Shown: one piece after another, positions 1 through 64,000 of the stretch
Position numbering within the stretch: position 1 is the first letter of the stretch
Layout of the letters: each line of letters opens with the position of its first letter
Source of the DNA: an uncultured Chelatococcus sp.
Lineage (GTDB): Bacteria > Pseudomonadota > Alphaproteobacteria > Rhizobiales > Beijerinckiaceae
Reading direction: 5' to 3'
Length of the DNA stretch: 64,000 nucleotides
Assembly: GCA_937863995.1 (NCBI GenBank)
Contig: CALMIK010000046.1
Span: forward strand, 62,001 to 126,000
Made by a program: the position numbers and the translations under genes
Notes under the pieces: model-generated
Seen by the model: the letters and a program-made list of their open reading frames with translations, nothing else
What the model was told of the DNA's origin: nothing
The model's database searches: none

Positions 1-245
1 TCGCCGGGCTTGTAATCGTCGATCATGTTGATCGCCCGGTCGAAGGTCAGCCCGGCATACCAGGTCGCGCCCAGATCCATCGGCACCGCGAAGGTCTCGC
101 CCTTGCGGTTGATCAGCATCACCGTGAAATCCTCGGTTTCCTTCACGAAGGCCGAATGAGCGGTGCGCTGGAGGGTATAGCCCATGTTCTCGGCGGCGGC
201 ACGGGCGTGGTTGGCCAGAACCTGAAGGTTCATGCGGTCGAACAT
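1..245 (-). CDS. hyuB: Hydantoinase B/oxoprolinase family subunit, N-terminal part only
   Basis: The minus-strand frame opens MFDRMNLQVLANHARAAAEN and runs off the window edge after about 81 residues. The stretch with ETEDFTV and a PMDLGATWYAG-like segment fits the N-terminus of the hydantoinase B/5-oxoprolinase family, the large partner of HyuA in ATP-dependent cleavage of hydantoins, 5-oxoproline or related lactams. The ATG lies 4 bp after the hyuA stop, so the two are almost certainly one operon. Substrate cannot be told from this fragment. Confidence 0.85.
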   Translation of the reverse strand, partial: MFDRMNLQVLANHARAAAENMGYTLQRTAHSAFVKETEDFTVMLINRKGETFAVPMDLGATWYAGLTFDRAINMIDDYKPG

Positions 246-249
246 CGGT

Positions 250-2328
250 TTACTCCGCAAATCTCAGATGAAGGTTGAGGTGACGATCGACGCTGGCCCG
301 GGCGCCCTTGGGCACCACGAAGGTCGTGTCTTCCTGCGCCACGATGGCGGGGCCGCTGAATTCTGCGCCGGGCTGCAGGTCCTCGCGCTGATAAAGGCCG
401 ATGGTCTCGACCGCCTGCCCGGTGAAGACGGGAACCTGACGCGCCGGCTCGACGGTGGCGGTCACTTCGGGCGCTTCCGGGAAGTGCAGCACGGGTCCCG
501 CGCCGATGGCCGACAGCCGCAGGTTCACGAGTTCGATCTCGCCCTCGGCATCGTGGAAATCGTAGATGCGGTCATGCATCTCATGGAAGGCCGTGGCGAT
601 GGCCGCCAGGTCCGCGCGCGCGATCCAGGCTGCGTCGAGCGGCACCTCGATTTCATAGCTCTGGCCGAAGTAGCGCATGTCGGCCGAGAAGCGAAGGTCG
701 GCGGCGCCCTTGTGGCCCTGCGCCACCAGCCAGTCGCGGCCCTCGCCCCCCAGCGTCTCGACCGTGCCGGCCAGGCCAGCGACGGTCCTGGGCACGAGCG
801 GGGCAAAGACCGTGCGGACGAAATCGCCGCGCAGATCGGCGACCAGCCCGCCAAGCGCGGAAACCACCCCCGGCCGGCGCGGGGCCATGACCTGCTTCAT
901 GCCCATTTCCTGCGCCAGCATCGCGCCCAGCATCGGCCCGCCGCCGCCGAAGGGCATCAGCACGAAGTCGCGCAGGTCGACGCCCGCGCGCGAGGTCAGC
1001 TTCTCGACCTCGACGAACATCTCGGAGATCGCGATCTCCACGATGGCATGCGCCGTTTCCTGCACCGGGCGCCCGAGACGCTCCGCCAGCCGCCCCACCG
1101 CCGCGCGCGCCAGATCGACGTCCATCTGCAACTGTCCATAGGCCATCTGGCTGTGGCCCAGCCAGCCGCAGACCACCATGGCGTCGGTCACCGTCGCCTG
1201 CACGCCGCCGCGGCCATAGCATGCCGGCCCCGGCGTCGAACCCGCGGATTCGGGCCCGACCCGCAGCACCCCGCGCTCGTCGACCTGGGCGATCGAGCCG
1301 CCGCCGATGCCGATGGAGCTGACCGAAACGGAAGGAATGTAGAGCGGGAACTCCCCGATCAGCTCGCCTGTGCCGAACTGCGCCTCGCCATCGATGATCA
1401 GCGCGAAATCCGCCGACGTGCCGCCGATGTCGAGCGTGAGCACGCGATTTTCGCCTGCCTGCCGCGCCAGCCAGGCCGCCCCGATCACGCCCGACGCCGT
1501 GCCCGACAGCAGCATGTTCACGCAGGATCGCTTGCCTTCGACGGCGTTCATCAGCCCGCCGTTCGATTTGGTCAGCATCGGCTTCGCGGGCACGCCGAGG
1601 CTCGCCAGATTCCCTTCGAGCGCCGTGAGATAGGCGCTGACGCGCGGATGCACGTAGCCGTTCAGAATGGCCGTGGTGGTGCGTTCATATTCGCGGATCA
1701 CCGGCCAGACCTCGGAAGAGGTAAAGACAAAAAGATCGGGAGCGAGCCTGGCGATCTCGTCCTTGACGGCGTTTTCCTGCGCCCCGTCGCGCCAGGAATG
1801 CAGGAAGGAAACGATGATGCCGCTGGCTCCGCGCGCCTTGGCCAAGGCAACCGCCCCGGCGACCGCCGTCATGTCCGGCGCCACGGTTTCGGTGCCGTCG
1901 GCCCGCATGCGCGCCGGAATACCGAAGACGCGGTCGCGCGGCACCAACTGATCGGGGCGCGAGCAGAACAGCGAGTAGACGTTCGGCATCCGCAAGCGGG
2001 CAAGCTCGATCACATCCTCGAAGCCCGCATTGGTGATCAGCGCCAGATCCACGCCGCGCCGCTGGATGATCGTGTTGATCCCCACCGTGGTGCCATGCAC
2101 GAAACGCGTGACGGCGGTGGGATCGAGCCCCTCGCGTTCGGCGAGCAGCCGCAGCCCGGTCAACAACTCCGCGCCCGGATCGTCCGGCGTGGTCAGCACC
2201 TTGAGCGAGGCAACGCGGCCTGACTGCGTCTCCAGTGCGCAGAAATCAATAAACGTTCCGCCGATATCGACGCCGACTTTCCAATCCGCCGTTCCGCTGC
2301 CGGTTCCCGAGGCGATGGTGCCATCCAT
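250..2328 (-). CDS. hyuA: Hydantoinase A/oxoprolinase family ATPase subunit
   Basis: A 692-residue protein of the HyuA/N-methylhydantoinase A/acetone carboxylase beta superfamily. An ASKHA-type phosphate loop, VGVDIGGTF, lies near residue 20. A second nucleotide-binding loop, LTLDIGGTSADF, is near residue 300 and is followed by the family's Gly-rich GIGGGSIAQVDERG segment. These enzymes use ATP to open a cyclic amide or drive a carboxylation together with HyuB. I chose the ATG at 2328, after an AAGGG-like ribosome site, because the family alignment begins there; the frame stays open to 2469 but that extension looks non-coding. It is divergent from a DAO-type oxidase. Substrate unknown (hydantoin, 5-oxoproline or similar). 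Confidence 0.88.
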   Translation of the reverse strand: MDGTIASGTGSGTADWKVGVDIGGTFIDFCALETQSGRVASLKVLTTPDDPGAELLTGLRLLAEREGLDPTAVTRFVHGTTVGINTIIQRRGVDLALITNAGFEDVIELARLRMPNVYSLFCSRPDQLVPRDRVFGIPARMRADGTETVAPDMTAVAGAVALAKARGASGIIVSFLHSWRDGAQENAVKDEIARLAPDLFVFTSSEVWPVIREYERTTTAILNGYVHPRVSAYLTALEGNLASLGVPAKPMLTKSNGGLMNAVEGKRSCVNMLLSGTASGVIGAAWLARQAGENRVLTLDIGGTSADFALIIDGEAQFGTGELIGEFPLYIPSVSVSSIGIGGGSIAQVDERGVLRVGPESAGSTPGPACYGRGGVQATVTDAMVVCGWLGHSQMAYGQLQMDVDLARAAVGRLAERLGRPVQETAHAIVEIAISEMFVEVEKLTSRAGVDLRDFVLMPFGGGGPMLGAMLAQEMGMKQVMAPRRPGVVSALGGLVADLRGDFVRTVFAPLVPRTVAGLAGTVETLGGEGRDWLVAQGHKGAADLRFSADMRYFGQSYEIEVPLDAAWIARADLAAIATAFHEMHDRIYDFHDAEGEIELVNLRLSAIGAGPVLHFPEAPEVTATVEPARQVPVFTGQAVETIGLYQREDLQPGAEFSGPAIVAQEDTTFVVPKGARASVDRHLNLHLRFAE

Positions 2329-2416
2329 TTCGAACCCTTTCTTGCTGATTGCAGAAAAGTGGCACGGCAGCGCGCGGAGGGTCCAAGTTGCGTTTGGCGT
2401 CCTGGCATAGGCTTGG

Positions 2417-2456
2417 CTTATGAAATTCGGGCTGCGCTTATGAAACTCGGGCTGCG
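2417..2456. promoter_or_regulatory. Two adjacent 20-bp direct repeats in the hyuA/oxidase divergent promoter region
   Basis: Two copies of CTTATGAAAYTCGGGCTGCG stand head to tail (2417-2436 and 2437-2456) and differ by one base. A 20-bp period is about two helical turns, so a regulator could bind both on the same DNA face. They lie in the 241-bp gap between the divergent hyuA and oxidase starts. The rest of the gap shows nothing I can name. Function is inferred. Confidence 0.5.
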
Positions 2457-2569
2457 GGAACCGCGCCATAGGCGCATCTTATGGGGAGGGCGCGATCCCG
2501 AATTTGACCCGCCTGCGACGCCGGCTCAGGCTGCGGACATAATATGGAGCCAGCTTGGCAGGGAATGGC

Positions 2570-3694
2570 ATGGATGTCATCGTGATCGGCGGCGGGCTGA
2601 TGGGCACCGCCGCGACTTTCTTCCTCGCCAGGCGCGGCTTGCGCGTGACGCTTGTCGAGCGCAACCGCGTGGGCACCGGGGCGACGGTCGCGTCGTTCGG
2701 CAACATTCGCCGCACGGGGCGCTATCTGCGGCAATTGCCCCTCGCCCACCGCTCCCGCGCGCTCTGGGGCGAGGCCGAGCGTTTGCTGGGCCGCGACGTG
2801 GAATTCCGCGCCACCGGCCATCTGCGGCTCGTGTTCGAGCAGGCAGCGCTGGCCGACATGCGCGCCTTCATCGAGGCCGCCCGCCCCTGGGGCTTCGCCC
2901 CGGAGGAGCTGTCGCAGCAGGAGATCCAGGCGAAATTCCCCGGCCTCGGCCCGGGCGCGATCGGCGCCTCGTGGGCGCCCGAGGACGGATGCGGCAATCC
3001 GCGCCTGATCAGCCCGGCCTTCGCCGATGCCGCCGGCAGGCTGGGCGCAACCATACTGGAGGATTGCGCGGTGCAGGATCTGTCCGCGACCGGCGCGGGC
3101 TTCAGGGTAACCACCAGCAAGGGCGTGTTCGAGGCCGGACGGGTGCTGAACACCGCCGGTGCGTGGGGCGCGCGGCTGGCCGCCCGCTTCGGCGAGAACG
3201 TGCCGCTGGAGGCCTGGGGTCCGCAGATGGGCGTGACAGAGCCCCTGCCGCATCGCATCCTGCCAGTGGTCGGCATGTGGGCGCACGGCAAACCCGACAG
3301 CTACCTGCGGCAGGTCGAACGCGGCAACATCGTCTTCGGCGGCGGGGTGGTGCGCAACAGGGTGGATCTCGACAGCGGTCACGCCACGGTCGTGCCCGGC
3401 CGCCTGCCGGATCAATTACGCGGACTGCTGCGGCTCATGCCGGCGCTGGCCGACGTATCGGTGATCCGCACCTGGTCGGGCTGCGAGGGCTACGTCGCCG
3501 ACGGCCTGCCGGTGATGGGAGAATCGGGCACGACACCCGGCCTGTTCCACGCCTTCGGCTTCAGCGGGCACGGCTTCCAGCTGGGACCTGGCGTGGGCGA
3601 CGTCATGGCCGAGCTGATCGCGACAGGCGCGTGCGACACGCCGCTGGAGGACTTTCACATCGATCGCTTCGCGGGGAACACGCTCCAGAATTAA
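2570..3694 (+). CDS. FAD-dependent amine/amino-acid oxidase (DAO family)
   Basis: A 374-residue flavoenzyme of the DAO/glycine-oxidase family. The N-terminus MDVIVIGGGLMGTAATFF is the dinucleotide (ADP of FAD) binding fold, followed by an acidic residue at the end of the second strand (LVER). The C-terminal GFSGHGFQLGPGVG segment is the usual FAD-contacting closing motif. Such enzymes oxidise a secondary or primary amine next to a carboxylate. The ATG at 2570 is preceded by AGGGA; an in-frame TTG at 2555 is less likely. It is divergent from hyuA, and its 3' end overlaps the convergent MFS gene by 4 bp. It may oxidise an N-substituted amino acid released by the HyuAB enzyme, but that is inference. 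Confidence 0.82.
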   Translation: MDVIVIGGGLMGTAATFFLARRGLRVTLVERNRVGTGATVASFGNIRRTGRYLRQLPLAHRSRALWGEAERLLGRDVEFRATGHLRLVFEQAALADMRAFIEAARPWGFAPEELSQQEIQAKFPGLGPGAIGASWAPEDGCGNPRLISPAFADAAGRLGATILEDCAVQDLSATGAGFRVTTSKGVFEAGRVLNTAGAWGARLAARFGENVPLEAWGPQMGVTEPLPHRILPVVGMWAHGKPDSYLRQVERGNIVFGGGVVRNRVDLDSGHATVVPGRLPDQLRGLLRLMPALADVSVIRTWSGCEGYVADGLPVMGESGTTPGLFHAFGFSGHGFQLGPGVGDVMAELIATGACDTPLEDFHIDRFAGNTLQN

Positions 3695-4923
3695 TGCCGC
3701 GGCCCCACCTCCGGCGGCGCATCCGTGGGAACGCGGCCGGGCGACGTCTTTTTGGCGATACGGTATCCCAGAAAAACCAGCATCAGCACCGATAGCCCGA
3801 GGATGTAGGTAAGCAGGCCGTTCGGCCCCATAAACTGCATCAACGCGCTGGCCAGCAGCGGCCCGGCGCTGGCGCCAGCCGCCCACAGGAAAAGCAGCCC
3901 GGCGGAAAGCGACACCGCCTGGTCTCGCCCGATATGCCGATAGGCGTGGATGACCGAAACCGAATAGATCGGCATGCTGCCCGCCCCGACCAGCATGAAC
4001 AGGGCTATCATCAGCCATTGCAGGTAAGGCCCGGCATCGTGGACGGCCCACAGCATGGCGGCGGATGCCGCGCAGGCGAGGCCAACGGCGGTGAGCATGA
4101 TATTGCGCGTGTCCACCCGGTCGGCAAACAGGCCCATCGGCCATTGCATCACCAGCGCCCCGAACTGAGACGCCGCTGCGAGCAGGATGGCGTCCGCCCT
4201 GCCCAGCCCGATCATGATGCCGTAGGCGGGCGCGACATAGGTCAGCGCCCCGCTGACGAGGCCCACGTAAAGGCACCCGCCCACGGCGGTCGGCGCATCG
4301 CGCCACAGCGCGCCGAGATTGACGGAAACGAGCGGCGGCGTATCGGGGCTGCGTGCTTTCGTCAGCGCCACGGGAATGAGCGCCAGCGAGAAGGCCACGC
4401 TCACCAGCATGAACATGCTCTCCATCCGCAGGGCCAGATAGCCGACGGCCACCTGCGACAGAATCAACACCAGCCGGTTCATCGTCTGGTAAAGGCCGAA
4501 CACGCGCCCGCGTCGGGCGGGCTCCACCTGGCCGCCGATCCAGCTTTCGATGCAGACGATATGGCCTGCGGCCGCCACCCCCATCACAAACCGCGACACG
4601 CCCCAAAAATCGACGGGCGTGAGCGCCAGGCTCACCGCCAGCGCCGCCTGCACGGCCGCGAAGACCGCGAAGGCGCGGATGTGCCCCACACGGCGGATCA
4701 GCGCGGGAATGGTGAAGCAGCCGACCAGAAAGCCCGCGGAGTAACTCGCTCCCACGAGGCCGATCATGACGGGCGCATGTTCCGCCAGCGCCATGTAGAG
4801 CGGCACATACGTATGAAGGGCGGTGCCGGCCACCTGCAATATCAGCGCGCCGGTGATGATCGGCGTGAGCGCCTCCATTCCCTGCGGATAGCGGGAGGCA
4901 GTCGTCGGAGCTGCACTGGTCAT
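3691..4923 (-). CDS. MFS transporter (YcaD-like)
   Basis: A 410-residue integral membrane protein with about 12 hydrophobic segments and a central charged loop. Features typical of the major facilitator superfamily include GLVGASYSAGFLVGC near segment 2 and the basic RRGRVFGLYQTMNR motif after segment 5. The overall pattern resembles the YcaD-like branch of small-molecule exporters. The start used is the ATG of MTSAAPTT; another ATG lies 7 codons upstream at 4944. It is convergent with the oxidase, so not in that operon. Substrate unknown. Confidence 0.8.
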   Translation of the reverse strand: MTSAAPTTASRYPQGMEALTPIITGALILQVAGTALHTYVPLYMALAEHAPVMIGLVGASYSAGFLVGCFTIPALIRRVGHIRAFAVFAAVQAALAVSLALTPVDFWGVSRFVMGVAAAGHIVCIESWIGGQVEPARRGRVFGLYQTMNRLVLILSQVAVGYLALRMESMFMLVSVAFSLALIPVALTKARSPDTPPLVSVNLGALWRDAPTAVGGCLYVGLVSGALTYVAPAYGIMIGLGRADAILLAAASQFGALVMQWPMGLFADRVDTRNIMLTAVGLACAASAAMLWAVHDAGPYLQWLMIALFMLVGAGSMPIYSVSVIHAYRHIGRDQAVSLSAGLLFLWAAGASAGPLLASALMQFMGPNGLLTYILGLSVLMLVFLGYRIAKKTSPGRVPTDAPPEVGPRH

Positions 4924-5060
4924 GGCCGCACCGGGGCGCGACAAGTGCTGCCGGAAGAAACTGCTGCGAATTGACCCTGTGCTAAGAATTGATCCTGCCC
5001 AACCACGTTCCCGCCCTCGTTATCCGCCGCGCCCGGCTGACGGGCATGGGCGTTTTTTTG

Positions 5061-5112
5061 CCTGGAGCATTTTCCGATCAGGTGGAATCATCCGATCGGA
5101 AAGCGCTCCAGG
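5061..5112. repeat. Intergenic palindromic repeat of a Rhizobiales-type family
   Basis: A 52-bp imperfect palindrome. Outer arms CCTGGAGC and GCTCCAGG are perfect, and inner arms TTTCCGATC and GATCGGAAA flank a GGTGGAATCATCC core. From memory this sequence type occurs in many intergenic copies in Rhizobiales genomes. It lies in the gap between the Pot-like ABC operon and the MFS gene, where the transcript would fold into a long hairpin. The rest of the gap 4924-5319 holds only this and the next repeat. Confidence 0.7.
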
Positions 5113-5236
5113 GTGAGTGATGGCACGGAAGCCCCTAAATTTGTCTCCAATATCGACGGCACGATGAGCACAATATGCTTGTTCCGTCGATACGCGGTGC
5201 TTCCAGCCTGCGGTCCGGGCGTTGCGCGCCGGTTTG

Positions 5237-5288
5237 AAAGCATTTCGGCGTTTCGCCGAAACGCGCCGTTGAAACGCAAAAATGCTTT
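5237..5288. repeat. Second intergenic palindromic repeat, same family as 56704-56746
   Basis: Outer arms AAAGCATTT and AAATGCTTT enclose nested arms rich in CGTTTCG/CGAAACG. Read on the minus strand it matches the element at 56704-56746, except for about a dozen extra bases in the centre here. Presence of the same family in two distant intergenic regions marks a dispersed repeat. Confidence 0.65.
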
Positions 5289-5319
5289 ATCTGCCTGATT
5301 GGGAGTCGCTTGCGTGCGC

Positions 5320-6414
5320 TCAGCCCACCTCGCGATTGGCGGGCACGACGATCGTATCCTCGACGTGCAGCTTCAGGCGGACCGTTTCGCCCGGCTGCGG
5401 CAGCGTCAGGTGATTGTAGCGATGGCTCGGGATGCGAAAGCCGATCTCCGTGCCGCCCGCGAGTTCGAGCGACGCCTTCAGGCTTTCGCCCTGAAACACC
5501 AGGTCCCGCACCGTTCCCTGAATGTAATTGCTGTCGGCCTCCGTCTCCGCCGCGCTGCAAGGCAGCAGCGTTTCCGACTGGATGGCGATGAAGATGTCTT
5601 GCGCCTGCGCCACGTCGCTTGCGGTGTTCAGCACGACATCGCCAAGCGCCACCTGACGCGCGCCGAGCCGCTTGACAGGCACCAGCGTGGATTCCCCGAC
5701 GAAGCTGGCCACGAAGTGATCGACCGGCGACGAATAAAGCGTGCGCGGCTCATCGATCTGCACGATCCTGCCGTTGCTCATCACGGCGACCCGGTCCGAC
5801 ATGGTCAGCGCCTCGCGCTGGTCGTGGGTGACGTAAACGATCGTCGCCCCGAGCCGGGCGTGCAGGTTGCGCAGTTCCATCTGCATCGTCTCGCGCAGGT
5901 TCTTGTCCAGCGCGGACAGGGGCTCGTCCATGAGGATGAGACGCGGCTGGAAAACGATGGCGCGGGCGAGCGCGACGCGCTGGCGCTGCCCTCCCGAGAG
6001 CTTCGAGATCGCCCGTTCGCCATAGCCGCCCAGTTCGACCGTATCCAGCGCCTTTTCCACCAGCGCCTTGCATTCCGCGCCGGAGATATTGCGCGCCCGC
6101 AGCGGGAAAGCGATGTTCTCCGCCACGCTGAGATGCGGAAACAGCGCATAGCTCTGGAACACGACGCCGATGTCGCGCTTCTGCGGCGGGAGCAGCGTCA
6201 CATCGTTGTTGCCGAAGAATACCCGGCCGGAGGTGGGCCGCGCAAAGCCGCCGATGATCTGCAGCATCGTCGTCTTGCCGGAACCGGAGGGACCGAGGAT
6301 GGACACGAATTCGCCTGCCCGGATATCCAGAGACACCCCCCGGAGCGCCTGGAAATTGCCGTAGGTCTTGACCAGATTCTGGATGGATACCGAAACAAAA
6401 TTGGATGAAGTCAT
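5320..6414 (-). CDS. potA: ABC transporter ATPase, spermidine/putrescine (PotA) type
   Basis: A 364-residue ATPase. Walker A GPSGSGKTTM is near residue 42, the signature LSGGQRQR is mid-domain, and Walker B is LILMDEPLSALD. A C-terminal regulatory (TOBE-type) domain of about 120 residues follows, which is the PotA/FbpC layout. It energises uptake through the two permeases encoded just upstream (6450-7235 and 7248-8123). The ATG at 6414 has a GGAG site 8 nt upstream. It is the last gene of a four-gene operon (solute-binding protein, two permeases, ATPase). Polyamine or a related organic cation is the likely substrate class, by family only. Confidence 0.85.
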   Translation of the reverse strand: MTSSNFVSVSIQNLVKTYGNFQALRGVSLDIRAGEFVSILGPSGSGKTTMLQIIGGFARPTSGRVFFGNNDVTLLPPQKRDIGVVFQSYALFPHLSVAENIAFPLRARNISGAECKALVEKALDTVELGGYGERAISKLSGGQRQRVALARAIVFQPRLILMDEPLSALDKNLRETMQMELRNLHARLGATIVYVTHDQREALTMSDRVAVMSNGRIVQIDEPRTLYSSPVDHFVASFVGESTLVPVKRLGARQVALGDVVLNTASDVAQAQDIFIAIQSETLLPCSAAETEADSNYIQGTVRDLVFQGESLKASLELAGGTEIGFRIPSHRYNHLTLPQPGETVRLKLHVEDTIVVPANREVG

Positions 6415-6449
6415 GAAAGGCTCCGATTGGCGGGATTGGAACCGCGGCG

Positions 6450-7235
6450 TCAGCCGGCGTTCGTCTTCCTGCCGCGTAGACCGGCCAGAATGACCAGGGC
6501 GAAGGAGGCGGTGACCAGGACGGAGCTTATCGATGCAATCGTCGGGTCGATCTCGTTCCTCAGGCTCATGAACATGCGGCGCGGCAGGGTTTGATTTTCA
6601 CCGCCGGCGATGAAAAGCGACACCACCGTTTCGTCGAGCGCGCCGATGAAAGCGAACAGCGCGCCCGTGATGACGGAGGGCCTGATCTGCGGCAACGTCA
6701 CTTTCATGAAAGCGGTGAACCGGTTCACGCCAAGGCTTCTCGCCACGTCTTCCTGGTTCATGTCGAAGGACCGGAGACCCGCCAGGACGGCGATGAAGAC
6801 ATACGGCACGTTCATCATCGCATAGGCGAAGACGAGCCCGGTCTTGGTCGCGACGAGGCCGATCTGCGCGTAGACCATATAAATGCCCGCCGCCAGAATG
6901 ATGACCGGCACCATCACCGGCGTCAGCAACAGCAGTTGCAGGCGCCGGATAAACTTCGACTGGGACACGTTGGCCGCGTAGGCCGCCGCGGTGCCGATGG
7001 GAACGGTGACGACGGTGGTGATCGCCGCCAGCATGATGCTGGTCCATGTGGCGTCCATCCAGTCGCGGTTGCCGAAGTAAGCCTCGTACCATCGCAGGGA
7101 AAAGCCCGGCGGCGGGAAGGTCAGAAACCGCGAGTCCGAAAACGACATGATCACGACGATGACGATCGGCAGGATCATGAACGCCAAGATGAGCGCCGTC
7201 ACGATCCATAGAAGGGAGCGTATCCAGGATGTCAT
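6450..7235 (-). CDS. potC: ABC transporter permease, PotC type
   Basis: A 261-residue inner-membrane protein with about six hydrophobic segments. The cytoplasmic coupling loop is visible as VARSLGVNRFTAFMKVTLP, followed by QIRPSVITGALFAFIGALDE, the pattern of polyamine-type binding-protein-dependent permeases. A strong ribosome site, GAGGGAGG, precedes the ATG. It starts 12 bp after the upstream permease gene ends, so the two are co-translated partners. Confidence 0.85.
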   Translation of the reverse strand: MTSWIRSLLWIVTALILAFMILPIVIVVIMSFSDSRFLTFPPPGFSLRWYEAYFGNRDWMDATWTSIMLAAITTVVTVPIGTAAAYAANVSQSKFIRRLQLLLLTPVMVPVIILAAGIYMVYAQIGLVATKTGLVFAYAMMNVPYVFIAVLAGLRSFDMNQEDVARSLGVNRFTAFMKVTLPQIRPSVITGALFAFIGALDETVVSLFIAGGENQTLPRRMFMSLRNEIDPTIASISSVLVTASFALVILAGLRGRKTNAG

Positions 7236-7247
7236 AGCCTACCTCCC

Positions 7248-8123
7248 TCAGCGCATTCCGACGACTTTCTCGACAGGCAACACGCGGTCGACTGCCCAGA
7301 AAATGAAGAAGACGATCATCAGAAGCACCATTGCGACGGCGCTGGCGGCGCCGAATTGCAGATAAAGCTCCACGTTGCGCTGCACCAACGACGACACCAT
7401 GATCGTCTTGCCGCCTCCGAGAAGCTCGGGTGTGAGATAAAAACCGAGGCACAGGATGAAGACCAGCACCGAGCCGGCGAAGATGCCGGGAAGCGACAGC
7501 GGCAGCAGCACGCGCCGGAAAACATAGAACGACCCGCCGCCAAGACTGTGGCCGGCCTGGAGAAGTTCCGACGGTATCTTCGAAATCGCCGCGTAGAGCG
7601 GGAACACCATGAAGGGGATCATGACATGCAGCATCCCGATCAGCACCGCCGTGAAGTTGTGCGACAGGGACAGCGGCTGCTCGATCACGCCAAGGTCCAG
7701 CAGCGTGGCGTTGACGATGCCCCGGCGCTGCAGGACGACAAGCCACGCATAGGTGCGCACCAGAACGCTCGTCCAGAACGGCAGCATCACGAGCGCCAGA
7801 ATGAGGGACGACAGGCCCCGGGACGTCGTCGCCGCCGCATAGGCGATGGGGAACCCCATCACGATCGACAGGAAGGTCACCAGCGCGCTGATTTTCAGCG
7901 TTTCGGCATAGGTGCGCCAGTAAATGGCCTCATCGAAAATCCTCATGTAATGGACGAGCGTAAACTTGTCGCCCTCGCTGAAGGACTGCAAGGCGAGAAG
8001 CCCGAGCGGCACGCCGAGGAATAACAGCACCAGCAGCAGCGCCGGCAGGAATAACAGCAGATAATTGCGTTGTTCGGCTCGTTCCGCTCGCGCGATAGCC
8101 TTTTCAATGAAAATGTCGGACAT
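7248..8123 (-). CDS. potB: ABC transporter permease, PotB type
   Basis: A 291-residue membrane protein. An N-terminal cytoplasmic helix rich in Arg and Glu is followed by about six membrane segments and the coupling loop LLQAGHSLGGGSFYVFRRV, the PotB-type pattern. The start chosen is the ATG of MSDIFIEKAIARAER at 8123; an alternative ATG lies 10 codons upstream. It forms the channel with the 6450-7235 product. Confidence 0.83.
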   Translation of the reverse strand: MSDIFIEKAIARAERAEQRNYLLLFLPALLLVLLFLGVPLGLLALQSFSEGDKFTLVHYMRIFDEAIYWRTYAETLKISALVTFLSIVMGFPIAYAAATTSRGLSSLILALVMLPFWTSVLVRTYAWLVVLQRRGIVNATLLDLGVIEQPLSLSHNFTAVLIGMLHVMIPFMVFPLYAAISKIPSELLQAGHSLGGGSFYVFRRVLLPLSLPGIFAGSVLVFILCLGFYLTPELLGGGKTIMVSSLVQRNVELYLQFGAASAVAMVLLMIVFFIFWAVDRVLPVEKVVGMR

Positions 8124-8354
8124 GAAGACCCGCCTCGCTTGGCTCGGGAGCACACCTCAAGCATCAAGGAACGAAATAAACCATGCAGCCTCCGGACCCT
8201 CGGGCCGGCCCGGCGTATCCTGCGCGCCCCGCGAGATATGACGGGCCGCAGGGTATCAATCCAGGAAACAGGCACCAGTTCCTGAATGCAATTCATGCAC
8301 AGGCAAACAGGCAGCACAGATGTTTATATCTGTATTCTTGCATCGCCGATATAA

Positions 8355-8389
8355 AGCACTTCTGCATATAATGCTAACGCAGAAGCGCT
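8355..8389 (-). other. Stem-loop in the gap between solute-binding protein and permease genes
   Basis: Arms AGCACTTCTGC (8355-8365) and GCAGAAGCGCT (8379-8389) pair with one mismatch around a 13-nt AT-rich loop. It sits in a 337-bp non-coding gap (8124-8460) inside the operon. Such intercistronic hairpins often protect the binding-protein mRNA or cut read-through, so the binding protein is made in excess. A smaller AT-rich palindrome, ACAGAT/ATCTGT, is at 8316-8333. No coding is seen in this gap. Confidence 0.5.
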
Positions 8390-8460
8390 CTATGCTTATA
8401 GTGTAACGCGATCTATTCACGAAACTCGGCGAAAACTCTCATTAAATACGCTTCGTCCAA

Positions 8461-9498
8461 TCATTTCTGCATGAATGCGAGCCAGCGCTTTTCCGCCGCT
8501 TCTCCCGCCGGAGACGCCCACCATGCCGCGTCGAGAGGCACCTGCACGGCAATGTTCGCGGGAGCGGTCGTGAGCGTGTTCAGCCGCTTGGGTTCCATGA
8601 AGGCCGCGAAATTCGTATTCAGCGGTCCCGTCGTATAGGCCGTGGCCCACGCCGCCTGCCCTTTCGGCTCCAGAAGCGCGTTGATGAGCTTCATGGACAC
8701 TTCCTTGTTGGCCGTTCCCTTCAGAACGCCGAGGCACGTGTATTCCATGATGGCCTGGTTACGGGTGAACGCCGCCGCTCCCCCTTCGCCAACGACAGTC
8801 GCCGCGCGTCCGTCCCACAGAGGCAGCATATCGACCTCCTTGTCGAACAGGAGCTGCGTCGTTTCCGCGCCGGAAGTCCACCACACGGCGACGTGGGGCT
8901 TGATCTCCTCGAGCTTCTTGTACGCCCTGTCGACATCGAGAGGATAGAGGTTCTCAGGCTTGACACCATCGGCAAGCAGGGCAATCTCGAGCATCGGACG
9001 GGCATAGTTGCGCAGCGCGCGACGTCCCGGGAACTTCTTGACATCCCAGAAGTCGGCCCAGCTCTGGGGGCCGTTCTGGCCGAACGTGTCGGTGTTGTAG
9101 GCAAGCACCGTCGCGTAGGCGGACAGGCCGATGGAATGCTCTTTCTTGAACGCTTCCGGGACGCCCGCGGCATTCGGAATTTGCGCGTAGTCGAGCGGCT
9201 CCAGCAATCCTTCCGCCACGCCGCGCGCGCAATAGCCTGCCGAGGCATCGAAGACATCCCAGGTCGGCTTGCCGGACAGAACCTGCGCCTTGATCACCGG
9301 ATAGCGATCGGCGTTAGCGTCGGTCACAACCCGGATGCCGAGCTTTTCTTCGGCCGGCCGGATGAGCGCCTTGGTCAGCTCTTCGAGGATGGTGCCTCCG
9401 TCTGTCGCATAGGTAACGACATCCCGCGCGAAGGCTGTGGCGGAAAGGGTGGCAGCCAGGCTGACACCCAGGATGAAGGAACGGCCAATTTTATGCAT
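8461..9498 (-). CDS. Periplasmic solute-binding protein of a polyamine-type ABC transporter
   Basis: A 345-residue secreted protein. The signal peptide is visible as MHKIGRSFILGVSLAATLSA followed by an AFA cleavage site near residue 24. The mature part, beginning RDVVTYATDGGTILEEL, resembles the PotD/extracellular solute-binding family 1. The ATG at 9498 is preceded by AGGGGAAT; the frame is open further upstream but the signal peptide fixes this start. First gene of the Pot-like operon and divergent from the MmgE/PrpD gene, so both may answer to the same substrate. Confidence 0.85.
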   Translation of the reverse strand: MHKIGRSFILGVSLAATLSATAFARDVVTYATDGGTILEELTKALIRPAEEKLGIRVVTDANADRYPVIKAQVLSGKPTWDVFDASAGYCARGVAEGLLEPLDYAQIPNAAGVPEAFKKEHSIGLSAYATVLAYNTDTFGQNGPQSWADFWDVKKFPGRRALRNYARPMLEIALLADGVKPENLYPLDVDRAYKKLEEIKPHVAVWWTSGAETTQLLFDKEVDMLPLWDGRAATVVGEGGAAAFTRNQAIMEYTCLGVLKGTANKEVSMKLINALLEPKGQAAWATAYTTGPLNTNFAAFMEPKRLNTLTTAPANIAVQVPLDAAWWASPAGEAAEKRWLAFMQK

Positions 9499-9871
9499 GT
9501 CTATTCCCCTTCTGGATTTTTGTGCATGTACGCTACAGCGAGGGGTGGCGCCGATAACAATAAAAAGAATGAGACACGTCATAACTTCTGGTTCTGGCTG
9601 CCCGTGGGCGCGCCTGTGCGGCGGTCGGCCACGCATGCCTTGGCCCCGCACGCGCATTGTGGCCCCGATCGGCTGGCGGAAACAGCCCAAGATTCAGGCG
9701 GAAGAGACTAAAAGCAAGGCTTATCGGACACGTAGCAAAGCCTATTGGCTGCTGCCGCGCGGGCTGCCTATGCTTCGGCCGATCCTCTCTGCGGAAGTCA
9801 GGGTCGGGATGAATTCATCGCTGAAACCGCCCTTCCGATCCATCATCCTCACGCGGCCCAAGGAGTTGCCG
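9499..9871. promoter_or_regulatory. Divergent intergenic region between the Pot-like operon and the MmgE/PrpD gene
   Basis: This 373-bp gap must hold both promoters. The only structure I see is a short inverted repeat, AGGCTT (9717-9722) and AAGCCT (9738-9743). Frames stay open through it on both strands but lack ribosome sites and family similarity, so I read it as non-coding. Confidence 0.4.
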
Positions 9872-11308
9872 ATGATGACGTCCCACAGCTCGCATTCCGA
9901 TCTGCTTTCCGACTGGATCGAGAACCTCGACATCGCCCAGATCCCCGACGACGCCAAGGATGCCGCGAAGAACTGCCTGATCGACGCAGTTGCCTGCATG
10001 GTAGGCGGCATCCATCTGGAATCGTCGCGCGTGGTGCTGGAGGTTCTCACCGAATCCGGAAGCGGCAATCAGGTCGCCGTGCCTGGCGCGGCGGATCGGC
10101 TCGGCGTTCTGGATGCGGCATGGCTTGGCGGGCACACCGCGAACGCACTCGATTTCGATGATTGTTTTCGCGATGGCGCGCCGTCGCATCCGGGCGCGAC
10201 GATCATTCCGCCCGCGCTCGCCATCGCGGAGGCGAGAAACGCCGATGGCGCGGCGCTGCTGAAGGCGATCGTGGCCGGTTATGAGGTTTCGCTCAGAATC
10301 GGGCGCGCGCTCGACGCCAGCCCCGCCCGCAAGGCGGACGTGATGGGTTACGGCACCTGGCAGACGTTCGGGGCAGCCGTTGCGGGGGCGAGCATCCTGG
10401 GTCTCGACGCCGCCCGTATACGCTCGGCCTTCGGCATCGCCGCGATGCAGGCGCCAGTCCCCGGCGTGCGCAAGGCGGTGGAGGGGTTGCGGCCCTATGG
10501 ATGGATCAAGAATGCCTATGGCGCAGCCTCATACGCCGGGCTGCTATCGGCGCTGCTTGCCGAAAAAGGCTTTCACGGACACCAGCAAGTTCTGGAAGGA
10601 CCGTATGGCTTCTGGATCATGTCCGGCTCCGACCGGCACGACGCCGAGGGCTACCGCGAACTCGGCGAGGACTGGATGGTCCGGCGCGTCGAGTTCAAGC
10701 CTTACGCGTGTTGTCGCTGGTCGCACACCGCGATCGAGGGACTGGCCAATTTGCGCCAGGGCCTCGATGCCGGCGATGTCGCCCGTGTGGATATCTACGG
10801 CTTCGGCGAATTCCATACCGCGCTCGGAGGCGAATTGCCGTCGACGATCGTCGATGCGCAGTTCAACGCCCCTTACCTGGGTGCGCTCGAACTGATGGAC
10901 CGCTCGCCGGCCCGCGGCCTGGCCGAGCGCGATCTCAACGACCCGCAAGTGCTTGAGATGGCCTCCCGTATCCATCTGCACCACGAGCCTGCCTTTGACG
11001 CCGCCCACCACCGGGCGATGTCCACGCCGGTGCGCGTCGTGCTGACGACGGCGGACGGCGCGACACGCGAGACCTACATCGAGGAACCGCCGACAAGCGT
11101 GAAGCGCGGCGGCTTCAGCCGCGCGCAGATCTGCGAGAAATTCCTCACCGTCTGCAGCCCGATCCTCGGCGACACGCGCGCCACTACCGCCCTCGCCTCC
11201 ATGCTGGATCTCGAACATTCCGATGCCCGGACGCTGGCCGGCTTGCTGTCGGCCCCCGCCGGCACGGCGTCCCTCCTGCCCGATCGGGGCATTCCCGACC
11301 GCGACTGA
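9872..11308 (+). CDS. MmgE/PrpD family protein
   Basis: A 478-residue protein of the MmgE/PrpD family (2-methylcitrate dehydratase, cis-aconitate decarboxylase and relatives). Supporting stretches are CLIDAVACMVGG near residue 35, GHTANALDFDDCF near residue 90 with the conserved Asp pair, HPGATIIPPALA, and YGWIKNAYGAASYAGL mid-protein. AAGGAG lies 6 nt before the ATG, which fixes the start; the frame is open to 9437 but has no site there. Family members dehydrate or decarboxylate hydroxy- or unsaturated polycarboxylates. Here it is paired with a DAO-type oxidase 16 bp downstream and a divergent polyamine-type transporter. Exact reaction unknown. Confidence 0.85.
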   Translation: MMTSHSSHSDLLSDWIENLDIAQIPDDAKDAAKNCLIDAVACMVGGIHLESSRVVLEVLTESGSGNQVAVPGAADRLGVLDAAWLGGHTANALDFDDCFRDGAPSHPGATIIPPALAIAEARNADGAALLKAIVAGYEVSLRIGRALDASPARKADVMGYGTWQTFGAAVAGASILGLDAARIRSAFGIAAMQAPVPGVRKAVEGLRPYGWIKNAYGAASYAGLLSALLAEKGFHGHQQVLEGPYGFWIMSGSDRHDAEGYRELGEDWMVRRVEFKPYACCRWSHTAIEGLANLRQGLDAGDVARVDIYGFGEFHTALGGELPSTIVDAQFNAPYLGALELMDRSPARGLAERDLNDPQVLEMASRIHLHHEPAFDAAHHRAMSTPVRVVLTTADGATRETYIEEPPTSVKRGGFSRAQICEKFLTVCSPILGDTRATTALASMLDLEHSDARTLAGLLSAPAGTASLLPDRGIPDRD

Positions 11309-11324
11309 CCGAAAGCCTTGATCC

Positions 11325-12605
11325 ATGAAGATGGTGCCTTACTGGTTGGATACCCGCGCCCCGTTCAGTTCCCCGGCCCGTGAGCCCATCGAGGGCCGGG
11401 CCGATGTCGTCGTGATCGGCGGCGGCTTCACCGGCTTGTCGTGTGCGCTCGCCGTCGCGAAAAAGGGCGCCAGCGTGGTCCTGCTGGAGGCCGACATCGT
11501 CGGCGGCGCGGCCTCCGGCCGCAACGGCGGACAATGCAACACCGGCTTTTTCCACGACTACGCCACCGCCATGAGGCAGCTCGGACGCGAGACGGCGCGC
11601 AAGATCTATCAAAGCTACAACGACGCCGTGGACACCGTGGAGCGCATCGTCACCGAGGAAGGCATCGACTGCTCCTTCCGCAGGGTCGGCAAGCTGAAAC
11701 TCGCCATGTCGCCCAAGGCCTTCGATGGCTTCAAGTCTTACGTGGATCTCGTGAACCGGGAAGCGGATCCGGATGTCTATACGGTGCCGGCCAATCGGAT
11801 AGGGGAGGAAATCGGCTCCGACATGTTCCATGGCGGCGTGATCTACCCGAAAAGCGCGATGCTGCATGTCGGCCGCTTCACCGTCGGCATGGCGGAGGCG
11901 GCGACGCGCCACGGCGCGCGCATTCACGAGCACACGCCCGTTATCGGACTGACCCGCCTGAACGGCCGGCGCTACAGGGTGGAGACGGCAAGGGGCAGCA
12001 TCGAGGCGGATCAGGTCGTCATCGCCACCGGCATCTCGGCAAAGGGGCCCTTCGCCTATTTCCGCCGGCGCATCGTCCCCATCGGCAGCTTTGTGATCGC
12101 GACCGAGCCGCTGCCGCAATCCGTGATCGACAACCTCATCCCGAAGCACCGCACCGTCACCGTGGCCAAGGGACTAGGGCATTACTATCGCATCTCGCCG
12201 GACAACAGGATCATTTTCGGCGGAAGGGCGCAATTCGCCGTGTCCTCACCCAAGGTCGACAGGAAGGGCGGCGACATCCTCGTCAAATCGCTGCGCGAGA
12301 TTCATCCGCAGCTCGAAAACGTCGGCGTCGATTATTGCTGGGGCGGCATGATCGAGGTCACGCGTGACCGGTTCGCGCGGGCGGGCGAGCATGAGGGCAT
12401 GTATTATTCGCTGGGCTATAGCGGCAGCGGCGTGCAGGAGGCCACCCACATGGGCACGGTCCTCGCGCGGATGCTCGATGGCGACGCCACCGCCAATCCC
12501 TATGGCTCGCTGAACTGGCCCGCCATTCCCGGCCATTTCGGCACGCCCTGGTTCCTGCCGTTCGTGGGCGCATGGTACAAGGCCAAGGAACTCCTCGGCA
12601 AATGA
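11325..12605 (+). CDS. FAD-dependent oxidoreductase (gamma-glutamylputrescine oxidase/DadA-like)
   Basis: A 426-residue DAO-family flavoenzyme. The FAD fold is VVVIGGGFTGLSCALAV near residue 28, followed by a loop GGAASGRNGGQCNTGF, typical of the PuuB/DadA branch. Near the C-terminus YSLGYSGSGVQEATHMG closes the FAD site. The family oxidises amines such as gamma-glutamylputrescine or D-amino acids. It lies 16 bp after the MmgE/PrpD gene, so one operon; the divergent polyamine-type transporter makes a putrescine-derived or other amine substrate plausible, though not shown. Confidence 0.82.
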   Translation: MKMVPYWLDTRAPFSSPAREPIEGRADVVVIGGGFTGLSCALAVAKKGASVVLLEADIVGGAASGRNGGQCNTGFFHDYATAMRQLGRETARKIYQSYNDAVDTVERIVTEEGIDCSFRRVGKLKLAMSPKAFDGFKSYVDLVNREADPDVYTVPANRIGEEIGSDMFHGGVIYPKSAMLHVGRFTVGMAEAATRHGARIHEHTPVIGLTRLNGRRYRVETARGSIEADQVVIATGISAKGPFAYFRRRIVPIGSFVIATEPLPQSVIDNLIPKHRTVTVAKGLGHYYRISPDNRIIFGGRAQFAVSSPKVDRKGGDILVKSLREIHPQLENVGVDYCWGGMIEVTRDRFARAGEHEGMYYSLGYSGSGVQEATHMGTVLARMLDGDATANPYGSLNWPAIPGHFGTPWFLPFVGAWYKAKELLGK

Positions 12606-12681
12606 CCGCGCACGCCGCGTCGACAAGGCGAGGCGCACTCGGGATGGTCGCGGCCGGTCCTCATCTTGCCGGCGCGGGAGG

Positions 12682-13593
12682 CTATCCCGCTTCCGGCAAA
12701 CGCTTGCGGGGAGCGATGACGACGAATGCGGCGGTCGTCATCAGCAGCAGGCCGGCGAGATCCGCGACTGTCGGCCGCTCGCCGAGCAACAGCACCGCTC
12801 CCGCGACGCCAATCGGCGGCACCATCAACGTGCCGAGGCTCACCGTGCCGACCGGCAGCCGCGACAGGGCCTTGATCCAGAGCACGTAGCCGATCGCCTG
12901 CGACAGCAGCACGTGGTAGGCGAACGCCACTACGGTCTCCGGTCTCAGTGCGGCCGGCAGCGTCGGATTCTCGAACAGCATCATACCCGCTGCCGCGCAG
13001 GCGGCGCCGATCATCAGTTGCCACGCAACCGTCGTTACTGCCGGCGCATCCACCGGGAAGCGCTTGACGACGATGGCGCCGAGCGCCCACGAAATGCCGG
13101 CGAGCAGCGCATAGATCAGCCCGACCGGGAAATCGTTGGCCCGCACCAGCGGCCAGCACAGCACCGCCAGCCCTGCCACGCCGAGCAGGAGCCCGAGACG
13201 CCGGCGCTCGTCGAGCGGCTCGCGCAGCAGGAACCGCGCAAGCAGCACCGTCCAGATCGGCATCATGTAAGTGACGATCGCCGCGCGCGAGGTAGGCCCC
13301 GCGAGCTGGGCGAACGACAGCAGGATGTTGAAGCCGCCGATGGACAGCAGCCCGGCAGCGGCGAGTTGCACCCACTGCGAGCGCCGCACCACAAGCGACT
13401 GCCCGCTCGCAAGCGCGATGACCATCAGGCACAGGCCGCCCAGCGCCATCCCCCCGGCGCGCATGGTCCACGGCGGCAGCTCCTCGAGCAAGATCCTTAC
13501 CGCCGGCCAGTTGCCGCCCCACAGCACGGCGAGCAGCGGCACGGATGCGTAATAAAGTCGATTGCCCGCCGTGGGTCCCATGGCCGCATACAT
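12682..13593 (-). CDS. EamA/DMT family transporter
   Basis: A 303-residue membrane protein with about ten hydrophobic segments in two repeated halves, each ending in a Gly/Pro-rich helix such as GLLSIGGFNILLSFAQLAG and VSLGTLMVPPIGVAGAVLL. This is the EamA (DMT) layout of metabolite exporters. The ATG at 13593 is preceded by GGAGG. It is divergent from an IclR gene across a 299-bp region with two matching operators, so IclR control is likely. The cargo is unknown. Confidence 0.82.
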   Translation of the reverse strand: MYAAMGPTAGNRLYYASVPLLAVLWGGNWPAVRILLEELPPWTMRAGGMALGGLCLMVIALASGQSLVVRRSQWVQLAAAGLLSIGGFNILLSFAQLAGPTSRAAIVTYMMPIWTVLLARFLLREPLDERRRLGLLLGVAGLAVLCWPLVRANDFPVGLIYALLAGISWALGAIVVKRFPVDAPAVTTVAWQLMIGAACAAAGMMLFENPTLPAALRPETVVAFAYHVLLSQAIGYVLWIKALSRLPVGTVSLGTLMVPPIGVAGAVLLLGERPTVADLAGLLLMTTAAFVVIAPRKRLPEAG

Positions 13594-13660
13594 CCGCCGC
13601 CTCCAATCCCCTCGCATGCGATCGGCATCAAGCCGCATCGCACGGGGGCCTCCCTTGATT

Positions 13661-13697
13661 GTGTCATTCTATGACATCATTATTCATATAATGACAC
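13661..13697. promoter_or_regulatory. Operator 1 of the eamA/iclR divergent region
   Basis: Perfect arms GTGTCATT (13661-13668) and AATGACAC (13690-13697) span 37 bp. A nested 15-bp palindrome, TGTCAT-TCT-ATGACA, covers 13662-13676. It sits 68 bp upstream of the EamA start. A twin with the same arm length and overall span is at 13816-13852. Confidence 0.6.
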
Positions 13698-13815
13698 GGA
13701 GTATTGCCCGCGCCAAGAGCGAGCGCCCGGAAAATGCCGCGGGACGCGCGGTCATGCTCGCCGCGCCGGCGGGTGCGGGCATCGGTCCGAGAAGTGGTTG
13801 CGGGAACGGGAGCGT

Positions 13816-13852
13816 GTGTTATCCTACAACATCTGATGCCATCTGATAACAC
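13816..13852. promoter_or_regulatory. Operator 2 of the eamA/iclR divergent region
   Basis: Arms GTGTTATC (13816-13823) and GATAACAC (13845-13852) again span exactly 37 bp. The first half contains TGTT-N7-AACA, the same 15-bp sub-site as operator 1. It ends 40 bp before the IclR start codon, a position suited to autorepression. Confidence 0.6.
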
Positions 13853-13892
13853 TTGCGTCATCCAGCAACACTTGCCCGCCAGGGAGGAACGC

Positions 13893-14747
13893 GTGCCGCC
13901 TGATCGCGCCCCCCGGCCCGGAAGTCCGGGCGCAGCTTCCCGTTCCGTGCAGGCCAAACCCGGCGTGCCACCGGTGCGCGCAGTGGAACGCGCGGTCGCG
14001 CTTCTCAAGGCCTTTGGCATCGACCGCCCCCACCTCACCTTGACCGAGCTCGCCCAGCGCGCGGATCTCGACAAGGGCACGGCCCGCCGCCTGTTACATA
14101 CGCTACTGGGAACCGGCCTCGTGGCTTTCGATCCGAACGCGCAGCTCTACAGGCTTGGCGCGGATCTGGTCGAACTGGCTTCCGCCGTGCCGCTCGGCGA
14201 CGACTTGCGCGAAGTGGCGGCACCCATCATCGCGGAAGTGGCGGAAAAAACCGGCGCAAGTGCCTTCCTTTGGGTGCCCCACGATGACGGCGCCATCTGC
14301 GTCGACCGGGTACGGACGCGGATGCTGCACATCGACGCGACTTGGTTCAGGGTTGGCGCCCGCAGCCCGCTCAACTGCGGCGCCGGCCCCCGCGTCATCC
14401 TGGCCCACGTATCCGACGAGGTCCGCGAACGCGTGCTCGCCGGCCCGCTCCCGCAGCGGACCGCCTATAGCGAAACCTCCGCCCCAAAACTGCGCGAGGC
14501 GGCGGCGGTCATCCGCGACAGGGGCTGGGAACTAGCGATCAACGATTTCTTCGTCGGTCTCGCCGCCGTTGGCGTGCCGATCTTCGACCGCGTCGGCAAC
14601 TTCGCGGGCGCTCTCAGCATCACCAGCCTGAACGATCGCCTGGTCGAGAACGGAAACGCGCGCCATCTCGACATTCTGCGCGAAGCCGCCCAACAGATCG
14701 GCGCGCTCCTGAAGCCCGGGCCGGTAGAGTCCGGCAGCTCGCGGTAA
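13893..14747 (+). CDS. IclR family transcriptional regulator
   Basis: A 284-residue regulator. The N-terminal winged helix-turn-helix spans about residues 30-90 (AVERAVALLKAFG, then LTELAQRADLDKGTARRLLH as helix-turn-helix), followed by the IclR effector domain, which ends with GVPIFDRVGNFAGALSITS. I use the GTG at 13893 because GGGAGGAAC lies 2-8 nt upstream; ATGs farther upstream would add sequence that overlaps operator 2. It probably represses itself and the divergent EamA exporter. Confidence 0.82.
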   Translation: MPPDRAPRPGSPGAASRSVQAKPGVPPVRAVERAVALLKAFGIDRPHLTLTELAQRADLDKGTARRLLHTLLGTGLVAFDPNAQLYRLGADLVELASAVPLGDDLREVAAPIIAEVAEKTGASAFLWVPHDDGAICVDRVRTRMLHIDATWFRVGARSPLNCGAGPRVILAHVSDEVRERVLAGPLPQRTAYSETSAPKLREAAAVIRDRGWELAINDFFVGLAAVGVPIFDRVGNFAGALSITSLNDRLVENGNARHLDILREAAQQIGALLKPGPVESGSSR

Positions 14748-14822
14748 ACCGGAGCCTGCCCAAACGAATACGAAGCTCGCAGACCGCCGATGTCGCGGAA
14801 ATCGTGGCGCGACAGCAGGATG

Positions 14823-16124
14823 TCAGCCGTAACGTCGTTGCGCCTCTATCGCCAGACCGAGGCCCACTGCGCCGAACCGGTCGCCGTCGATGGCCGAGGC
14901 ATTGTCGAACGGCGACAGAATCGCGCCGCGCACGCCCGGTATCAGGCTGGTTCCGCCGGTGAAGAAGACAAAGTCGATGTCGGCGGGCGTCAGCCCCGCA
15001 TTGGCGACGCATGCGCGCGCGGTCGCGGCGAGCCGCGCGCACAGCGGCCCGGTGAACGCGTCGAACGCCGCGCGCGTCGCGCCGATCGCGAGATCGGGCT
15101 CGACCCACGCCATGGGCGTCCGCACATCCTCCCGGTCCGAAAGCGCGATCTTGGCCTCCTCCACCGCGATCAGCACGCTGTGGCCGCGGCGTGTATCCAC
15201 CACCTGCATGAGGCGCTCGATGAGAGCGGGCTCCCGCGCATCGAAACGCACTTCCCTCAGTTCGTCCATGCGGCGCGGATCGTAGAGCTGGTGCACGCTC
15301 GACCACGTCGACAGGTCCCAGTAGGGGGCCGAGGGCACCTCGATATCGCCGCGCTTCATCAGCGTGCGATAGCCGAAGCCGGGCATGAAGGCGTTCATGC
15401 TCAGCTGCCGGTCGAAATCGGTTCCGCCCAGGCGCACGCCGTCGTTCGCGAGAATATCCCCTTCCCGCTCCGCCGACGATTGCGCCCCTCTGCCGAGCCG
15501 CACCACCGTGAAGTCCGAGGTTCCGCCGCCGATATCGGCGATGATCGCGATTTTCTCCCCCGACACGTGCCGGCGCTCGAAATCCAGCGCCGCCGCGACG
15601 GGTTCGTACTGGAAACTGACGTCGCGGAAGCCAATGGCCCGGGCCACGCCGCGCAAAGTTTCCTCGGCGTGATCGTCGGCCTGCGCGTCGTCATCGACGA
15701 AATGCACCGGCCGCCCGAGCACGACCGCCTCCAGCGGCGCGGCTTCCGTTTCCTCGGCGCGCCGCTTCAGCTCCGTCAGGAAAAGACCGATCACCTCCGA
15801 AAAGCGGATGCGGCGGCGGTAAACCGCCGTGCGTTCCTCGATCAGCGACGAGCCCAGGATCGATTTTAACGACCGCATCAGGCGCCCGGTGACACCTTCC
15901 GTGTACGCCGTCACCGCCGCGCGCCCGATCAGAAGGGCCGATTGCGCCTCCGCGCCGAAGAAGACGGCGCTGGGCACGGTGGCGTGCCCGGCCTCCAGCG
16001 CGATCAGGCGCGGCCCCGCCGGGCCATGAACGCCCAGCGTCGAATTCGATGTACCGAAGTCAAGCCCGCAGGCCAGCCGGGAAACCGGCGGGCCGGCCCG
16101 CTCCGCATTGTGCCGGATGCTCAT
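14823..16124 (-). CDS. Hsp70-like ATPase (YegD-like)
   Basis: A 433-residue actin/Hsp70-fold protein. Phosphate loop 1 is CGLDFGTSNSTLGV near residue 20; phosphate loop 2 is IADIGGGTSDFTVVRLG near residue 195; the adenosine-binding segment is FFTGGTSLIPGVR near residue 400. At this length it has the ATPase domain but no full substrate-binding domain, which is the YegD pattern. Function in this family is poorly known; a role in protein folding or complex assembly is inferred. A GTG two codons upstream (16130) is an alternative start. Confidence 0.8.
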   Translation of the reverse strand: MSIRHNAERAGPPVSRLACGLDFGTSNSTLGVHGPAGPRLIALEAGHATVPSAVFFGAEAQSALLIGRAAVTAYTEGVTGRLMRSLKSILGSSLIEERTAVYRRRIRFSEVIGLFLTELKRRAEETEAAPLEAVVLGRPVHFVDDDAQADDHAEETLRGVARAIGFRDVSFQYEPVAAALDFERRHVSGEKIAIIADIGGGTSDFTVVRLGRGAQSSAEREGDILANDGVRLGGTDFDRQLSMNAFMPGFGYRTLMKRGDIEVPSAPYWDLSTWSSVHQLYDPRRMDELREVRFDAREPALIERLMQVVDTRRGHSVLIAVEEAKIALSDREDVRTPMAWVEPDLAIGATRAAFDAFTGPLCARLAATARACVANAGLTPADIDFVFFTGGTSLIPGVRGAILSPFDNASAIDGDRFGAVGLGLAIEAQRRYG

Positions 16125-16257
16125 GACCACTCTCGCGAAAACATGGGCCGTGCATCAAAATCGCGCGCATGTCAATGTCGCGAGGGCCTGTCCGTTTCCC
16201 GAACAGGCACGTTTGCCGGGAGTTTCCACCACCTGACCGAGCGGCAGATGGATGAGA

Positions 16258-16962
16258 TCAGACGGCGCGGGTGATGCCGCCATCGACGCGGATGTTCTGA
16301 CCGGTGATGTAGGCGGCGCCGTCGGATGCGAGGAAGGAGATCGTCGCCGCGATTTCCTCGGCTGTGCCGTAACGGTTCAGCGGCACGCTGTCGCGGCGCT
16401 CGTCGGTCTCCGGCAGGCTGTCGATCCAGCCCGGCAGCACGTTGTTCATGCGGATATTGTCGGCCGCATAGGTGTCCGCGAAAACCTTGGTGAAGGATGC
16501 AAGGCCCGCGCGCGCCACCGCCGACGTCGGGAACATCGCGCTCGGCTCGAACGCCCACGCCGTCGAGATGTTGATGATGACGCCGCCCTTCTGCTGCTGC
16601 ATGACGGGCGTGACCAGGCGCGTGGGCCGGACGGCGTTCAGGAAGTACGTGTCGATGCCGGCGTGCCAGTCTTCGTCGGTAATGTCGAGAATTTGCTTGC
16701 GCGGGCCGTGGCCGGCGCTGTTGACCAGCGCGTCGATGCGGCCCCAGCGCTCGAGCGTGCCGTCCACAAGGCGCTTCAGGTCGCCGATCAACTGGTTGGA
16801 GCCGGTCACGCCGAAGCCGCCGAGCTCGTCCGCCAGCGCCTCGCCCTTGCCGGACGACGACAGGATCGCAACCTTGAAGCCATCGGCGGCCAGCCGGCGT
16901 GCCGCCGCCGCGCCCATGCCGCTGCCGCCGGCGGTAACGATTGCTACTTTTTCCACTGACAT
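16258..16962 (-). CDS. SDR-family protein with replaced catalytic Tyr and Lys
   Basis: A 234-residue Rossmann-fold protein. The cofactor loop is TAGGSGMG at residues 10-17, NSAG is at 81-84 and the conserved C-terminal YITGQNIRVDGG is present, so the fold is classical SDR. The active site is not: where YxxxK is expected the sequence is S147-A-V-A-R151, followed by the usual AGL. The upstream Ser motif is NISTAW. A loss of oxidoreductase activity, or a different reaction, is possible. It stands alone, 234 bp downstream of the aldehyde dehydrogenase gene on the same strand. Confidence 0.78.
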   Translation of the reverse strand: MSVEKVAIVTAGGSGMGAAAARRLAADGFKVAILSSSGKGEALADELGGFGVTGSNQLIGDLKRLVDGTLERWGRIDALVNSAGHGPRKQILDITDEDWHAGIDTYFLNAVRPTRLVTPVMQQQKGGVIINISTAWAFEPSAMFPTSAVARAGLASFTKVFADTYAADNIRMNNVLPGWIDSLPETDERRDSVPLNRYGTAEEIAATISFLASDGAAYITGQNIRVDGGITRAV

Positions 16963-17147
16963 ATGAGACTTCCCGTTTCTGAGCGTTTCGACGGCCAGCG
17001 CCGTCAGCCTGAAATTGCCGTCTGCCTAAAATTCATACGTATCAATATCATCCTGGCGGCACGACGACGAGCCGGATCTGCTTCCGCCGCCCCGGCGAGG
17101 TCGCGTTGCACCGCAAGGCTGGAAAGCAGATCCCCCAATAGATAACC

Positions 17148-17164
17148 GCGGGCTTACCGCCCGC
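17148..17164 (-). terminator. GC-rich hairpin after the aldehyde dehydrogenase gene
   Basis: GCGGGC and GCCCGC pair around a 5-nt loop 33 bp past the stop of the 17197 gene. There is no T-run on the minus strand after it, so if it terminates it would need Rho or fold-back only. The rest of the gap 16963-17196 shows nothing else. Confidence 0.3.
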
Positions 17165-17196
17165 AGTCCGCTTTTTATTGCATTGTCGAGACCGCT

Positions 17197-18714
17197 TTAT
17201 TCGATGTCGAACACGACACCTTGCGCCAGCGGCAGTGTGGTCGAATAGTTGATGGTGTTCGTCTGGCGCCGCATGTAGGCTTTCCAGGCGTCGGAACCGC
17301 TTTCGCGCCCACCGCCGGTTTCCTTCTCGCCGCCGAACGCCCCGCCGATTTCCGCCCCCGAAGTACCGATGTTGACGTTGGCGATGCCGCAATCCGACCC
17401 CGCCGCCGACAGGAAAGTTTCCATCTCGCGAACGTCCAGCGTGAAGATCGAGGACGACAGCCCCGCCCCGACCGCGTTGTGCTGCGCGATGGCCTCGGAC
17501 AGCTCGCCGTACTTCAGGACGTAGAGGATGGGCGCGAAGGTCTCCTCGAGCACCGGGCCGGCGTGGGCGGGCATCTCGACGAGCGCCGGGCGGGCATAGA
17601 ACGCCGTGTCGGGGCCGGCCGATACACGCTCGCCGCCATGCACCTTGCCGCCCTCGGCGCGCGCCGCTTCAAGCGCCTTCTGCATGCCGTCGAAGGCCGC
17701 GCGGTCGACCAGCGGGCCGACAAGCGCGTTGCCGTCCAACGGGTTGCCGACACTGACGGAGCCGTAGGCCCGGATCAGGCGCGGCACCAGCGTGTCGTAG
17801 ACGCTCTCATGCACGAACAGCCGCCGCAGGGTGGTGCAGCGCTGGCCCGCCGTGCCCATGGCGCCGAAGGCGATCGCGCGCAAGGCCATGTCGAGATCGG
17901 CGGACGGGCAGACGATGCCCGCGTTATTGCCGCCCAGTTCGAGGATCGAGCGGCCGAAGCGTTCCGCCACCTTCGGCCCGACGATGCGCCCCATGCGGGT
18001 CGAGCCGGTGGCCGAGATCAGCGGCACATCATGGCTCGCGACCAGCGCCTCGCCCACATCGGGACCGCCGATCAGCACTTCCGAAAGCCCCTCCGGCGCC
18101 TCGCCGAAGCGGCGGGCGGCGCGCTCGAAGATCGCCTGCGTGGCCAGCGCCGTCAGCGGCGTTTTCTCCGACGGCTTCCAGACCACGCTGTTGCCGCACA
18201 CAAGCGCCAGCGCCGCGTTCCAGGACCAGACCGCGACCGGAAAGTTGAAGGCCGAGATCACGCCCACAACGCCGAGCGGGTGCCACGTCTCCATCATCCG
18301 GTGGCCGGGGCGTTCGGAAGCGATGGTCAGGCCGTAGAGCTGGCGGGACAGGCCGACGGCGAAATCGCAGATGTCGATCATTTCCTGCACTTCGCCAAGC
18401 CCCTCGGAGGGGATCTTGCCGGCCTCGATCGACACCAGTGCGCCGAGGTCGGCCTTGGCCGCGCGCAGTTCCTCGCCGAGCAGGCGCACGAGCTCGCCGC
18501 GCCGCGGCGCGGGAACGGTGCGCCACACCTGGAAGGCGGCCTGCGCCCGCGCGATGGCGGCCTTGGCGGTCTCGGCAGTGTCGGTTTTCAGCCGCCCGGT
18601 TTCCTCGCCGGTAACGGGGGTGAAGCTGGCGAGACTGCCGCCGGTGTAGGCAGCGGCGTCGACGCCGAGACGGTTCAGGATTTCAGTGGCCTTGCCGGCG
18701 ATGGATTGGGTCAT
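17197..18714 (-). CDS. amaB: L-aminoadipate-semialdehyde dehydrogenase (ALDH7 family)
   Basis: A 505-residue NAD(P)-dependent aldehyde dehydrogenase. The catalytic set is visible: N157 in SAFNFP, K180 in WKPSEKTP, E259 in LELGGNNAG and nucleophile C293 in GTAGQRCTTLRR. The last segment is the hallmark of the ALDH7/antiquitin branch, which oxidises 2-aminoadipate 6-semialdehyde to 2-aminoadipate in lysine and pipecolate breakdown. It lies just downstream of a short coupled frame and HglS, which acts two steps later in the same pathway. Confidence 0.87.
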   Translation of the reverse strand: MTQSIAGKATEILNRLGVDAAAYTGGSLASFTPVTGEETGRLKTDTAETAKAAIARAQAAFQVWRTVPAPRRGELVRLLGEELRAAKADLGALVSIEAGKIPSEGLGEVQEMIDICDFAVGLSRQLYGLTIASERPGHRMMETWHPLGVVGVISAFNFPVAVWSWNAALALVCGNSVVWKPSEKTPLTALATQAIFERAARRFGEAPEGLSEVLIGGPDVGEALVASHDVPLISATGSTRMGRIVGPKVAERFGRSILELGGNNAGIVCPSADLDMALRAIAFGAMGTAGQRCTTLRRLFVHESVYDTLVPRLIRAYGSVSVGNPLDGNALVGPLVDRAAFDGMQKALEAARAEGGKVHGGERVSAGPDTAFYARPALVEMPAHAGPVLEETFAPILYVLKYGELSEAIAQHNAVGAGLSSSIFTLDVREMETFLSAAGSDCGIANVNIGTSGAEIGGAFGGEKETGGGRESGSDAWKAYMRRQTNTINYSTTLPLAQGVVFDIE

Positions 18715-18733
18715 GTTGGTTCCTTTCCGGGAA

Positions 18734-18898
18734 TCATCCGAAGCTCACGCCCCCAAAGAAGGCGGCGTTCGGGGGGGATGGGAGATGGGAGGCGGAAGCA
18801 ATCGCCTGACGCAGCGCGGCCGCGAGGCGGCGCCGGGTGTCGGGCGTGTAGAGGTCGTACCAGCGCGGGATCGGTGGCGAGTGGGTAGCCAGGCTCAT
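18734..18898 (-). CDS. Small protein coupled to hglS, unknown function
   Basis: A 54-codon frame starting MSLATHSPPIPRWYDLY. Its ATG overlaps the hglS TGA as ATGA, the classic coupling arrangement, and it ends 19 bp before the aldehyde dehydrogenase ATG, so it fills the space between two pathway genes. It has no motif I recognise and no membrane segment. It could be chance; the exact overlap and the fit in the operon are the support. Confidence 0.4.
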   Translation of the reverse strand: MSLATHSPPIPRWYDLYTPDTRRRLAAALRQAIASASHLPSPPNAAFFGGVSFG

Positions 18899-20283
18899 GC
18901 CGCCGTCCCGTCCGGCGCCCGGCGGCATGCGGCGAGCGACGCCGCCTCTATCGCGGCGTAATGGTCGAACTCGTTCAGAACCTGTGCGCCCAGATCGGCC
19001 TCGAAACGCCGCTGGTTGGGGCTGGCGACGAAATCCTGCGCCGCGCCGTCGCCAAGGTTGGACTGGAAGATGCCGGCGGCGCTGACGGGAAGGAAATCCT
19101 CGTAGACGATTGGATCGAACCGGACGAGGCCGTCCGCGATCGACGCCGCGATATCGCCGCCGATCCCGCCGGCGGCCACGCCCTTTCCGGTCAGGCTATA
19201 GGTGAAATAGGCCAGCCCCTCGGTGCGGATGCTCTCCCAATCGTCGGGAAACGCCGCGAAAGTGGCGGACAGCGCCGCCATGTAGTCCTGCGCGTTCGAT
19301 CCATCGGCGGCGGGACGCGCCTTGTCCCGCGTCGCGGCCAGAAGCCTGTCGTAAAGCGCTCTTCCCTTGGGGGTCAGCGCGACGCCGCGCTGCTCGATCT
19401 CGCCGAAGCGGGCGGTATGCGACCCGTCCGTCCATCCGTCGCCCGAGCGGAAGGCCACCGGCTCCTGCAGCGCCTTGAAAGAGGTCTGGCGCAGCAGCAA
19501 CGGGCACCTGCGGGTGGGCGGCCCCTCGACGACGGCCTTGGGGGCAATGCCGCGCGACGGCATGCGCGCCTGCACCGCGTCGATATCGAGCGTGCGGGGC
19601 GTCAAGTGGTTGATGTGCGGACCGCGAAAAGACACCACGTCGGCGACGAGCCGGTGCGCATCGTGCAGGCGGCGATACATGTCGAGGGTGACATTGGCGC
19701 GCGGCTGCCAGCGGAAGGTTTCGAGCGCCTCGGCCACGAAACGGGTAGCTCCCGCGTCATCGAGGCCGCCCTCAGCCTCCGCCTTCGCGATCAGCTCAAG
19801 ACATGCCGGGGTGAATATCCGCCGCTCGGCGAGGATCGCGGCGGCCGCGTCGCGCAGTTCCTCTTGCGCGATCAGGTCGAGCCGCAGGAGCGACGTGAAC
19901 ACCCGGAACGGGTTGATCTTCAGCGCCGCGTCGCCGACCGGCCGGAAAGCCGTCGAATGGACGGGCACGCCCGCCTCGGAAAGATCGTAATAGCCGACCG
20001 GAAACATGCCCATCACCGCGAACAGGCGGCGGATGGTGTGCAATTCCCCGGCGGCGCCGACGCGGATGGCGCCATGGCGCTCCTCGGAAATCCGCGCAAG
20101 ATCGCCGTTTGCCGCAAGCCGCGCGCGCTCGGCCGGATCGGCGGCGAGCGTCTCGGCGTTGACCTCGCCGACGAGCTCCAGCAACGTGCCGTAGGCGGGC
20201 ACTTCGTCGCGATACATGGCGGACATCGCGGCTGAAAACCGGCTGCGGATGATATCGGGGCTTATGTGGGTTGCGGCGCTCAT
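18895..20283 (-). CDS. hglS: 2-oxoadipate dioxygenase/decarboxylase (DUF1338, HglS/YdcJ)
   Basis: A 462-residue protein of the DUF1338 family, which converts 2-oxoadipate with O2 to D-2-hydroxyglutarate and CO2 using a non-haem metal. Residues known from Pseudomonas HglS fall at matching numbers: H70 and R74 in SEERHGAIRVG, H226 in GPHINHLTPR, and E295, one off the published Glu position, in ARFGEIEQRG. FRPVGD and RCPLLLRQTSFKAL are further family stretches. With AmaB-, pipecolate-oxidase- and aminotransferase-like neighbours it supplies the terminal step of lysine to 2-hydroxyglutarate catabolism. Confidence 0.9.
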   Translation of the reverse strand: MSAATHISPDIIRSRFSAAMSAMYRDEVPAYGTLLELVGEVNAETLAADPAERARLAANGDLARISEERHGAIRVGAAGELHTIRRLFAVMGMFPVGYYDLSEAGVPVHSTAFRPVGDAALKINPFRVFTSLLRLDLIAQEELRDAAAAILAERRIFTPACLELIAKAEAEGGLDDAGATRFVAEALETFRWQPRANVTLDMYRRLHDAHRLVADVVSFRGPHINHLTPRTLDIDAVQARMPSRGIAPKAVVEGPPTRRCPLLLRQTSFKALQEPVAFRSGDGWTDGSHTARFGEIEQRGVALTPKGRALYDRLLAATRDKARPAADGSNAQDYMAALSATFAAFPDDWESIRTEGLAYFTYSLTGKGVAAGGIGGDIAASIADGLVRFDPIVYEDFLPVSAAGIFQSNLGDGAAQDFVASPNQRRFEADLGAQVLNEFDHYAAIEAASLAACRRAPDGTAA

Positions 20284-20412
20284 CGCGGCCTCGCTCCTCG
20301 TACTCGGATCATGGGATGTGTCGCAGCTAACACATCGAAAATATTATGACTTCGGCTGAATCGGGCTGACTTGATACCCGAGCAGAATAACCTTGCCGGA
20401 GGCAAGCGCCGC

Positions 20413-21141
20413 TTACATCGCGCCCCGGTAGTCCCGCGCCACCACGGCGCGTTCGACGCTCGTGATCATGGTGTTGAAGTCGAATACGGGGCGCCCGGTC
20501 ACGCGCTGCACAGCCTTCGCATAGGGCGGCAGATCGGAGCACTCGAGCAGGATCGCGCCGATCTCGGGATGCCGCTCGACGAGGGCTGCCGCCACCGCCG
20601 AGACCTCTTCCTCGATCAGCGCGGAATCGAGCGTGCCCTTTTCTTCAAGGATGGCGGTGCGAAATTCCGGCTGCCGCTCCATTCCCGCAATATGGATCGG
20701 GGTTTCCTCCGCGATGCCGCAGGCGCGAAAATGGGCCGTCGTCAGCCTTTCGGCATTCGCGGTGATCACGCCGGCGGGGCGGCCGGTGATCTGCACCATG
20801 AAGGGTATTTGCAGCAGCGGCGACAGGAAGACCGGAATCTCAAGCACCGACGCCACTTCCTGCTGGAAGATCGCCATGAACCCGCATGCGCCGGTCACCG
20901 CCTTCACGCCCCGTGCCTGCAAGGCCAGCGCGCCCTCGATGAAAGGCGTGACGAGCGACGGATCGCACTGGTTGAGCAGCCTGTCGATCGAGGCGCCTTC
21001 CACCTCGTGATAGCGCACCGGGAAGGGATAGCTCGTTGCGTTGCCGACGTTCCCCGGCACGCAGGGATAGGCGGCATCGAGGATCAGGATGCCGATGCTT
21101 TCGCCATACCAGGACTGGGTCTTGCGGCCGATCTCGTACAT
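20413..21141 (-). CDS. Aspartate/glutamate racemase-family protein
   Basis: A 242-residue protein with the two half-site cysteines of the Asp/Glu/hydantoin racemase family: C86 in VTGACGFMA and C201 in ILLECSDLPPYA. These two-cysteine enzymes interconvert enantiomers without PLP. The start at 21141 follows a GAGG site; longer reading of the frame runs into the upstream permease gene in another frame. Sitting at the end of the amino-acid transporter operon, it might interconvert D- and L-forms of a lysine-pathway acid. Substrate is inferred from context only. Confidence 0.8.
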   Translation of the reverse strand: MYEIGRKTQSWYGESIGILILDAAYPCVPGNVGNATSYPFPVRYHEVEGASIDRLLNQCDPSLVTPFIEGALALQARGVKAVTGACGFMAIFQQEVASVLEIPVFLSPLLQIPFMVQITGRPAGVITANAERLTTAHFRACGIAEETPIHIAGMERQPEFRTAILEEKGTLDSALIEEEVSAVAAALVERHPEIGAILLECSDLPPYAKAVQRVTGRPVFDFNTMITSVERAVVARDYRGAM

Positions 21142-21155
21142 GAAGAACCTCGATT

Positions 21156-21821
21156 TCAGATCGCGAAGCGCCGGAGGATGCGTTTCTCGAGCCACGTCAC
21201 CACGCGCGTCAGGGGAAAGGCGACGATGAAGTAGATGAATGCGACCATCGTGAAGACCTCGACCGGACGCCCGGTGCGGTTCGAGATCGTGGTGCCGATG
21301 AACATCAGCTCCGCCATGCCGATGGCCGAAACGAGCGAACTCTCCTTGAAAATGCCGATCCCATTCGACAACAGCACGGGAATCGAACGCAGGGCCGCCT
21401 GCGGCAACACCACATGGATCGTGCGCGTCCAGGGGCTGAGGCCGAGAGCGTGGGAGGCCTGGTACTGGTCGCGGCCGACTGATTTCATGCCGGAACGGAA
21501 CGTCTCGGACATGATCGCGCCGCCATAGAGCGTGAGACACACCACGGCCGCGGTGAAGTTGGACAGATCCGTGCCGAGAAAGATCGGCATGCAATAGAAT
21601 ATCCAGAAAATCTGGATGAGCAGCGGGGTGCCGCGGAAGAATTCGACATAGACCGCGCTCAGCCAGCGAATGGGCGCGAAAGGCGCGCCCCGCAGCAGCG
21701 CCAGCACGAACCCCCACACGATTCCGAGCGCGAACGAGATCAGCGTCAGCTCCAGCGTCACGCCGAGGCCGAGCAGAAAAGCTTCCCAGTAGCGGGCGAG
21801 GAACGCAAAGTTGATGTTCAT
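21156..21821 (-). CDS. Polar amino-acid ABC transporter permease (HisM/GlnP type)
   Basis: A 221-residue membrane protein. YVEFFRGTPLLIQIFWIFYC is the hallmark segment of amino-acid permeases, and the coupling loop is SHALGLSPWTRTIHVVLPQ. Five or so membrane segments. It pairs with the 21833-22501 permease 11 bp upstream. Confidence 0.87.
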   Translation of the reverse strand: MNINFAFLARYWEAFLLGLGVTLELTLISFALGIVWGFVLALLRGAPFAPIRWLSAVYVEFFRGTPLLIQIFWIFYCMPIFLGTDLSNFTAAVVCLTLYGGAIMSETFRSGMKSVGRDQYQASHALGLSPWTRTIHVVLPQAALRSIPVLLSNGIGIFKESSLVSAIGMAELMFIGTTISNRTGRPVEVFTMVAFIYFIVAFPLTRVVTWLEKRILRRFAI

Positions 21822-21832
21822 GGCGCAGTTCC

Positions 21833-22501
21833 TCAGGCCCGCGCGGTATCGAGGCGATGCTCGATCCAGGCGGCTATGCGCGAAACGGGGAAAGCGATGG
21901 CGAAATAGATCAACGCGACGACCGTGTAGGTTTCGATCGGCCGGTAGGTCTGGGTCGCCACCTGCTTTCCGACATACATCAGGTCGGTGAGCGCCACGAG
22001 CGCGACCAGCGCCGATTGCTGGAACAGCGTGATGCCGTTGGTGATCAGAACCGGCAACGCGCCGCGGAACGCATGCGGGAAAACCACGTACCGTATGCGT
22101 TGCAATGGCGAGAAACCGAGCGCGACACCGGCATCCACCTGCTCGCGCGGAACGGACTGGATGGCGGCGCGATAGGCTTCGGCATTGAAACAGGCAAGGT
22201 TAAGCCCCAGCGCCAGGATGCCCATCGGCAGCGGATCGATGTAGATGCCGAAGAGGATCGGCACGCAGTAAAAAAACCACAGGATCTGCACCAGAACTGG
22301 CGTGCAGCGGAAGAATTCGATCAGCAGCATGAAGGGCGCCCGCACGAACCAGTAGCGCGACAGCACCAGCAGCGCGATCACGAAGCCCAGCGTCAGGGCG
22401 ATGACATTGGCGATCACCGTCAACTGGATAGTGACCTGCAACCCTTCCAGCAGCTGCGGCAACGCCTGCTGCACATAATGAAACTGGAATTCATAATTCA
22501 T
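21833..22501 (-). CDS. Polar amino-acid ABC transporter permease (HisQ/GlnP type)
   Basis: A 222-residue membrane protein with the segment LIEFFRCTPVLVQILWFFYC and coupling loop GVALGFSPLQRIRYVVFPH. It is the sister permease of 21156-21821, and its start lies 8 bp after the end of the ATPase gene, so translation is close-coupled. Confidence 0.87.
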   Translation of the reverse strand: MNYEFQFHYVQQALPQLLEGLQVTIQLTVIANVIALTLGFVIALLVLSRYWFVRAPFMLLIEFFRCTPVLVQILWFFYCVPILFGIYIDPLPMGILALGLNLACFNAEAYRAAIQSVPREQVDAGVALGFSPLQRIRYVVFPHAFRGALPVLITNGITLFQQSALVALVALTDLMYVGKQVATQTYRPIETYTVVALIYFAIAFPVSRIAAWIEHRLDTARA

Positions 22502-22509
22502 GGCGCGCC

Positions 22510-23280
22510 TCAGGTCTTGATATGGAAGACGCGCTCGATGAACTCCCGCGTGCGGGGGTTCACCGGGTCGCCAAGAACCTGCTCGGGCGGGCCGTCCTCA
22601 ACCACCACGCCGCCGGCGCAGAAGATGACGCGGCTGGCGATGTTCCTCGCGAACCACATGTCGTGGGTCACCAGCATCATCGGCATCCGCTGTTCGGCAA
22701 GCTCCAGCATGAGTTGCTCCACCTCGGCCACCAGCTCGGGGTCGAGGGCGGAGGTCACCTCGTCGAAGAGCATGAGCTTGGGATCGAGCATCAGCGCGCG
22801 GGCAATCGCCACGCGCTGTTTCTGGCCGCCAGAAAGCTGGCTGGGGTAGTTTTGCGCCTTCTGATCGAGCCCGAGCCGCTTGAGGAATTGCATCGCCTTG
22901 TCGCGCGCATCCTGCTTCGCCATGCCGCGCGTCTTGATCGCGGCCAGCGTCAGGTTACCCAAGATCGTCAGATGCGGAAACAGCGTATAGTGCTGGAACA
23001 CCATGCCGACCTGCTTGCGCAGCGCGGCATCGATCTTGGTGTGTCCTGGGCGCGGATCGCCCGTGATGTAACGCTTTCCGAGCAGATCGATCTCGCCCTG
23101 GGAGATGTCCTCAAGCCCCATCATGATCCGCAGGAGCGTGGACTTGCCACCCCCTGACGGCCCGATGACCACCAGCCGGTCGCCCGGGCGCATGTCGAAA
23201 TCGATGCCCGACAGCACCTTGAGGGCGCCGTAATTCTTGTGGACGTCTCTCATTTGCGCGAGAGGCTGTAATGCGTTCAT
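22510..23280 (-). CDS. Polar amino-acid ABC transporter ATPase (GlnQ type)
   Basis: A 256-residue ATPase. Walker A is GPSGGGKSTLL, signature LSGGQKQR, Walker B LMLFDEVTSALD, with a conserved VTHDMWFARN switch region. Note Val where most paralogues read DEPTSALD. The start at 23280 (MNALQPLAQMRD) is preferred over 23334, which adds a non-conserved, charged tail. Confidence 0.87.
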   Translation of the reverse strand: MNALQPLAQMRDVHKNYGALKVLSGIDFDMRPGDRLVVIGPSGGGKSTLLRIMMGLEDISQGEIDLLGKRYITGDPRPGHTKIDAALRKQVGMVFQHYTLFPHLTILGNLTLAAIKTRGMAKQDARDKAMQFLKRLGLDQKAQNYPSQLSGGQKQRVAIARALMLDPKLMLFDEVTSALDPELVAEVEQLMLELAEQRMPMMLVTHDMWFARNIASRVIFCAGGVVVEDGPPEQVLGDPVNPRTREFIERVFHIKT

Positions 23281-23372
23281 CGCCTGCTCCGGCTCAAGCG
23301 CCCCCGGCTTCCCCGTCCGATGAGAACGGGGCAAGTGCTCAAGATCGCTTCTGGGAATGAAGTGAGGAAACC

Positions 23373-24215
23373 TTACGGCTTCTCGTCGAGGATTTTCTGC
23401 ACGGATGCCTTGAGCAACTCATCGACGCGGCCGGTCGCGCGAAGCTCCTCCAGGAAGATGTTCAGCGATTGCAGATCCTGGAAGGACATCGAGCGATGGA
23501 CGCCGAAGCCCATGCCCTGACGGGAGACGGCGGGCTCGGGAACGATGTGGGTGGCCCAATCCTTGTTGGCGGCGATGTAAACAAGGTTGGAATCGACCGG
23601 GTCGGCCAGCACATCGCCGCGCCCGGACATCAGCGCAAGGCGCGCCTCGTCGCCGGAGGGCAGGCGCAGGATCTTCGCCTTCTTGGCGAGGGCGGTGACC
23701 GAGCGATCCATGTAGGTGCCGGAGGTCACGATGACGGTGACGCCGTCGATGTCGAAATCGGCGAAACTGGTGGGATTGGCGGGAAATTTGTTGTTGCCGA
23801 CGCGGAACGCGAGGGAAATCTGATCGGCGATCGCCGCATCGGAAAAGCCGACCGCGAGCGCGCGCTGCGGCGTATGGTTGAGCGCCAGCGCCAGATCCCA
23901 GCGGCCGGCCTGCAACCCCGCCACGATGTTGTCCCAGGTCGTGTCCACGAACTCGGCGCGGACACCCAGCACGTTCTCGGCGTAAAGGCGGCACAGGTCC
24001 GCGAAAAGGCCCGAATATTCCTTCGTCAGCGGATCGAAGCTGACGAAAGGCGGATAAACGGCGGCGCCGCAGCGCAGGACGCCGGCTTTCTGCACCCGAT
24101 CCCAGCTCGCGTTATCCTGCGCAATTGCTGGCGCGATGGAACCTGCCGCAAGACCCGCGGCGACCAGCATGCCGGCACAAAAACTCCGGACGCGAAATTT
24201 CCCGATGATCGACAT
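23373..24215 (-). CDS. Periplasmic amino-acid-binding protein of ABC transporter
   Basis: A 280-residue protein with a signal peptide (RSFCAGMLVAAGLAAG, cleavage near APAIAQ) and the family-3 pattern: GVLRCGAAVYPPFVSFDP, then EYSGLFADLCRLYAENVLG, then DTTWDNIVAGLQAGRWDLAL. First gene of the transporter operon reading toward the racemase. The ligand in this context is plausibly lysine, pipecolate or aminoadipate, by neighbourhood only. Confidence 0.87.
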   Translation of the reverse strand: MSIIGKFRVRSFCAGMLVAAGLAAGSIAPAIAQDNASWDRVQKAGVLRCGAAVYPPFVSFDPLTKEYSGLFADLCRLYAENVLGVRAEFVDTTWDNIVAGLQAGRWDLALALNHTPQRALAVGFSDAAIADQISLAFRVGNNKFPANPTSFADFDIDGVTVIVTSGTYMDRSVTALAKKAKILRLPSGDEARLALMSGRGDVLADPVDSNLVYIAANKDWATHIVPEPAVSRQGMGFGVHRSMSFQDLQSLNIFLEELRATGRVDELLKASVQKILDEKP

Positions 24216-24414
24216 GGCTCACCCTCTGATTTGCGCGACACCCTGGCCCGGGAGATCCGGCGATGCCCGTCTTGATTGGCTCCGCGCGATGGATGTTCCA
24301 CGGCGCGATGCATGCGCTTGAAATTGGAGGATGACACCCATGCTTGAGTATCAAGGAATGCATCTGACTTCATGATTGGAAGGAATGAGCTTGCGAGAAC
24401 TCACTTGCGGGAAC

Positions 24415-25317
24415 TCACCGGTAAGCGGCGGTTTCCCCGAGCAGCCAGTCGCGGAACAGGACCAGCGGTCCGTGGGAGGCGCGTTCTTCCGGCCAGCAGA
24501 GATAATACGCCTCGCCATTCCTGAACGGCAGCGGCAATGCCTCGATCATCGCACCGGTCGCCAGTTCGCTCTCGCACAGGAAATCGGGAATGAGAGCGAT
24601 ACCGAGCCCGGCAGCGGCGGCTGCGAGCAGGTTGCTGAACTGATCGAACAGCATGCCGTGCACCGAGCGGTCGTCGACGCCGTTGGCGCGCAGCCACTGC
24701 TCCCATGCGTCCGGGCGCGTGGTCAGGTGCAGCAGGGGCGCGCGACGCAGATCCGCCGCTACGCGGAAGTCGTAGCGCGCCGCAAGCGCGGGCGAGCAAA
24801 CGGGAAGAATGGTTTCCGAGCGCAGGAGCACCATCTCGATCCCCGGCCAGTACGGCTCGCCGAAGTAGATGGCCGCATCGACGACATCCTGCTTGAAATC
24901 GAACTGCCCCAGCCGGCTGAGCATGTTGAGCATGACGTCGGGGTGGCTATCCAGAAAGCCAGGCAGCCGGGGTGTCAGCCAACGGGCGCCGAAGGTCGGC
25001 GGCACGGCAAGCGTCAATGTTCCGCCGCCGGGATGGGCGCGCAGGTGGAGCGAGGCGTTCGATATCTTCTGCAACGCATCGCGGATTTCGCGCGCATAGG
25101 TCTGCCCGCCCAGCGTGAGCCGGATCTTCTGCTTCTCGCGGATGAACAACTCTACCCCCAGTTGTCCTTCCAGCGCCTTGATCTGGCGCGACACGGCGGA
25201 CTGCGTCAGGCAAAGCTCGATCGCCGCCTGGGTGATCGAGCCGGTCCGCGCTGCGGACTCGAAGGCGGCCAGCAGCGGCAGCGAGGGCAAAAAGCGGCGG
25301 GGGGCGCGGATGGACAT
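24415..25317 (-). CDS. LysR-family regulator (GcvA-like)
   Basis: A 300-residue LysR protein. The N-terminal helix-turn-helix is SITQAAIELCLTQSAVSRQI at about residues 27-46, followed by the effector-binding domain with MLNMLSRLGQFDFKQDVVDA as in GcvA-like regulators. It is divergent from the pipecolate-oxidase-like gene across 116 bp of AT-rich DNA, and probably controls that gene and perhaps the transporter on its other side. Confidence 0.85.
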   Translation of the reverse strand: MSIRAPRRFLPSLPLLAAFESAARTGSITQAAIELCLTQSAVSRQIKALEGQLGVELFIREKQKIRLTLGGQTYAREIRDALQKISNASLHLRAHPGGGTLTLAVPPTFGARWLTPRLPGFLDSHPDVMLNMLSRLGQFDFKQDVVDAAIYFGEPYWPGIEMVLLRSETILPVCSPALAARYDFRVAADLRRAPLLHLTTRPDAWEQWLRANGVDDRSVHGMLFDQFSNLLAAAAAGLGIALIPDFLCESELATGAMIEALPLPFRNGEAYYLCWPEERASHGPLVLFRDWLLGETAAYR

Positions 25318-25433
25318 TCCGGTTCGGTATGAGGTCGTGAAAAATACTCGCTATCTTAACTTGCCGATCTGCTGGAATAAAGTTGCATAATTATCGCGCC
25401 CTCTCGAAAGCGGCGCAGTTGCCAGGGGTGACC

Positions 25434-26717
25434 ATGCTGAACGATCCTCGCTCTCACGGCCTATGGGAAAACAGCGCTCCGGCCGCGCCGGCAACGGCGG
25501 CGCTCGAGACCGACATCACCACCGACGTTGCCGTGATCGGCGCCGGCTATACGGGCCTCTCGACGGCGCTGCATCTGGGTGAGCGCGGAACTGGCTCCGT
25601 CGTGCTGGAGGCCGTCGAGATCGGCTTCGGCGGCGCGGGGCGCAATGTCGGGCTGGTCAACGCCGGCATGTGGGTCATGCCCGAGGAACTCATCACCACG
25701 CTCGGCAACGATTACGGCAATCGCCTGATCGGCCTTCTGGGCGATGGCCCGAGCGCCGTGTGGGACATCGTGCGCCGCTACGACATCGCTTGTGAGGCTA
25801 CTCCCGTCGGCACGCTGCACGCCGGAGTGGGGCGCAAGGGCTTCGCCGAATTGACCGAGCGCGCCCGGCAATGGAAGGCGCGCGGCGCGCCGGTCGAACT
25901 CCTCGGCAAGGCGGACGCGGCCGCCATGCTGGGCACGGGCTTCTATGAGGGCGCGCTGTTCGACCGTCGGGCGGGCACCATCCAGCCCCTCGCCTATGCC
26001 CGTGGCCTGGCGCGCGCCGCGCAGTCGCAGGGCGCGCGGATATTCACGCAATCGCCGGCGACCGGCCTCGAACGCGAAGGCGACGGCTGGCGCATACGCA
26101 CGCCGCGCGGCTCCGTTCTCGCCCGCCAGGTGGTCTTCGCCACCGACGCCTATACGCGATATCTGAAAGAGGACATCGTTCGCGAGCAGTTGCTCCTGCC
26201 CTATTTCAACCTGGCGACGCCGCCGCTGTCCGACAACCTCGCCCGCGCCATCCTGCCCGGCCGCCAGGGTGTCTGGGACACCAAGGAAGTGCTGCTGTCC
26301 TTCCGCTTCGATGCCGCGAACCGGCTCGTCTTCGGTTCCGTGGGCGCGCTGCGCAACACCGGTCTGAGCGTCCACCGCGAGTGGGCGAAGCGGGCGATGC
26401 GCAAGCTCTTCCCGCAGATCGGCGACATCCATTTCGAGCATGAATGGTACGGCCACATCGGCATGACGGCGGACAACCTGCCGCGCTTCCACCGGCTCGA
26501 CGACGGCGTCTACACGTTCTGCGGCTACAACGGGCGCGGAATTGCGCCGGGTACGGTCTTCGGCCGCACGCTGGCGGCTCTCCTCGTGGGAGAGATCGAC
26601 GAGAGCGCGCTGCCGCTGCCGGTCGTCTCGCCCGCGCCGATAGCCGGGCGCGGCCTGCGTTCGGCGTTCTACGAGGCGGGCGCTCAGCTCGTGCATCTCA
26701 CGGAAGCACGCGTCTGA
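25434..26717 (+). CDS. amaA: FAD-dependent oxidoreductase, L-pipecolate oxidase-like
   Basis: A 427-residue DAO-family flavoenzyme. The FAD fold is VAVIGAGYTGLSTALHLG near residue 35, then GFGGAGRNVGLVNAGMWV, as in the AmaA type. C-terminal YTFCGYNGRGIAPGTVFG closes the FAD site. AmaA oxidises L-pipecolate toward 2-aminoadipate 6-semialdehyde, the substrate of the ALDH7 enzyme encoded at 17197. The ATG at 25434 follows AGGGGTGACC; an upstream TTG at 25383 is not favoured. Gene symbol assigned by context as well as sequence. Confidence 0.72.
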   Translation: MLNDPRSHGLWENSAPAAPATAALETDITTDVAVIGAGYTGLSTALHLGERGTGSVVLEAVEIGFGGAGRNVGLVNAGMWVMPEELITTLGNDYGNRLIGLLGDGPSAVWDIVRRYDIACEATPVGTLHAGVGRKGFAELTERARQWKARGAPVELLGKADAAAMLGTGFYEGALFDRRAGTIQPLAYARGLARAAQSQGARIFTQSPATGLEREGDGWRIRTPRGSVLARQVVFATDAYTRYLKEDIVREQLLLPYFNLATPPLSDNLARAILPGRQGVWDTKEVLLSFRFDAANRLVFGSVGALRNTGLSVHREWAKRAMRKLFPQIGDIHFEHEWYGHIGMTADNLPRFHRLDDGVYTFCGYNGRGIAPGTVFGRTLAALLVGEIDESALPLPVVSPAPIAGRGLRSAFYEAGAQLVHLTEARV

Positions 26718-26855
26718 AGTATTTCGTCCAAGTAAGTATTACGCCCAAGTATAAGATAATAAATTGCATCAAAAAACTCCAGGCGGCCCGCTCTGGGCGC
26801 GATTTATCATGCGCTGAGTTAAAGAACGCAGCAAAAATAACAGGAGGAATCGCTC

Positions 26856-28058
26856 ATGACTGCCTCGGCCGGCTTCTCGCGCGCATCGCGGATCGCCAAC
26901 CTTGAGATTTCGGAAATCGTGCAGCTGTCGGAGCGGGCAGCCGCGCTGAAGGCCGAAGGGCGCGACGTGATCGCGCTGTCAACCGGCGAGCCGGATTTTC
27001 CGACGCCCGCCCACGTGATCGAAGCCGCCCACGCCGCAGCCCTTGCAGGCAAGACGCGCTATCCGGCAACGCTCGGGACAGCCGAACTGCGTGCGGCTAT
27101 CGCCGCGGCGAATGGCGCGAAGCCGGGCGAGGTCATCGTGTCGACCGGCGCCAAGCAGGTGCTGTCGAACGCCATGCTCGCCACGCTGAACCCCGGCGAC
27201 GAGGTGATCATGCCGGCGCCCTACTGGACGAGCTATTCCGATATCGTGGCGCTCGCCGGAGGGCGGCCGGTCGTGATCCCATGCGCCATGACGGAGGGCT
27301 TCAAGCTCGGGGCCGAGGCGCTCGAGGCTGCGATCACGCCGCGCACGCGCTGGCTGATGCTGAATTCGCCGTCGAACCCGTCCGGCGCGATCTATTCCGC
27401 CGCTGAAATCCGCGCGCTCGCCGAGGTTCTCGCGCGTCATCCGCATGTCTGGGTGCTCTCCGACGAAATCTACGACCACCTGAGCTACGAGCCCTTCACG
27501 CCGTTCAAGGCAGCCGCGCCGGAACTGGCGGGCCGGCTGCTCGTCGTCAATGGCGTCTCCAAGGCCTACGCCATGACCGGCTGGCGGATCGGCTGGGGCG
27601 TGGGGCCTGCGGAACTCATCCGCGCGATGGGCGCTGTGCAGGGCCAGATCACCTCGGGCGCCTGCTCGATCGCGCAGGCGGCGGCGCTCGCGGCGCTCAC
27701 CGGCGATCAGGGCCTGCTCGACGAGCGGCGCACGGCGATGCAGGCCCGGCGCGACCGGGTGACCGCCGCCCTGAACGCGACGCCCGGCATCGTCTGCCCG
27801 GTGCCGGACGGCGCCTTCTATGTCTTTCCCGATATTTCGGATGCGATCGCTTATGGCGGCTTCGATTCCGACGCGGCGCTCTGCGGCTGGCTGCTGGACG
27901 AAGCGGGCGTCGCCATCGTGCCGGGCCGCGCCTTCGGCCTGCCGGGCCACGCGCGCCTGTCCTTCGCCTACGCCGACGCGGAACTTGAGGCCGGCCTGTC
28001 GCGCATTCGGACGGCACTCGACACGCGGCTGGAAGACCGCGCCGCCGACATCGCCTGA
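26856..28058 (+). CDS. Class I aminotransferase (aspartate aminotransferase type)
   Basis: A 400-residue PLP enzyme. The PLP lysine is K236 in NGVSKAYAMTGWRIG, SPSNPSG binds the cofactor region near residue 172, and SDEIYDHLSYE carries the conserved Asp and Tyr. AGGAGGAAT precedes the ATG. In this cluster it is a good candidate for turning 2-aminoadipate into 2-oxoadipate, the substrate of HglS. General aspartate or other transamination is the alternative. Confidence 0.85.
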   Translation: MTASAGFSRASRIANLEISEIVQLSERAAALKAEGRDVIALSTGEPDFPTPAHVIEAAHAAALAGKTRYPATLGTAELRAAIAAANGAKPGEVIVSTGAKQVLSNAMLATLNPGDEVIMPAPYWTSYSDIVALAGGRPVVIPCAMTEGFKLGAEALEAAITPRTRWLMLNSPSNPSGAIYSAAEIRALAEVLARHPHVWVLSDEIYDHLSYEPFTPFKAAAPELAGRLLVVNGVSKAYAMTGWRIGWGVGPAELIRAMGAVQGQITSGACSIAQAAALAALTGDQGLLDERRTAMQARRDRVTAALNATPGIVCPVPDGAFYVFPDISDAIAYGGFDSDAALCGWLLDEAGVAIVPGRAFGLPGHARLSFAYADAELEAGLSRIRTALDTRLEDRAADIA

Positions 28059-28115
28059 AGCGCCATTCAAGCAAGACCCCGGAAGAACGGGGAGAGGACA
28101 GGAAGGAGGATAGTC

Positions 28116-30305
28116 ATGGGCCGTTCAGTTATCGTGCATGAGAACTTCCTGCGCCGGGTGCCGGCCGGGGATTTTCCACCCGGCCCAGCGCCGTCCGGGC
28201 CGCTGACGAATCCGCAGGCGGTATCGCTGTTTCGCTCGGGCTGCCTGTCGCGGGCGCTGGATCGCACCAGCCGGGCGATGCAGGCGGCGGGAACGGGCTT
28301 CTACACCATCGGCTCGTCCGGCCACGAAGGGCTTGCGGCCGTCGCGGCAGCGCTGCGCCCCACCGACATGGCCTTCCTGCATTACCGCGACGCGGCGTTC
28401 CAGATCCAGCGGGCCGAGCAGGTGCCGGGCCAGTCGATCGCGTGGGACATGCTGCTGTCCTTCGCCTGTTCCTCCGAGGATCCGATCTCGGGCGGGCGGC
28501 ACAAGGTGCTGGGCTCGAAGGCGCTGTCCATTCCGCCCCAAACGTCGACCATCGCCAGCCATCTGCCCAAGGCGGTCGGCGCCGCCTATGCGATCGGCGC
28601 GGCGAAAAGGCATCGGCCCGAGCATGCGACCCTGCCGGACGACGCCATCATCTATTGCAGCTTCGGCGACGCCTCGGCCAACCACTCCACCGCGCAGGGC
28701 GCGTTCAACGCCGCGCAGTGGACCTCCTATCAAGGGGTGCCTCTGCCGATCCTGTTCTGTTGCGAGGACAACGGCATCGGCATTTCCACCAGAACGCCCG
28801 CCGGCTGGATCGCCGCGACGTTCTCCAACCGGCCCGGCATCAAGTATTTCGCCTGCGACGGGCTCGACATCTACGACACCTACGCCACGGCGCAGGCGGC
28901 GGCGCATTACGTCCGCACCCGCCGCAAGCCCGCCTTCCTGCACGTGCGCACAGTCCGCCTCTACGGCCACGCCGGCGCCGATCTGCCGACGACCTACCTG
29001 CCCAAGGCCGATGTCGAGGCCGAGGAGGCGAACGATCCGCTGCTGCATTCGGTGCGGCTGCTGGCGGAAGCGGGCGCGCTCCGGCCGCATGAGGCGCTGG
29101 CGATCTACACGGAAACCGCGGAGCGCGTGTCGCGCATCGCCGCCGAGGCGGTGACGCGGCCGCGTCTGCGCACCGCCGGCGACGTCATGGCGTCGCTGAT
29201 CCCGCCCCGGCGCGCCTGCCGGGCGAGCAACGGACCGGACGGCGACACCCGCGCGCAGGCCTTCGGCGGCGACCTTAAGGCGATGGACGAGCCGCAAATC
29301 ATGTTGCGCCTCATCAACTGGGCGCTGACCGACCTGATGCTGGCCCACAACGAAGTCGTCGTGATGGGCGAGGATGTGGGCCGCAAGGGCGGTGTCTACG
29401 GCGTCACGCAGAAGCTCGTCCAGCGCTTCGGACCGGACCGGGTGATCGATACCCTGCTCGACGAACAGTCGATACTTGGCCTTGCCATCGGCATGGGACA
29501 GAACGGGTTCGTGCCGATGCCCGAGATCCAGTTCCTCGCCTATCTGCACAATGCAGAGGACCAGATTCGTGGCGAGGCGGCGACGCTGCCGTTCTTCTCC
29601 AACGGCCAGTTCACCAATCCCATGGTGCTGCGCATCGCGGGGCTCGGCTATCAGAAGGGTTTCGGCGGACATTTCCACAACGACAACTCGGTGGCCGTTC
29701 TGCGCGACATTCCGGGCGTGATCCTCGCCGTGCCGTCGAACGGCGCCGACGCAGCGCGGATGTTGCGCGAATGCGTGCGGCTGGCGCGGGAAGAACAACG
29801 GGTGGTCGTGTTTCTGGAACCCATCGCGCTTTATCCGATGCGCGACCTGCATGCCGAAAAGGACGGGCTGTGGCTGCGCCGCTATCCCGACCCGGCCGAG
29901 ACGATTGCGCTCGGCGAAGTCGGCGTGGAGGGCGCGGGCGAGGACATCGCCATCGTCACTTTCGGCAACGGCGTGTATCTGTCGCATCGCGCGCTGCCCC
30001 GGATCGAGGCGGCGGGGTTGAAGGCGCGTATCGTCGATTTGCGCTGGCTCTCGCCCTTGCCCAAGGACGCCCTGACGGCCGCGGTGCGCGGCTGCCGCCA
30101 TGTGCTGGTCGTCGATGAAACCCGCCATTCCGGCGGCGTGGCCGAGGCGCTGATGGCGCATTTCCATGAGCATTCGCCGGCGAAACTGGCGCGGCTGACG
30201 GCCGAGGACAGTTTCATCCCCACCGGCCCCGCCTATGCCGCGACCATGCCGTCGGCGGACGGCATCGTATCCGCCGCGATCGCACTCACCGGAGCGCAGC
30301 CATGA
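28116..30305 (+). CDS. Fused alpha-beta E1 of a 2-oxoacid dehydrogenase (TPP enzyme)
   Basis: A 729-residue fusion. Residues about 30-370 are the E1-alpha domain, with the thiamine diphosphate motif GDASANHSTAQGAFNAAQWT from residue 184 and CCEDNGIGIST after it. Residues about 388-729 are the E1-beta (transketolase) domain, with VVVMGEDVGRKGGVYGVT. The start follows AGGAGG-like sequence. No E2 or E3 subunit is encoded in the window, so it must borrow those or act alone. Branched-chain or 2-oxoadipate-type substrates are possible; its position between aminoadipate and glutarate genes favours 2-oxoadipate to glutaryl-CoA, as inference. Confidence 0.82.
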   Translation: MGRSVIVHENFLRRVPAGDFPPGPAPSGPLTNPQAVSLFRSGCLSRALDRTSRAMQAAGTGFYTIGSSGHEGLAAVAAALRPTDMAFLHYRDAAFQIQRAEQVPGQSIAWDMLLSFACSSEDPISGGRHKVLGSKALSIPPQTSTIASHLPKAVGAAYAIGAAKRHRPEHATLPDDAIIYCSFGDASANHSTAQGAFNAAQWTSYQGVPLPILFCCEDNGIGISTRTPAGWIAATFSNRPGIKYFACDGLDIYDTYATAQAAAHYVRTRRKPAFLHVRTVRLYGHAGADLPTTYLPKADVEAEEANDPLLHSVRLLAEAGALRPHEALAIYTETAERVSRIAAEAVTRPRLRTAGDVMASLIPPRRACRASNGPDGDTRAQAFGGDLKAMDEPQIMLRLINWALTDLMLAHNEVVVMGEDVGRKGGVYGVTQKLVQRFGPDRVIDTLLDEQSILGLAIGMGQNGFVPMPEIQFLAYLHNAEDQIRGEAATLPFFSNGQFTNPMVLRIAGLGYQKGFGGHFHNDNSVAVLRDIPGVILAVPSNGADAARMLRECVRLAREEQRVVVFLEPIALYPMRDLHAEKDGLWLRRYPDPAETIALGEVGVEGAGEDIAIVTFGNGVYLSHRALPRIEAAGLKARIVDLRWLSPLPKDALTAAVRGCRHVLVVDETRHSGGVAEALMAHFHEHSPAKLARLTAEDSFIPTGPAYAATMPSADGIVSAAIALTGAQP

Positions 30306-31339
30306 AGACAGCCGTGGTGATCTGCCCCGGACGGGGCACCTATAACGCCGACGAACTGGGCTACCTGGGCCGGCATTTTCCCGATTCCGCCCTGCTCGCG
30401 GCATTCGACGCCCAACGCGCCGAAGCCGGTCAGAGCACCCTGTCCGAACTCGATGGCGCGGAACGCTTTTCGCTCGCCCGGCATTCGCGCGGCGACAACG
30501 CATCGGGGCTGATCTTCGCCGCGACCCTCGGCGATTTTCTGTCCATCGACCGCGAGGCCGTGCGGATCGTTGCCGTAACCGGCAATTCGATGGGATGGTA
30601 TTCGGCCCTGGCCTGCGGCGGCGCGCTATCGCCGGAGAACGGCTTTCGCGTCGCCAACACCATGGGCACCCTGATGCAAAAGGCCCTGATCGGCGGGCAG
30701 TTGATCTACCCGTGGGTGGACGAGAACTGGAAGCCGCGCCGCGACCGCAAGGCAGGACTGCTGGCGCTGGTGCGGGACATCGGCCAACGGCCCGGCCACA
30801 GCCTGTTCCTGTCGATCGACCTCGGCGGCATGCTGGTGCTGGCCGGCGACGAGGCGGGGCTCGCGGCGTTCGAGGCCGCTGTCGAGCCGGTGCAGCGCCG
30901 GTTCCCGATGCGGCTCGGCAATCACGCGGCCTTTCACACGCCGCTTCAGGCGCCCGTCGCGCAGCAGGGCCGCGCCCTGCTGTCGCCCGCCCTGTTCGGC
31001 CAGCCCATGCTGCCGATGATCGACGGGCGCGGCGCCATCTGGTGGCCGGGCGCGACGGACATCGAGGCGCTGTGGGATTACACGCTCGGCGCGCAGGTAA
31101 CGGAGAGCTACGACTTCAGCCGCGCCCTCGCCGTCGCGGCGCGCGAATTTGCGCCGGATCTGTTCATCGTCACCGGGCCCGGCACGACACTGGGAGGCGC
31201 CGTGGCACAATCGCTCATCGTGGCCGACTGGCGCGGGATGGACAGCAGGGAAGCCTTCCGCGCCCTGCAGGACAAGGCGCCGCTGCTCGTCTCGATGGGC
31301 ATGGCGGAACAGCGCGGGACCGTGACCGGGGGCGCCTGA
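30302..31339 (+). CDS. FabD-like ACP/CoA acyltransferase, atypical
   Basis: A 345-residue alpha/beta hydrolase-fold acyltransferase of the FabD type, overlapping the E1 gene by ATGA. The nucleophile elbow is GNSMG with S96 (canonical GHSxG), and catalytic H212 is in NHAAFHTPL. The Arg that binds a malonyl carboxylate in RGxxM is Met121 here (TMGTLMQ), and the N-terminal GQGxQ loop reads CPGRGTY. So it probably does not use malonyl-CoA. Coupling to E1 suggests it moves an acyl group made by, or fed to, that enzyme. Function unknown. Confidence 0.75.
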   Translation: MKTAVVICPGRGTYNADELGYLGRHFPDSALLAAFDAQRAEAGQSTLSELDGAERFSLARHSRGDNASGLIFAATLGDFLSIDREAVRIVAVTGNSMGWYSALACGGALSPENGFRVANTMGTLMQKALIGGQLIYPWVDENWKPRRDRKAGLLALVRDIGQRPGHSLFLSIDLGGMLVLAGDEAGLAAFEAAVEPVQRRFPMRLGNHAAFHTPLQAPVAQQGRALLSPALFGQPMLPMIDGRGAIWWPGATDIEALWDYTLGAQVTESYDFSRALAVAAREFAPDLFIVTGPGTTLGGAVAQSLIVADWRGMDSREAFRALQDKAPLLVSMGMAEQRGTVTGGA

Positions 31340-31365
31340 CGGAAACCGGCATACCACGCCGACCG

Positions 31366-32559
31366 TTACGGGTTTGACCGCGCCTTTTCGGCTGCGTCGA
31401 GTTCGGCCAGGATCTCCGCCGTATGTTCGCCTATGCCCGGAGAGCGGCGATCGAGCGCAAGGCTGGCGCCCGACAGGGTGATCGGCGTGCGGACGCCGGG
31501 CACGCCTTGCGGCGCGATCTGCATGCCGCGCGCCTTGATTTGCGGATCGGCGAAAACGTCCGCCACCGTGTTGATGGGACCTGCCGGCACGCCCTCGGCT
31601 TCCAGCGCGGCGAGCAGCGTGTCGCGCGGCCACGCGGCGATGGCTGAGCCCAAAAGCGCCGTCAGCGCATCCCGGTTGGCGACACGGTCGGCATTGGTGG
31701 AAAAGCGCGGATCAGCCGCGAGCGCGTCGAGGCCGAGCACCCGCGCGAGCCGGCCGAACTGGCCATCGTTGCCCACGGCGACGATGACGAAGCCGTCCGC
31801 GACCGCGAAGGTCTGATAGGGCGCGATATTGGGATGCGCGTTGCCGAGCCGGTGCGGCGCGACGCCGGACGCAAGGTAATTCATGGCCTGGTTCGCCAGC
31901 ACGCCGGTGATGCAGTCGAACAGGGCCATGTCCACATGCTGGCCGAGGCCGGTGTGCTGGCGCTGCAGCAACGCGGCCTGGATGGCGATCACGCCGTACA
32001 GGCCGGTGAAGATATCGACGAAGGCAACGCCTGTTTTCTGCGGCGCGCCGTCCGGCTCCCCGGTCAGGTCCATGATCGCGCCCATGCCCTGAATCATGAA
32101 ATCGTAGCCGGCGCGTTTGGCATAGGGACCCGTCTGGCCGAACCCCGTGACCGAGCAATAGATCAGGCGCGGATTGATCTCGCGCAGGGTTTCGTAGTCG
32201 AGGCCGTATTTGGCGAGGCCACCGACCTTGAAGTTCTCCACGACCACGTCCGCGTCGCGCACGAGGCGGTGCACCAGCGCACGCCCCTCCTCCGTCGTGA
32301 AGTCGGCGGTTATGGAGCGCTTGCCCCGGTTGCACGCATGGAAATAGGCCGCAGACGTTTCGCCTTCCACGGTGATGAAAGGCGGTCCCCAGCTGCGTGT
32401 GTCGTCTCCCTGCGGGCTTTCGACCTTGACGACGTCTGCGCCGAGATCCGCCAGCGTCTGGCCGATCCACGGGCCGGCAAGGATGCGCGCCAGCTCGATG
32501 ACCCTCAGCCCCGAAAGGGGCGCTTCCGCTGCGCCGGAACCGTGGTTGACCTCGGGCAT
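31366..32559 (-). CDS. CaiB/BaiF (family III) CoA transferase, probably glutarate CoA transferase
   Basis: A 397-residue family III CoA transferase. RVIELARILAGPWIGQTLAD and LGADVVKVESPQGDDTR at the N-terminus bind CoA; the catalytic Asp is in GVAFVDIFTGLYGV near residue 170. It is on the same strand 87 bp downstream of glutaryl-CoA dehydrogenase, the arrangement known for the glutarate CoA transferase (SugCT/GcoT) that loads glutarate with CoA from succinyl-CoA. Same-family racemases are the alternative. Confidence 0.82.
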   Translation of the reverse strand: MPEVNHGSGAAEAPLSGLRVIELARILAGPWIGQTLADLGADVVKVESPQGDDTRSWGPPFITVEGETSAAYFHACNRGKRSITADFTTEEGRALVHRLVRDADVVVENFKVGGLAKYGLDYETLREINPRLIYCSVTGFGQTGPYAKRAGYDFMIQGMGAIMDLTGEPDGAPQKTGVAFVDIFTGLYGVIAIQAALLQRQHTGLGQHVDMALFDCITGVLANQAMNYLASGVAPHRLGNAHPNIAPYQTFAVADGFVIVAVGNDGQFGRLARVLGLDALAADPRFSTNADRVANRDALTALLGSAIAAWPRDTLLAALEAEGVPAGPINTVADVFADPQIKARGMQIAPQGVPGVRTPITLSGASLALDRRSPGIGEHTAEILAELDAAEKARSNP

Positions 32560-32646
32560 GGCCGGATACCTCGAAAAAGAGCCGCCCGCATCGGTCTTCC
32601 CCGGTGGGATTTCCGACGCAGGCGCAGTTGCGGGAGAGACAGGGGC

Positions 32647-33834
<1,188 letters not shown>

Positions 33835-33955
33835 GGCATGGATCTCCCTATCCGGCGTTTCGGCGGCGCGCTGCATTTCCCGCGCGCTACGCTTCTAATG
33901 ACGGTAACATGCATGGATTCACGATCGGGCTCAAACGATGTTTACTCATCGCAAT

Positions 33956-33972
33956 CATGAGATATATTCATG
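33956..33972. promoter_or_regulatory. Candidate LysR operator between gcdH and its regulator
   Basis: CATGA (33956-33960) and TCATG (33968-33972) flank a 7-nt AT core, an interrupted dyad in the 151-bp divergent region just before the LysR start. A second weaker ATG-rich half-site follows. Role inferred from position. Confidence 0.45.
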
Positions 33973-33985
33973 TATTATGATCACT

Positions 33986-34897
33986 ATGCAACGCCGCCTG
34001 CTGCCCGCCACGAAGGCACTGGCCGCTTTCGAGGCCGTGGCCAGACTGGGCAGCTTCTCTGCGGCGGCGCAAGAGCTGTCGCTGACCCAGAGCGCCGTCT
34101 CCAAGCAGATGGCGGTGCTTGAGGGGCAACTCGGCATCGCGCTTTTCGAGCGCAACGGCCGCGGCATCGTTCCCACGAAAGAAGGCGTCGCCTACGCCGA
34201 CGCCGTCGCGCAAGCGCTGTCGATAATCCGCGCGGCGTCGCTGCGGGCGATGTCCGGCAAGGCCGGGCAGATCCTCAATCTGGCCATGCTGCCGACTTTC
34301 GGCACCCGCTGGCTGATGCCGCGCATTCCCTCATTTATCGTCCAGCATCCGGAAGTGACCCTCAACTTCGCCACGCGCATCGGGCACCTCGACATCGCCA
34401 CCGACGATTTCGACGCGGCGATCCAGATCGGCACGCCGGAATGGCCGGGAATGGAAGCCACTTTCCTGATGCACGAGACGGTGGCGCCCATGGCAAGCCC
34501 GGCGTTTCTGCGCGAACATCCGGTCGCCACGCCGGAGGATCTCATGCGGTTGCCGCTGTTGCACATGGGATCGCGCCCGGAGGCGTGGGAGCACTGGTTC
34601 GGCACTTTGGGCGCGCCCGCGCCGGCCATGCACGGCATGCGCTTCGAGCAGTTCTCGACCGTGGCGCAGGCATGCATCGCCGGTGTCGGCATCGCGCTGC
34701 TGCCGCAATTCCTGATCACGGCGGAAATCGAGAGCCGGCAGTTGGTCGTGGCCTACGATCACCCTGTCAGAAGCCCGCGCTCCTACTACCTGCTGTCGCC
34801 GCATGCGCGAGCGGAACTCCCCCCTGTCGTCGCGTTCCGGGACTGGCTGACCGCCGAAATCGCGCTATGGACCCGGGAAATGGACACGAGCGCGTAG
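33986..34897 (+). CDS. gcdR: LysR-family regulator of glutarate genes (GcdR-like)
   Basis: A 303-residue LysR protein. Helix-turn-helix SFSAAAQELSLTQSAVSKQM is near residues 23-42; the effector domain contains PSFIVQHPEVTLNFATRIGH. Divergent from gcdH and the CoA transferase gene, as GcdR usually is. The start is uncertain: ATGs at 33938, 33977 and 33986 are in frame and none has a clear ribosome site; 33986 matches where the family normally begins (MQRRLLPATKALAAFEA). Confidence 0.8.
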   Translation: MQRRLLPATKALAAFEAVARLGSFSAAAQELSLTQSAVSKQMAVLEGQLGIALFERNGRGIVPTKEGVAYADAVAQALSIIRAASLRAMSGKAGQILNLAMLPTFGTRWLMPRIPSFIVQHPEVTLNFATRIGHLDIATDDFDAAIQIGTPEWPGMEATFLMHETVAPMASPAFLREHPVATPEDLMRLPLLHMGSRPEAWEHWFGTLGAPAPAMHGMRFEQFSTVAQACIAGVGIALLPQFLITAEIESRQLVVAYDHPVRSPRSYYLLSPHARAELPPVVAFRDWLTAEIALWTREMDTSA

Positions 34898-34993
34898 GTC
34901 ACTCGTTACGTCGCAGGCGTTCGTCAGCCCGCCCGGAAACGGCATCCGACCTTCCGCCGCGCGTCGAAAACCAGCAGAACCGGCATCATCCGC

Positions 34994-35033
34994 GCCCAAC
35001 TGGCGTTCCGGCACGACGGAACGCCAGTTGGGC
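34994..35033. other. Perfect 17-bp inverted repeat before the CRISPR array
   Basis: Arms 34994-35010 (GCCCAACTGGCGTTCCG) and 35017-35033 are exact reverse complements around a 6-nt loop. No T-run follows on either strand, so it is not a standard intrinsic terminator. The remainder of the 323-bp gap 34898-35220 holds no gene I can support; it separates the glutarate module from the old end of the CRISPR array. Confidence 0.6.
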
Positions 35034-35220
35034 AGGATCAGACGGTTTCAGGCCGCAGGACGCGTCTCTAACCAAAGATCGCACCTGCATCATACTGGCC
35101 GATGACGCATGCTCCCTGCGGAACCAGGAACAATCTCAAGCCGCCGGTCAGCATCTCACAGACGTTTTCCGTGACCTTGTGCCGTGATCTAACCGGGAAC
35201 ATAGGACTGTGCGATCAGCA

Positions 35221-37310
35221 CGCTTTACCCACGCCCCCACGCGGAGGGCGACAGGGCTGCCGCGCAGGGGCAGCAGGAGGCAGCATGTTTCTACCCACGC
35301 CCCCACGCGGAGGGCGACACGGTGAGCGCAAGAAGCGCGGTCGGCCGCGGAAGTTTCTACCCACGCCCCCACGCGGAGGGCGACCAGATGCTCCTTGCGG
35401 CCGATATCGCGATGATCGTTTCTACCCACGCCCCCACGCGGAGGGCGACCGCCCTCCCTCATTTTTCCGGGTGCACCGGCGAGGTTTCTACCCACGCCCC
35501 CACGCGGAGGGCGACTTGCCGCGGCAGCCCTGGCCGCGGCGAGCAACCTGTTTCTACCCACGCCCCCACGCGGAGGGCGACCTTGCCGTCTGACTGGATA
35601 CGCGCCGCCACCTGCGGTTTCTACCCACGCCCCCACGCGGAGGGCGACTGTCTGCCTGCATCAACATCAGCGGCCACACCCGGTTTCTACCCACGCCCCC
35701 ACGCGGAGGGCGACGTACAAGGAGTCGAGGGTGGCATCACGTCCGTAAGCGTTTCTACCCACGCCCCCACGCGGAGGGCGACAGGCGGGATGGCTATGAT
35801 CCCGCCCGCCATAAGGAGTTTCTACCCACGCCCCCACGCGGAGGGCGACACGTGGTCAGTGAGTGCACAGGCGGGCGGGCAGATGTTTCTACCCACGCCC
35901 CCACGCGGAGGGCGACGATCGGGTTGTTGTTGTTGTCGATGGGCGCGTATTCGTTTCTACCCACGCCCCCACGCGGAGGGCGACGCGCTCCCGGCCCTGC
36001 TGACAGCCTGTTGAATTCGCAGTTTCTACCCACGCCCCCACGCGGAGGGCGACGTCAACTGACTCCCGGATGATGACGCCGCTATCAGGTTTCTACCCAC
36101 GCCCCCACGCGGAGGGCGACGCGAGATCACGACCGGGCTGCGCGAGATCGGAAAGTTTCTACCCACGCCCCCACGCGGAGGGCGACGGCGCGGGAGCGGC
36201 AGCTCGGCGAATGGGTAACGCGTTTCTACCCACGCCCCCACGCGGAGGGCGACCGCGACAAGCCGCGCGGTGGCAAGGAGCGCGGGAGTTTCTACCCACG
36301 CCCCCACGCGGAGGGCGACAGCGACCCCGAACGACAGCGACGCCAATCTCAAGTTTCTACCCACGCCCCCACGCGGAGGGCGACTGCGCCAGTATCGCGC
36401 GCTGACCGGCGAGGGGAGGTTTCTACCCACGCCCCCACGCGGAGGGCGACCCTCGACCGCGTCATCGAACGGCAGGGAGGCGTAGTTTCTACCCACGCCC
36501 CCACGCGGAGGGCGACCAAGCAGCGCGGTGGGCGAGTATGCTACGGTATAGTTTCTACCCACGCCCCCACGCGGAGGGCGACTTCGCCCCCCCCAAGAGC
36601 GTGATGTTTCCCGCCACGTTTCTACCCACGCCCCCACGCGGAGGGCGACTTCGCCCGACGAGCACCTTGCCGAGCTGCATCGGCTGTTTCTACCCACGCC
36701 CCCACGCGGAGGGCGACATGCGATGGGGGTGTGGTTGGGGTGTAGCGGCGTGTTTCTACCCACGCCCCCACGCGGAGGGCGACCCGAATGGTTTGAGCTT
36801 CTTACGGAGCTTGGTGATGTTTCTACCCACGCCCCCACGCGGAGGGCGACCGCGAGTTCTGAGATTAGCGCTGTTCTCAAAAGCGTTTCTACCCACGCCC
36901 CCACGCGGAGGGCGACAATCCGGGCGCTGCGGGAGGAGGTGGCGGGCCTGTTTCTACCCACGCCCCCACGCGGAGGGCGACGTTCGGCCGGAAGCGCATT
37001 AAAGAGCTGGAAGAAGTTTCTACCCACGCCCCCACGCGGAGGGCGACTGCCGATCGGGAAACCCCATGACCGGTGGTTGAAGTTTCTACCCACGCCCCCA
37101 CGCGGAGGGCGACCGGATAAACTGGCCCTCCAGTGTCCAGCTTTGGAGTTTCTACCCACGCCCCCACGCGGAGGGCGACAACCCTCGATGGCGGCGACCT
37201 TGGTTGCAAGGGCGTTTCTACCCACGCCCCCACGCGGAGGGCGACATCGTGGGCGAACCTTGTTGCCATCGCCGATTTGTTTCTACCCACGCCCCCACGC
37301 GGAGGGCGAC
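35221..37310 (-). CRISPR. Type I-C CRISPR array, 32 repeats and 31 spacers
   Basis: The 32-bp repeat reads GTCGCCCTCCGCG...GGGTAGAAAC on the minus strand, which is the type I-C pattern. I located 32 copies; the 31 from 35287 to 37279 appear identical. The copy at 35221-35252 differs at four of its last five bases on the minus strand, which marks the old, leader-distal end. Spacers are 33-37 bp, most often 34. The newest end is at 37310 next to cas2, so transcription runs on the minus strand away from the cas genes. Open frames across the array are artefacts of the repeat. Confidence 0.98.
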
Positions 37311-37514
37311 TGCCTTTGCCTTAGCAGACTGTTTGAGCAAAGGAATAGTCGCTTGTGGTGCGAACGTGTCTTTTGGGAGGGGCTTATCGAAGGATTGCCG
37401 GTGATGGGATATGAAAATCTGAATTATTTCAGATATTTGCCTTATGTGCGAACGTCCCGGCTTTGTGCGGCACGCTTGGGGTTCGCGCATCGTCGGTGCT
37501 GGACTTGCGGATGA
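37311..37514 (-). promoter_or_regulatory. CRISPR leader
   Basis: 204 bp between the cas2 stop and the first repeat, more AT-rich than its surroundings. It has a palindrome ATCTGAA-TTAT-TTCAGAT at 37417-37434 and two copies of GTGCGAACGT at 37358-37367 and 37446-37455, 88 bp apart. The leader should hold the array promoter and the sequences read by Cas1-Cas2 during spacer insertion. Confidence 0.8.
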
Positions 37515-37805
37515 TCAGACGATCAGTGTTCCGCCCAGGTCGGTTGCGGGCTTGGCGCCGACGTGTTCCACTTTGCGCTGCCAGTTGGAACCCAGATAGT
37601 AATAGCGCAAACTATCGAATTCCGGCTTGATGATGCTCTCGAGGCGCGCTTTCAATTTCGTCCATTGCGCGGGATCTACTTCGATCTCGAAGACGGAGTA
37701 TTGCACGCGCTGCCCAAGATCCCGGCAGGCTTTGGCCACGGCGCGCAAGCGCGCGTCTCCTCCCGCGTCGCTTGTCTTGACGTCATAGGTCACGAGCACC
37801 AGCAT
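37515..37805 (-). CDS. cas2: CRISPR-associated endoribonuclease Cas2
   Basis: A 96-residue ferredoxin-fold protein. [11 protein letters not shown] gives the first strand with the conserved Asp, and [13 protein letters not shown] follows. It bridges two Cas1 dimers in the integrase that inserts new spacers. It starts 9 bp after cas1 ends and is the last gene before the leader. Confidence 0.96.
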
Positions 37806-37814
37806 CAGCGTATC

Positions 37815-38849
37815 CTACTTCCAGAACCATGGGGGATAGGCGTCGATGTCTCCGCGCAGATGCCGGGCCAGCAGTTGCGCCTGCAGGTAAGGGACCAGTC
37901 CCAGCGGCACCTTTTCTTCCAGGAATGGATGCTGCCGTTCCTCTCGCTTGCGCTCCTGCCACGCGGTCAGCACCGTCTTGCGCGCCTCTTCCGACATGAT
38001 CACTGCGCCGCCATCCCGTGTTTCGAAATCGCCTGCCCGCAGTTGGCGCCGGTTGACCAGCGACAGCACCAGCCGGTCGACCAGAACGGGACGCAGTTCC
38101 TCCATCAGATCCAGAGCAAGGCTGGGGCGACCTGGCCGGTCGCGATGCAGGAAGCCCACGGCCGCATCAAGCCCCACGCTTTCGCACGCACTGCGGCAAT
38201 CGTGCGTCAACAGCGTATAGAGGAAAGACAGCAGCGCATTGACGGGATCGAGCGGCGGGCGGCGCGACCGCCCCCGCCAGCGCATGTTCTCATCCGGCGA
38301 GCGGATCAGGTGATCGAACACGGAAAAATACAGGCTGGCCGCCTCCCCTTCCGATCCGCGCATGAGATCGATGGTATCGTCGGCGCGTTGCACGCGTCGG
38401 ATGATCAAGGCCAGACGGTCCGTAATGCCGGCGATTGCATCACGAGCCGAGGGATCGAGCGTATCGCCATAATCCCGCAAGCCACGCATCAGCACGGCGC
38501 GCTGGTTCGACACCTTGCCCATGACGACGGAACGCACGATGTCCTGCGCGTTGTCGGAAGCCTTGTATTGCGCCATTCGCAGCAGGACATTGCCGGTTAC
38601 GGGTCCTTCTATCCGGGCGAGGAACCGGCCGTTGCGATCCAGCAGAACGAGCGTGATCCCTGCAGCCGCGCAAGCCCCCATCAGCGCCGGTGACAGATAA
38701 ATTGCGCCGAAGAGCACCACGGAGGCAAGCAGGTGCATCGGAACACGGGCACGCTCGGCGCCCTCCACCTCCACCACCAGATTTTCGCCATCCTTCCGCA
38801 AGGCGGCGCCTTCCGTGGTGACGTAGAGCGTGTTGAGAAGCTTTTTCAT
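37815..38849 (-). CDS. cas1: CRISPR-associated integrase Cas1 (type I-C)
   Basis: A 344-residue Cas1. Metal ligands are seen as Glu in MRGSEGEAASLYF, His in VGFLHRDRPGRPS and Asp in LALDLMEELRPVL. The ATG at 38849 overlaps the cas4 TGA as ATGA. With Cas2 it integrates spacers at the leader-proximal repeat. Confidence 0.96.
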   Translation of the reverse strand: MKKLLNTLYVTTEGAALRKDGENLVVEVEGAERARVPMHLLASVVLFGAIYLSPALMGACAAAGITLVLLDRNGRFLARIEGPVTGNVLLRMAQYKASDNAQDIVRSVVMGKVSNQRAVLMRGLRDYGDTLDPSARDAIAGITDRLALIIRRVQRADDTIDLMRGSEGEAASLYFSVFDHLIRSPDENMRWRGRSRRPPLDPVNALLSFLYTLLTHDCRSACESVGLDAAVGFLHRDRPGRPSLALDLMEELRPVLVDRLVLSLVNRRQLRAGDFETRDGGAVIMSEEARKTVLTAWQERKREERQHPFLEEKVPLGLVPYLQAQLLARHLRGDIDAYPPWFWK

Positions 38850-39514
38850 GAAAACTCCGCCGTCTCCGACAGAAGCGCGTTCACCATGCGGTCGCGCCAT
38901 GCCTTGACCGGCTTGACGACTGCATCCGGGCGACACAGCTCGATCAGCGAACAAGCCCGGCACCGCGCTCGCTGATGGGTCGGCGGAGGGGTGCGGCGCG
39001 ACGCGAAGACTTCCGCGAGCGCGTCGATGGTCTGTCGCGTCAAGTCCCGCAAAGCGTTATCGAACGGCACCGCCACCCGCCGCTTCGTCTCGGCGTAGAA
39101 CAGCGCGCCCTGCGGCACGCTCGCGCCAGTCATTTCCTCAAGGCAGAGCGCCTGCGCGCACAGCTGCACCTCGTCTGCCCGGTGCAGCTTGGGCTTGCCG
39201 CGCTTGTACTCCACGGGGAATGGAATTTCTCCTGCCTCCCCCGCGTGAAACTCGACCATGTCCGCAACGCCCGCGATGTTGAGGCGCGTCGAGGCGAGCG
39301 GCAACGCCATCACGCGGCGCACGCCGCGCGCCTTGCGCGAGCCGCCCTTGTCCGCCACGGCGTGCAGAACATCGCCTTCCGCCGTGAAGCGGTTCTCGGC
39401 CCACAGCCGCTCCAGGTGAATGAGCGCCGCCTGCCGCAGGCAATAGACCGCGTGCTGGAGGGCGGAAAGCGGGATGGGTTCGCCCTCCTCCGTGTCGCGC
39501 GCCGCGGCCGGCAT
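38846..39514 (-). CDS. cas4: CRISPR-associated exonuclease Cas4
   Basis: A 222-residue Cas4 with the iron-sulfur cysteines split across the chain: one in HAVYCLRQAAL and three in RCRACSLIELC. The PD-(D/E)xK nuclease core is marked by FPVEYKRGKPK. In type I-C it trims prespacers and secures PAM orientation before integration. Coupled to cas1 by ATGA and 2 bp from cas7. Confidence 0.94.
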   Translation of the reverse strand: MPAAARDTEEGEPIPLSALQHAVYCLRQAALIHLERLWAENRFTAEGDVLHAVADKGGSRKARGVRRVMALPLASTRLNIAGVADMVEFHAGEAGEIPFPVEYKRGKPKLHRADEVQLCAQALCLEEMTGASVPQGALFYAETKRRVAVPFDNALRDLTRQTIDALAEVFASRRTPPPTHQRARCRACSLIELCRPDAVVKPVKAWRDRMVNALLSETAEFS

Positions 39515-39516
39515 CG

Positions 39517-40470
39517 TCAGAGCCTTTCGATGATCTCGACGCCCGCGGGCAGATCGTCTCTGTTGATGCGGATGAGATAGTCGGAAAAGGCGCGTGCGGG
39601 CAGCTGGTTGTCCAGCTTCTTGTCGATCGCCTTGAACTCCCCCTCCACGTTGCGGCCGATCTCGATACGGTCGAACAGGGCGTGTGCCGGCGCGTTGCCG
39701 AGCGCGCTGTCGTGCTTGAACACGATGAGCCGGCGCGTCGCCATTTCGCCGCGCGCCGCCGAGCGGTCATGCTCGAACATATTGGCGAGCGCCTCGAACA
39801 GCAGGTCGAGGTCGGCCTCGGAAAAGCCGGTGCGTTCCGCGAACTTGGCCGAGATGAAACCGTGCGCCACATAGAGGCCATAGGGCACGATGTACTTGCG
39901 GCCCATGGTGCGGTTGTCGACGCGGTCCGGCCCCTCCTCGCTGCCTTCCGCCCGCTGCTTCTTTTCCGCCTCGTTGGTCGCGGCCATGCGGGTAATGGAG
40001 ATTTCGAGCGGCATGATCGCCTCGACAGACCGGGCGAAGGTCATCTGCACCGGCCCCTTCACCTGCCCGCAGTTGACGCCGGTGGACATGACGGCGCCGA
40101 AGGTGCGCACGTCGAAGAAGTTCAGGCACATGAAATCGCGCAGCTTCCGCGCTTCCGCATCATCCTTCGGGTTCAGCTTGGCGTCCTTGTCCACCTTGGC
40201 GTCGCCCGGCCGCAGCGCCCGGTAGGCCTGCCGGTGCTTGTCGTTGAGGATAGCGCCTTCCTCGACATAGATATGGAAGCCGTCCAGCCCGGTCTTCGCC
40301 AGTTCCACGTAATTGCGAATCTTGCGTTTCAGGCTGACGTCCGTCACCAGCCCCTTGCTGGTCTCGGGATCGATGCGCGGCAGGTTGCCGGCATCCGGAT
40401 CGCCGTTCGGGTTGCCGTTGGCGACATCGAAGATGAGGGCGAAATCGTAGCGGTTGGCAAGAACGGTCAT
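39517..40470 (-). CDS. cas7: Cascade backbone subunit Cas7 (Csd2)
   Basis: A 317-residue Cas7c/Csd2. The start MTVLANRYDFALIFDVANG and the GNPNGDPDAGNLPRIDPET stretch are diagnostic; VRTFGAVMSTG follows in the core. Several copies line the crRNA in the type I-C complex. Its ATG overlaps the cas8c stop by 4 bp. Confidence 0.95.
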   Translation of the reverse strand: MTVLANRYDFALIFDVANGNPNGDPDAGNLPRIDPETSKGLVTDVSLKRKIRNYVELAKTGLDGFHIYVEEGAILNDKHRQAYRALRPGDAKVDKDAKLNPKDDAEARKLRDFMCLNFFDVRTFGAVMSTGVNCGQVKGPVQMTFARSVEAIMPLEISITRMAATNEAEKKQRAEGSEEGPDRVDNRTMGRKYIVPYGLYVAHGFISAKFAERTGFSEADLDLLFEALANMFEHDRSAARGEMATRRLIVFKHDSALGNAPAHALFDRIEIGRNVEGEFKAIDKKLDNQLPARAFSDYLIRINRDDLPAGVEIIERL

Positions 40471-42224
40471 TGTGCGGCCTCTGCGGATTCGGTGGCGTCG
40501 CCAGTTTTATTGAAGAATTCATTGCGCTGATGGTAGTAGCCGAGGCCGAACAGCGCTTGGTCTTCGGGCGGCAACGAGGTGGGATACGGATCCTCGGTGG
40601 GATCCATCAGCCCCATGATTTCAGACACCGTTTTTTCCAGGTTGACCCGCCATCCCGGCTTCTGCTTGCCCAGTTTCGACAGGTGGTTGGCGGAGCCGCT
40701 GTCCAGGATGGGAAACACCTTGCGGGGCTGGGCGGAAGCAGAACCGTAGAACTTGTCCTTGATGGTGGCATTGACGTTGCCGCCAAGCGCCGCCCTCTGG
40801 ATCTGCTCGTAGACGGCGAAGAGACGCCCCAGCAGGTAGCCCCGGTTCGGGTGTTTCGGGTTGAGCGCCACGGGCGCCTCCTTCTCCATGTTGAAATTAC
40901 GACAGAGCACCGCTTTCAGCATGCTGACGCGGTAGGCATTGATGTCGCCGTCGGCGCGGATGCGCATGAGCGTGGTGGATAGCAGCGTCAGCGGATAGTG
41001 CGCGCCGGTCAGGATCGAGCGCATCCACTCGCCGGCCAGATTGGGCGGCACGTTCTCGCGCTTGCGCTGCACGGCGAGTTCCGACAGGTGACGCCACAGG
41101 CCGGCGTATGGATCGCGCGGCGGCGGAACGATGCGCATGTCGGCGACGTATTGCTGATAATGCTTTGTCAATACGCCGAAATCGTCCTCGTAGTGGAAGC
41201 GGATGGACAGGCGCGCCGCATTGGGGGCAAGACCCAGCACATGGAAGCGCACCCCCTTGGCCAGCTTGGGCTCGATGTCCTCAAGCCGTTGGCCCTTGCG
41301 GATACGCGCGAGATGATCACCGATCTTGTCCGTGTCCGCGGCTGCATCGTCGGCCGCACTGACGAACTGCGCGAACAGGCTTTCGGCCTCCGCCGCCACC
41401 TCGCCGCCGTTCTGTGACCACGCCCAGAAGACCGTTGAGGCATCGCCGATTTGCACCCGATGTCCGCTGCCGGTCTCAAGAAACCGATTGAGCACGGTCG
41501 TGTAGGCGAACGCCGCCGCCTCGGACACGGGAGCGTTGTCGCCCTGCTCGTGCCCGTATGATGTGAAGGCATCGAGGTTGAAGGATACCAGCGCCGCCCC
41601 GGACGATTGAGCCCCCCAGACACCCTTGATGGACGGATGCAGCCGCGCCACCGGACCCGGACTGCCGCTCACGAGGCAGATTTTTGCCTCCTTTTCGCCG
41701 GCGCCCGCCACGGCCTGCCAGAGGTCGCGCGCCGCCGGCCGGTCGTGAATGCGGATATCCCGCAGGCGCTCGCTCTCCAGCGCGAAGACGACATTCTGGT
41801 CCTTCATCTCGTCGGTCCAGCGCGGCGGCGTGAACTGTTCCGGCGTCCACGATTTCAGGAAGAGCCGGAGCGCCTTGAGCCCTTCGTCTTGCGCCCCCTC
41901 CAGAGCCTCAAGGTGTCTGGCGACGAAAGCCGCATGCTCGCCGGCCGTGCGCTTGCCCTCGCCCGCTGTCACGCCAAGAACGTAGGAAGTCTTGTCCCAC
42001 AGGAAGTTCGGCGCGATACCGGCCGTGCGCTTCACCGGCTGCGGCACCAGCAACTGGACCGGCCGCTTCTTCTTGCCGGCACCCTCCCGCAGGTCGACGA
42101 CATGAACGACCGACCCGTCCCCGGCCAGCGAAATCAAAACACCGATCTTCTCCGAGGAGAAGCCATAGGGCGGCGCACCCGGCAGCCGGTCATAAGCTTG
42201 CGCCAGCGACGTCAGGATGCTCAT
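40467..42224 (-). CDS. cas8c: Cascade large subunit Cas8c (Csd1)
   Basis: A 585-residue Csd1-family protein. Supporting segments are AYDRLPGAPPYGFSSEKIG at the N-terminus, NFLWDKTSYVLGV, and RGYLLGRLFAVYEQIQRAAL near residue 455. It recognises the PAM (TTC in studied I-C systems). In type I-C an internal start within this gene usually yields a separate small subunit (Cas11c); I did not pin that start. 4-bp overlaps with both neighbours. Confidence 0.95.
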   Translation of the reverse strand: MSILTSLAQAYDRLPGAPPYGFSSEKIGVLISLAGDGSVVHVVDLREGAGKKKRPVQLLVPQPVKRTAGIAPNFLWDKTSYVLGVTAGEGKRTAGEHAAFVARHLEALEGAQDEGLKALRLFLKSWTPEQFTPPRWTDEMKDQNVVFALESERLRDIRIHDRPAARDLWQAVAGAGEKEAKICLVSGSPGPVARLHPSIKGVWGAQSSGAALVSFNLDAFTSYGHEQGDNAPVSEAAAFAYTTVLNRFLETGSGHRVQIGDASTVFWAWSQNGGEVAAEAESLFAQFVSAADDAAADTDKIGDHLARIRKGQRLEDIEPKLAKGVRFHVLGLAPNAARLSIRFHYEDDFGVLTKHYQQYVADMRIVPPPRDPYAGLWRHLSELAVQRKRENVPPNLAGEWMRSILTGAHYPLTLLSTTLMRIRADGDINAYRVSMLKAVLCRNFNMEKEAPVALNPKHPNRGYLLGRLFAVYEQIQRAALGGNVNATIKDKFYGSASAQPRKVFPILDSGSANHLSKLGKQKPGWRVNLEKTVSEIMGLMDPTEDPYPTSLPPEDQALFGLGYYHQRNEFFNKTGDATESAEAAQ

Positions 42225-42889
42225 CGCAGGATCTCCGGCGAGTGAGGTGGAGGCACCCTGACGATGCCGTTCTCCAGCTTCGCCCGGAAGAACAGCGACG
42301 GCCGGTCCTTGGCGTCATGGTCGATGTCCCACAGCATCAGCCCGAGATCGCGGGTTTCATCGATGGCTTTCGGCAAGGACACGCCGGCCGGCAGCAAGGA
42401 AAAGCGGGCCGCGAATTCGCGGGTGCCAAGGCAGGGCTGATGAAAACATTGCCCGCGCGCCGCGCGCCGGTTGAACATATCGAGGTGCTTGCCTTCGGTA
42501 TCACCCGGGCCGGCCTTGTCGGTCAGCACGAAATGCGCTTCGATGACATAGGCGACATCGACCAGCATGGTGGACGCCCGCTGCTGGCGATCCTCATCAA
42601 CCAACAGCTGCAACCCTTCAAGGCTGCCGCGGTTCATGGCCGTCTTGATCTTGCCCACCGGCGCCTTATGCCCGACTTCGTTGCGACGAATGGACTGAAA
42701 TTTGATGGGCTTGAGAACGTGAATCGCGTCTATCACATATTTTATAGCCGGCTTCCAATGCACCGCCTCCAGAATCCCCCTTGCTGCGGAAGGAGTGAGA
42801 CAATCGTAACTGACACGCTCTACCTTGAGCTCGGCTCTCGTAAAACAAGCGTGGTCGCCCGATACTTCGAGCCTGATGCCATAAGCCAA
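42221..42889 (-). CDS. cas5c: crRNA-processing subunit Cas5c (Cas5d)
   Basis: A 222-residue Cas5c. It replaces Cas6 in type I-C, cutting pre-crRNA to leave an 11-nt 5' handle. LKVERVSYDCLTPSAARGIL and the basic TEGKHLDMFNRRAARGQCF segment with K134-H135 correspond to the catalytic region of characterised members. The start is a TTG at 42889, preceded by AGGGGG; an in-frame TAG just upstream excludes a longer form. Confidence 0.94.
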   Translation of the reverse strand: MAYGIRLEVSGDHACFTRAELKVERVSYDCLTPSAARGILEAVHWKPAIKYVIDAIHVLKPIKFQSIRRNEVGHKAPVGKIKTAMNRGSLEGLQLLVDEDRQQRASTMLVDVAYVIEAHFVLTDKAGPGDTEGKHLDMFNRRAARGQCFHQPCLGTREFAARFSLLPAGVSLPKAIDETRDLGLMLWDIDHDAKDRPSLFFRAKLENGIVRVPPPHSPEILR

Positions 42890-42904
42890 GAACGCCCCCT
42901 ATTC

Positions 42905-43336
<432 letters not shown>

Positions 43337-43356
43337 ACTTCATGCGGCGTCGCTTC

Positions 43357-43386
43357 TTGAAGCGAAGCGCAAAGCCATTCCATATA
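43357..43386 (+). promoter_or_regulatory. Candidate promoter for the repeat-like guide RNA
   Basis: TTGAAG (43357-43362) and CATATA (43381-43386) are 18 bp apart, placing a start about 15 nt before the degenerate repeat at 43409. The -35 overlaps a small palindrome GCTTC-TT-GAAGC (43352-43363), a possible operator. Confidence 0.35.
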
Positions 43387-43408
43387 TCGCCAGATGGCTG
43401 CCGGCCTT

Positions 43409-43505
43409 GTCGCGCCCCACGCGGGGAACGTGGATAGAAACTTATTTTATCAAGTTATTTCGTACCTCAATCGCAGTCGGCGAGCCTCTATACAGGCCCG
43501 CTGAC
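43409..43505 (+). ncRNA. Candidate Cas-regulating guide RNA (CreA/CreR-like mini-CRISPR)
   Basis: A 33-nt degenerate repeat (43409-43441) reads GTCGCGCCCCACGCGGGG... and ends TGGATAGAAAC; it matches the array repeat at 26 of 32 aligned positions, with a 1-nt insertion, and 10 of 11 in the 5' handle. CCCC/GGGG keeps a short stem. Then come 34 nt of non-repeat sequence (43442-43475), the modal spacer length here, and a 30-nt imperfect hairpin (43476-43505) that begins GTCG like a repeat. Orientation is opposite to the cas operon. Cas5c could process it and load it into Cascade. Expression is not shown. Confidence 0.6.
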
Positions 43506-43516
43506 TGCCATTCTCC

Positions 43517-45754
43517 TCACACAACCAAGTCCTCCACCGCCAGATAATCGGCATCCTCCCAGAGCAGCCCGACGTCCTCCTTGTAGAGTTTCATGTTGCC
43601 CAGCACTGCAAACTGATTGCCGCGCAATTCCGGATGCATGAAGGCGGCCTGGCCGTTGGCAATCAGCAACGCCCGCGCCTTTGGCGGCACCTGCACCACA
43701 TAGCCCTGCAACTGACGCGCGAGGACGCCGGAGGAGAATTTCTCCACGCCAAGCCGCGTGACCGCGTCACGCGAAGCATCGTCCAGAGCAACGATCACCG
43801 GCTCCATGCCGCTCTCGACCATGCGGAAATCCGCCGCCACTGAGCGATAGGCAAAATCCGTCTGGCCGTGCGGGAGCCTGAAACGGGTGCAGATCTTCTT
43901 TTCATCCAACCCCGTTTCGCCCAGCCTCCAGTAAACCTCCATGAAATAAGCCTGCATGGCTTTGACGGAAAGCAGATCCGGATGCTCGTTCATGATGCGC
44001 TGCATGTCGCCGATCAGTCCCCTGATCTCCGCTGGCGGCGGATAATCGGGGGCGCGGAACACCGTGACAATGCTGTCCGCAACCGGACGCTTCCCCTCCC
44101 GGTTGCAGCGCCCGGCCGCCTGTACGATCTGGTCGAGGCCGGCCTCGGCGCGCCATACCCTTGGGAAGTCGACGTCGACACCCGCCTCGATCAGGCTCGT
44201 TGCGATCACCCTTATCGGCCGTTCGCCCTTCAGCCGCTCCCGCGCCTCTTCTAGAATACAGCGTCGATGCGCGGCGCACTGGCGCGTCGTTAAATGCACC
44301 AGTCCCTCGATCCCCGCCAACCCGGCTTGCCTGTACAGCTCAAGCGCGTGCCTGCGGCTGTTGACGATGACAAGCGCCTGCGGCTCTCCCCGGAGCGCGC
44401 GGATGAGGGCCTCGTTATCCATCTCGCCGGCATGCCGGATGCGCGTCCGGCGCAGCTTGTCCGTCAGCGCTTCGGGATCGGGCGCGAGTTCCCGGCCCGC
44501 AAGCGGCAGGCCATCGCGCAGATCGGCCTGATCCAGCGCAGGTTGCGTCGCGGTGCATAGCACGATGGTGCAGCCGTAGTTCAGCGCCAGTTCGTCCAGC
44601 ATCCGCATGCAGGGTTTGAGCAGGTGACGCGGAATCGTCTGCGCCTCGTCGAGAATAATGACGCTGTTGGCGATATTGTGCAGCTTCCGCGCGCGTGACG
44701 GGCGCGCGGCGAACAGGCTCTCGAACAATTGCACATTGGTCGTCACCACCACTGGCGCGGCCCAGTCCTCCATGGCCAGCTTCAGCTTGTCCCGCTGCTG
44801 CGGTGGCCCTTCCCGACCGTACTTCTCTTCATCGATTGCCGAATGATGTTCCAGCACATGCGCGTCGCCGAGAATTTCGCGAAAAATCGCCGCCGTTTGA
44901 TCGATTATCGACGTGAAGGGGATGGCATAAATAATGCGAGTATGGCCATGCGCCCGCGCGTGATCCAGCGCGAAGGCCAGCGACGCCAGCGTCTTGCCGC
45001 CGCCAGTTGGCACGGTGAGCGTGAACAGGCCGGGCCTTTCCAGTGCGCGCGCACGGACATGGGCGAGGATGTCGCTGCGCAGCCGGTTCAAGGGGGTGTC
45101 AGACTTTTTCCCCTCCATGTAGACGTCGAAAGCATCGTGGAAACCGGGCAGCAATGCCTGCAATGGGCTCCATTCCCGATCCGCCAGCCGCCCTTCCAGC
45201 GCCGCGTAAAAGGCTTCGGTATCCTTGAAATCGGCATCGACGAGGCAGGAAAAGATCATCCGCCCGATGACCGAGATCTGGAACGCCGCATGCGGCATGC
45301 GAATGGAAGAGAAAAGCCCGGGAATGAGGTCCGCGCCGCTGGCGGCAAGCTCCCGTTCCCACGCGGAATCGAGAGCGGCAACGCTTTTCCCTAACCAATC
45401 ATCCAGCGTGCCGGGCGTATCGCCGCGCCGATCCGGCAGACCCGCATGATGGCCGGCAATCGCATAGGCAATCAGTTCGGCGATGCTTCTGTCAGGCCCC
45501 GACGTGAGGGATAGAACCGTCTGCGCCCCGGCCGTCGAGTGATCGACCCCTTCCGGCGCGCCATCGAGACGTCTTTGAAATGCCGCCGAATACTTCCCGA
45601 GATCATGCAGCAATCCGGCCAGACGGGCGGCCTTTTCGAGCTTCAGCGGCGCGGCCATCGCCGCCGCCAGAACGGCAACCGCTTGCGAATGGTCCTTGAG
45701 ATACTGCCAATCGCTCTTGTTGGCGTTCTTGCCCGTATGCGCATAATAAATCAT
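43517..45754 (-). CDS. cas3: CRISPR-associated helicase-nuclease Cas3 (type I-C)
   Basis: A 745-residue HD-nuclease/SF2-helicase fusion. HD ligands are H22, H50-D51 in LLHDLGKY, H102-H103 in AGHHAGL and Asp in LVDADF near 173-175. The helicase carries Walker A TGGGKT (250-255), motif II DEAQ from D369, motif III TAT at 401-403 and motif VI QAAGRCNREG. It degrades target DNA opened by Cascade. The ATG at 45754 follows AGGGAAA; a frame 10 codons longer exists. It is separated from cas5c by 627 bp, unusual for type I-C. Confidence 0.96.
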   Translation of the reverse strand: MIYYAHTGKNANKSDWQYLKDHSQAVAVLAAAMAAPLKLEKAARLAGLLHDLGKYSAAFQRRLDGAPEGVDHSTAGAQTVLSLTSGPDRSIAELIAYAIAGHHAGLPDRRGDTPGTLDDWLGKSVAALDSAWERELAASGADLIPGLFSSIRMPHAAFQISVIGRMIFSCLVDADFKDTEAFYAALEGRLADREWSPLQALLPGFHDAFDVYMEGKKSDTPLNRLRSDILAHVRARALERPGLFTLTVPTGGGKTLASLAFALDHARAHGHTRIIYAIPFTSIIDQTAAIFREILGDAHVLEHHSAIDEEKYGREGPPQQRDKLKLAMEDWAAPVVVTTNVQLFESLFAARPSRARKLHNIANSVIILDEAQTIPRHLLKPCMRMLDELALNYGCTIVLCTATQPALDQADLRDGLPLAGRELAPDPEALTDKLRRTRIRHAGEMDNEALIRALRGEPQALVIVNSRRHALELYRQAGLAGIEGLVHLTTRQCAAHRRCILEEARERLKGERPIRVIATSLIEAGVDVDFPRVWRAEAGLDQIVQAAGRCNREGKRPVADSIVTVFRAPDYPPPAEIRGLIGDMQRIMNEHPDLLSVKAMQAYFMEVYWRLGETGLDEKKICTRFRLPHGQTDFAYRSVAADFRMVESGMEPVIVALDDASRDAVTRLGVEKFSSGVLARQLQGYVVQVPPKARALLIANGQAAFMHPELRGNQFAVLGNMKLYKEDVGLLWEDADYLAVEDLVV

Positions 45755-45849
45755 GTCGTTTCCCTGGCAGGCGGCATGCTTCAAAGCGCTTTTAACGTCA
45801 ATCTCCGCAAAGCGAATTCAAAAATACAGCAATAGGCAGCAACTCCGCA

Positions 45850-45863
45850 TTGCGATATCGCAA
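45850..45863. promoter_or_regulatory. 14-bp perfect palindrome upstream of cas3
   Basis: TTGCGATATCGCAA is centred about 100 bp upstream of the cas3 ATG in the 150-bp gap to the next gene. A dimeric repressor could bind it. The surrounding DNA is AT-rich, as expected for a promoter. Confidence 0.45.
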
Positions 45864-45904
45864 GCAAAACAACACGCTGGATTCAGCGAGGCCGGCGACG
45901 CGCT

Positions 45905-46654
45905 TTAATGTACGATAGCACGCAGGAACGCTTGCAGGCGCGGACTTTCGGGCGCGGTGAAAATCCGTTGCGGAGCGCCGGTCTCCACGATCTGGCCCTG
46001 ATCCATGAAGACGACCCGATCCGCCACCTCGCGGGCGAAGCCCATTTCATGCGTCACACAGATCATGGTCATGCCGCGCTTCGCGAGCATGACCATCGTA
46101 TCGAGCACCTCCATGACCATTTCCGGATCGAGCGCCGAGGTCGGCTCGTCAAACAGCATGATATCGGGCTCCATGCAGAGTGCGCGCGCGATGGCCACCC
46201 GTTGCTGCTGGCCGCCCGACAATTGGGCCGGATAGGCATGGACCTTGCCGATCATTCCGACACGGTCGAGCAGATCGAGCGCGAGCTCGTTGGCGTCTGC
46301 CCGTGATTTACGGCCCGCGTTGACCGGCGCCAGCAGGCAGTTGTCCAGCACCGTGAGATGCGGAAACAGGTGAAAATGCTGGAATACCATGCCCACCTTG
46401 CGCCGCACGGCGTGAATTGCGTCGGGCGAGTCCAGCGCCACGCCACCGACATTGACGGACCCCTGCTGAAAGGACTCAAGACCGTTGATGCAACGGATCA
46501 GCGTCGACTTTCCCGACCCCGACGGCCCGCAAACGACGATTTTCTGACCCGGAGAAACGCTCAGCGAGATGTCCTTCAGGACATGGAAATCGTCATACCA
46601 CTTGCCAAGCTCCCGTATATCGATCGCCTTGCCCGTTTCAGCCTCAACGTTCAC
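45905..46654 (-). CDS. Amino-acid ABC transporter ATPase (second of two)
   Basis: A 249-residue ATPase. Walker A is GPSGSGKST at 43-51, signature LSGGQQQR, Walker [13 protein letters not shown], and [19 protein letters not shown] is typical of the GlnQ/HisP class. It is the last gene of the 45905-51180 operon, which already has another ATPase; the pair may form a heterodimer or serve alternative complexes. Confidence 0.86.
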
Positions 46655-46691
46655 TGCACTTCCCCTCTGCCTGGTATGTCATTACAACGCT

Positions 46692-47444
46692 TTAGTGAAT
46701 GATCTTGCTGAAGAACGCCTTCGTTCGCTCATGGCGCGGATTGCCGAACAACTGCTCGGGCGGTCCTTCCTCGATGATGATCCCGCCGTCCATGAAGACG
46801 ACCCTGTCGGCCACTTCCCGGGCAAAGCCCATCTCGTGCGTCACGACAACCATCGTCATTCCGCGCTTCGCCAGATCGCGCATCGCGACCAGAACGTCCG
46901 CCACCGTTTCCGGATCGAGCGCCGACGTCGGCTCGTCGAACAACATCACGCGCGGCGACATCGCCAATGCCCGGACAATCGCCACACGCTGCTGCTGCCC
47001 TCCCGACAATTCCGACGGGTAGGCGTGCGCCTTGTGCTGCAGGTGGACGATATCGAGCAGTTCCATCGCCCGCGGCACCGCCTCGTCGCGCTTCAGGCGT
47101 CCCCGCAGACGGGGAGCGAGCAGAATATTGTCGAGGACCGTCAGGTGCGGAAACAGCGTGTAGTCCTGAAAGACCATGCCGACTTCCGTCCGCAATGCAT
47201 CCAGCGTTCGGCGGTTTCCCGCATCCGCGACCAGCCCGCCGACGACGATCTCGCCAGCCGTGAGGCTTTCGAGGCCGTTGATACAGCGAATGAACGTGCT
47301 CTTGCCGGAACCGCTGGGGCCGACGACGACGACGACCTCCCCCTCCTTGACATCGATATCGATGCCGTTGAGCACCTTCACGGCCCCGAAAGACTTGTGC
47401 AGCCCCCGCACCTCGACCAATGGCCGTCCCCGTTCAACCTTCAT
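46692..47444 (-). CDS. Amino-acid ABC transporter ATPase (first of two)
   Basis: A 250-residue ATPase with Walker [12 protein letters not shown], signature LSGGQQQR and Walker [13 protein letters not shown]. Its ATG at 47444 overlaps the lyase stop as ATGA, so the start is fixed by coupling; frames running upstream are shadows of the lyase gene. Partner of the permeases at 48952-50335. Confidence 0.87.
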
Positions 47445-48955
47445 CCCGCGAGCTCCGCCGTCAGTCGCCGCCTGTCCGCGCCAGCCGCTTTGATCGCCTC
47501 CGCGCGGTCGCGATTGCCGCGCCGGTCGTCGTCCAGCCGCGCCTGTATCTTTTCCAGGATCGCGAGCACGCTCTCGGCGGCGGGACCGCCTTCCCGGCGC
47601 AGGCTGACGCTGACCTGGGGATCGAGGCTGAGCCGCACATCGTTCTCGGTTAGCGGAATCTGCCGCCCGATCTGATCCTCGCACGCGCGCTGCACCATCT
47701 CGAGCGAGATTGCATCCGCCGTCAGATCGCTGTCCAGCGCCTCGCGCACGACGGCGCCAACGATGTGATGCGCCTGCCTGAAGGAAACGCCGGCCTTTGA
47801 CACGATCGTGTCCGCGAGGTCCGTCGCCGAGGAAAAATTCTCCCGCGCCCGCTTCAGCATAGCCTCGCGCCGTGGCGACGCCGTCCTGATGACGAGATGC
47901 AGCAGCTTGAGGCTTGCCAGGCAGTCGTCGGCCGCCCCCCAGAAGTTGCCGATGCTCTCGCGGTTGGCATCGCCCGAATGCGTAAAGTTCGTGGCGCGCA
48001 GAATGGAGACAGCGCCCGAATAGCGGCCGAGAATATGCCCTGCCCGGCCCTTCAGGAACTCCAGCACCACGGGGTTCTTCTTCTGCGGCATGATGCTCGA
48101 CGTGCCGGCGACACTGTCGGGGAACTCCACCAGCCTGAACTCGTCCGTCGTCCAGACGAAATAGTCCTGCGCGACCCGGCTCCATGTCGCCCCCAGGAGA
48201 GACAGGCAGCCCAGCACCTCGAAGATGAAGTCGCGCGACGCCACGGAATCGAGCGTGTTGTCGATGACGGACGGAAAACCGAGCAGCCCGGCCGTCCGGG
48301 CGCGATCGATCGGGAAGGACGTTCCCGCGAACGCACCGGCCCCGAGCGGGCTTCTGTCGATACGGGAATAGGCGCTCGCCAGCCGTTCCGCGTCCCGCTC
48401 CAGCGCCTCCGCGACACCGGCCAGATAGAAGCCGTAGGTCATGGGCTGGGCGGGTTGCAGGTGCGTATATCCCGGCATCACGACATCGGTATATTGCTTC
48501 GCCTGCTCCACCGCGACCTGCCGAACATCCGCCAGCGCGTCCAGAATGGCAATCACCACGTCGCGGCAGCGCATCCTGTCCATCGTCGCCAGGATGTCGT
48601 TGCGGCTGCGCGCCATATGCATGCGGCCGCCGATATCGATGCCGACCTTGCCGATGAGATGCGCTTCATAGTTGAAATACGCATCCTCCCGCTGCGGATC
48701 GAGCGCGACGACATCCGGCCCCGCCTGCTCCATTTCGAGCAGCGCCCCGGCGATCGCGCCGGCCGCCGGCTGCGGCAGAAGCCCCTGCTCGCTCAGCATC
48801 AGGACATGCGCCTGATTGATGGCGGTCAGATAGGTAAACCCCTTGCCGAATTCGACGAGACGCGGAAGATAGATGAGGTCGGTGATTTCCGGGGCTGTTT
48901 CTTCGTGCAGGCGCCGGCTTACCTTGGACCTGTGGGCTTCATTTCCGATATTCAT
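47441..48955 (-). CDS. Argininosuccinate-lyase-family enzyme, EDDS-lyase-like
   Basis: A 504-residue fumarase/aspartase-superfamily lyase. The three signature regions are [13 protein letters not shown] near 112-124, [17 protein letters not shown] near 162-178 with the catalytic His, and [12 protein letters not shown] at 284-295 with the catalytic Ser. Housekeeping ArgH is about 460 residues; the extra length and an ABC-transporter operon fit the branch with EDDS lyase of Chelativorans (about 500 residues), which releases fumarate from N-succinylated amines. ATGA overlaps tie it to both neighbours. A second argH is the alternative. Confidence 0.75.
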
Positions 48956-49659
48956 ACTGACTCTCTCATCCCGGATGGAAGAACTTGCTGTTTGCTGGCC
49001 GGCTTGCGGTTTAACCGCCGCTCGAGGTAGCGGCTGAGCCAGCTCAACGCAGAGCAAATGATGAAGTAGACCACGAGCACGAACCCGTAGATGAAGAATG
49101 CCGGACTGACGCCCTCCATGATCGCGCCACGCTCGATGATGATCTGTCCGACTTTCAGAAATTCCGTCACGCCAACCAGCGCGCCGAGCGAGGTCGCCTG
49201 CACCAGCAGCGTGAGCAGCCCCGTGAACGGCGGCACGATGAGCCTGATCGCCTGCGGCGCGACGACGTGCAGGTACACTTCCCACCGGCGCATGCCCAAA
49301 GCCCAGGCGCTGCGCCACTGGTGGGGAGGAACCGCCTCGATGCCGCCGCGCACGATTTCGATGCCGTTCGCGCTGCCCCACAGCGTCAGCCCGGTGACCA
49401 CGGCGGTGAACGGGCTCAGGTCGACGCCGAACATCGGCAACACGAAGTACACGAAGAATATGTTGACGATCAGCGGGATGGCGCGAAAGAACTCGACATA
49501 GCCGTGGATGATCCACCGCAGCGCTCGCCCCGGCAACGTCGCGAGCACGCCCAGTATCACGGAGACGATGGTCGACAGGATCAGCGTGAATACCGCCAGA
49601 CCGAGCGTCATGGAAAGGCCCTTGCCGATCAGGACCGAGTTTTCGATAAGAACGTCCAT
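48952..49659 (-). CDS. Amino-acid ABC transporter permease
   Basis: A 235-residue membrane protein with the hallmark YVEFFRAIPLIVNIFFVYFV segment and coupling loop SAWALGMRRWEVYLHVVAPQ. Its stop overlaps the lyase ATG. It pairs with 49661-50335, one base away. Confidence 0.86.
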   Translation of the reverse strand: MDVLIENSVLIGKGLSMTLGLAVFTLILSTIVSVILGVLATLPGRALRWIIHGYVEFFRAIPLIVNIFFVYFVLPMFGVDLSPFTAVVTGLTLWGSANGIEIVRGGIEAVPPHQWRSAWALGMRRWEVYLHVVAPQAIRLIVPPFTGLLTLLVQATSLGALVGVTEFLKVGQIIIERGAIMEGVSPAFFIYGFVLVVYFIICSALSWLSRYLERRLNRKPASKQQVLPSGMRESV

Positions 49660-49660
49660 G

Positions 49661-50335
49661 TCAACTCCTGAACGGCTTCTTCAGCCTGTGCTCGACCACG
49701 GACGCCGCCATGCTCAGCAAAACGACGAGGCCGAGATACAGCACGCCGATCGCCGCGAACATTTCGACCGCGCGGAAGTCGGTCGCGATACGGTCGATGG
49801 CCACGAAGGTCAGTTCAGCCAAGCCTATGGCCTGCAGATAGGACGAGTTCTTCAACAACGATATGCTGGTGTTCAGCATCGACGGCAGGCTGGTTCTCAC
49901 CGCAAGCGGCAGCGCCACAAGCCTGAAGTATTGATTCAGGTTCAGGTTGAGGGCGAACGATGCCTCCCTCAACCCCTTTTCGATCGTCAGGAGCCCGCCC
50001 CTGACATTCTCCACCTGATAGGCTCCCGCCCAGAGGGACAGGCAGAGCACCCCGGACCAGAACGGCGAGATGCCGAAGCCGACGGCCGGCAAGCCGTAGA
50101 AAATGAAGAACAACTGGACCAGGATGGGTGTATTGCGAATGAACTCGACATATCCGAGCGTCAGTTGCGCAAGAACAGGCACTCTGAACAGTCTGAACGC
50201 CGCCCCGAGCAAGCCGATCACCAGCGAGAAGAAGACGGCAAGAACAGTAACCTTGCACGTCATCCAGAGCCCGCTTAGAAGCGCGGGCCACTGCTGCGCG
50301 AGATAGGCAACATCAAATTCCATGACAGCGTCCAT
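49661..50335 (-). CDS. Amino-acid ABC transporter permease
   Basis: A 224-residue membrane protein with YVEFIRNTPILVQLFFIFYG and coupling loop ASFALNLNLNQYFRLVALPL. Sister permease to 48952-49659; it follows the binding-protein gene by 5 bp. Confidence 0.86.
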   Translation of the reverse strand: MDAVMEFDVAYLAQQWPALLSGLWMTCKVTVLAVFFSLVIGLLGAAFRLFRVPVLAQLTLGYVEFIRNTPILVQLFFIFYGLPAVGFGISPFWSGVLCLSLWAGAYQVENVRGGLLTIEKGLREASFALNLNLNQYFRLVALPLAVRTSLPSMLNTSISLLKNSSYLQAIGLAELTFVAIDRIATDFRAVEMFAAIGVLYLGLVVLLSMAASVVEHRLKKPFRS

Positions 50336-50340
50336 CCCGG

Positions 50341-51180
50341 TTATCTGCGATCAGGACGCACCGTCTCGAAGACATCGTAGTAATAGGGCCGCGTCTCCTC
50401 GGGAACGACCTTCTCGACCCAACCCTTGAACAGCTTCTCGCTGTGCATGCGCTGGACGGAAGCGTCGAGATAGGCCTTCCATTCGGGCTCGTTCTTGCGC
50501 AACCCGATGGCCGCATCCGACAACTGGTACGGATCGTCGAGCAGGCGCAGCGACTTGTCCCGCGCGGCCGCGACCACAAGCGTCGCCGCGTCGTGAGCGT
50601 AGCCCTCGGCGCGTCCCTGCTTCAGCGCCTGAAGGGAATCGGCAGCCGTGTTCAGACGCAGGGTCTTCACCTCGGGCCTGTTGTCCTCGAACCATTTCGC
50701 CTGGACCGTGCCCTTCGGCAGCGCAACCGTATGGCCGTCCAGATCCGCAATCTTCTGGAAGGAACTGTCCGCCTTCACCAGAAGGCCGCTCGCTCCCCAG
50801 CGATAAGGGACGGTGAACGCCACCACGCGCTCGCGTTCGGGCGTCACGCCCAATGTCGCGATCAGCAGGTCCACGCGCTTGCCCGTCAATTGCGGAATCC
50901 GGTTTTCGGCGGTGACGCAGGTGAACTCTACCTTGTCCTTGCTGCCGAACATCCATTCCGCGATCTGGCGCGCCATGTCGGTTTCCACGCCGGCGAAGGC
51001 GCCGTTGCTGTCCTGAAAACCATAGGGCGGTTGATCGCAACGCACACCTGCGCGGAGTATTCCTTGAGCCTTGACGGATTCCGGCGGCTCGGGCATCTGA
51101 GCGGAAGCGGTAACTGACCATGTCACGGAGGCCGATATGCCCACCATAAGCGCGACAATGCTCTTGCCGATATTCTTCAT
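50341..51180 (-). CDS. Periplasmic amino-acid-binding protein
   Basis: A 279-residue family-3 binding protein. Signal peptide MKNIGKSIVALMVGISASVT with cleavage near TASAQ; then GILRAGVRCDQPPYGFQDS and AGVETDMARQIAEWMFG, the ligand-binding core. The ATG at 51180 is fixed by the signal peptide and GGGGAACGTGAAGCT upstream. First gene of an operon divergent from a LysR gene. The ligand may be an amino dicarboxylate or EDDS-like compound, given the lyase. Confidence 0.86.
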   Translation of the reverse strand: MKNIGKSIVALMVGISASVTWSVTASAQMPEPPESVKAQGILRAGVRCDQPPYGFQDSNGAFAGVETDMARQIAEWMFGSKDKVEFTCVTAENRIPQLTGKRVDLLIATLGVTPERERVVAFTVPYRWGASGLLVKADSSFQKIADLDGHTVALPKGTVQAKWFEDNRPEVKTLRLNTAADSLQALKQGRAEGYAHDAATLVVAAARDKSLRLLDDPYQLSDAAIGLRKNEPEWKAYLDASVQRMHSEKLFKGWVEKVVPEETRPYYYDVFETVRPDRR

Positions 51181-51381
51181 AGCTTCACGTTCCCCTTTTT
51201 TGTCTATTTTATATGCAACGATCAGGAGATATTTTATCGCTCTGCACAATTTATACTTTTACAGAGCAATGTGAGGGTATCGCCGCATATCTGATAACGC
51301 AAATTCCATTCTCGGCACTCTCTATAATAAATTGATATGATGTAGCCGGAAGGGCGGCACACATCAGACAGGGGAACCGCA

Positions 51382-52275
51382 ATGCGCTTTAGCCATATCG
51401 ATGCCTTCAGGGCGGTCATGCTCACCGGCTCCATGACGACGGCCGCCCATGAACTGAACACCAGCCAGCCGAACATCAGCAGGCTGATCACCCAGCTCGA
51501 AAAGGAAACGAAGCTTAGATTGTTCATGCGCATGTCCGGCAGGCTGCAGGCCACGCCGGAAGCCCATGCATTTTATCGCGATGTGGAAAGGGCTTATGTC
51601 GGCCTTACCGATCTGGAGCGCTCAGCCCAGTCGATCCGCAAGCTCGGCACCGGCCAGTTGCGCGTCGGGGCGGTGCCGTCGATCGCGCTCACAGTGTTGC
51701 CGGCCATCATGCATCGTTTCGCGACACTGCATCCGAAAGTCCGGATGTCGCTCCATCTCAGCGATTCAGTCACGATCGCCCAATGGACCGCCTCACGTTT
51801 TTGTGACATCGGCATCACGTCATATATTTCGGAAGCCATCGGGGTCGACGCCCACCCGGTTCTTAAGGTCGACGGCGTATGCATCGTTCCGCCGCGACAC
51901 GCGCTCGCCACACATCGTTCCCCGCTAACCCCGCAGGATATCGCCGGAGAGCCGTTCATCTCCCTCTCCCACGGCGACAGGCGGCATATCGACGCCGCTT
52001 TCACGCGCGACGGCGACGACAAGCGCGACCTGACCTATGAAGCGCAGTACGCGGCCGCCATCTGCCACATGGTCGGGCTGGGAATGGGCATCAGTATCGT
52101 CAATCCCATCGTGGCGAATTGCTACAAGCACACGGGCATATCGATTCTCGAGTTCCGCCCCCGCATTCAGTTCACGACCTATATCCTGACGCCGCTCCGC
52201 TACCCCAACAGCGAGTTGACGAGCGATTTCGCAAATATCGTCAAACAGGGACTGACAGAGACGATACAGGAATAA
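51382..52275 (+). CDS. LysR-family regulator of the 45905-51180 operon
   Basis: A 297-residue LysR protein. Helix-turn-helix: SMTTAAHELNTSQPNISRLI at about residues 17-36. The effector domain contains GTGQLRVGAVPSIALTVLP. CAGGGG precedes the ATG. Divergent from the binding-protein gene across about 200 bp of AT-rich DNA, the usual layout for a LysR activator and its target. Confidence 0.85.
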   Translation: MRFSHIDAFRAVMLTGSMTTAAHELNTSQPNISRLITQLEKETKLRLFMRMSGRLQATPEAHAFYRDVERAYVGLTDLERSAQSIRKLGTGQLRVGAVPSIALTVLPAIMHRFATLHPKVRMSLHLSDSVTIAQWTASRFCDIGITSYISEAIGVDAHPVLKVDGVCIVPPRHALATHRSPLTPQDIAGEPFISLSHGDRRHIDAAFTRDGDDKRDLTYEAQYAAAICHMVGLGMGISIVNPIVANCYKHTGISILEFRPRIQFTTYILTPLRYPNSELTSDFANIVKQGLTETIQE

Positions 52276-52323
52276 GCACCTCTACTTCCGGAAGTGAGAA
52301 TGACACAGCAACGGCAGCCCGCC

Positions 52324-53139
52324 TCAGTTGCCGATGGCATCCGCCGCTTCCAGCGCGAGCGCGGAAAAATTCGCGACGAACTCCTCCTTGGACCATTCGA
52401 GCAGCGACCCGGCGATGTGGATGGCGGCCAGCGGACGGCCGTCGTGCGCCGTGATCGCCGCGCCGACGGCGACCTCGTCGTTCATGATCTGGTTCGTGAG
52501 GCAGGCGAAGCCGTTCCTGCGCGTTTCCTCGACGGCCCGCATCACCTCCTCCTCGTCCTGCATCGTGAAGGGCGTGAAGGGGGTGCGGTCGCTGCGGGCA
52601 ACGATGTCGCGCGCCTGATCGTCGTCGAGCCGCGCCAGAATGGCCACGCCCCCGGACGAGCAGTAAACGGGCACGCTGTGCCCCGGCAGCGTGGCGTGGA
52701 ACGTCTCCCGCTTGCTCGGCATGCGCACGGCATAGAGCACCCGCGTATCGTCAAACAACGACATGTCGAGGCGCTCGCCCACACGGCGGCGCAATTCCAG
52801 CAGGATGGGGCTCGCGCGCTTCACCAGCGGGTGAAGGCGCATGAAATCCAGCGTCAGGTCGAGCACGTGCAGCCCGAGTATGTAGCCCCGGTCATCGGCG
52901 TCGCGCGCGATGTAGCCGAGCTTGCGCAAGGTATGGACGATGCGCTGGGCGGCGCTGCGGTCGACGCGCGCGGCAACGGCGATCTCGCTCAGCGATAGCG
53001 GGCGATGGGCATCGTTGAACGCATTCAGAACCTGCATCACCCGCGCAACGGAGCGCAGGAACAGCGGATCGTCCTCGGCGTCATTCTCGAAATTGATTGC
53101 TCTTTGTGCATTTGCACGGTGCACGCTCCGAAATTTCAT
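52324..53139 (-). CDS. IclR-family regulator of the MlrC/Dpp operon
   Basis: About 271 residues. The winged helix-turn-helix is SEIAVAARVDRSAAQRIVHT near residue 50-70, followed by the IclR ligand domain with YCSSGGVAILARLDD. The start is uncertain: 53139 (MKFRSVHRANAQ) is used because longer frames run into the divergent gene; a start further inside is possible. Divergent from the M81 peptidase gene. Confidence 0.78.
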   Translation of the reverse strand: MKFRSVHRANAQRAINFENDAEDDPLFLRSVARVMQVLNAFNDAHRPLSLSEIAVAARVDRSAAQRIVHTLRKLGYIARDADDRGYILGLHVLDLTLDFMRLHPLVKRASPILLELRRRVGERLDMSLFDDTRVLYAVRMPSKRETFHATLPGHSVPVYCSSGGVAILARLDDDQARDIVARSDRTPFTPFTMQDEEEVMRAVEETRRNGFACLTNQIMNDEVAVGAAITAHDGRPLAAIHIAGSLLEWSKEEFVANFSALALEAADAIGN

Positions 53140-53200
53140 CAGCGCACCAAAAGCGATTGACAAGACATTCACGAGCCTCTTAGCATTACCAATATGACTA

Positions 53201-53215
53201 TATCGTTGAGCGATA
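53201..53215. promoter_or_regulatory. Candidate IclR operator
   Basis: TATCG-TTGAG-CGATA is a 15-bp interrupted palindrome in the 142-bp gap between the IclR and M81 starts. The 5-5-5 layout is like known IclR-family sites. Confidence 0.5.
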
Positions 53216-53281
53216 CAGGATATCCACAGTCCGGTCAGGACGCAAGAAAAAGTGGAATCCATCCAGAGCGGGATGCGGGTC

Positions 53282-54793
53282 ATGACAAAACGAATAGGTG
53301 TTGCCGGCTTTCTTCATGAAACGAATACATTCGCCCCGTCACCAGCACGCATGGGCGATTTCATTCAGGGCGGCGGTTACATGCCGCTCGTCCGCGGCGC
53401 GGATGTCGTTGAGCGTTCGCGCGGCATCAACCTCGGCATTGCGGGCGCCATCGCCCACGCCGAGGCGCAGGGATGGGAGGTCGTGCCGGTGCTGTGGGCC
53501 GGGGCCATTCCTTCCGCCGCCGTCGAGGCAGCTGCCTTCGAGGCCATTGCCGGCGAGATCGTTGCCGGCCTGCGCGACGCCGGCCCGCTTGACGGCGTGT
53601 TTCTCGACCTGCACGGCGCCATGGTCGCGGAGCATGAGGACGACGGGGAAGGCGTGCTCCTTTCGCGCGTAAGGGAAGCGGTTGGCGCGCGGGTGCCCGT
53701 GGCCGTCGCCCTCGACCTGCACGGCAACATCACCGCGCGCATGTTCGAGGCGGCGGATGTCATGGTCGGCTTCCGCACCTATCCGCACGTCGACATGGCC
53801 GACACCGGCCGGCGCGCCGCGTCAGTCCTCGGCGACTTGATGGAACGGCCGCAGCCCTGGTTCCAGGCCATGCGCCGCATCGATTATCTCATCCCGATCG
53901 CCTGGCAATGCACGAGCGAGGAGCCCGCGAAAGGTCTCTACGATCTCGCCGCGGCGCAGGAGCGGGACGGACAGGTGACGTCCAGCTCGCTCTTCACCGG
54001 GTTCCCGGCAGCCGATTTTCCCGAATGCGGCCCTGTGGTCGTCACCTACGGTCGCGATAGCACGGCGGTGGACGCGGCGGCCGAAGCACTGCGCGACGCG
54101 GTCCTCGCGGCGGAACCGGCATTCTCCGGCACCTCCTACGAGCCCGAGGCGGGAGTGCGCGCGGCGATGGAGATTGCCCGCGCAGCCACACGACCCGTCG
54201 TCATCGCCGATACGCAGGACAATCCCGGCGCCGGCGGCGATTCCGACACCACCGGCATGCTGCGTGCGCTGGTGGCGTGCGGGGCGCGGGCGGCGGCGCT
54301 TGGATGCCTTTTCGATCCCGAGGCAGCGAAGGCGGCGCATGCCGCCGGAGAGGGAGCGCAGATCACGCTTGCGCTCGGCGGCCGCTCCGGCGTGCCCGGC
54401 GATGCGCCCTTCGTCGGAACGTTCACGGTCGAGCGTCTCTCGGACGGCAACGTCATCGCGCCCGGCCCCTATTTCGGCGGGGCGCACATGCGGATGGGGC
54501 TCTCCGCCGCGCTGCGCATCGACGACATCCGCGTCGTCATCGTCTCGCACAAGGCGCAGATGGCCGACCGGGAACTCTACCGCATGGTCGGCATCGAGCC
54601 CGAGCGGCAAGCGATCCTCGTCAACAAGAGCTCGGTGCATTTCCGCGCGGACTTCGATCCCATCGCGGAAACCATCCTGGTGTGCACCGCGCCCGGTCCC
54701 ATGCCGCTCAGCCCCGCCGTGCTCGCCTGGAAGCGCCTGCGGCCCGGAATCCGGCTCGAACCGCTCGGCCAGCCGTTCTCGCCGGCGGCATAG
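53282..54793 (+). CDS. M81-family metallopeptidase (MlrC-like)
   Basis: A 503-residue protein. GVAGFLHETNTFAP at the start and DLHGAMVAEHEDDGEG, ALDLHGNITARMFEAADVMV and YPHVDMADTG downstream are the metal-ligand segments of the M81/MlrC family. MlrC opens linearised microcystin; other members act on small amides. ATGs at 53273 and 53282 compete; 53282 matches the family start. First gene of the peptide operon. Confidence 0.83.
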   Translation: MTKRIGVAGFLHETNTFAPSPARMGDFIQGGGYMPLVRGADVVERSRGINLGIAGAIAHAEAQGWEVVPVLWAGAIPSAAVEAAAFEAIAGEIVAGLRDAGPLDGVFLDLHGAMVAEHEDDGEGVLLSRVREAVGARVPVAVALDLHGNITARMFEAADVMVGFRTYPHVDMADTGRRAASVLGDLMERPQPWFQAMRRIDYLIPIAWQCTSEEPAKGLYDLAAAQERDGQVTSSSLFTGFPAADFPECGPVVVTYGRDSTAVDAAAEALRDAVLAAEPAFSGTSYEPEAGVRAAMEIARAATRPVVIADTQDNPGAGGDSDTTGMLRALVACGARAAALGCLFDPEAAKAAHAAGEGAQITLALGGRSGVPGDAPFVGTFTVERLSDGNVIAPGPYFGGAHMRMGLSAALRIDDIRVVIVSHKAQMADRELYRMVGIEPERQAILVNKSSVHFRADFDPIAETILVCTAPGPMPLSPAVLAWKRLRPGIRLEPLGQPFSPAA

Positions 54794-54927
54794 CATCGGC
54801 TGACGTCGGCGTTTCCGGGAGGCGAAGTCTGTCCCGGAACGATCTCCAGCCTTCGCGGGCTGCGCAGAAGTGTCGGTATAAAAATAATAAAAGCTAAAAA
54901 TCCTGTTCTCCAGAGGGATAAAAAACC

Positions 54928-56610
54928 ATGTCGATCATCGGTCAGGAAAGAATTATTCCGTCAGCGCGCTGTATTGGCGACGAAACTCATGCCCGGCGCC
55001 CGGCAAGCGGCCTCCGGGCGCGCGCATTGCGGGGCGGCGCGTTGCTCGGCGGCTTCGCGCTCCCGGCCCTGATGCTGGTCGCGGGGCTTTCAGCCGCGCC
55101 CGTCTCCGCCCAGACAGTCACCGCCGTGATGCACTCCGATCTGCGCGTTCTCGATCCGGTCATCACCACCGCGCACATCACCCGCGACCACGCGTACATG
55201 ATCTACGACGTGCTGATCGCGGTCGACGAGAACTTCAAGCCGCAGCCGCAGATGGCCGACTGGCAGGTATCCGACGACGGCAAGGTCTATACCTTCACGC
55301 TGCGCGACGGCCTGAAATTCCATGACGGCGCGCCCGTGACGGCGGCGGATGTCGTCGCGTCCCTCAAGCGCTGGGCCAAGCGCGACGCGGGCGGCCAGCT
55401 CGTCATGGACATCACCGCGTCGCTCGACGCCAAGGACGACAAGACGGTGGTGTGGACGCTCGAGAAGCCCTTCCCGCCGCTGCTCGACACCATCGCCAAG
55501 CAGTCGGCGCTGCCGCCCTTCATCATGCCGGCGCGCATCGCGGAGACCCCGGCCGACACCGCCATCAAGGAGCATATCGGCTCCGGGCCGTTCAAGTTCG
55601 TGCCGGAGGAGTTCCAGCCTGGCATCGGTGCCTCCTACGTTAAAAACAAGGACTACGTGCCGCGCGGCGAGCCGGCGAGCTGGCTCGCGGGCGGCAAGGT
55701 GGTGAGCGTCGACAAGGTGCGGTGGCTCACGATGAGCGATGGCCAGACCGCCGTCAACGCACTCGCCAGCGGCGAGATCGACTACATCGAACAGGTGCCG
55801 GTCGATCTGGCACCGCTCCTCGACGGTGACGACAAGGTGGTGCTCGAACTGCGCGACCCGCTGGGATACCAGACGATGGGCCGGCTCAACTTCAAGCACC
55901 CGCCGTTCGACAATCAGAAGATCCGCCAGGCCGCCCTGCTCGCGCTCTCGCAGGAGCCCGTGCTGGCGACGATGATGGGCGATGCGAAGTTCTACAAGCC
56001 CTGCGGCGCCATCTTCGGCTGCGGCACGCCGCTGGCATCCGAGGCCGGGGCCGAGACACTCGTCGCCAAGGGCGATCCGGAGCGCGCGAAGGCGCTGCTC
56101 AAGGAGGCGGGCTACGACAACACGCCGGTCGTCATCATGCAGCCGACCGACGTTTCCAGCCTCACGGCCCAGCCCGTCGTCGCGGCCCAGCTGCTGCGCG
56201 CAGCCGGCTTCAACGTCGACATGCAGCCGATGGACTGGCAGACGCTGGTCGGCCGCCGCGCCTCCCAGTCGGCGCCCAAGGAAGGCGGCTGGAACATCTT
56301 CTTCACCAACTGGCAGATCCCGGAAATCGCCGGCCCGCTGAACAACGTCATGCTGAACGGTCGCGGTGACCAGGCGTGGTTCGGCTGGCCGCAGGACGCC
56401 GCAATCGAAAAGCTGAAGCAGGAGTTCATCGCGGCGACGACGCCGGAAGAGCAGGCGAAGATCGCGGCGCAGATCCAGGCTCACGCCATGGATAACGTGC
56501 TCTACATCCCGCTCGGCGAATACAACCCGCCCCAGGGGCGGCGCGCCAGCCTCACGGACATGATCGGCGCGCCGATCCCCGTGTTCTGGAACCTCAAGAA
56601 GGCAGACTGA
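54928..56610 (+). CDS. Peptide/nickel-type ABC transporter binding protein (DppA-like)
   Basis: A 560-residue family-5 binding protein. A long N-terminus carries Arg pairs and a hydrophobic run ending SAAPVSAQ near residue 60, a late signal peptide. The family motif is seen as YTFTLRDGLKFHDGAPVTAADV. GAGGG precedes the ATG. Supplies ligand to the permeases at 56880 and 57821. Peptides or acyl-amides are likely given the hydrolases downstream. Confidence 0.86.
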   Translation: MSIIGQERIIPSARCIGDETHARRPASGLRARALRGGALLGGFALPALMLVAGLSAAPVSAQTVTAVMHSDLRVLDPVITTAHITRDHAYMIYDVLIAVDENFKPQPQMADWQVSDDGKVYTFTLRDGLKFHDGAPVTAADVVASLKRWAKRDAGGQLVMDITASLDAKDDKTVVWTLEKPFPPLLDTIAKQSALPPFIMPARIAETPADTAIKEHIGSGPFKFVPEEFQPGIGASYVKNKDYVPRGEPASWLAGGKVVSVDKVRWLTMSDGQTAVNALASGEIDYIEQVPVDLAPLLDGDDKVVLELRDPLGYQTMGRLNFKHPPFDNQKIRQAALLALSQEPVLATMMGDAKFYKPCGAIFGCGTPLASEAGAETLVAKGDPERAKALLKEAGYDNTPVVIMQPTDVSSLTAQPVVAAQLLRAAGFNVDMQPMDWQTLVGRRASQSAPKEGGWNIFFTNWQIPEIAGPLNNVMLNGRGDQAWFGWPQDAAIEKLKQEFIAATTPEEQAKIAAQIQAHAMDNVLYIPLGEYNPPQGRRASLTDMIGAPIPVFWNLKKAD

Positions 56611-56611
56611 G

Positions 56612-56746
56612 AGCGCTTTCAGGCAAAGCGGACGCCGCCACTAAAGCGTTTTCAAGCAAAGTGGATACCGCTTTGCGTGAAGAAAACGCGTTAAATCAGA
56701 AATTTAAAGCATTTTTGCGTTTCAACGAAACGTCGAAATGCTTTAA
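56612..56746. repeat. Cluster of Rhizobiales-type intergenic palindromes inside the Dpp operon
   Basis: Three elements in the 269-bp gap between binding-protein and permease genes: a partial copy at 56612-56638, a full copy at 56642-56693 (arms GCGTTTTC/GAAAACGC with inner GCAAAG/CTTTGC) and a second type at 56704-56746 (TTAAAGCATTT...AAATGCTTTAA), the type also seen at 5237-5288. They would fold in the mRNA and may lower permease output relative to the binding protein. The rest of the gap holds the ribosome site of the next gene. Confidence 0.7.
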
Positions 56747-56879
56747 CCGGCCCCCCTTCCCGGACAGCGGATGTCCGGGAAGCAGGACGGGCGCGGCCGG
56801 AAGGGAGGAAAAGACCGGCGGTAACGCCGGAGTGTTCCGGGCTGCCCTTTCATCAACTCTCCGGCGAGCGAGGATCCAC

Positions 56880-57821
56880 ATGCTGGCCTACATTCTCAAA
56901 CGGATCGCTGCTGTCATTCCCGTCATGCTGCTGGTCGCGGTATTCGTGTTCCTGCTGCTGCGTCTAACCCCCGGCGACCCGGCAGCGATCATCGCGGGAG
57001 ACGCCGCAACCCCCGCCCAACTCGAGCGCATCCGCGAGGCCATGGGCCTCAACCAGCCGATCCATATCCAGTTCATCGCCTGGATGGGCTCGCTGTTGCA
57101 GGGCGACCTCGGCGTCTCCCTCATCTCGGGCGTGCCGGTCATCGACATGATGAGCCAGCGCCTGGGGCCGACCATTTCCATCGCGCTGCTCACCATTGTC
57201 ATCTCCGTCGTCCTCGCCATCCCCATGGGCGTGGCGGCGGCATGGCGGCGGGGCTCATGGGTCGACTACTGCGTCATGAGCTTCTCCGTGCTGGGCTTCT
57301 CCATGCCCGTGTTTCTGGTCGGCTATCTCCTGCTGCTGCTGTTCGCCGTCAACCTCGGCTGGCTGCCGGTGCAGGGCTTCACGCCCATCAGCAAGGGGAT
57401 TTTGCCGTTTCTCGAACGGGCGATCCTGCCGGCGCTGACGCTGGCCTCGATCTACATCGCGCTCATCGCCCGCATGACGCGCGCCAGCATGCTGGAGGTG
57501 CTGAGCGAGGACTATGTGCGCACGGCGCGGGCGAAGGGCGCGGGAGAGCGGCGCGTGCTGTTCACCCACGCGCTGCGCAACGCCGCCATCCCCATCGTCA
57601 CGATCGTCGGCACCGGCTTCGCGCTGCTCATTTCCGGCGTCGTCGTCACCGAGAGCATCTTCAACATCCCGGGGATCGGCCGCCTGACGGTGGATGCGGT
57701 GCTGGCGCGGGACTACCCCGTCATCCAGGCGATGATCCTGCTGACGAGCGCGATCTACGTCCTCATCAACCTGCTCATCGACATCTCCTACACCCTTTTC
57801 GATCCGAGGATCCGCTACTGA
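56880..57821 (+). CDS. Peptide ABC transporter permease (DppB-like)
   Basis: A 313-residue membrane protein. MLAYILKRIAAVIPVMLLVA and FLLLRLTPGDPAAIIAGD are the DppB N-terminal hallmark; the coupling loop is RTARAKGAGERRVLFTHALR. GAGG lies upstream of the ATG at 56880; the frame open to 56661 crosses repeats and is not coding. Confidence 0.88.
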   Translation: MLAYILKRIAAVIPVMLLVAVFVFLLLRLTPGDPAAIIAGDAATPAQLERIREAMGLNQPIHIQFIAWMGSLLQGDLGVSLISGVPVIDMMSQRLGPTISIALLTIVISVVLAIPMGVAAAWRRGSWVDYCVMSFSVLGFSMPVFLVGYLLLLLFAVNLGWLPVQGFTPISKGILPFLERAILPALTLASIYIALIARMTRASMLEVLSEDYVRTARAKGAGERRVLFTHALRNAAIPIVTIVGTGFALLISGVVVTESIFNIPGIGRLTVDAVLARDYPVIQAMILLTSAIYVLINLLIDISYTLFDPRIRY

Positions 57822-58702
57822 TGGCCCAGACAACCCGCCCCTCCGGGACACGATCCATCCTGCGCTTCCTGCCGCTGCCGCGCATGGCGGCCCTTGGGAT
57901 CGGTCCGAGCATCGCCGCCTTCGTGCTGTTAGCCATCATCGTCGTGACGATCCTGTCGCCATGGCTCGCGCCGCACGATCCCATGGCCATGTCGCCGCTC
58001 CAGCGGCTGAAGCCCGCGAGCGCCGACTACATCCTCGGCACGGATGCCTATGGCCGCGACCTCCTCTCCCGCGTCATCATCGGCGGCCGCATATCGCTGT
58101 TCATCGGCCTCGCGGCGGCGGCCGTCAGCGTGGCGCTCGGCGTGCTGATCGGCCTCGTGGCCGGCTTCTTCCGCACCGCCGACGCCGTCATCATGCGCAT
58201 GATGGACGCGCTGATGGCCATGCCCTCGATCCTCATCGCCATCGCCCTCGTGGCGCTGAACGGGCCGAGCGTCGGCTCCGTCGTCGCGGCGATCACCATT
58301 CCCGAGATACCCCGCGTCGTGCGCCTGGTGCGCGCCGTGATCCTGACGGCGCGCGAGGAGCCCTATGTCGAGGCGGCGGCGGCGCTGGGATCGAGCACGT
58401 TCAAGATCCTGTTCCAGCACCTGCTCCCGAACACGATGGCGCCGATGATCGTTCAGGGCACGTATATCGTGGCGTCCGCCATCCTCACCGAGGCGATCCT
58501 CTCGTTCCTCGGCGCGGGCGTCAGCACCGAGATCCCGACCTGGGGCAACATCATGGCGGAAGGGCGCACCTTCTTCCGCATCAAGCCCTCGCTGGTGCTG
58601 TGGCCGGGGCTGATGCTGACGCTGTGCATCCTCTCGATCAACCTGCTCGGCGACGCCGTGCGCGATACGCTCGATCCCCGTCTCAAGATGCGCGAGGGCT
58701 GA
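57821..58702 (+). CDS. Peptide ABC transporter permease (DppC-like)
   Basis: A 293-residue membrane protein. ILGTDAYGRDLLSRVIIGGR and the coupling loop VEAAAALGSSTFKILFQHLL are DppC hallmarks. The ATG overlaps the upstream TGA as TGATG, so the two permeases are translationally coupled. Confidence 0.88.
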   Translation: MAQTTRPSGTRSILRFLPLPRMAALGIGPSIAAFVLLAIIVVTILSPWLAPHDPMAMSPLQRLKPASADYILGTDAYGRDLLSRVIIGGRISLFIGLAAAAVSVALGVLIGLVAGFFRTADAVIMRMMDALMAMPSILIAIALVALNGPSVGSVVAAITIPEIPRVVRLVRAVILTAREEPYVEAAAALGSSTFKILFQHLLPNTMAPMIVQGTYIVASAILTEAILSFLGAGVSTEIPTWGNIMAEGRTFFRIKPSLVLWPGLMLTLCILSINLLGDAVRDTLDPRLKMREG

Positions 58703-58705
58703 GGC

Positions 58706-60367
58706 ATGAAACTGCGCGACCGTAACTTTTCCGGCGCCCCCGTCGTTCTCGACGTCGAGAACCTCGTGGTCGGCCTGGCTCATACGTCAACGAGCGAACC
58801 CTTCCTGCACGGCATTTCGCTGCGCATCCACAAGGGGGAAACGCTCTGCCTCGTCGGCGAATCCGGCTCGGGCAAGTCCATCACCTCCCTGGCCACGATG
58901 GGGCTGCTGCCGAAGGGCTCGCTTGCCGTGCGCTCCGGGCGCATCATGCTCTCGGGCGAGAACCTGCTCGCGCTCGGCGAGGCGCAGATGCGGGCGATGC
59001 GCGCCACGCGCCTGTCCATGATCTTCCAGGAGCCGATGACCGCCCTCAACCCGGTCATGCCGGTCGGGCGGCAGATCACCGAGGTGCTCGATCTCCACAC
59101 CCGTCTCGGCAAGGAAGAAAAGCGCGCCCGCGTGCTCGACATCATGCAGCAGGTGCACCTGCCCGATGTCGAGCGCATCTACCGCTCCTTCCCGCACCAG
59201 CTTTCCGGCGGGCAGCGGCAGCGCATCATGATCGCCATGGCGCTGATCCTCGAACCCGTCCTGCTCATCGCCGACGAGCCGACGACCGCGCTCGACGTCA
59301 CAACCCAGAAGCAGATCCTCTCCCTGATCGCCGAATTGCAGGAAAAGCACGGCACGGCGGTGCTCTTCATCACCCACGACATGGGCGTGGTGGCGGAGAT
59401 CGCCGACACCGTCTGCGTCATGCGGCACGGGCGGGTGGTGGAAAGCGGCCCGATCGGAGAAATCCTGCGCGCCCCGCGGGAGGCCTACACGCGCGACCTG
59501 CTCGACGCCATCCCCGCGCTGACGCCGCGCGCGCCCCGTCCGGAGACGAAAGAGCCGCCGGTCATGGACGTGAGCGACCTCGGCAAGACCTATCACGTCG
59601 GCTCGCTGTTCAACCGACGCCCGCCCGTGAAGGCCGCGCAAGGCGTCACGTTCACGCTGAAGCGCGGCCGCACGCTCGGCATCGTGGGCGAATCCGGCTC
59701 CGGCAAGTCGACGGTGGCGCGCTCGATCATGCGCCTCATCGATCCCACCGAGGGGCATGTCTACCTCGAGGGCCACGACATCGCCTACCTGCCCCACCCG
59801 CAGCTCAAGCGTCATCGCAAGCACCTGCAGGTGGTGTTCCAGGACCCCTTCCGTTCGCTCAACCCGCGCTGGACCATCGAGAAGAGCCTCATCGAGGGCC
59901 CTCTCAACTATGGCATCAGCCGGGACGAAGCCGTCGCGGAGGCCAGGCGCCTGCTCAAGATCGTCTCGCTGCCCGACGACGCCCTGAACCGCTATCCGCA
60001 CCAGTTCTCGGGCGGACAGCGCCAGCGCATCGCCATCGCCCGCGCGGTCGCGCTGCGCCCGGACGTGCTGGTCGCGGACGAGGCCGTCTCCGCCCTCGAT
60101 GTGTCGGTGCAGGCGCAGGTTCTCGACCTGCTCGCGGAACTGCAGGAGGCGGTCGGCATCGCCATCATCTTCATCACCCACGACCTGCGCGTCGCGGCGC
60201 AGATCTGCGACGACGTGATCGTGATGCAGCGCGGCATCGTGGTGGAACAGGGGCCGGCCGCCCAGGTGCTGGCCCATCCCCGCCACGAATACACCCGGAC
60301 GCTCATCGACGCCGCGCCCGGGCGCTTCTGGGATTTCGCCGGCCGCCGCTATCTGGAGGCCGGCTAA
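58706..60367 (+). CDS. Fused dual ATPase of a peptide ABC transporter (DppD-DppF)
   Basis: A 553-residue fusion of two ATPase domains, each with GESGSGKS, a LSGGQRQR-type or FSGGQRQR signature, and DEPTTALD or DEAVSALD Walker B. The first domain covers about residues 10-270, the second about 290-550. Each half ends in the oligopeptide C-terminal extension. In the second, Ala replaces Pro in the D-loop-adjacent DEP. Confidence 0.88.
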   Translation: MKLRDRNFSGAPVVLDVENLVVGLAHTSTSEPFLHGISLRIHKGETLCLVGESGSGKSITSLATMGLLPKGSLAVRSGRIMLSGENLLALGEAQMRAMRATRLSMIFQEPMTALNPVMPVGRQITEVLDLHTRLGKEEKRARVLDIMQQVHLPDVERIYRSFPHQLSGGQRQRIMIAMALILEPVLLIADEPTTALDVTTQKQILSLIAELQEKHGTAVLFITHDMGVVAEIADTVCVMRHGRVVESGPIGEILRAPREAYTRDLLDAIPALTPRAPRPETKEPPVMDVSDLGKTYHVGSLFNRRPPVKAAQGVTFTLKRGRTLGIVGESGSGKSTVARSIMRLIDPTEGHVYLEGHDIAYLPHPQLKRHRKHLQVVFQDPFRSLNPRWTIEKSLIEGPLNYGISRDEAVAEARRLLKIVSLPDDALNRYPHQFSGGQRQRIAIARAVALRPDVLVADEAVSALDVSVQAQVLDLLAELQEAVGIAIIFITHDLRVAAQICDDVIVMQRGIVVEQGPAAQVLAHPRHEYTRTLIDAAPGRFWDFAGRRYLEAG

Positions 60368-60392
60368 CACCGTAAAAACAGAGGGCCAGCAT

Positions 60393-61586
60393 ATGCCTGT
60401 CATTCCTGCAATAGTTGAACGGTCGGCCGATCTCCTGTCGATATTCGAGGACCTGCACCGGCATCCGGAGCTTGGTTTCGAGGAAAGCCGCACCGCCGCC
60501 GTCGTCGCCGACAGGCTGCGCGCGTGGGGGGTCGACGAGGTCCACACCGGCATCGGCGCGACCGGCGTCATCGGCATCCTGCATGGCCGCGGGACGTTGG
60601 GCGGCGGCGGCAACCGCCGCGTGGGCCTGCGGGCCGACATGGACGCGCTGCCGATCGAGGAGGCGTCCGGGCTCGCCTACACCTCCGGAAACCCGGGCAG
60701 GATGCATGCCTGCGGGCATGACGGCCACACCACGATGCTGCTCGGCGCCGCGCAATATCTCGCCGCGACACGAGACTTCGCCGGCACGGCCGTCTTCATT
60801 TTCCAGCCCGCCGAAGAAGGTCTCGGCGGCGCGCGGCGCATGCTGCAGGAGGGGTTGTTCGAGCGCTTCCCCTGCGACGAGATATACGGCATGCACAACC
60901 AGCCGACAGGCAAGCCCGGCCATGCCACGCTGCGCAAGGGCGCGGCGATGGCCGGCGCGTCGTTCTTCGACATCCAGCTGCGGGGCCGGGGCAGCCACGC
61001 CGCCATGCCCCATCAGTCGCGCGACGTGCTGGTGATCGGCGCCGACCTCGTCCAGCAGTTGCAGAGCATCGTCAGCCGCAACGTGCGCGCCACGGATGCC
61101 TGCGTGGTCTCCTGCACGCAGTTCCACACCGGCTCCGCGTACAACATCGTCCCGGAAACGGCCACGATCACGGGGACGATCCGCTTCTTCAGCACGGAGG
61201 TGCGGGACCTCGTCCAGTCGCGCATGCGCGCCATCTGCGAGGGGCTCGCCCTCGGCCACGGCATCGCCATCGACGTCTCCTTCCGGGAGGTCTTCGACGT
61301 GCTGCCCAACGACGCCGAGCTGTCCGACGCCTACCTCGCGGCCGCCGCCGACGTGGTGGGCGCCGACAACGTCGCCGAGGAACCCGTGCCCTTCATGGGC
61401 AGCGAGGACTTCGCGGACATGCTGCGGCGCGTGCCGGGCAGCTACCTCAACCTCGGCCACGCCGGAACCGTTCCCCTGCACAATCCCGCGTTCGTGCTGT
61501 CCCCCGACATCCTGCCCGTCGGGGCCTCCATCTACGCGCGCATCATCGAAACCCGACTGCCCATCGACAAGGACCTGACCGCATGA
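60393..61586 (+). CDS. M20-family amidohydrolase (hippurate hydrolase type)
   Basis: A 397-residue M20D metalloenzyme. Ligands: RMHACGHDGHTTMLLG near residues 107-122, FQPAEEGLGGARRM with the catalytic Glu pair, and HNQPTGKPG. SEDFADMLRRVPG supplies a C-terminal ligand. Enzymes of this class cleave N-acyl or N-aroyl amino acids. ATGA overlap with the next peptidase. Confidence 0.87.
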   Translation: MPVIPAIVERSADLLSIFEDLHRHPELGFEESRTAAVVADRLRAWGVDEVHTGIGATGVIGILHGRGTLGGGGNRRVGLRADMDALPIEEASGLAYTSGNPGRMHACGHDGHTTMLLGAAQYLAATRDFAGTAVFIFQPAEEGLGGARRMLQEGLFERFPCDEIYGMHNQPTGKPGHATLRKGAAMAGASFFDIQLRGRGSHAAMPHQSRDVLVIGADLVQQLQSIVSRNVRATDACVVSCTQFHTGSAYNIVPETATITGTIRFFSTEVRDLVQSRMRAICEGLALGHGIAIDVSFREVFDVLPNDAELSDAYLAAAADVVGADNVAEEPVPFMGSEDFADMLRRVPGSYLNLGHAGTVPLHNPAFVLSPDILPVGASIYARIIETRLPIDKDLTA

Positions 61587-62716
61587 GCGCCCTCGACCTG
61601 CCCTTCGACACAGACGACATGGTGAACCGGCTGGAGCCATGGATCACGTGTGAAAGCCCCACCTTCGACGCTGCCGCCGTCGACCGCATGATGGATGTCG
61701 CCGCCTTCGACTTCGCGGCGGCGGGCGCGCATATCGAGCGCATCCCGGGGCGCATGGGCTACGGCGGATCGCTGCGCGCGCGCTTCCCCCACCGCGACAT
61801 GGGGGCGCCGGGCATCCTCGTTTCCGGCCATCTCGACACCGTCCACCCCGTCGGAACGCTGGAGAAGCTGCCGTTCCGCCGGGAGGGAGGGCTGTGTTAC
61901 GGCCCCGGCATCCAGGACATGAAGGCCGGCAACTTCATCGCCCTCGAGGCCATCCTCCAGCTGCAGCGCGCCGCGCTGGAGACGCCGCTGCCCGTCACCT
62001 TCCTGCTCACCCCCGACGAGGAAGTCGGCACGCCCTCGACGCGCGAACTGATCGAGCAGGAAGCTCTGAAGCACCGCTACGTCCTCGTTCCCGAGCCCGC
62101 ACTCGCGGATGGCGGCGCCGTCACGGGCCGCTATGCCATCGCCCGCTATAACATGCGCACCGTCGGCCGTCCGAGCCACGCCGGCGCGGCGCTCGCGGAC
62201 GGGCGCTCGGCCATTGCCCGCATGGCCCGGAAGATCCTCGAAATAGAGGCGATGACGACCGACGACTGCACCTTCAGCGTCGGCGTCATCCATGGCGGGC
62301 AATGGGTGAACTGCGTGTCCTCCTCGTGCGAGGCCGAAGCGCTGAGCATGGCGAAGAAGCAGGAGGATCTCGACCGGGGCGTCGATCGCATGCTGGCGCT
62401 GGCGGACGAATCCGGCGACGTCGTCTTCGAGGTGAGGCGCGGCGTCACGCGGCCGGTGTGGGAACCGGACCAGCCGGGCACGATGGCGCTTTATGCCATC
62501 GCGCGCGATATCGCCCGGGAGATCGGCTTCGAGCTCACCCACGCCAGCGCGGGCGGCGGCTCGGACGGCAACTTTACCGGCGCGCTCGGCATTCCCACCC
62601 TCGACTCGATCGGCGTCCGCGGGGCGGGCCTGCATACGCTCAACGAGCATATCGAGGTGGCGAGCCTGCGCGAGCGCGCGCAGCTCTTCGCCGGCCTGTT
62701 CACGCGTCTGCGGTAA
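61583..62716 (+). CDS. M20-family peptidase (glutamate carboxypeptidase type)
   Basis: A 377-residue M20 peptidase of the CPG2/ArgE group. Ligands: VSGHLDTVHPVGT near 90-100, GPGIQDMKAGN with the bridging Asp, TPDEEVGTPSTREL with the catalytic Glu pair, and a C-terminal His in AGLHTLNEHIE. Removes a C-terminal amino acid or an N-acyl group. Acts with the preceding amidohydrolase. Confidence 0.85.
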   Translation: MSALDLPFDTDDMVNRLEPWITCESPTFDAAAVDRMMDVAAFDFAAAGAHIERIPGRMGYGGSLRARFPHRDMGAPGILVSGHLDTVHPVGTLEKLPFRREGGLCYGPGIQDMKAGNFIALEAILQLQRAALETPLPVTFLLTPDEEVGTPSTRELIEQEALKHRYVLVPEPALADGGAVTGRYAIARYNMRTVGRPSHAGAALADGRSAIARMARKILEIEAMTTDDCTFSVGVIHGGQWVNCVSSSCEAEALSMAKKQEDLDRGVDRMLALADESGDVVFEVRRGVTRPVWEPDQPGTMALYAIARDIAREIGFELTHASAGGGSDGNFTGALGIPTLDSIGVRGAGLHTLNEHIEVASLRERAQLFAGLFTRLR

Positions 62717-62765
62717 CGCCGCCCGGCCACAACGCGACACCCTCGTGAAGAAGGATGAACCAGCC

Positions 62766-64000
62766 ATGCCCGGAAACGCGCCTGCCCCCATCGCCGTCGA
62801 GGGGTTGAGGGAACCTGTCGAGATCGCCGTCGATGCGTGGGGCGTGGCGCATATCCGGGCGCAGAACCGGGACGACCTGTTCTTCGCCCAGGGCTGGAAC
62901 GTCGCGCGCGACCGGCTGTGGCAGATCGACCTGTGGCGAAAGCGCGGGCTCGGGCTGCTCGCCGCCGATTTCGGGCCGGGTTATCTGGAGCAGGACCGCG
63001 CCGCGCGCCTCTTCCTCTACAGGGGCGACATGGCGCCCGAATGGGCGGCCTACGGCGATGGCGCGCAGGCCATATGCGCGTCGTTCACCGCCGGCATCAA
63101 CGCTTACATCGCCGGCATCGAAGCGGGCGTTCATCCCCTGCCGCCGGAGTTCGCGAAGCTCGGCAACGCCCCTGCCCGCTGGGCGGCGGAGGATGTCGTG
63201 CGTATCCGCAGCCATTCCCTCACCCGCAACGTGAGCTCGGAGATCCTGCGGGCGCGGCTGACCGCGCGCGCAGGCGCTGCGGCGGACGACCTGCGCTTGC
63301 GGCGTGAGCCGCCGGTCGCGCCGATAACCGCTCCCGACCTCGATCTCGCATCCCTGCCGCTTGAAATCCTCGACGACGTCAATCTCGCCGTCGCCCCGGT
63401 GACCTTTTCGACGTCGCGCCTCTCGGCCCCGCTCGCGGAGGCCCCCCGGTGGCGCAAGGCCACGCCCACGGGGGAGATCGTCCAGGCGGTGCAGCCGGAA
63501 GGATCGAACAACTGGGCCGTGTCGGCGGAGAAATCCGCCACCGGGCGGCCCATTCTGGCGTTCGACCCGCACCGCACCCACACCCTTCCCTCGATCCGCT
63601 ACGTCGTCCACCTCTCGATGCCCGGCTTCGACGCCATCGGCGCGGGAGAGCCGGCCACCCCGGGGATCTCGATGGGGCACAACGGCACCGCCGCATTCGC
63701 GCTGACGATCTTCGGCGCCGACCAGGAGGACGCCTTCGTTTACGACACGCACCCCGACGACCCGCTCAGCTACCGCTTCGGCGACGGCTGGGAGAGGATG
63801 ACGGAATGCGTCGAGGACATCCCCGTCAAAAACGGCGGCATCGAGCAGCGAAGCCTCTACTTCACCCGCCATGGCCCGGTGATCCACCGCGATCCCGCCG
63901 CCCACCGGGCCTACGCGCTGCGCACCGTGTGGACCGATCCGGGCATGGCGCCCTACATGGCGAGCCTTGCAGTGATGCAGGCGCGCAGTTTCGACGCCTA
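62766..64000 (+). CDS. Penicillin-acylase-family amidase, C-terminus beyond window
   Basis: 411 residues are visible and the frame continues past the edge. The Ntn-hydrolase nucleophile is S247 in QPEGSNNWAV, the residue exposed by autocatalytic cleavage; upstream AHIRAQNRDDLFFAQGWNVA is the alpha-chain start. There is no signal peptide, so it is probably cytosolic, unlike secreted penicillin acylases. Last visible gene of the peptide operon; likely cleaves an acyl-amide of the imported compound. Confidence 0.85.
   Translation, partial: MPGNAPAPIAVEGLREPVEIAVDAWGVAHIRAQNRDDLFFAQGWNVARDRLWQIDLWRKRGLGLLAADFGPGYLEQDRAARLFLYRGDMAPEWAAYGDGAQAICASFTAGINAYIAGIEAGVHPLPPEFAKLGNAPARWAAEDVVRIRSHSLTRNVSSEILRARLTARAGAAADDLRLRREPPVAPITAPDLDLASLPLEILDDVNLAVAPVTFSTSRLSAPLAEAPRWRKATPTGEIVQAVQPEGSNNWAVSAEKSATGRPILAFDPHRTHTLPSIRYVVHLSMPGFDAIGAGEPATPGISMGHNGTAAFALTIFGADQEDAFVYDTHPDDPLSYRFGDGWERMTECVEDIPVKNGGIEQRSLYFTRHGPVIHRDPAAHRAYALRTVWTDPGMAPYMASLAVMQARSFDA

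What the first reader, a model, noticed from the sequence alone, without database searches (positions are those of the whole stretch)
43409..43505. Lone degenerate CRISPR repeat with a 34-nt pseudo-spacer between cas3 and cas5c: a candidate Cas-regulating guide RNA
The sequence shows a 33-nt repeat relative at 43409-43441 (26 of 32 aligned positions plus one inserted base, handle TGGATAGAAAC versus TGGGTAGAAAC). It is followed by exactly 34 nt, the modal spacer length of the array 6 kb away, and then a 30-nt hairpin starting GTCG where a second repeat would begin. It is on the opposite strand to the array and cas genes. This is the layout of CreA antitoxin RNAs and CreR regulators known from other type I and type V loci. 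A type I-C example beside a GIY-YIG remnant in an alphaproteobacterium would, to my knowledge, be little or not described.
Basis: partly seen in the sequence, partly recalled or inferred. Interest (0 to 1): 0.93.

Follow-up and report, generated by a model that had tools for sequence, protein, structure and literature searches.

The report
Self-regulating guide RNA in a CRISPR locus
Between two genes of a bacterial CRISPR immune system lies a stray, worn copy of the CRISPR repeat whose 'spacer' matches not a virus but a promoter-like site 120 bases away in the same locus, so the immune complex is probably steered to switch a neighbouring gene block off; the same arrangement turned up in about 20 related systems.

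Summary
In detail: a degenerate type I-C repeat (26/32 positions plus one insertion), a 34-nt pseudo-spacer and a hairpin lie antisense in the cas3-cas5c gap. The pseudo-spacer pairs with 43285-43300 (nt 1-11 and 13-16), next to a TTC PAM at 43282-43284. This TTC+seed occurs once in the 3.53-Mb genome, and no shuffle of the gap reached the score (0/3000). On the PAM side a TTGACA box points to a broken GIY-YIG-like gene and the cas5c-cas8c-cas7-cas4-cas1-cas2 operon. About 20 of 110 distinct I-C loci have the same pair of elements, all with gaps of at least 150 nt (20/53). Mismatches concentrate at nt 6 and 12, the positions a type I Cascade does not read. 266 ordinary array handles gave no comparable match. 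I conclude that this is a CreA/CreR-type guide RNA of a type I-C system, most likely repressing the cas5c operon (CreR-like). A CreTA-like role with a now-broken toxin is the main rival. It is a new variant of a known kind; I found no published I-C example in the library I could search.

The parts
43409..43441 (+). psiR: degenerate type I-C repeat GTCGCGCCCCACGCGGGGAACGTGGATAGAAAC
   Evidence: 26/32 to the array repeat plus one insertion; folds as a stem
43431..43441 (+). 11-nt 5' handle TGGATAGAAAC of the inferred mature guide
   Evidence: sequence; processing inferred from type I-C Cas5c knowledge
43442..43475 (+). psiS: 34-nt pseudo-spacer TTATTTTATCAAGTTATTTCGTACCTCAATCGCA
43476..43505 (+). 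hairpin closing the element (terminator-like or decayed psiR2); a different hairpin with its own intact stem follows the orthologous element in the sister species
   Evidence: -17.1 kcal/mol, z -4.75; L021 hairpin
43282..43284 (+). TTC PAM of the target
43285..43318 (+). partial protospacer of psiS: nt 1-11 and 13-16 match, nt 12 mismatched; 18/34 in all
   Evidence: unique in the genome
43273..43278 (-). TTGACA (-35-like) 3 nt from the PAM, pointing to the GIY-YIG fragment and cas5c; N17 then CATCGT at 43250-43255 as a weak -10
   Evidence: TTGAC close to the PAM is enriched across loci
43033..43209 (-). 58-codon GIY-YIG-like fragment (start GTG, Shine-Dalgarno GAGG); stop replaces Trp, later frameshift; homology continues to about 42920
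42221..42889 (-). cas5c, first intact gene downstream of the presumed repressed promoter
   Evidence: TIGR01876 E 1.1e-48
37515..42224 (-). cas8c, cas7, cas4, cas1, cas2
43517..45784 (-). cas3
35221..37310 (-). CRISPR array (about 32 repeats GTCGCCCTCCGCGTGGGGGCGTGGGTAGAAAC)

Best explanation
The element encodes a crRNA-like guide RNA. Transcribed on the + strand, its repeat-like part would be cut by Cas5c, leaving the handle TGGATAGAAAC, and it would be loaded into the type I-C Cascade. The pseudo-spacer then takes Cascade to 43285-43318, where the TTC PAM and 15 of the first 16 bases match. The match is too short for Cas3 destruction but long enough to bind. Binding covers the space up to the TTGACA box 3 nt from the PAM and blocks transcription toward the GIY-YIG fragment and the cas5c-cas8c-cas7-cas4-cas1-cas2 operon. 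Because Cascade itself is made from that operon, this is a negative feedback loop of the CreR kind: repression eases when ordinary crRNAs or anti-CRISPRs take Cascade away. Shown here: guide-target pair, PAM, position, uniqueness and recurrence across loci. Inferred: transcription, processing, the promoter, repression, and which downstream gene matters.
For: Best seed match in the whole window. TTC+seed is unique in the 3.53-Mb genome. Score 14/15 against at most 12 in 3000 shuffles of the gap. Same design in other I-C loci: over 16 pairs nt 1-5 match 16/16, nt 6 3/16, nt 12 2/16, nt 13-14 16/16. Without any PAM demand, 19 of the 22 best sites scoring 11 or more are preceded by TTC. Swap null P(score>=14) = 0/462; 266 array handles outside gaps gave none >=12. 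Seed and target change together between congeners L092 and L091/L093 and at nt 13 between L099 and L101. TTGAC within 21 nt on the PAM side in 8 of 19 non-redundant pairs, background 2.1%, P = 2.7e-9. In the genus, P. lubricantis (L021), which lacks the target, keeps only a drifted element without any target in its genome; P. contaminans (L022) lacks both. TTC is a known I-C PAM and I-C Cascade without Cas3 represses promoters (PMC10865793). Only cas genes are intact downstream.
Against: No RNA evidence. A strict sigma-70 scan finds no promoter in the gap and the -10 is weak. The sister species have lost the module, so it is not indispensable. In the closest layouts (L052 here; Citrobacter rodentium I-E, PMC12055562) the repressed gene is a toxin, not cas. 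In the window a gene fragment lies between promoter and cas5c.
Confidence: 0.58

Rival explanations
1. CreTA/CrePA-type addiction module: the guide represses a toxin, not cas. The toxin slot would be the GIY-YIG-like gene (now broken) or an unrecognised small RNA or ORF between target and element, for example MRRRFLKRSAKP... from 43342 (+).
For: In most other I-C loci found here a small gene with a Shine-Dalgarno sits between target and guide or directly after the target promoter: membrane-type peptides (L027, L036, L038, L074, L031), short peptides of a second type, most ending in EPP (L015, L032, L070, L017, L034), PIN-domain toxins (L052, L053, L049). Window layout equals C. rodentium I-E CreTA (PMC12055562).
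Against: GIY-YIG is truncated here and stands intact without any guide in L022, L006, L064, L008, and beside a target-less drifted guide in L021, so it does not behave like a toxin needing this antitoxin. The 43342 ORF has no Shine-Dalgarno and aligns poorly.
Confidence: 0.27
2. A decaying module: once a CreA/CreR unit, now without effect, as already seen in the two sister species.
For: Broken GIY-YIG; element drifted in L021 and absent in L022; weak -10.
Against: Handle, PAM and 15 of the first 16 paired bases are intact in the window, whereas in L021 the target is gone and handle and seed have drifted.
Confidence: 0.12
3. An ordinary one-spacer defence array or a leftover array end pointing at a foreign target.
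For: 34-nt spacer length; a degenerate two-repeat remnant exists elsewhere in the genome (C64).
Against: The spacer pairs with a PAM-flanked site 120 bp away, unique in the genome, with the seed-only pattern seen in about 20 other loci but in none of 266 array handles.
Confidence: 0.02
4. Chance resemblance of an intergenic stretch to repeat and seed.
For: Repeat similarity alone is reached by 1 of 20 shuffled windows.
Against: Joint occurrence with a PAM-flanked seed (0/3000 shuffles) and a drifted ortholog at the same place in a sister species.
Confidence: 0.01

Closest known systems
CreR, cas-regulating RNAs of type I-B, I-E and V-A (Liu et al. 2023 Cell Host Microbe 31:1481; read only through PMC13131331 and PMC12737573)
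   Same: stray repeat plus spacer-like stretch with limited complementarity to a site upstream of cas genes, inside the cas locus
   Different: here type I-C, between cas3 and cas5c, antisense; a gene fragment lies between target and cas5c; no expression data
CreTA, CRISPR-regulated toxin-antitoxin (I-B PMC8501985; I-F PMC10097628; I-E C. rodentium PMC12055562)
   Same: TTC PAM and pairing at nt 1-5 and 7-11 as in H. hubeiense CreA; antisense guide, target and gene in the order of C. rodentium
   Different: no intact toxin identified in the window; type I-C, for which I found no example in the papers read; 3' hairpin in place of a recognisable second repeat
CrePA, protein toxin repressed by a CreA-like guide (Shu et al. 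2025, through PMC12737573)
   Same: a protein gene follows the target-bearing promoter
   Different: GIY-YIG-like fragment, not KilA-N; broken here
Type I-C CRISPRi (Neisseria lactamica system, PMC10865793)
   Same: I-C Cascade with TTC PAM represses a promoter
   Different: engineered, with full-length spacers

Membership tests
CreR / CreA guide RNA (common core) | degenerate CRISPR repeat outside an array, in a cas locus | tested here: met
CreR / CreA guide RNA (common core) | spacer-like part with seed pairing (nt 1-5, 7-11) to a nearby site with the subtype's PAM | tested here: met
   nt 1-11 and 13-16 match, TTC
CreR / CreA guide RNA (common core) | conserved guide-target pairing across related loci | tested here: met
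   about 20 of 110 I-C loci; covariation L091/L093 vs L092
CreR / CreA guide RNA (common core) | processed RNA bound by Cascade | not testable with these tools
   no RNA data
CreR | target lies in the promoter of cas genes | tested here: inconclusive
   TTGACA next to the PAM points to the cas5c operon, but the strict promoter scan is negative and a GIY-YIG-like fragment intervenes
CreR | removing the RNA raises cas expression | not testable with these tools
   needs an experiment
CreTA / CrePA | toxin gene or RNA under the target-bearing promoter | tested here: inconclusive
   only a truncated GIY-YIG-like ORF and a weak 31-codon ORF; intact toxin-like ORFs in other I-C loci
CreTA / CrePA | two degenerate repeats (common form) | tested here: inconclusive
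   a hairpin replaces psiR2; one-repeat forms are known (PMC8501985)
canonical CRISPR array | two or more near-identical repeats with foreign-derived spacers | tested here: not met
   single repeat, self target

The most novel reading that the evidence does not exclude
Type I-C systems commonly carry a self-directed guide in the cas3-cas5c gap. In many of them it holds down a built-in toxin of new kinds (a membrane peptide, a short peptide of a second type mostly ending in EPP, or a PIN/VapC-type toxin taken over from a toxin-antitoxin pair); in others, probably including this window, it holds down the cas operon. The window's genus shows the module being lost after its target is lost.
Probability: 0.4. 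Interest if true: 0.78.

Novelty: new variant of a known kind. Interest (0 to 1): 0.64.

Why it matters
It would extend RNA-guided self-control of CRISPR to type I-C, a common bacterial subtype that is also used for CRISPRi. It supplies some twenty concrete guide-target pairs with an easily tested rule (TTC, nt 1-5, 7-11 and 13-16, free nt 6 and 12). It explains why many I-C loci have a cas3-cas5c gap, warns that moving I-C cassettes may carry or cut a regulator or toxin, and offers candidate small toxins held down by Cascade.

Tried and rejected
Rfam search of the gap: nothing relevant. A 36-codon ORF at 43273 (-) was considered as creT and dropped because it overlaps the TTGACA box. A 35-codon ORF at 43229 (+) with a Shine-Dalgarno overlaps the target itself and was set aside as not matching any known CreT layout. 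The GIY-YIG-like gene has no Pfam or NCBIfam match, only a weak PHROG homing-endonuclease hit (E 0.005-0.015), and its model (pLDDT 62) gives a non-significant top hit to UPF0213 BH0048: the GIY-YIG label is likely but not proven. Strict sigma-70 and terminator scans were negative. Literature searches for I-C CreA/CreR found nothing, but the original Science 2021, Cell Host Microbe 2023 and Nat Chem Biol 2025 papers did not come up in the held library, so their supplementary lists could not be checked.

Full report
Observation. The window holds a complete type I-C locus on the - strand: cas3, a 631-nt gap, cas5c, cas8c, cas7, cas4, cas1, cas2 (families confirmed) and an array of about 32 repeats with 33-37-nt spacers, mode 34. 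In the gap, on the + strand, 43409-43441 is a repeat relative (26 of 32 positions plus one inserted base), followed by 34 nt and a 30-nt hairpin of -17.1 kcal/mol (z -4.75). The repeat similarity alone is only borderline for a 61-kb search (1 of 20 shuffles reaches the same local score), so more evidence was needed.

The missing piece: a target. The longest seed match of the pseudo-spacer in the whole window lies about 120 bp upstream of the repeat on the same strand. TTC (43282-43284) is followed by TTATTTTATCATGTTA, which matches pseudo-spacer nt 1-11 and 13-16; nt 12 differs. TTC is a type I-C PAM (PMC10865793). In PMC8501985 the I-B guide CreA pairs by nt 1-5 and 7-11 with a TTC-flanked site, and nt 6 and 12 do not take part in pairing. 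In the host's own 3.53-Mb genome TTC plus this seed (nt 6 free) occurs exactly once. Against 3000 dinucleotide shuffles of the gap, the observed score of 14/15 (nt 1-17 without 6 and 12) was never reached; the best shuffle had 12.

Recurrence. I collected cas5c neighbourhoods from relatives and from other phyla and scanned the cas3-cas5c gap for a handle (GTGGATNGAAAC-like) and a PAM-flanked match. Of 110 distinct loci, 20 have both. All 20 are among the 53 with a gap of 150 nt or more; none of the 57 with a shorter gap has them (gaps under 100 nt were counted as negative without a scan). Over the 16 best pairs the match count per position is 16/16 at nt 1-5, 3/16 at nt 6, 13-16 at nt 7-11, 2/16 at nt 12, 16/16 at 13-14, and falls to background after nt 17. 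nt 6 and 12 were not used in the scoring. When no PAM was demanded, the best site was preceded by TTC in 19 of the 22 handles scoring 11 or more. Swapping spacers between loci gave score 14 or more in 0 of 462 trials, and 266 handles outside the gaps, mostly ordinary arrays of the same loci, gave none of 12 or more. Congeners L091/L093 and L092 share the rest of the pseudo-spacer but differ in the seed, and their targets differ in the same way. Two loci of one genome (L099, L101) co-vary at nt 13, though with GTC and GCC in place of TTC.

What is controlled. Immediately after the complement of the PAM (GAA CTG TTGACA) the window has a -35-like box at 43273-43278 pointing toward cas5c. A TTGAC within 21 nt on this side of the target is found in 8 of 19 non-redundant pairs, against 2.1% of windows in the same gaps (P = 2.7e-9). 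This makes the box the likely promoter element that Cascade would cover. Downstream lies a GIY-YIG-like ORF with a Shine-Dalgarno and GTG start, cut to 58 codons by a Trp-to-stop change and a later frameshift, and then cas5c. Orthologs of that ORF stand between cas3 and cas5c in L021, L022, L006, L064 and L008, none of which has a working guide-target pair. The GIY-YIG-like gene is therefore probably an older resident and not a toxin that needs this guide. The only intact genes downstream in the window are the cas genes, which favours CreR-like feedback. A strict sigma-70 scan is negative, so the promoter is inferred.

Why CreTA stays open. In many of the other I-C loci there is a short ORF with a Shine-Dalgarno between target and guide: membrane-type peptides such as MRLPPVNDRDFWETAVAIVIVGLVRAIRWLMAS (L036) and its relatives in L027 and L038, with looser relatives in L074; and a second group mostly ending in EPP, such as MSRRRKFLFRMKIGGWEMEMELTVDPP (L032), in L070, L015, L017 and L034. 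In L052 the target lies upstream of a PIN-domain gene (Pfam PF01850, E 7e-15), and in L053 and L049 upstream of PIN-like ORFs that follow an antitoxin-like ORF (these two were identified by eye). The window layout (guide antisense, then target, then a gene on the cas strand) equals that of L052 and of the C. rodentium I-E CreTA module (PMC12055562). In L091-L093 no such ORF stands before the guide, which fits cas feedback. So both uses probably exist in type I-C.

History in the genus. P. lubricantis (L021) keeps a drifted ortholog of the element (handle GCGGACAGAAAC) and a different, stable hairpin, but the target segment is absent and its drifted seed has no PAM-flanked match in its own genome. 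P. contaminans (L022) has neither. A guide that drifts once its target is gone is what a functional pair predicts.

Basis and limits. Shown by computation: the element, its target, uniqueness, and recurrence with the positional pattern. From established work on other subtypes: loading of such guides into Cascade and repression by partial pairing. Inferred: transcription, Cas5c processing, the promoter, repression and its purpose. The library I could search gave no I-C example, but three central papers did not come up in it.

Noticed in passing
L052 745-1186, L053 428-1354, L049 407-1284 (gap coordinates, cas5c strand): In Akkermansiaceae/Verrucomicrobia I-C loci the guide's target sits directly upstream of a PIN-domain (VapC-type) ORF, separated from its antitoxin-like partner: a toxin-antitoxin pair possibly placed under Cascade control.
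   Followed up: partly
L027, L036, L038, L074, L031 (gap between target and guide): Family of 24-33-aa membrane-type peptide ORFs with good Shine-Dalgarno, candidate CreT toxins of type I-C.
   Followed up: partly
L015, L032, L034, L070, L017: Second family of 26-28-aa ORFs, mostly ending in EPP, found in both orientations relative to cas genes.
   Followed up: partly
L021 7675-7983, L022, L006, L064, L008; window 42920-43209: Conserved GIY-YIG-like small gene between cas3 and cas5c in several alphaproteobacterial I-C loci, with no Pfam or NCBIfam match; possible accessory gene of unknown role.
   Followed up: partly
G000 contig C64:52562-52640 (L103 1063-1160): Degenerate two-repeat CRISPR remnant of the same repeat family elsewhere in the genome.
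   Followed up: no
L099 and L101 (two I-C loci of one genome): Guide-target pairs with 15/15 matches but GTC and GCC in place of the TTC PAM; nt 13 co-varies between the two loci.
   Followed up: no
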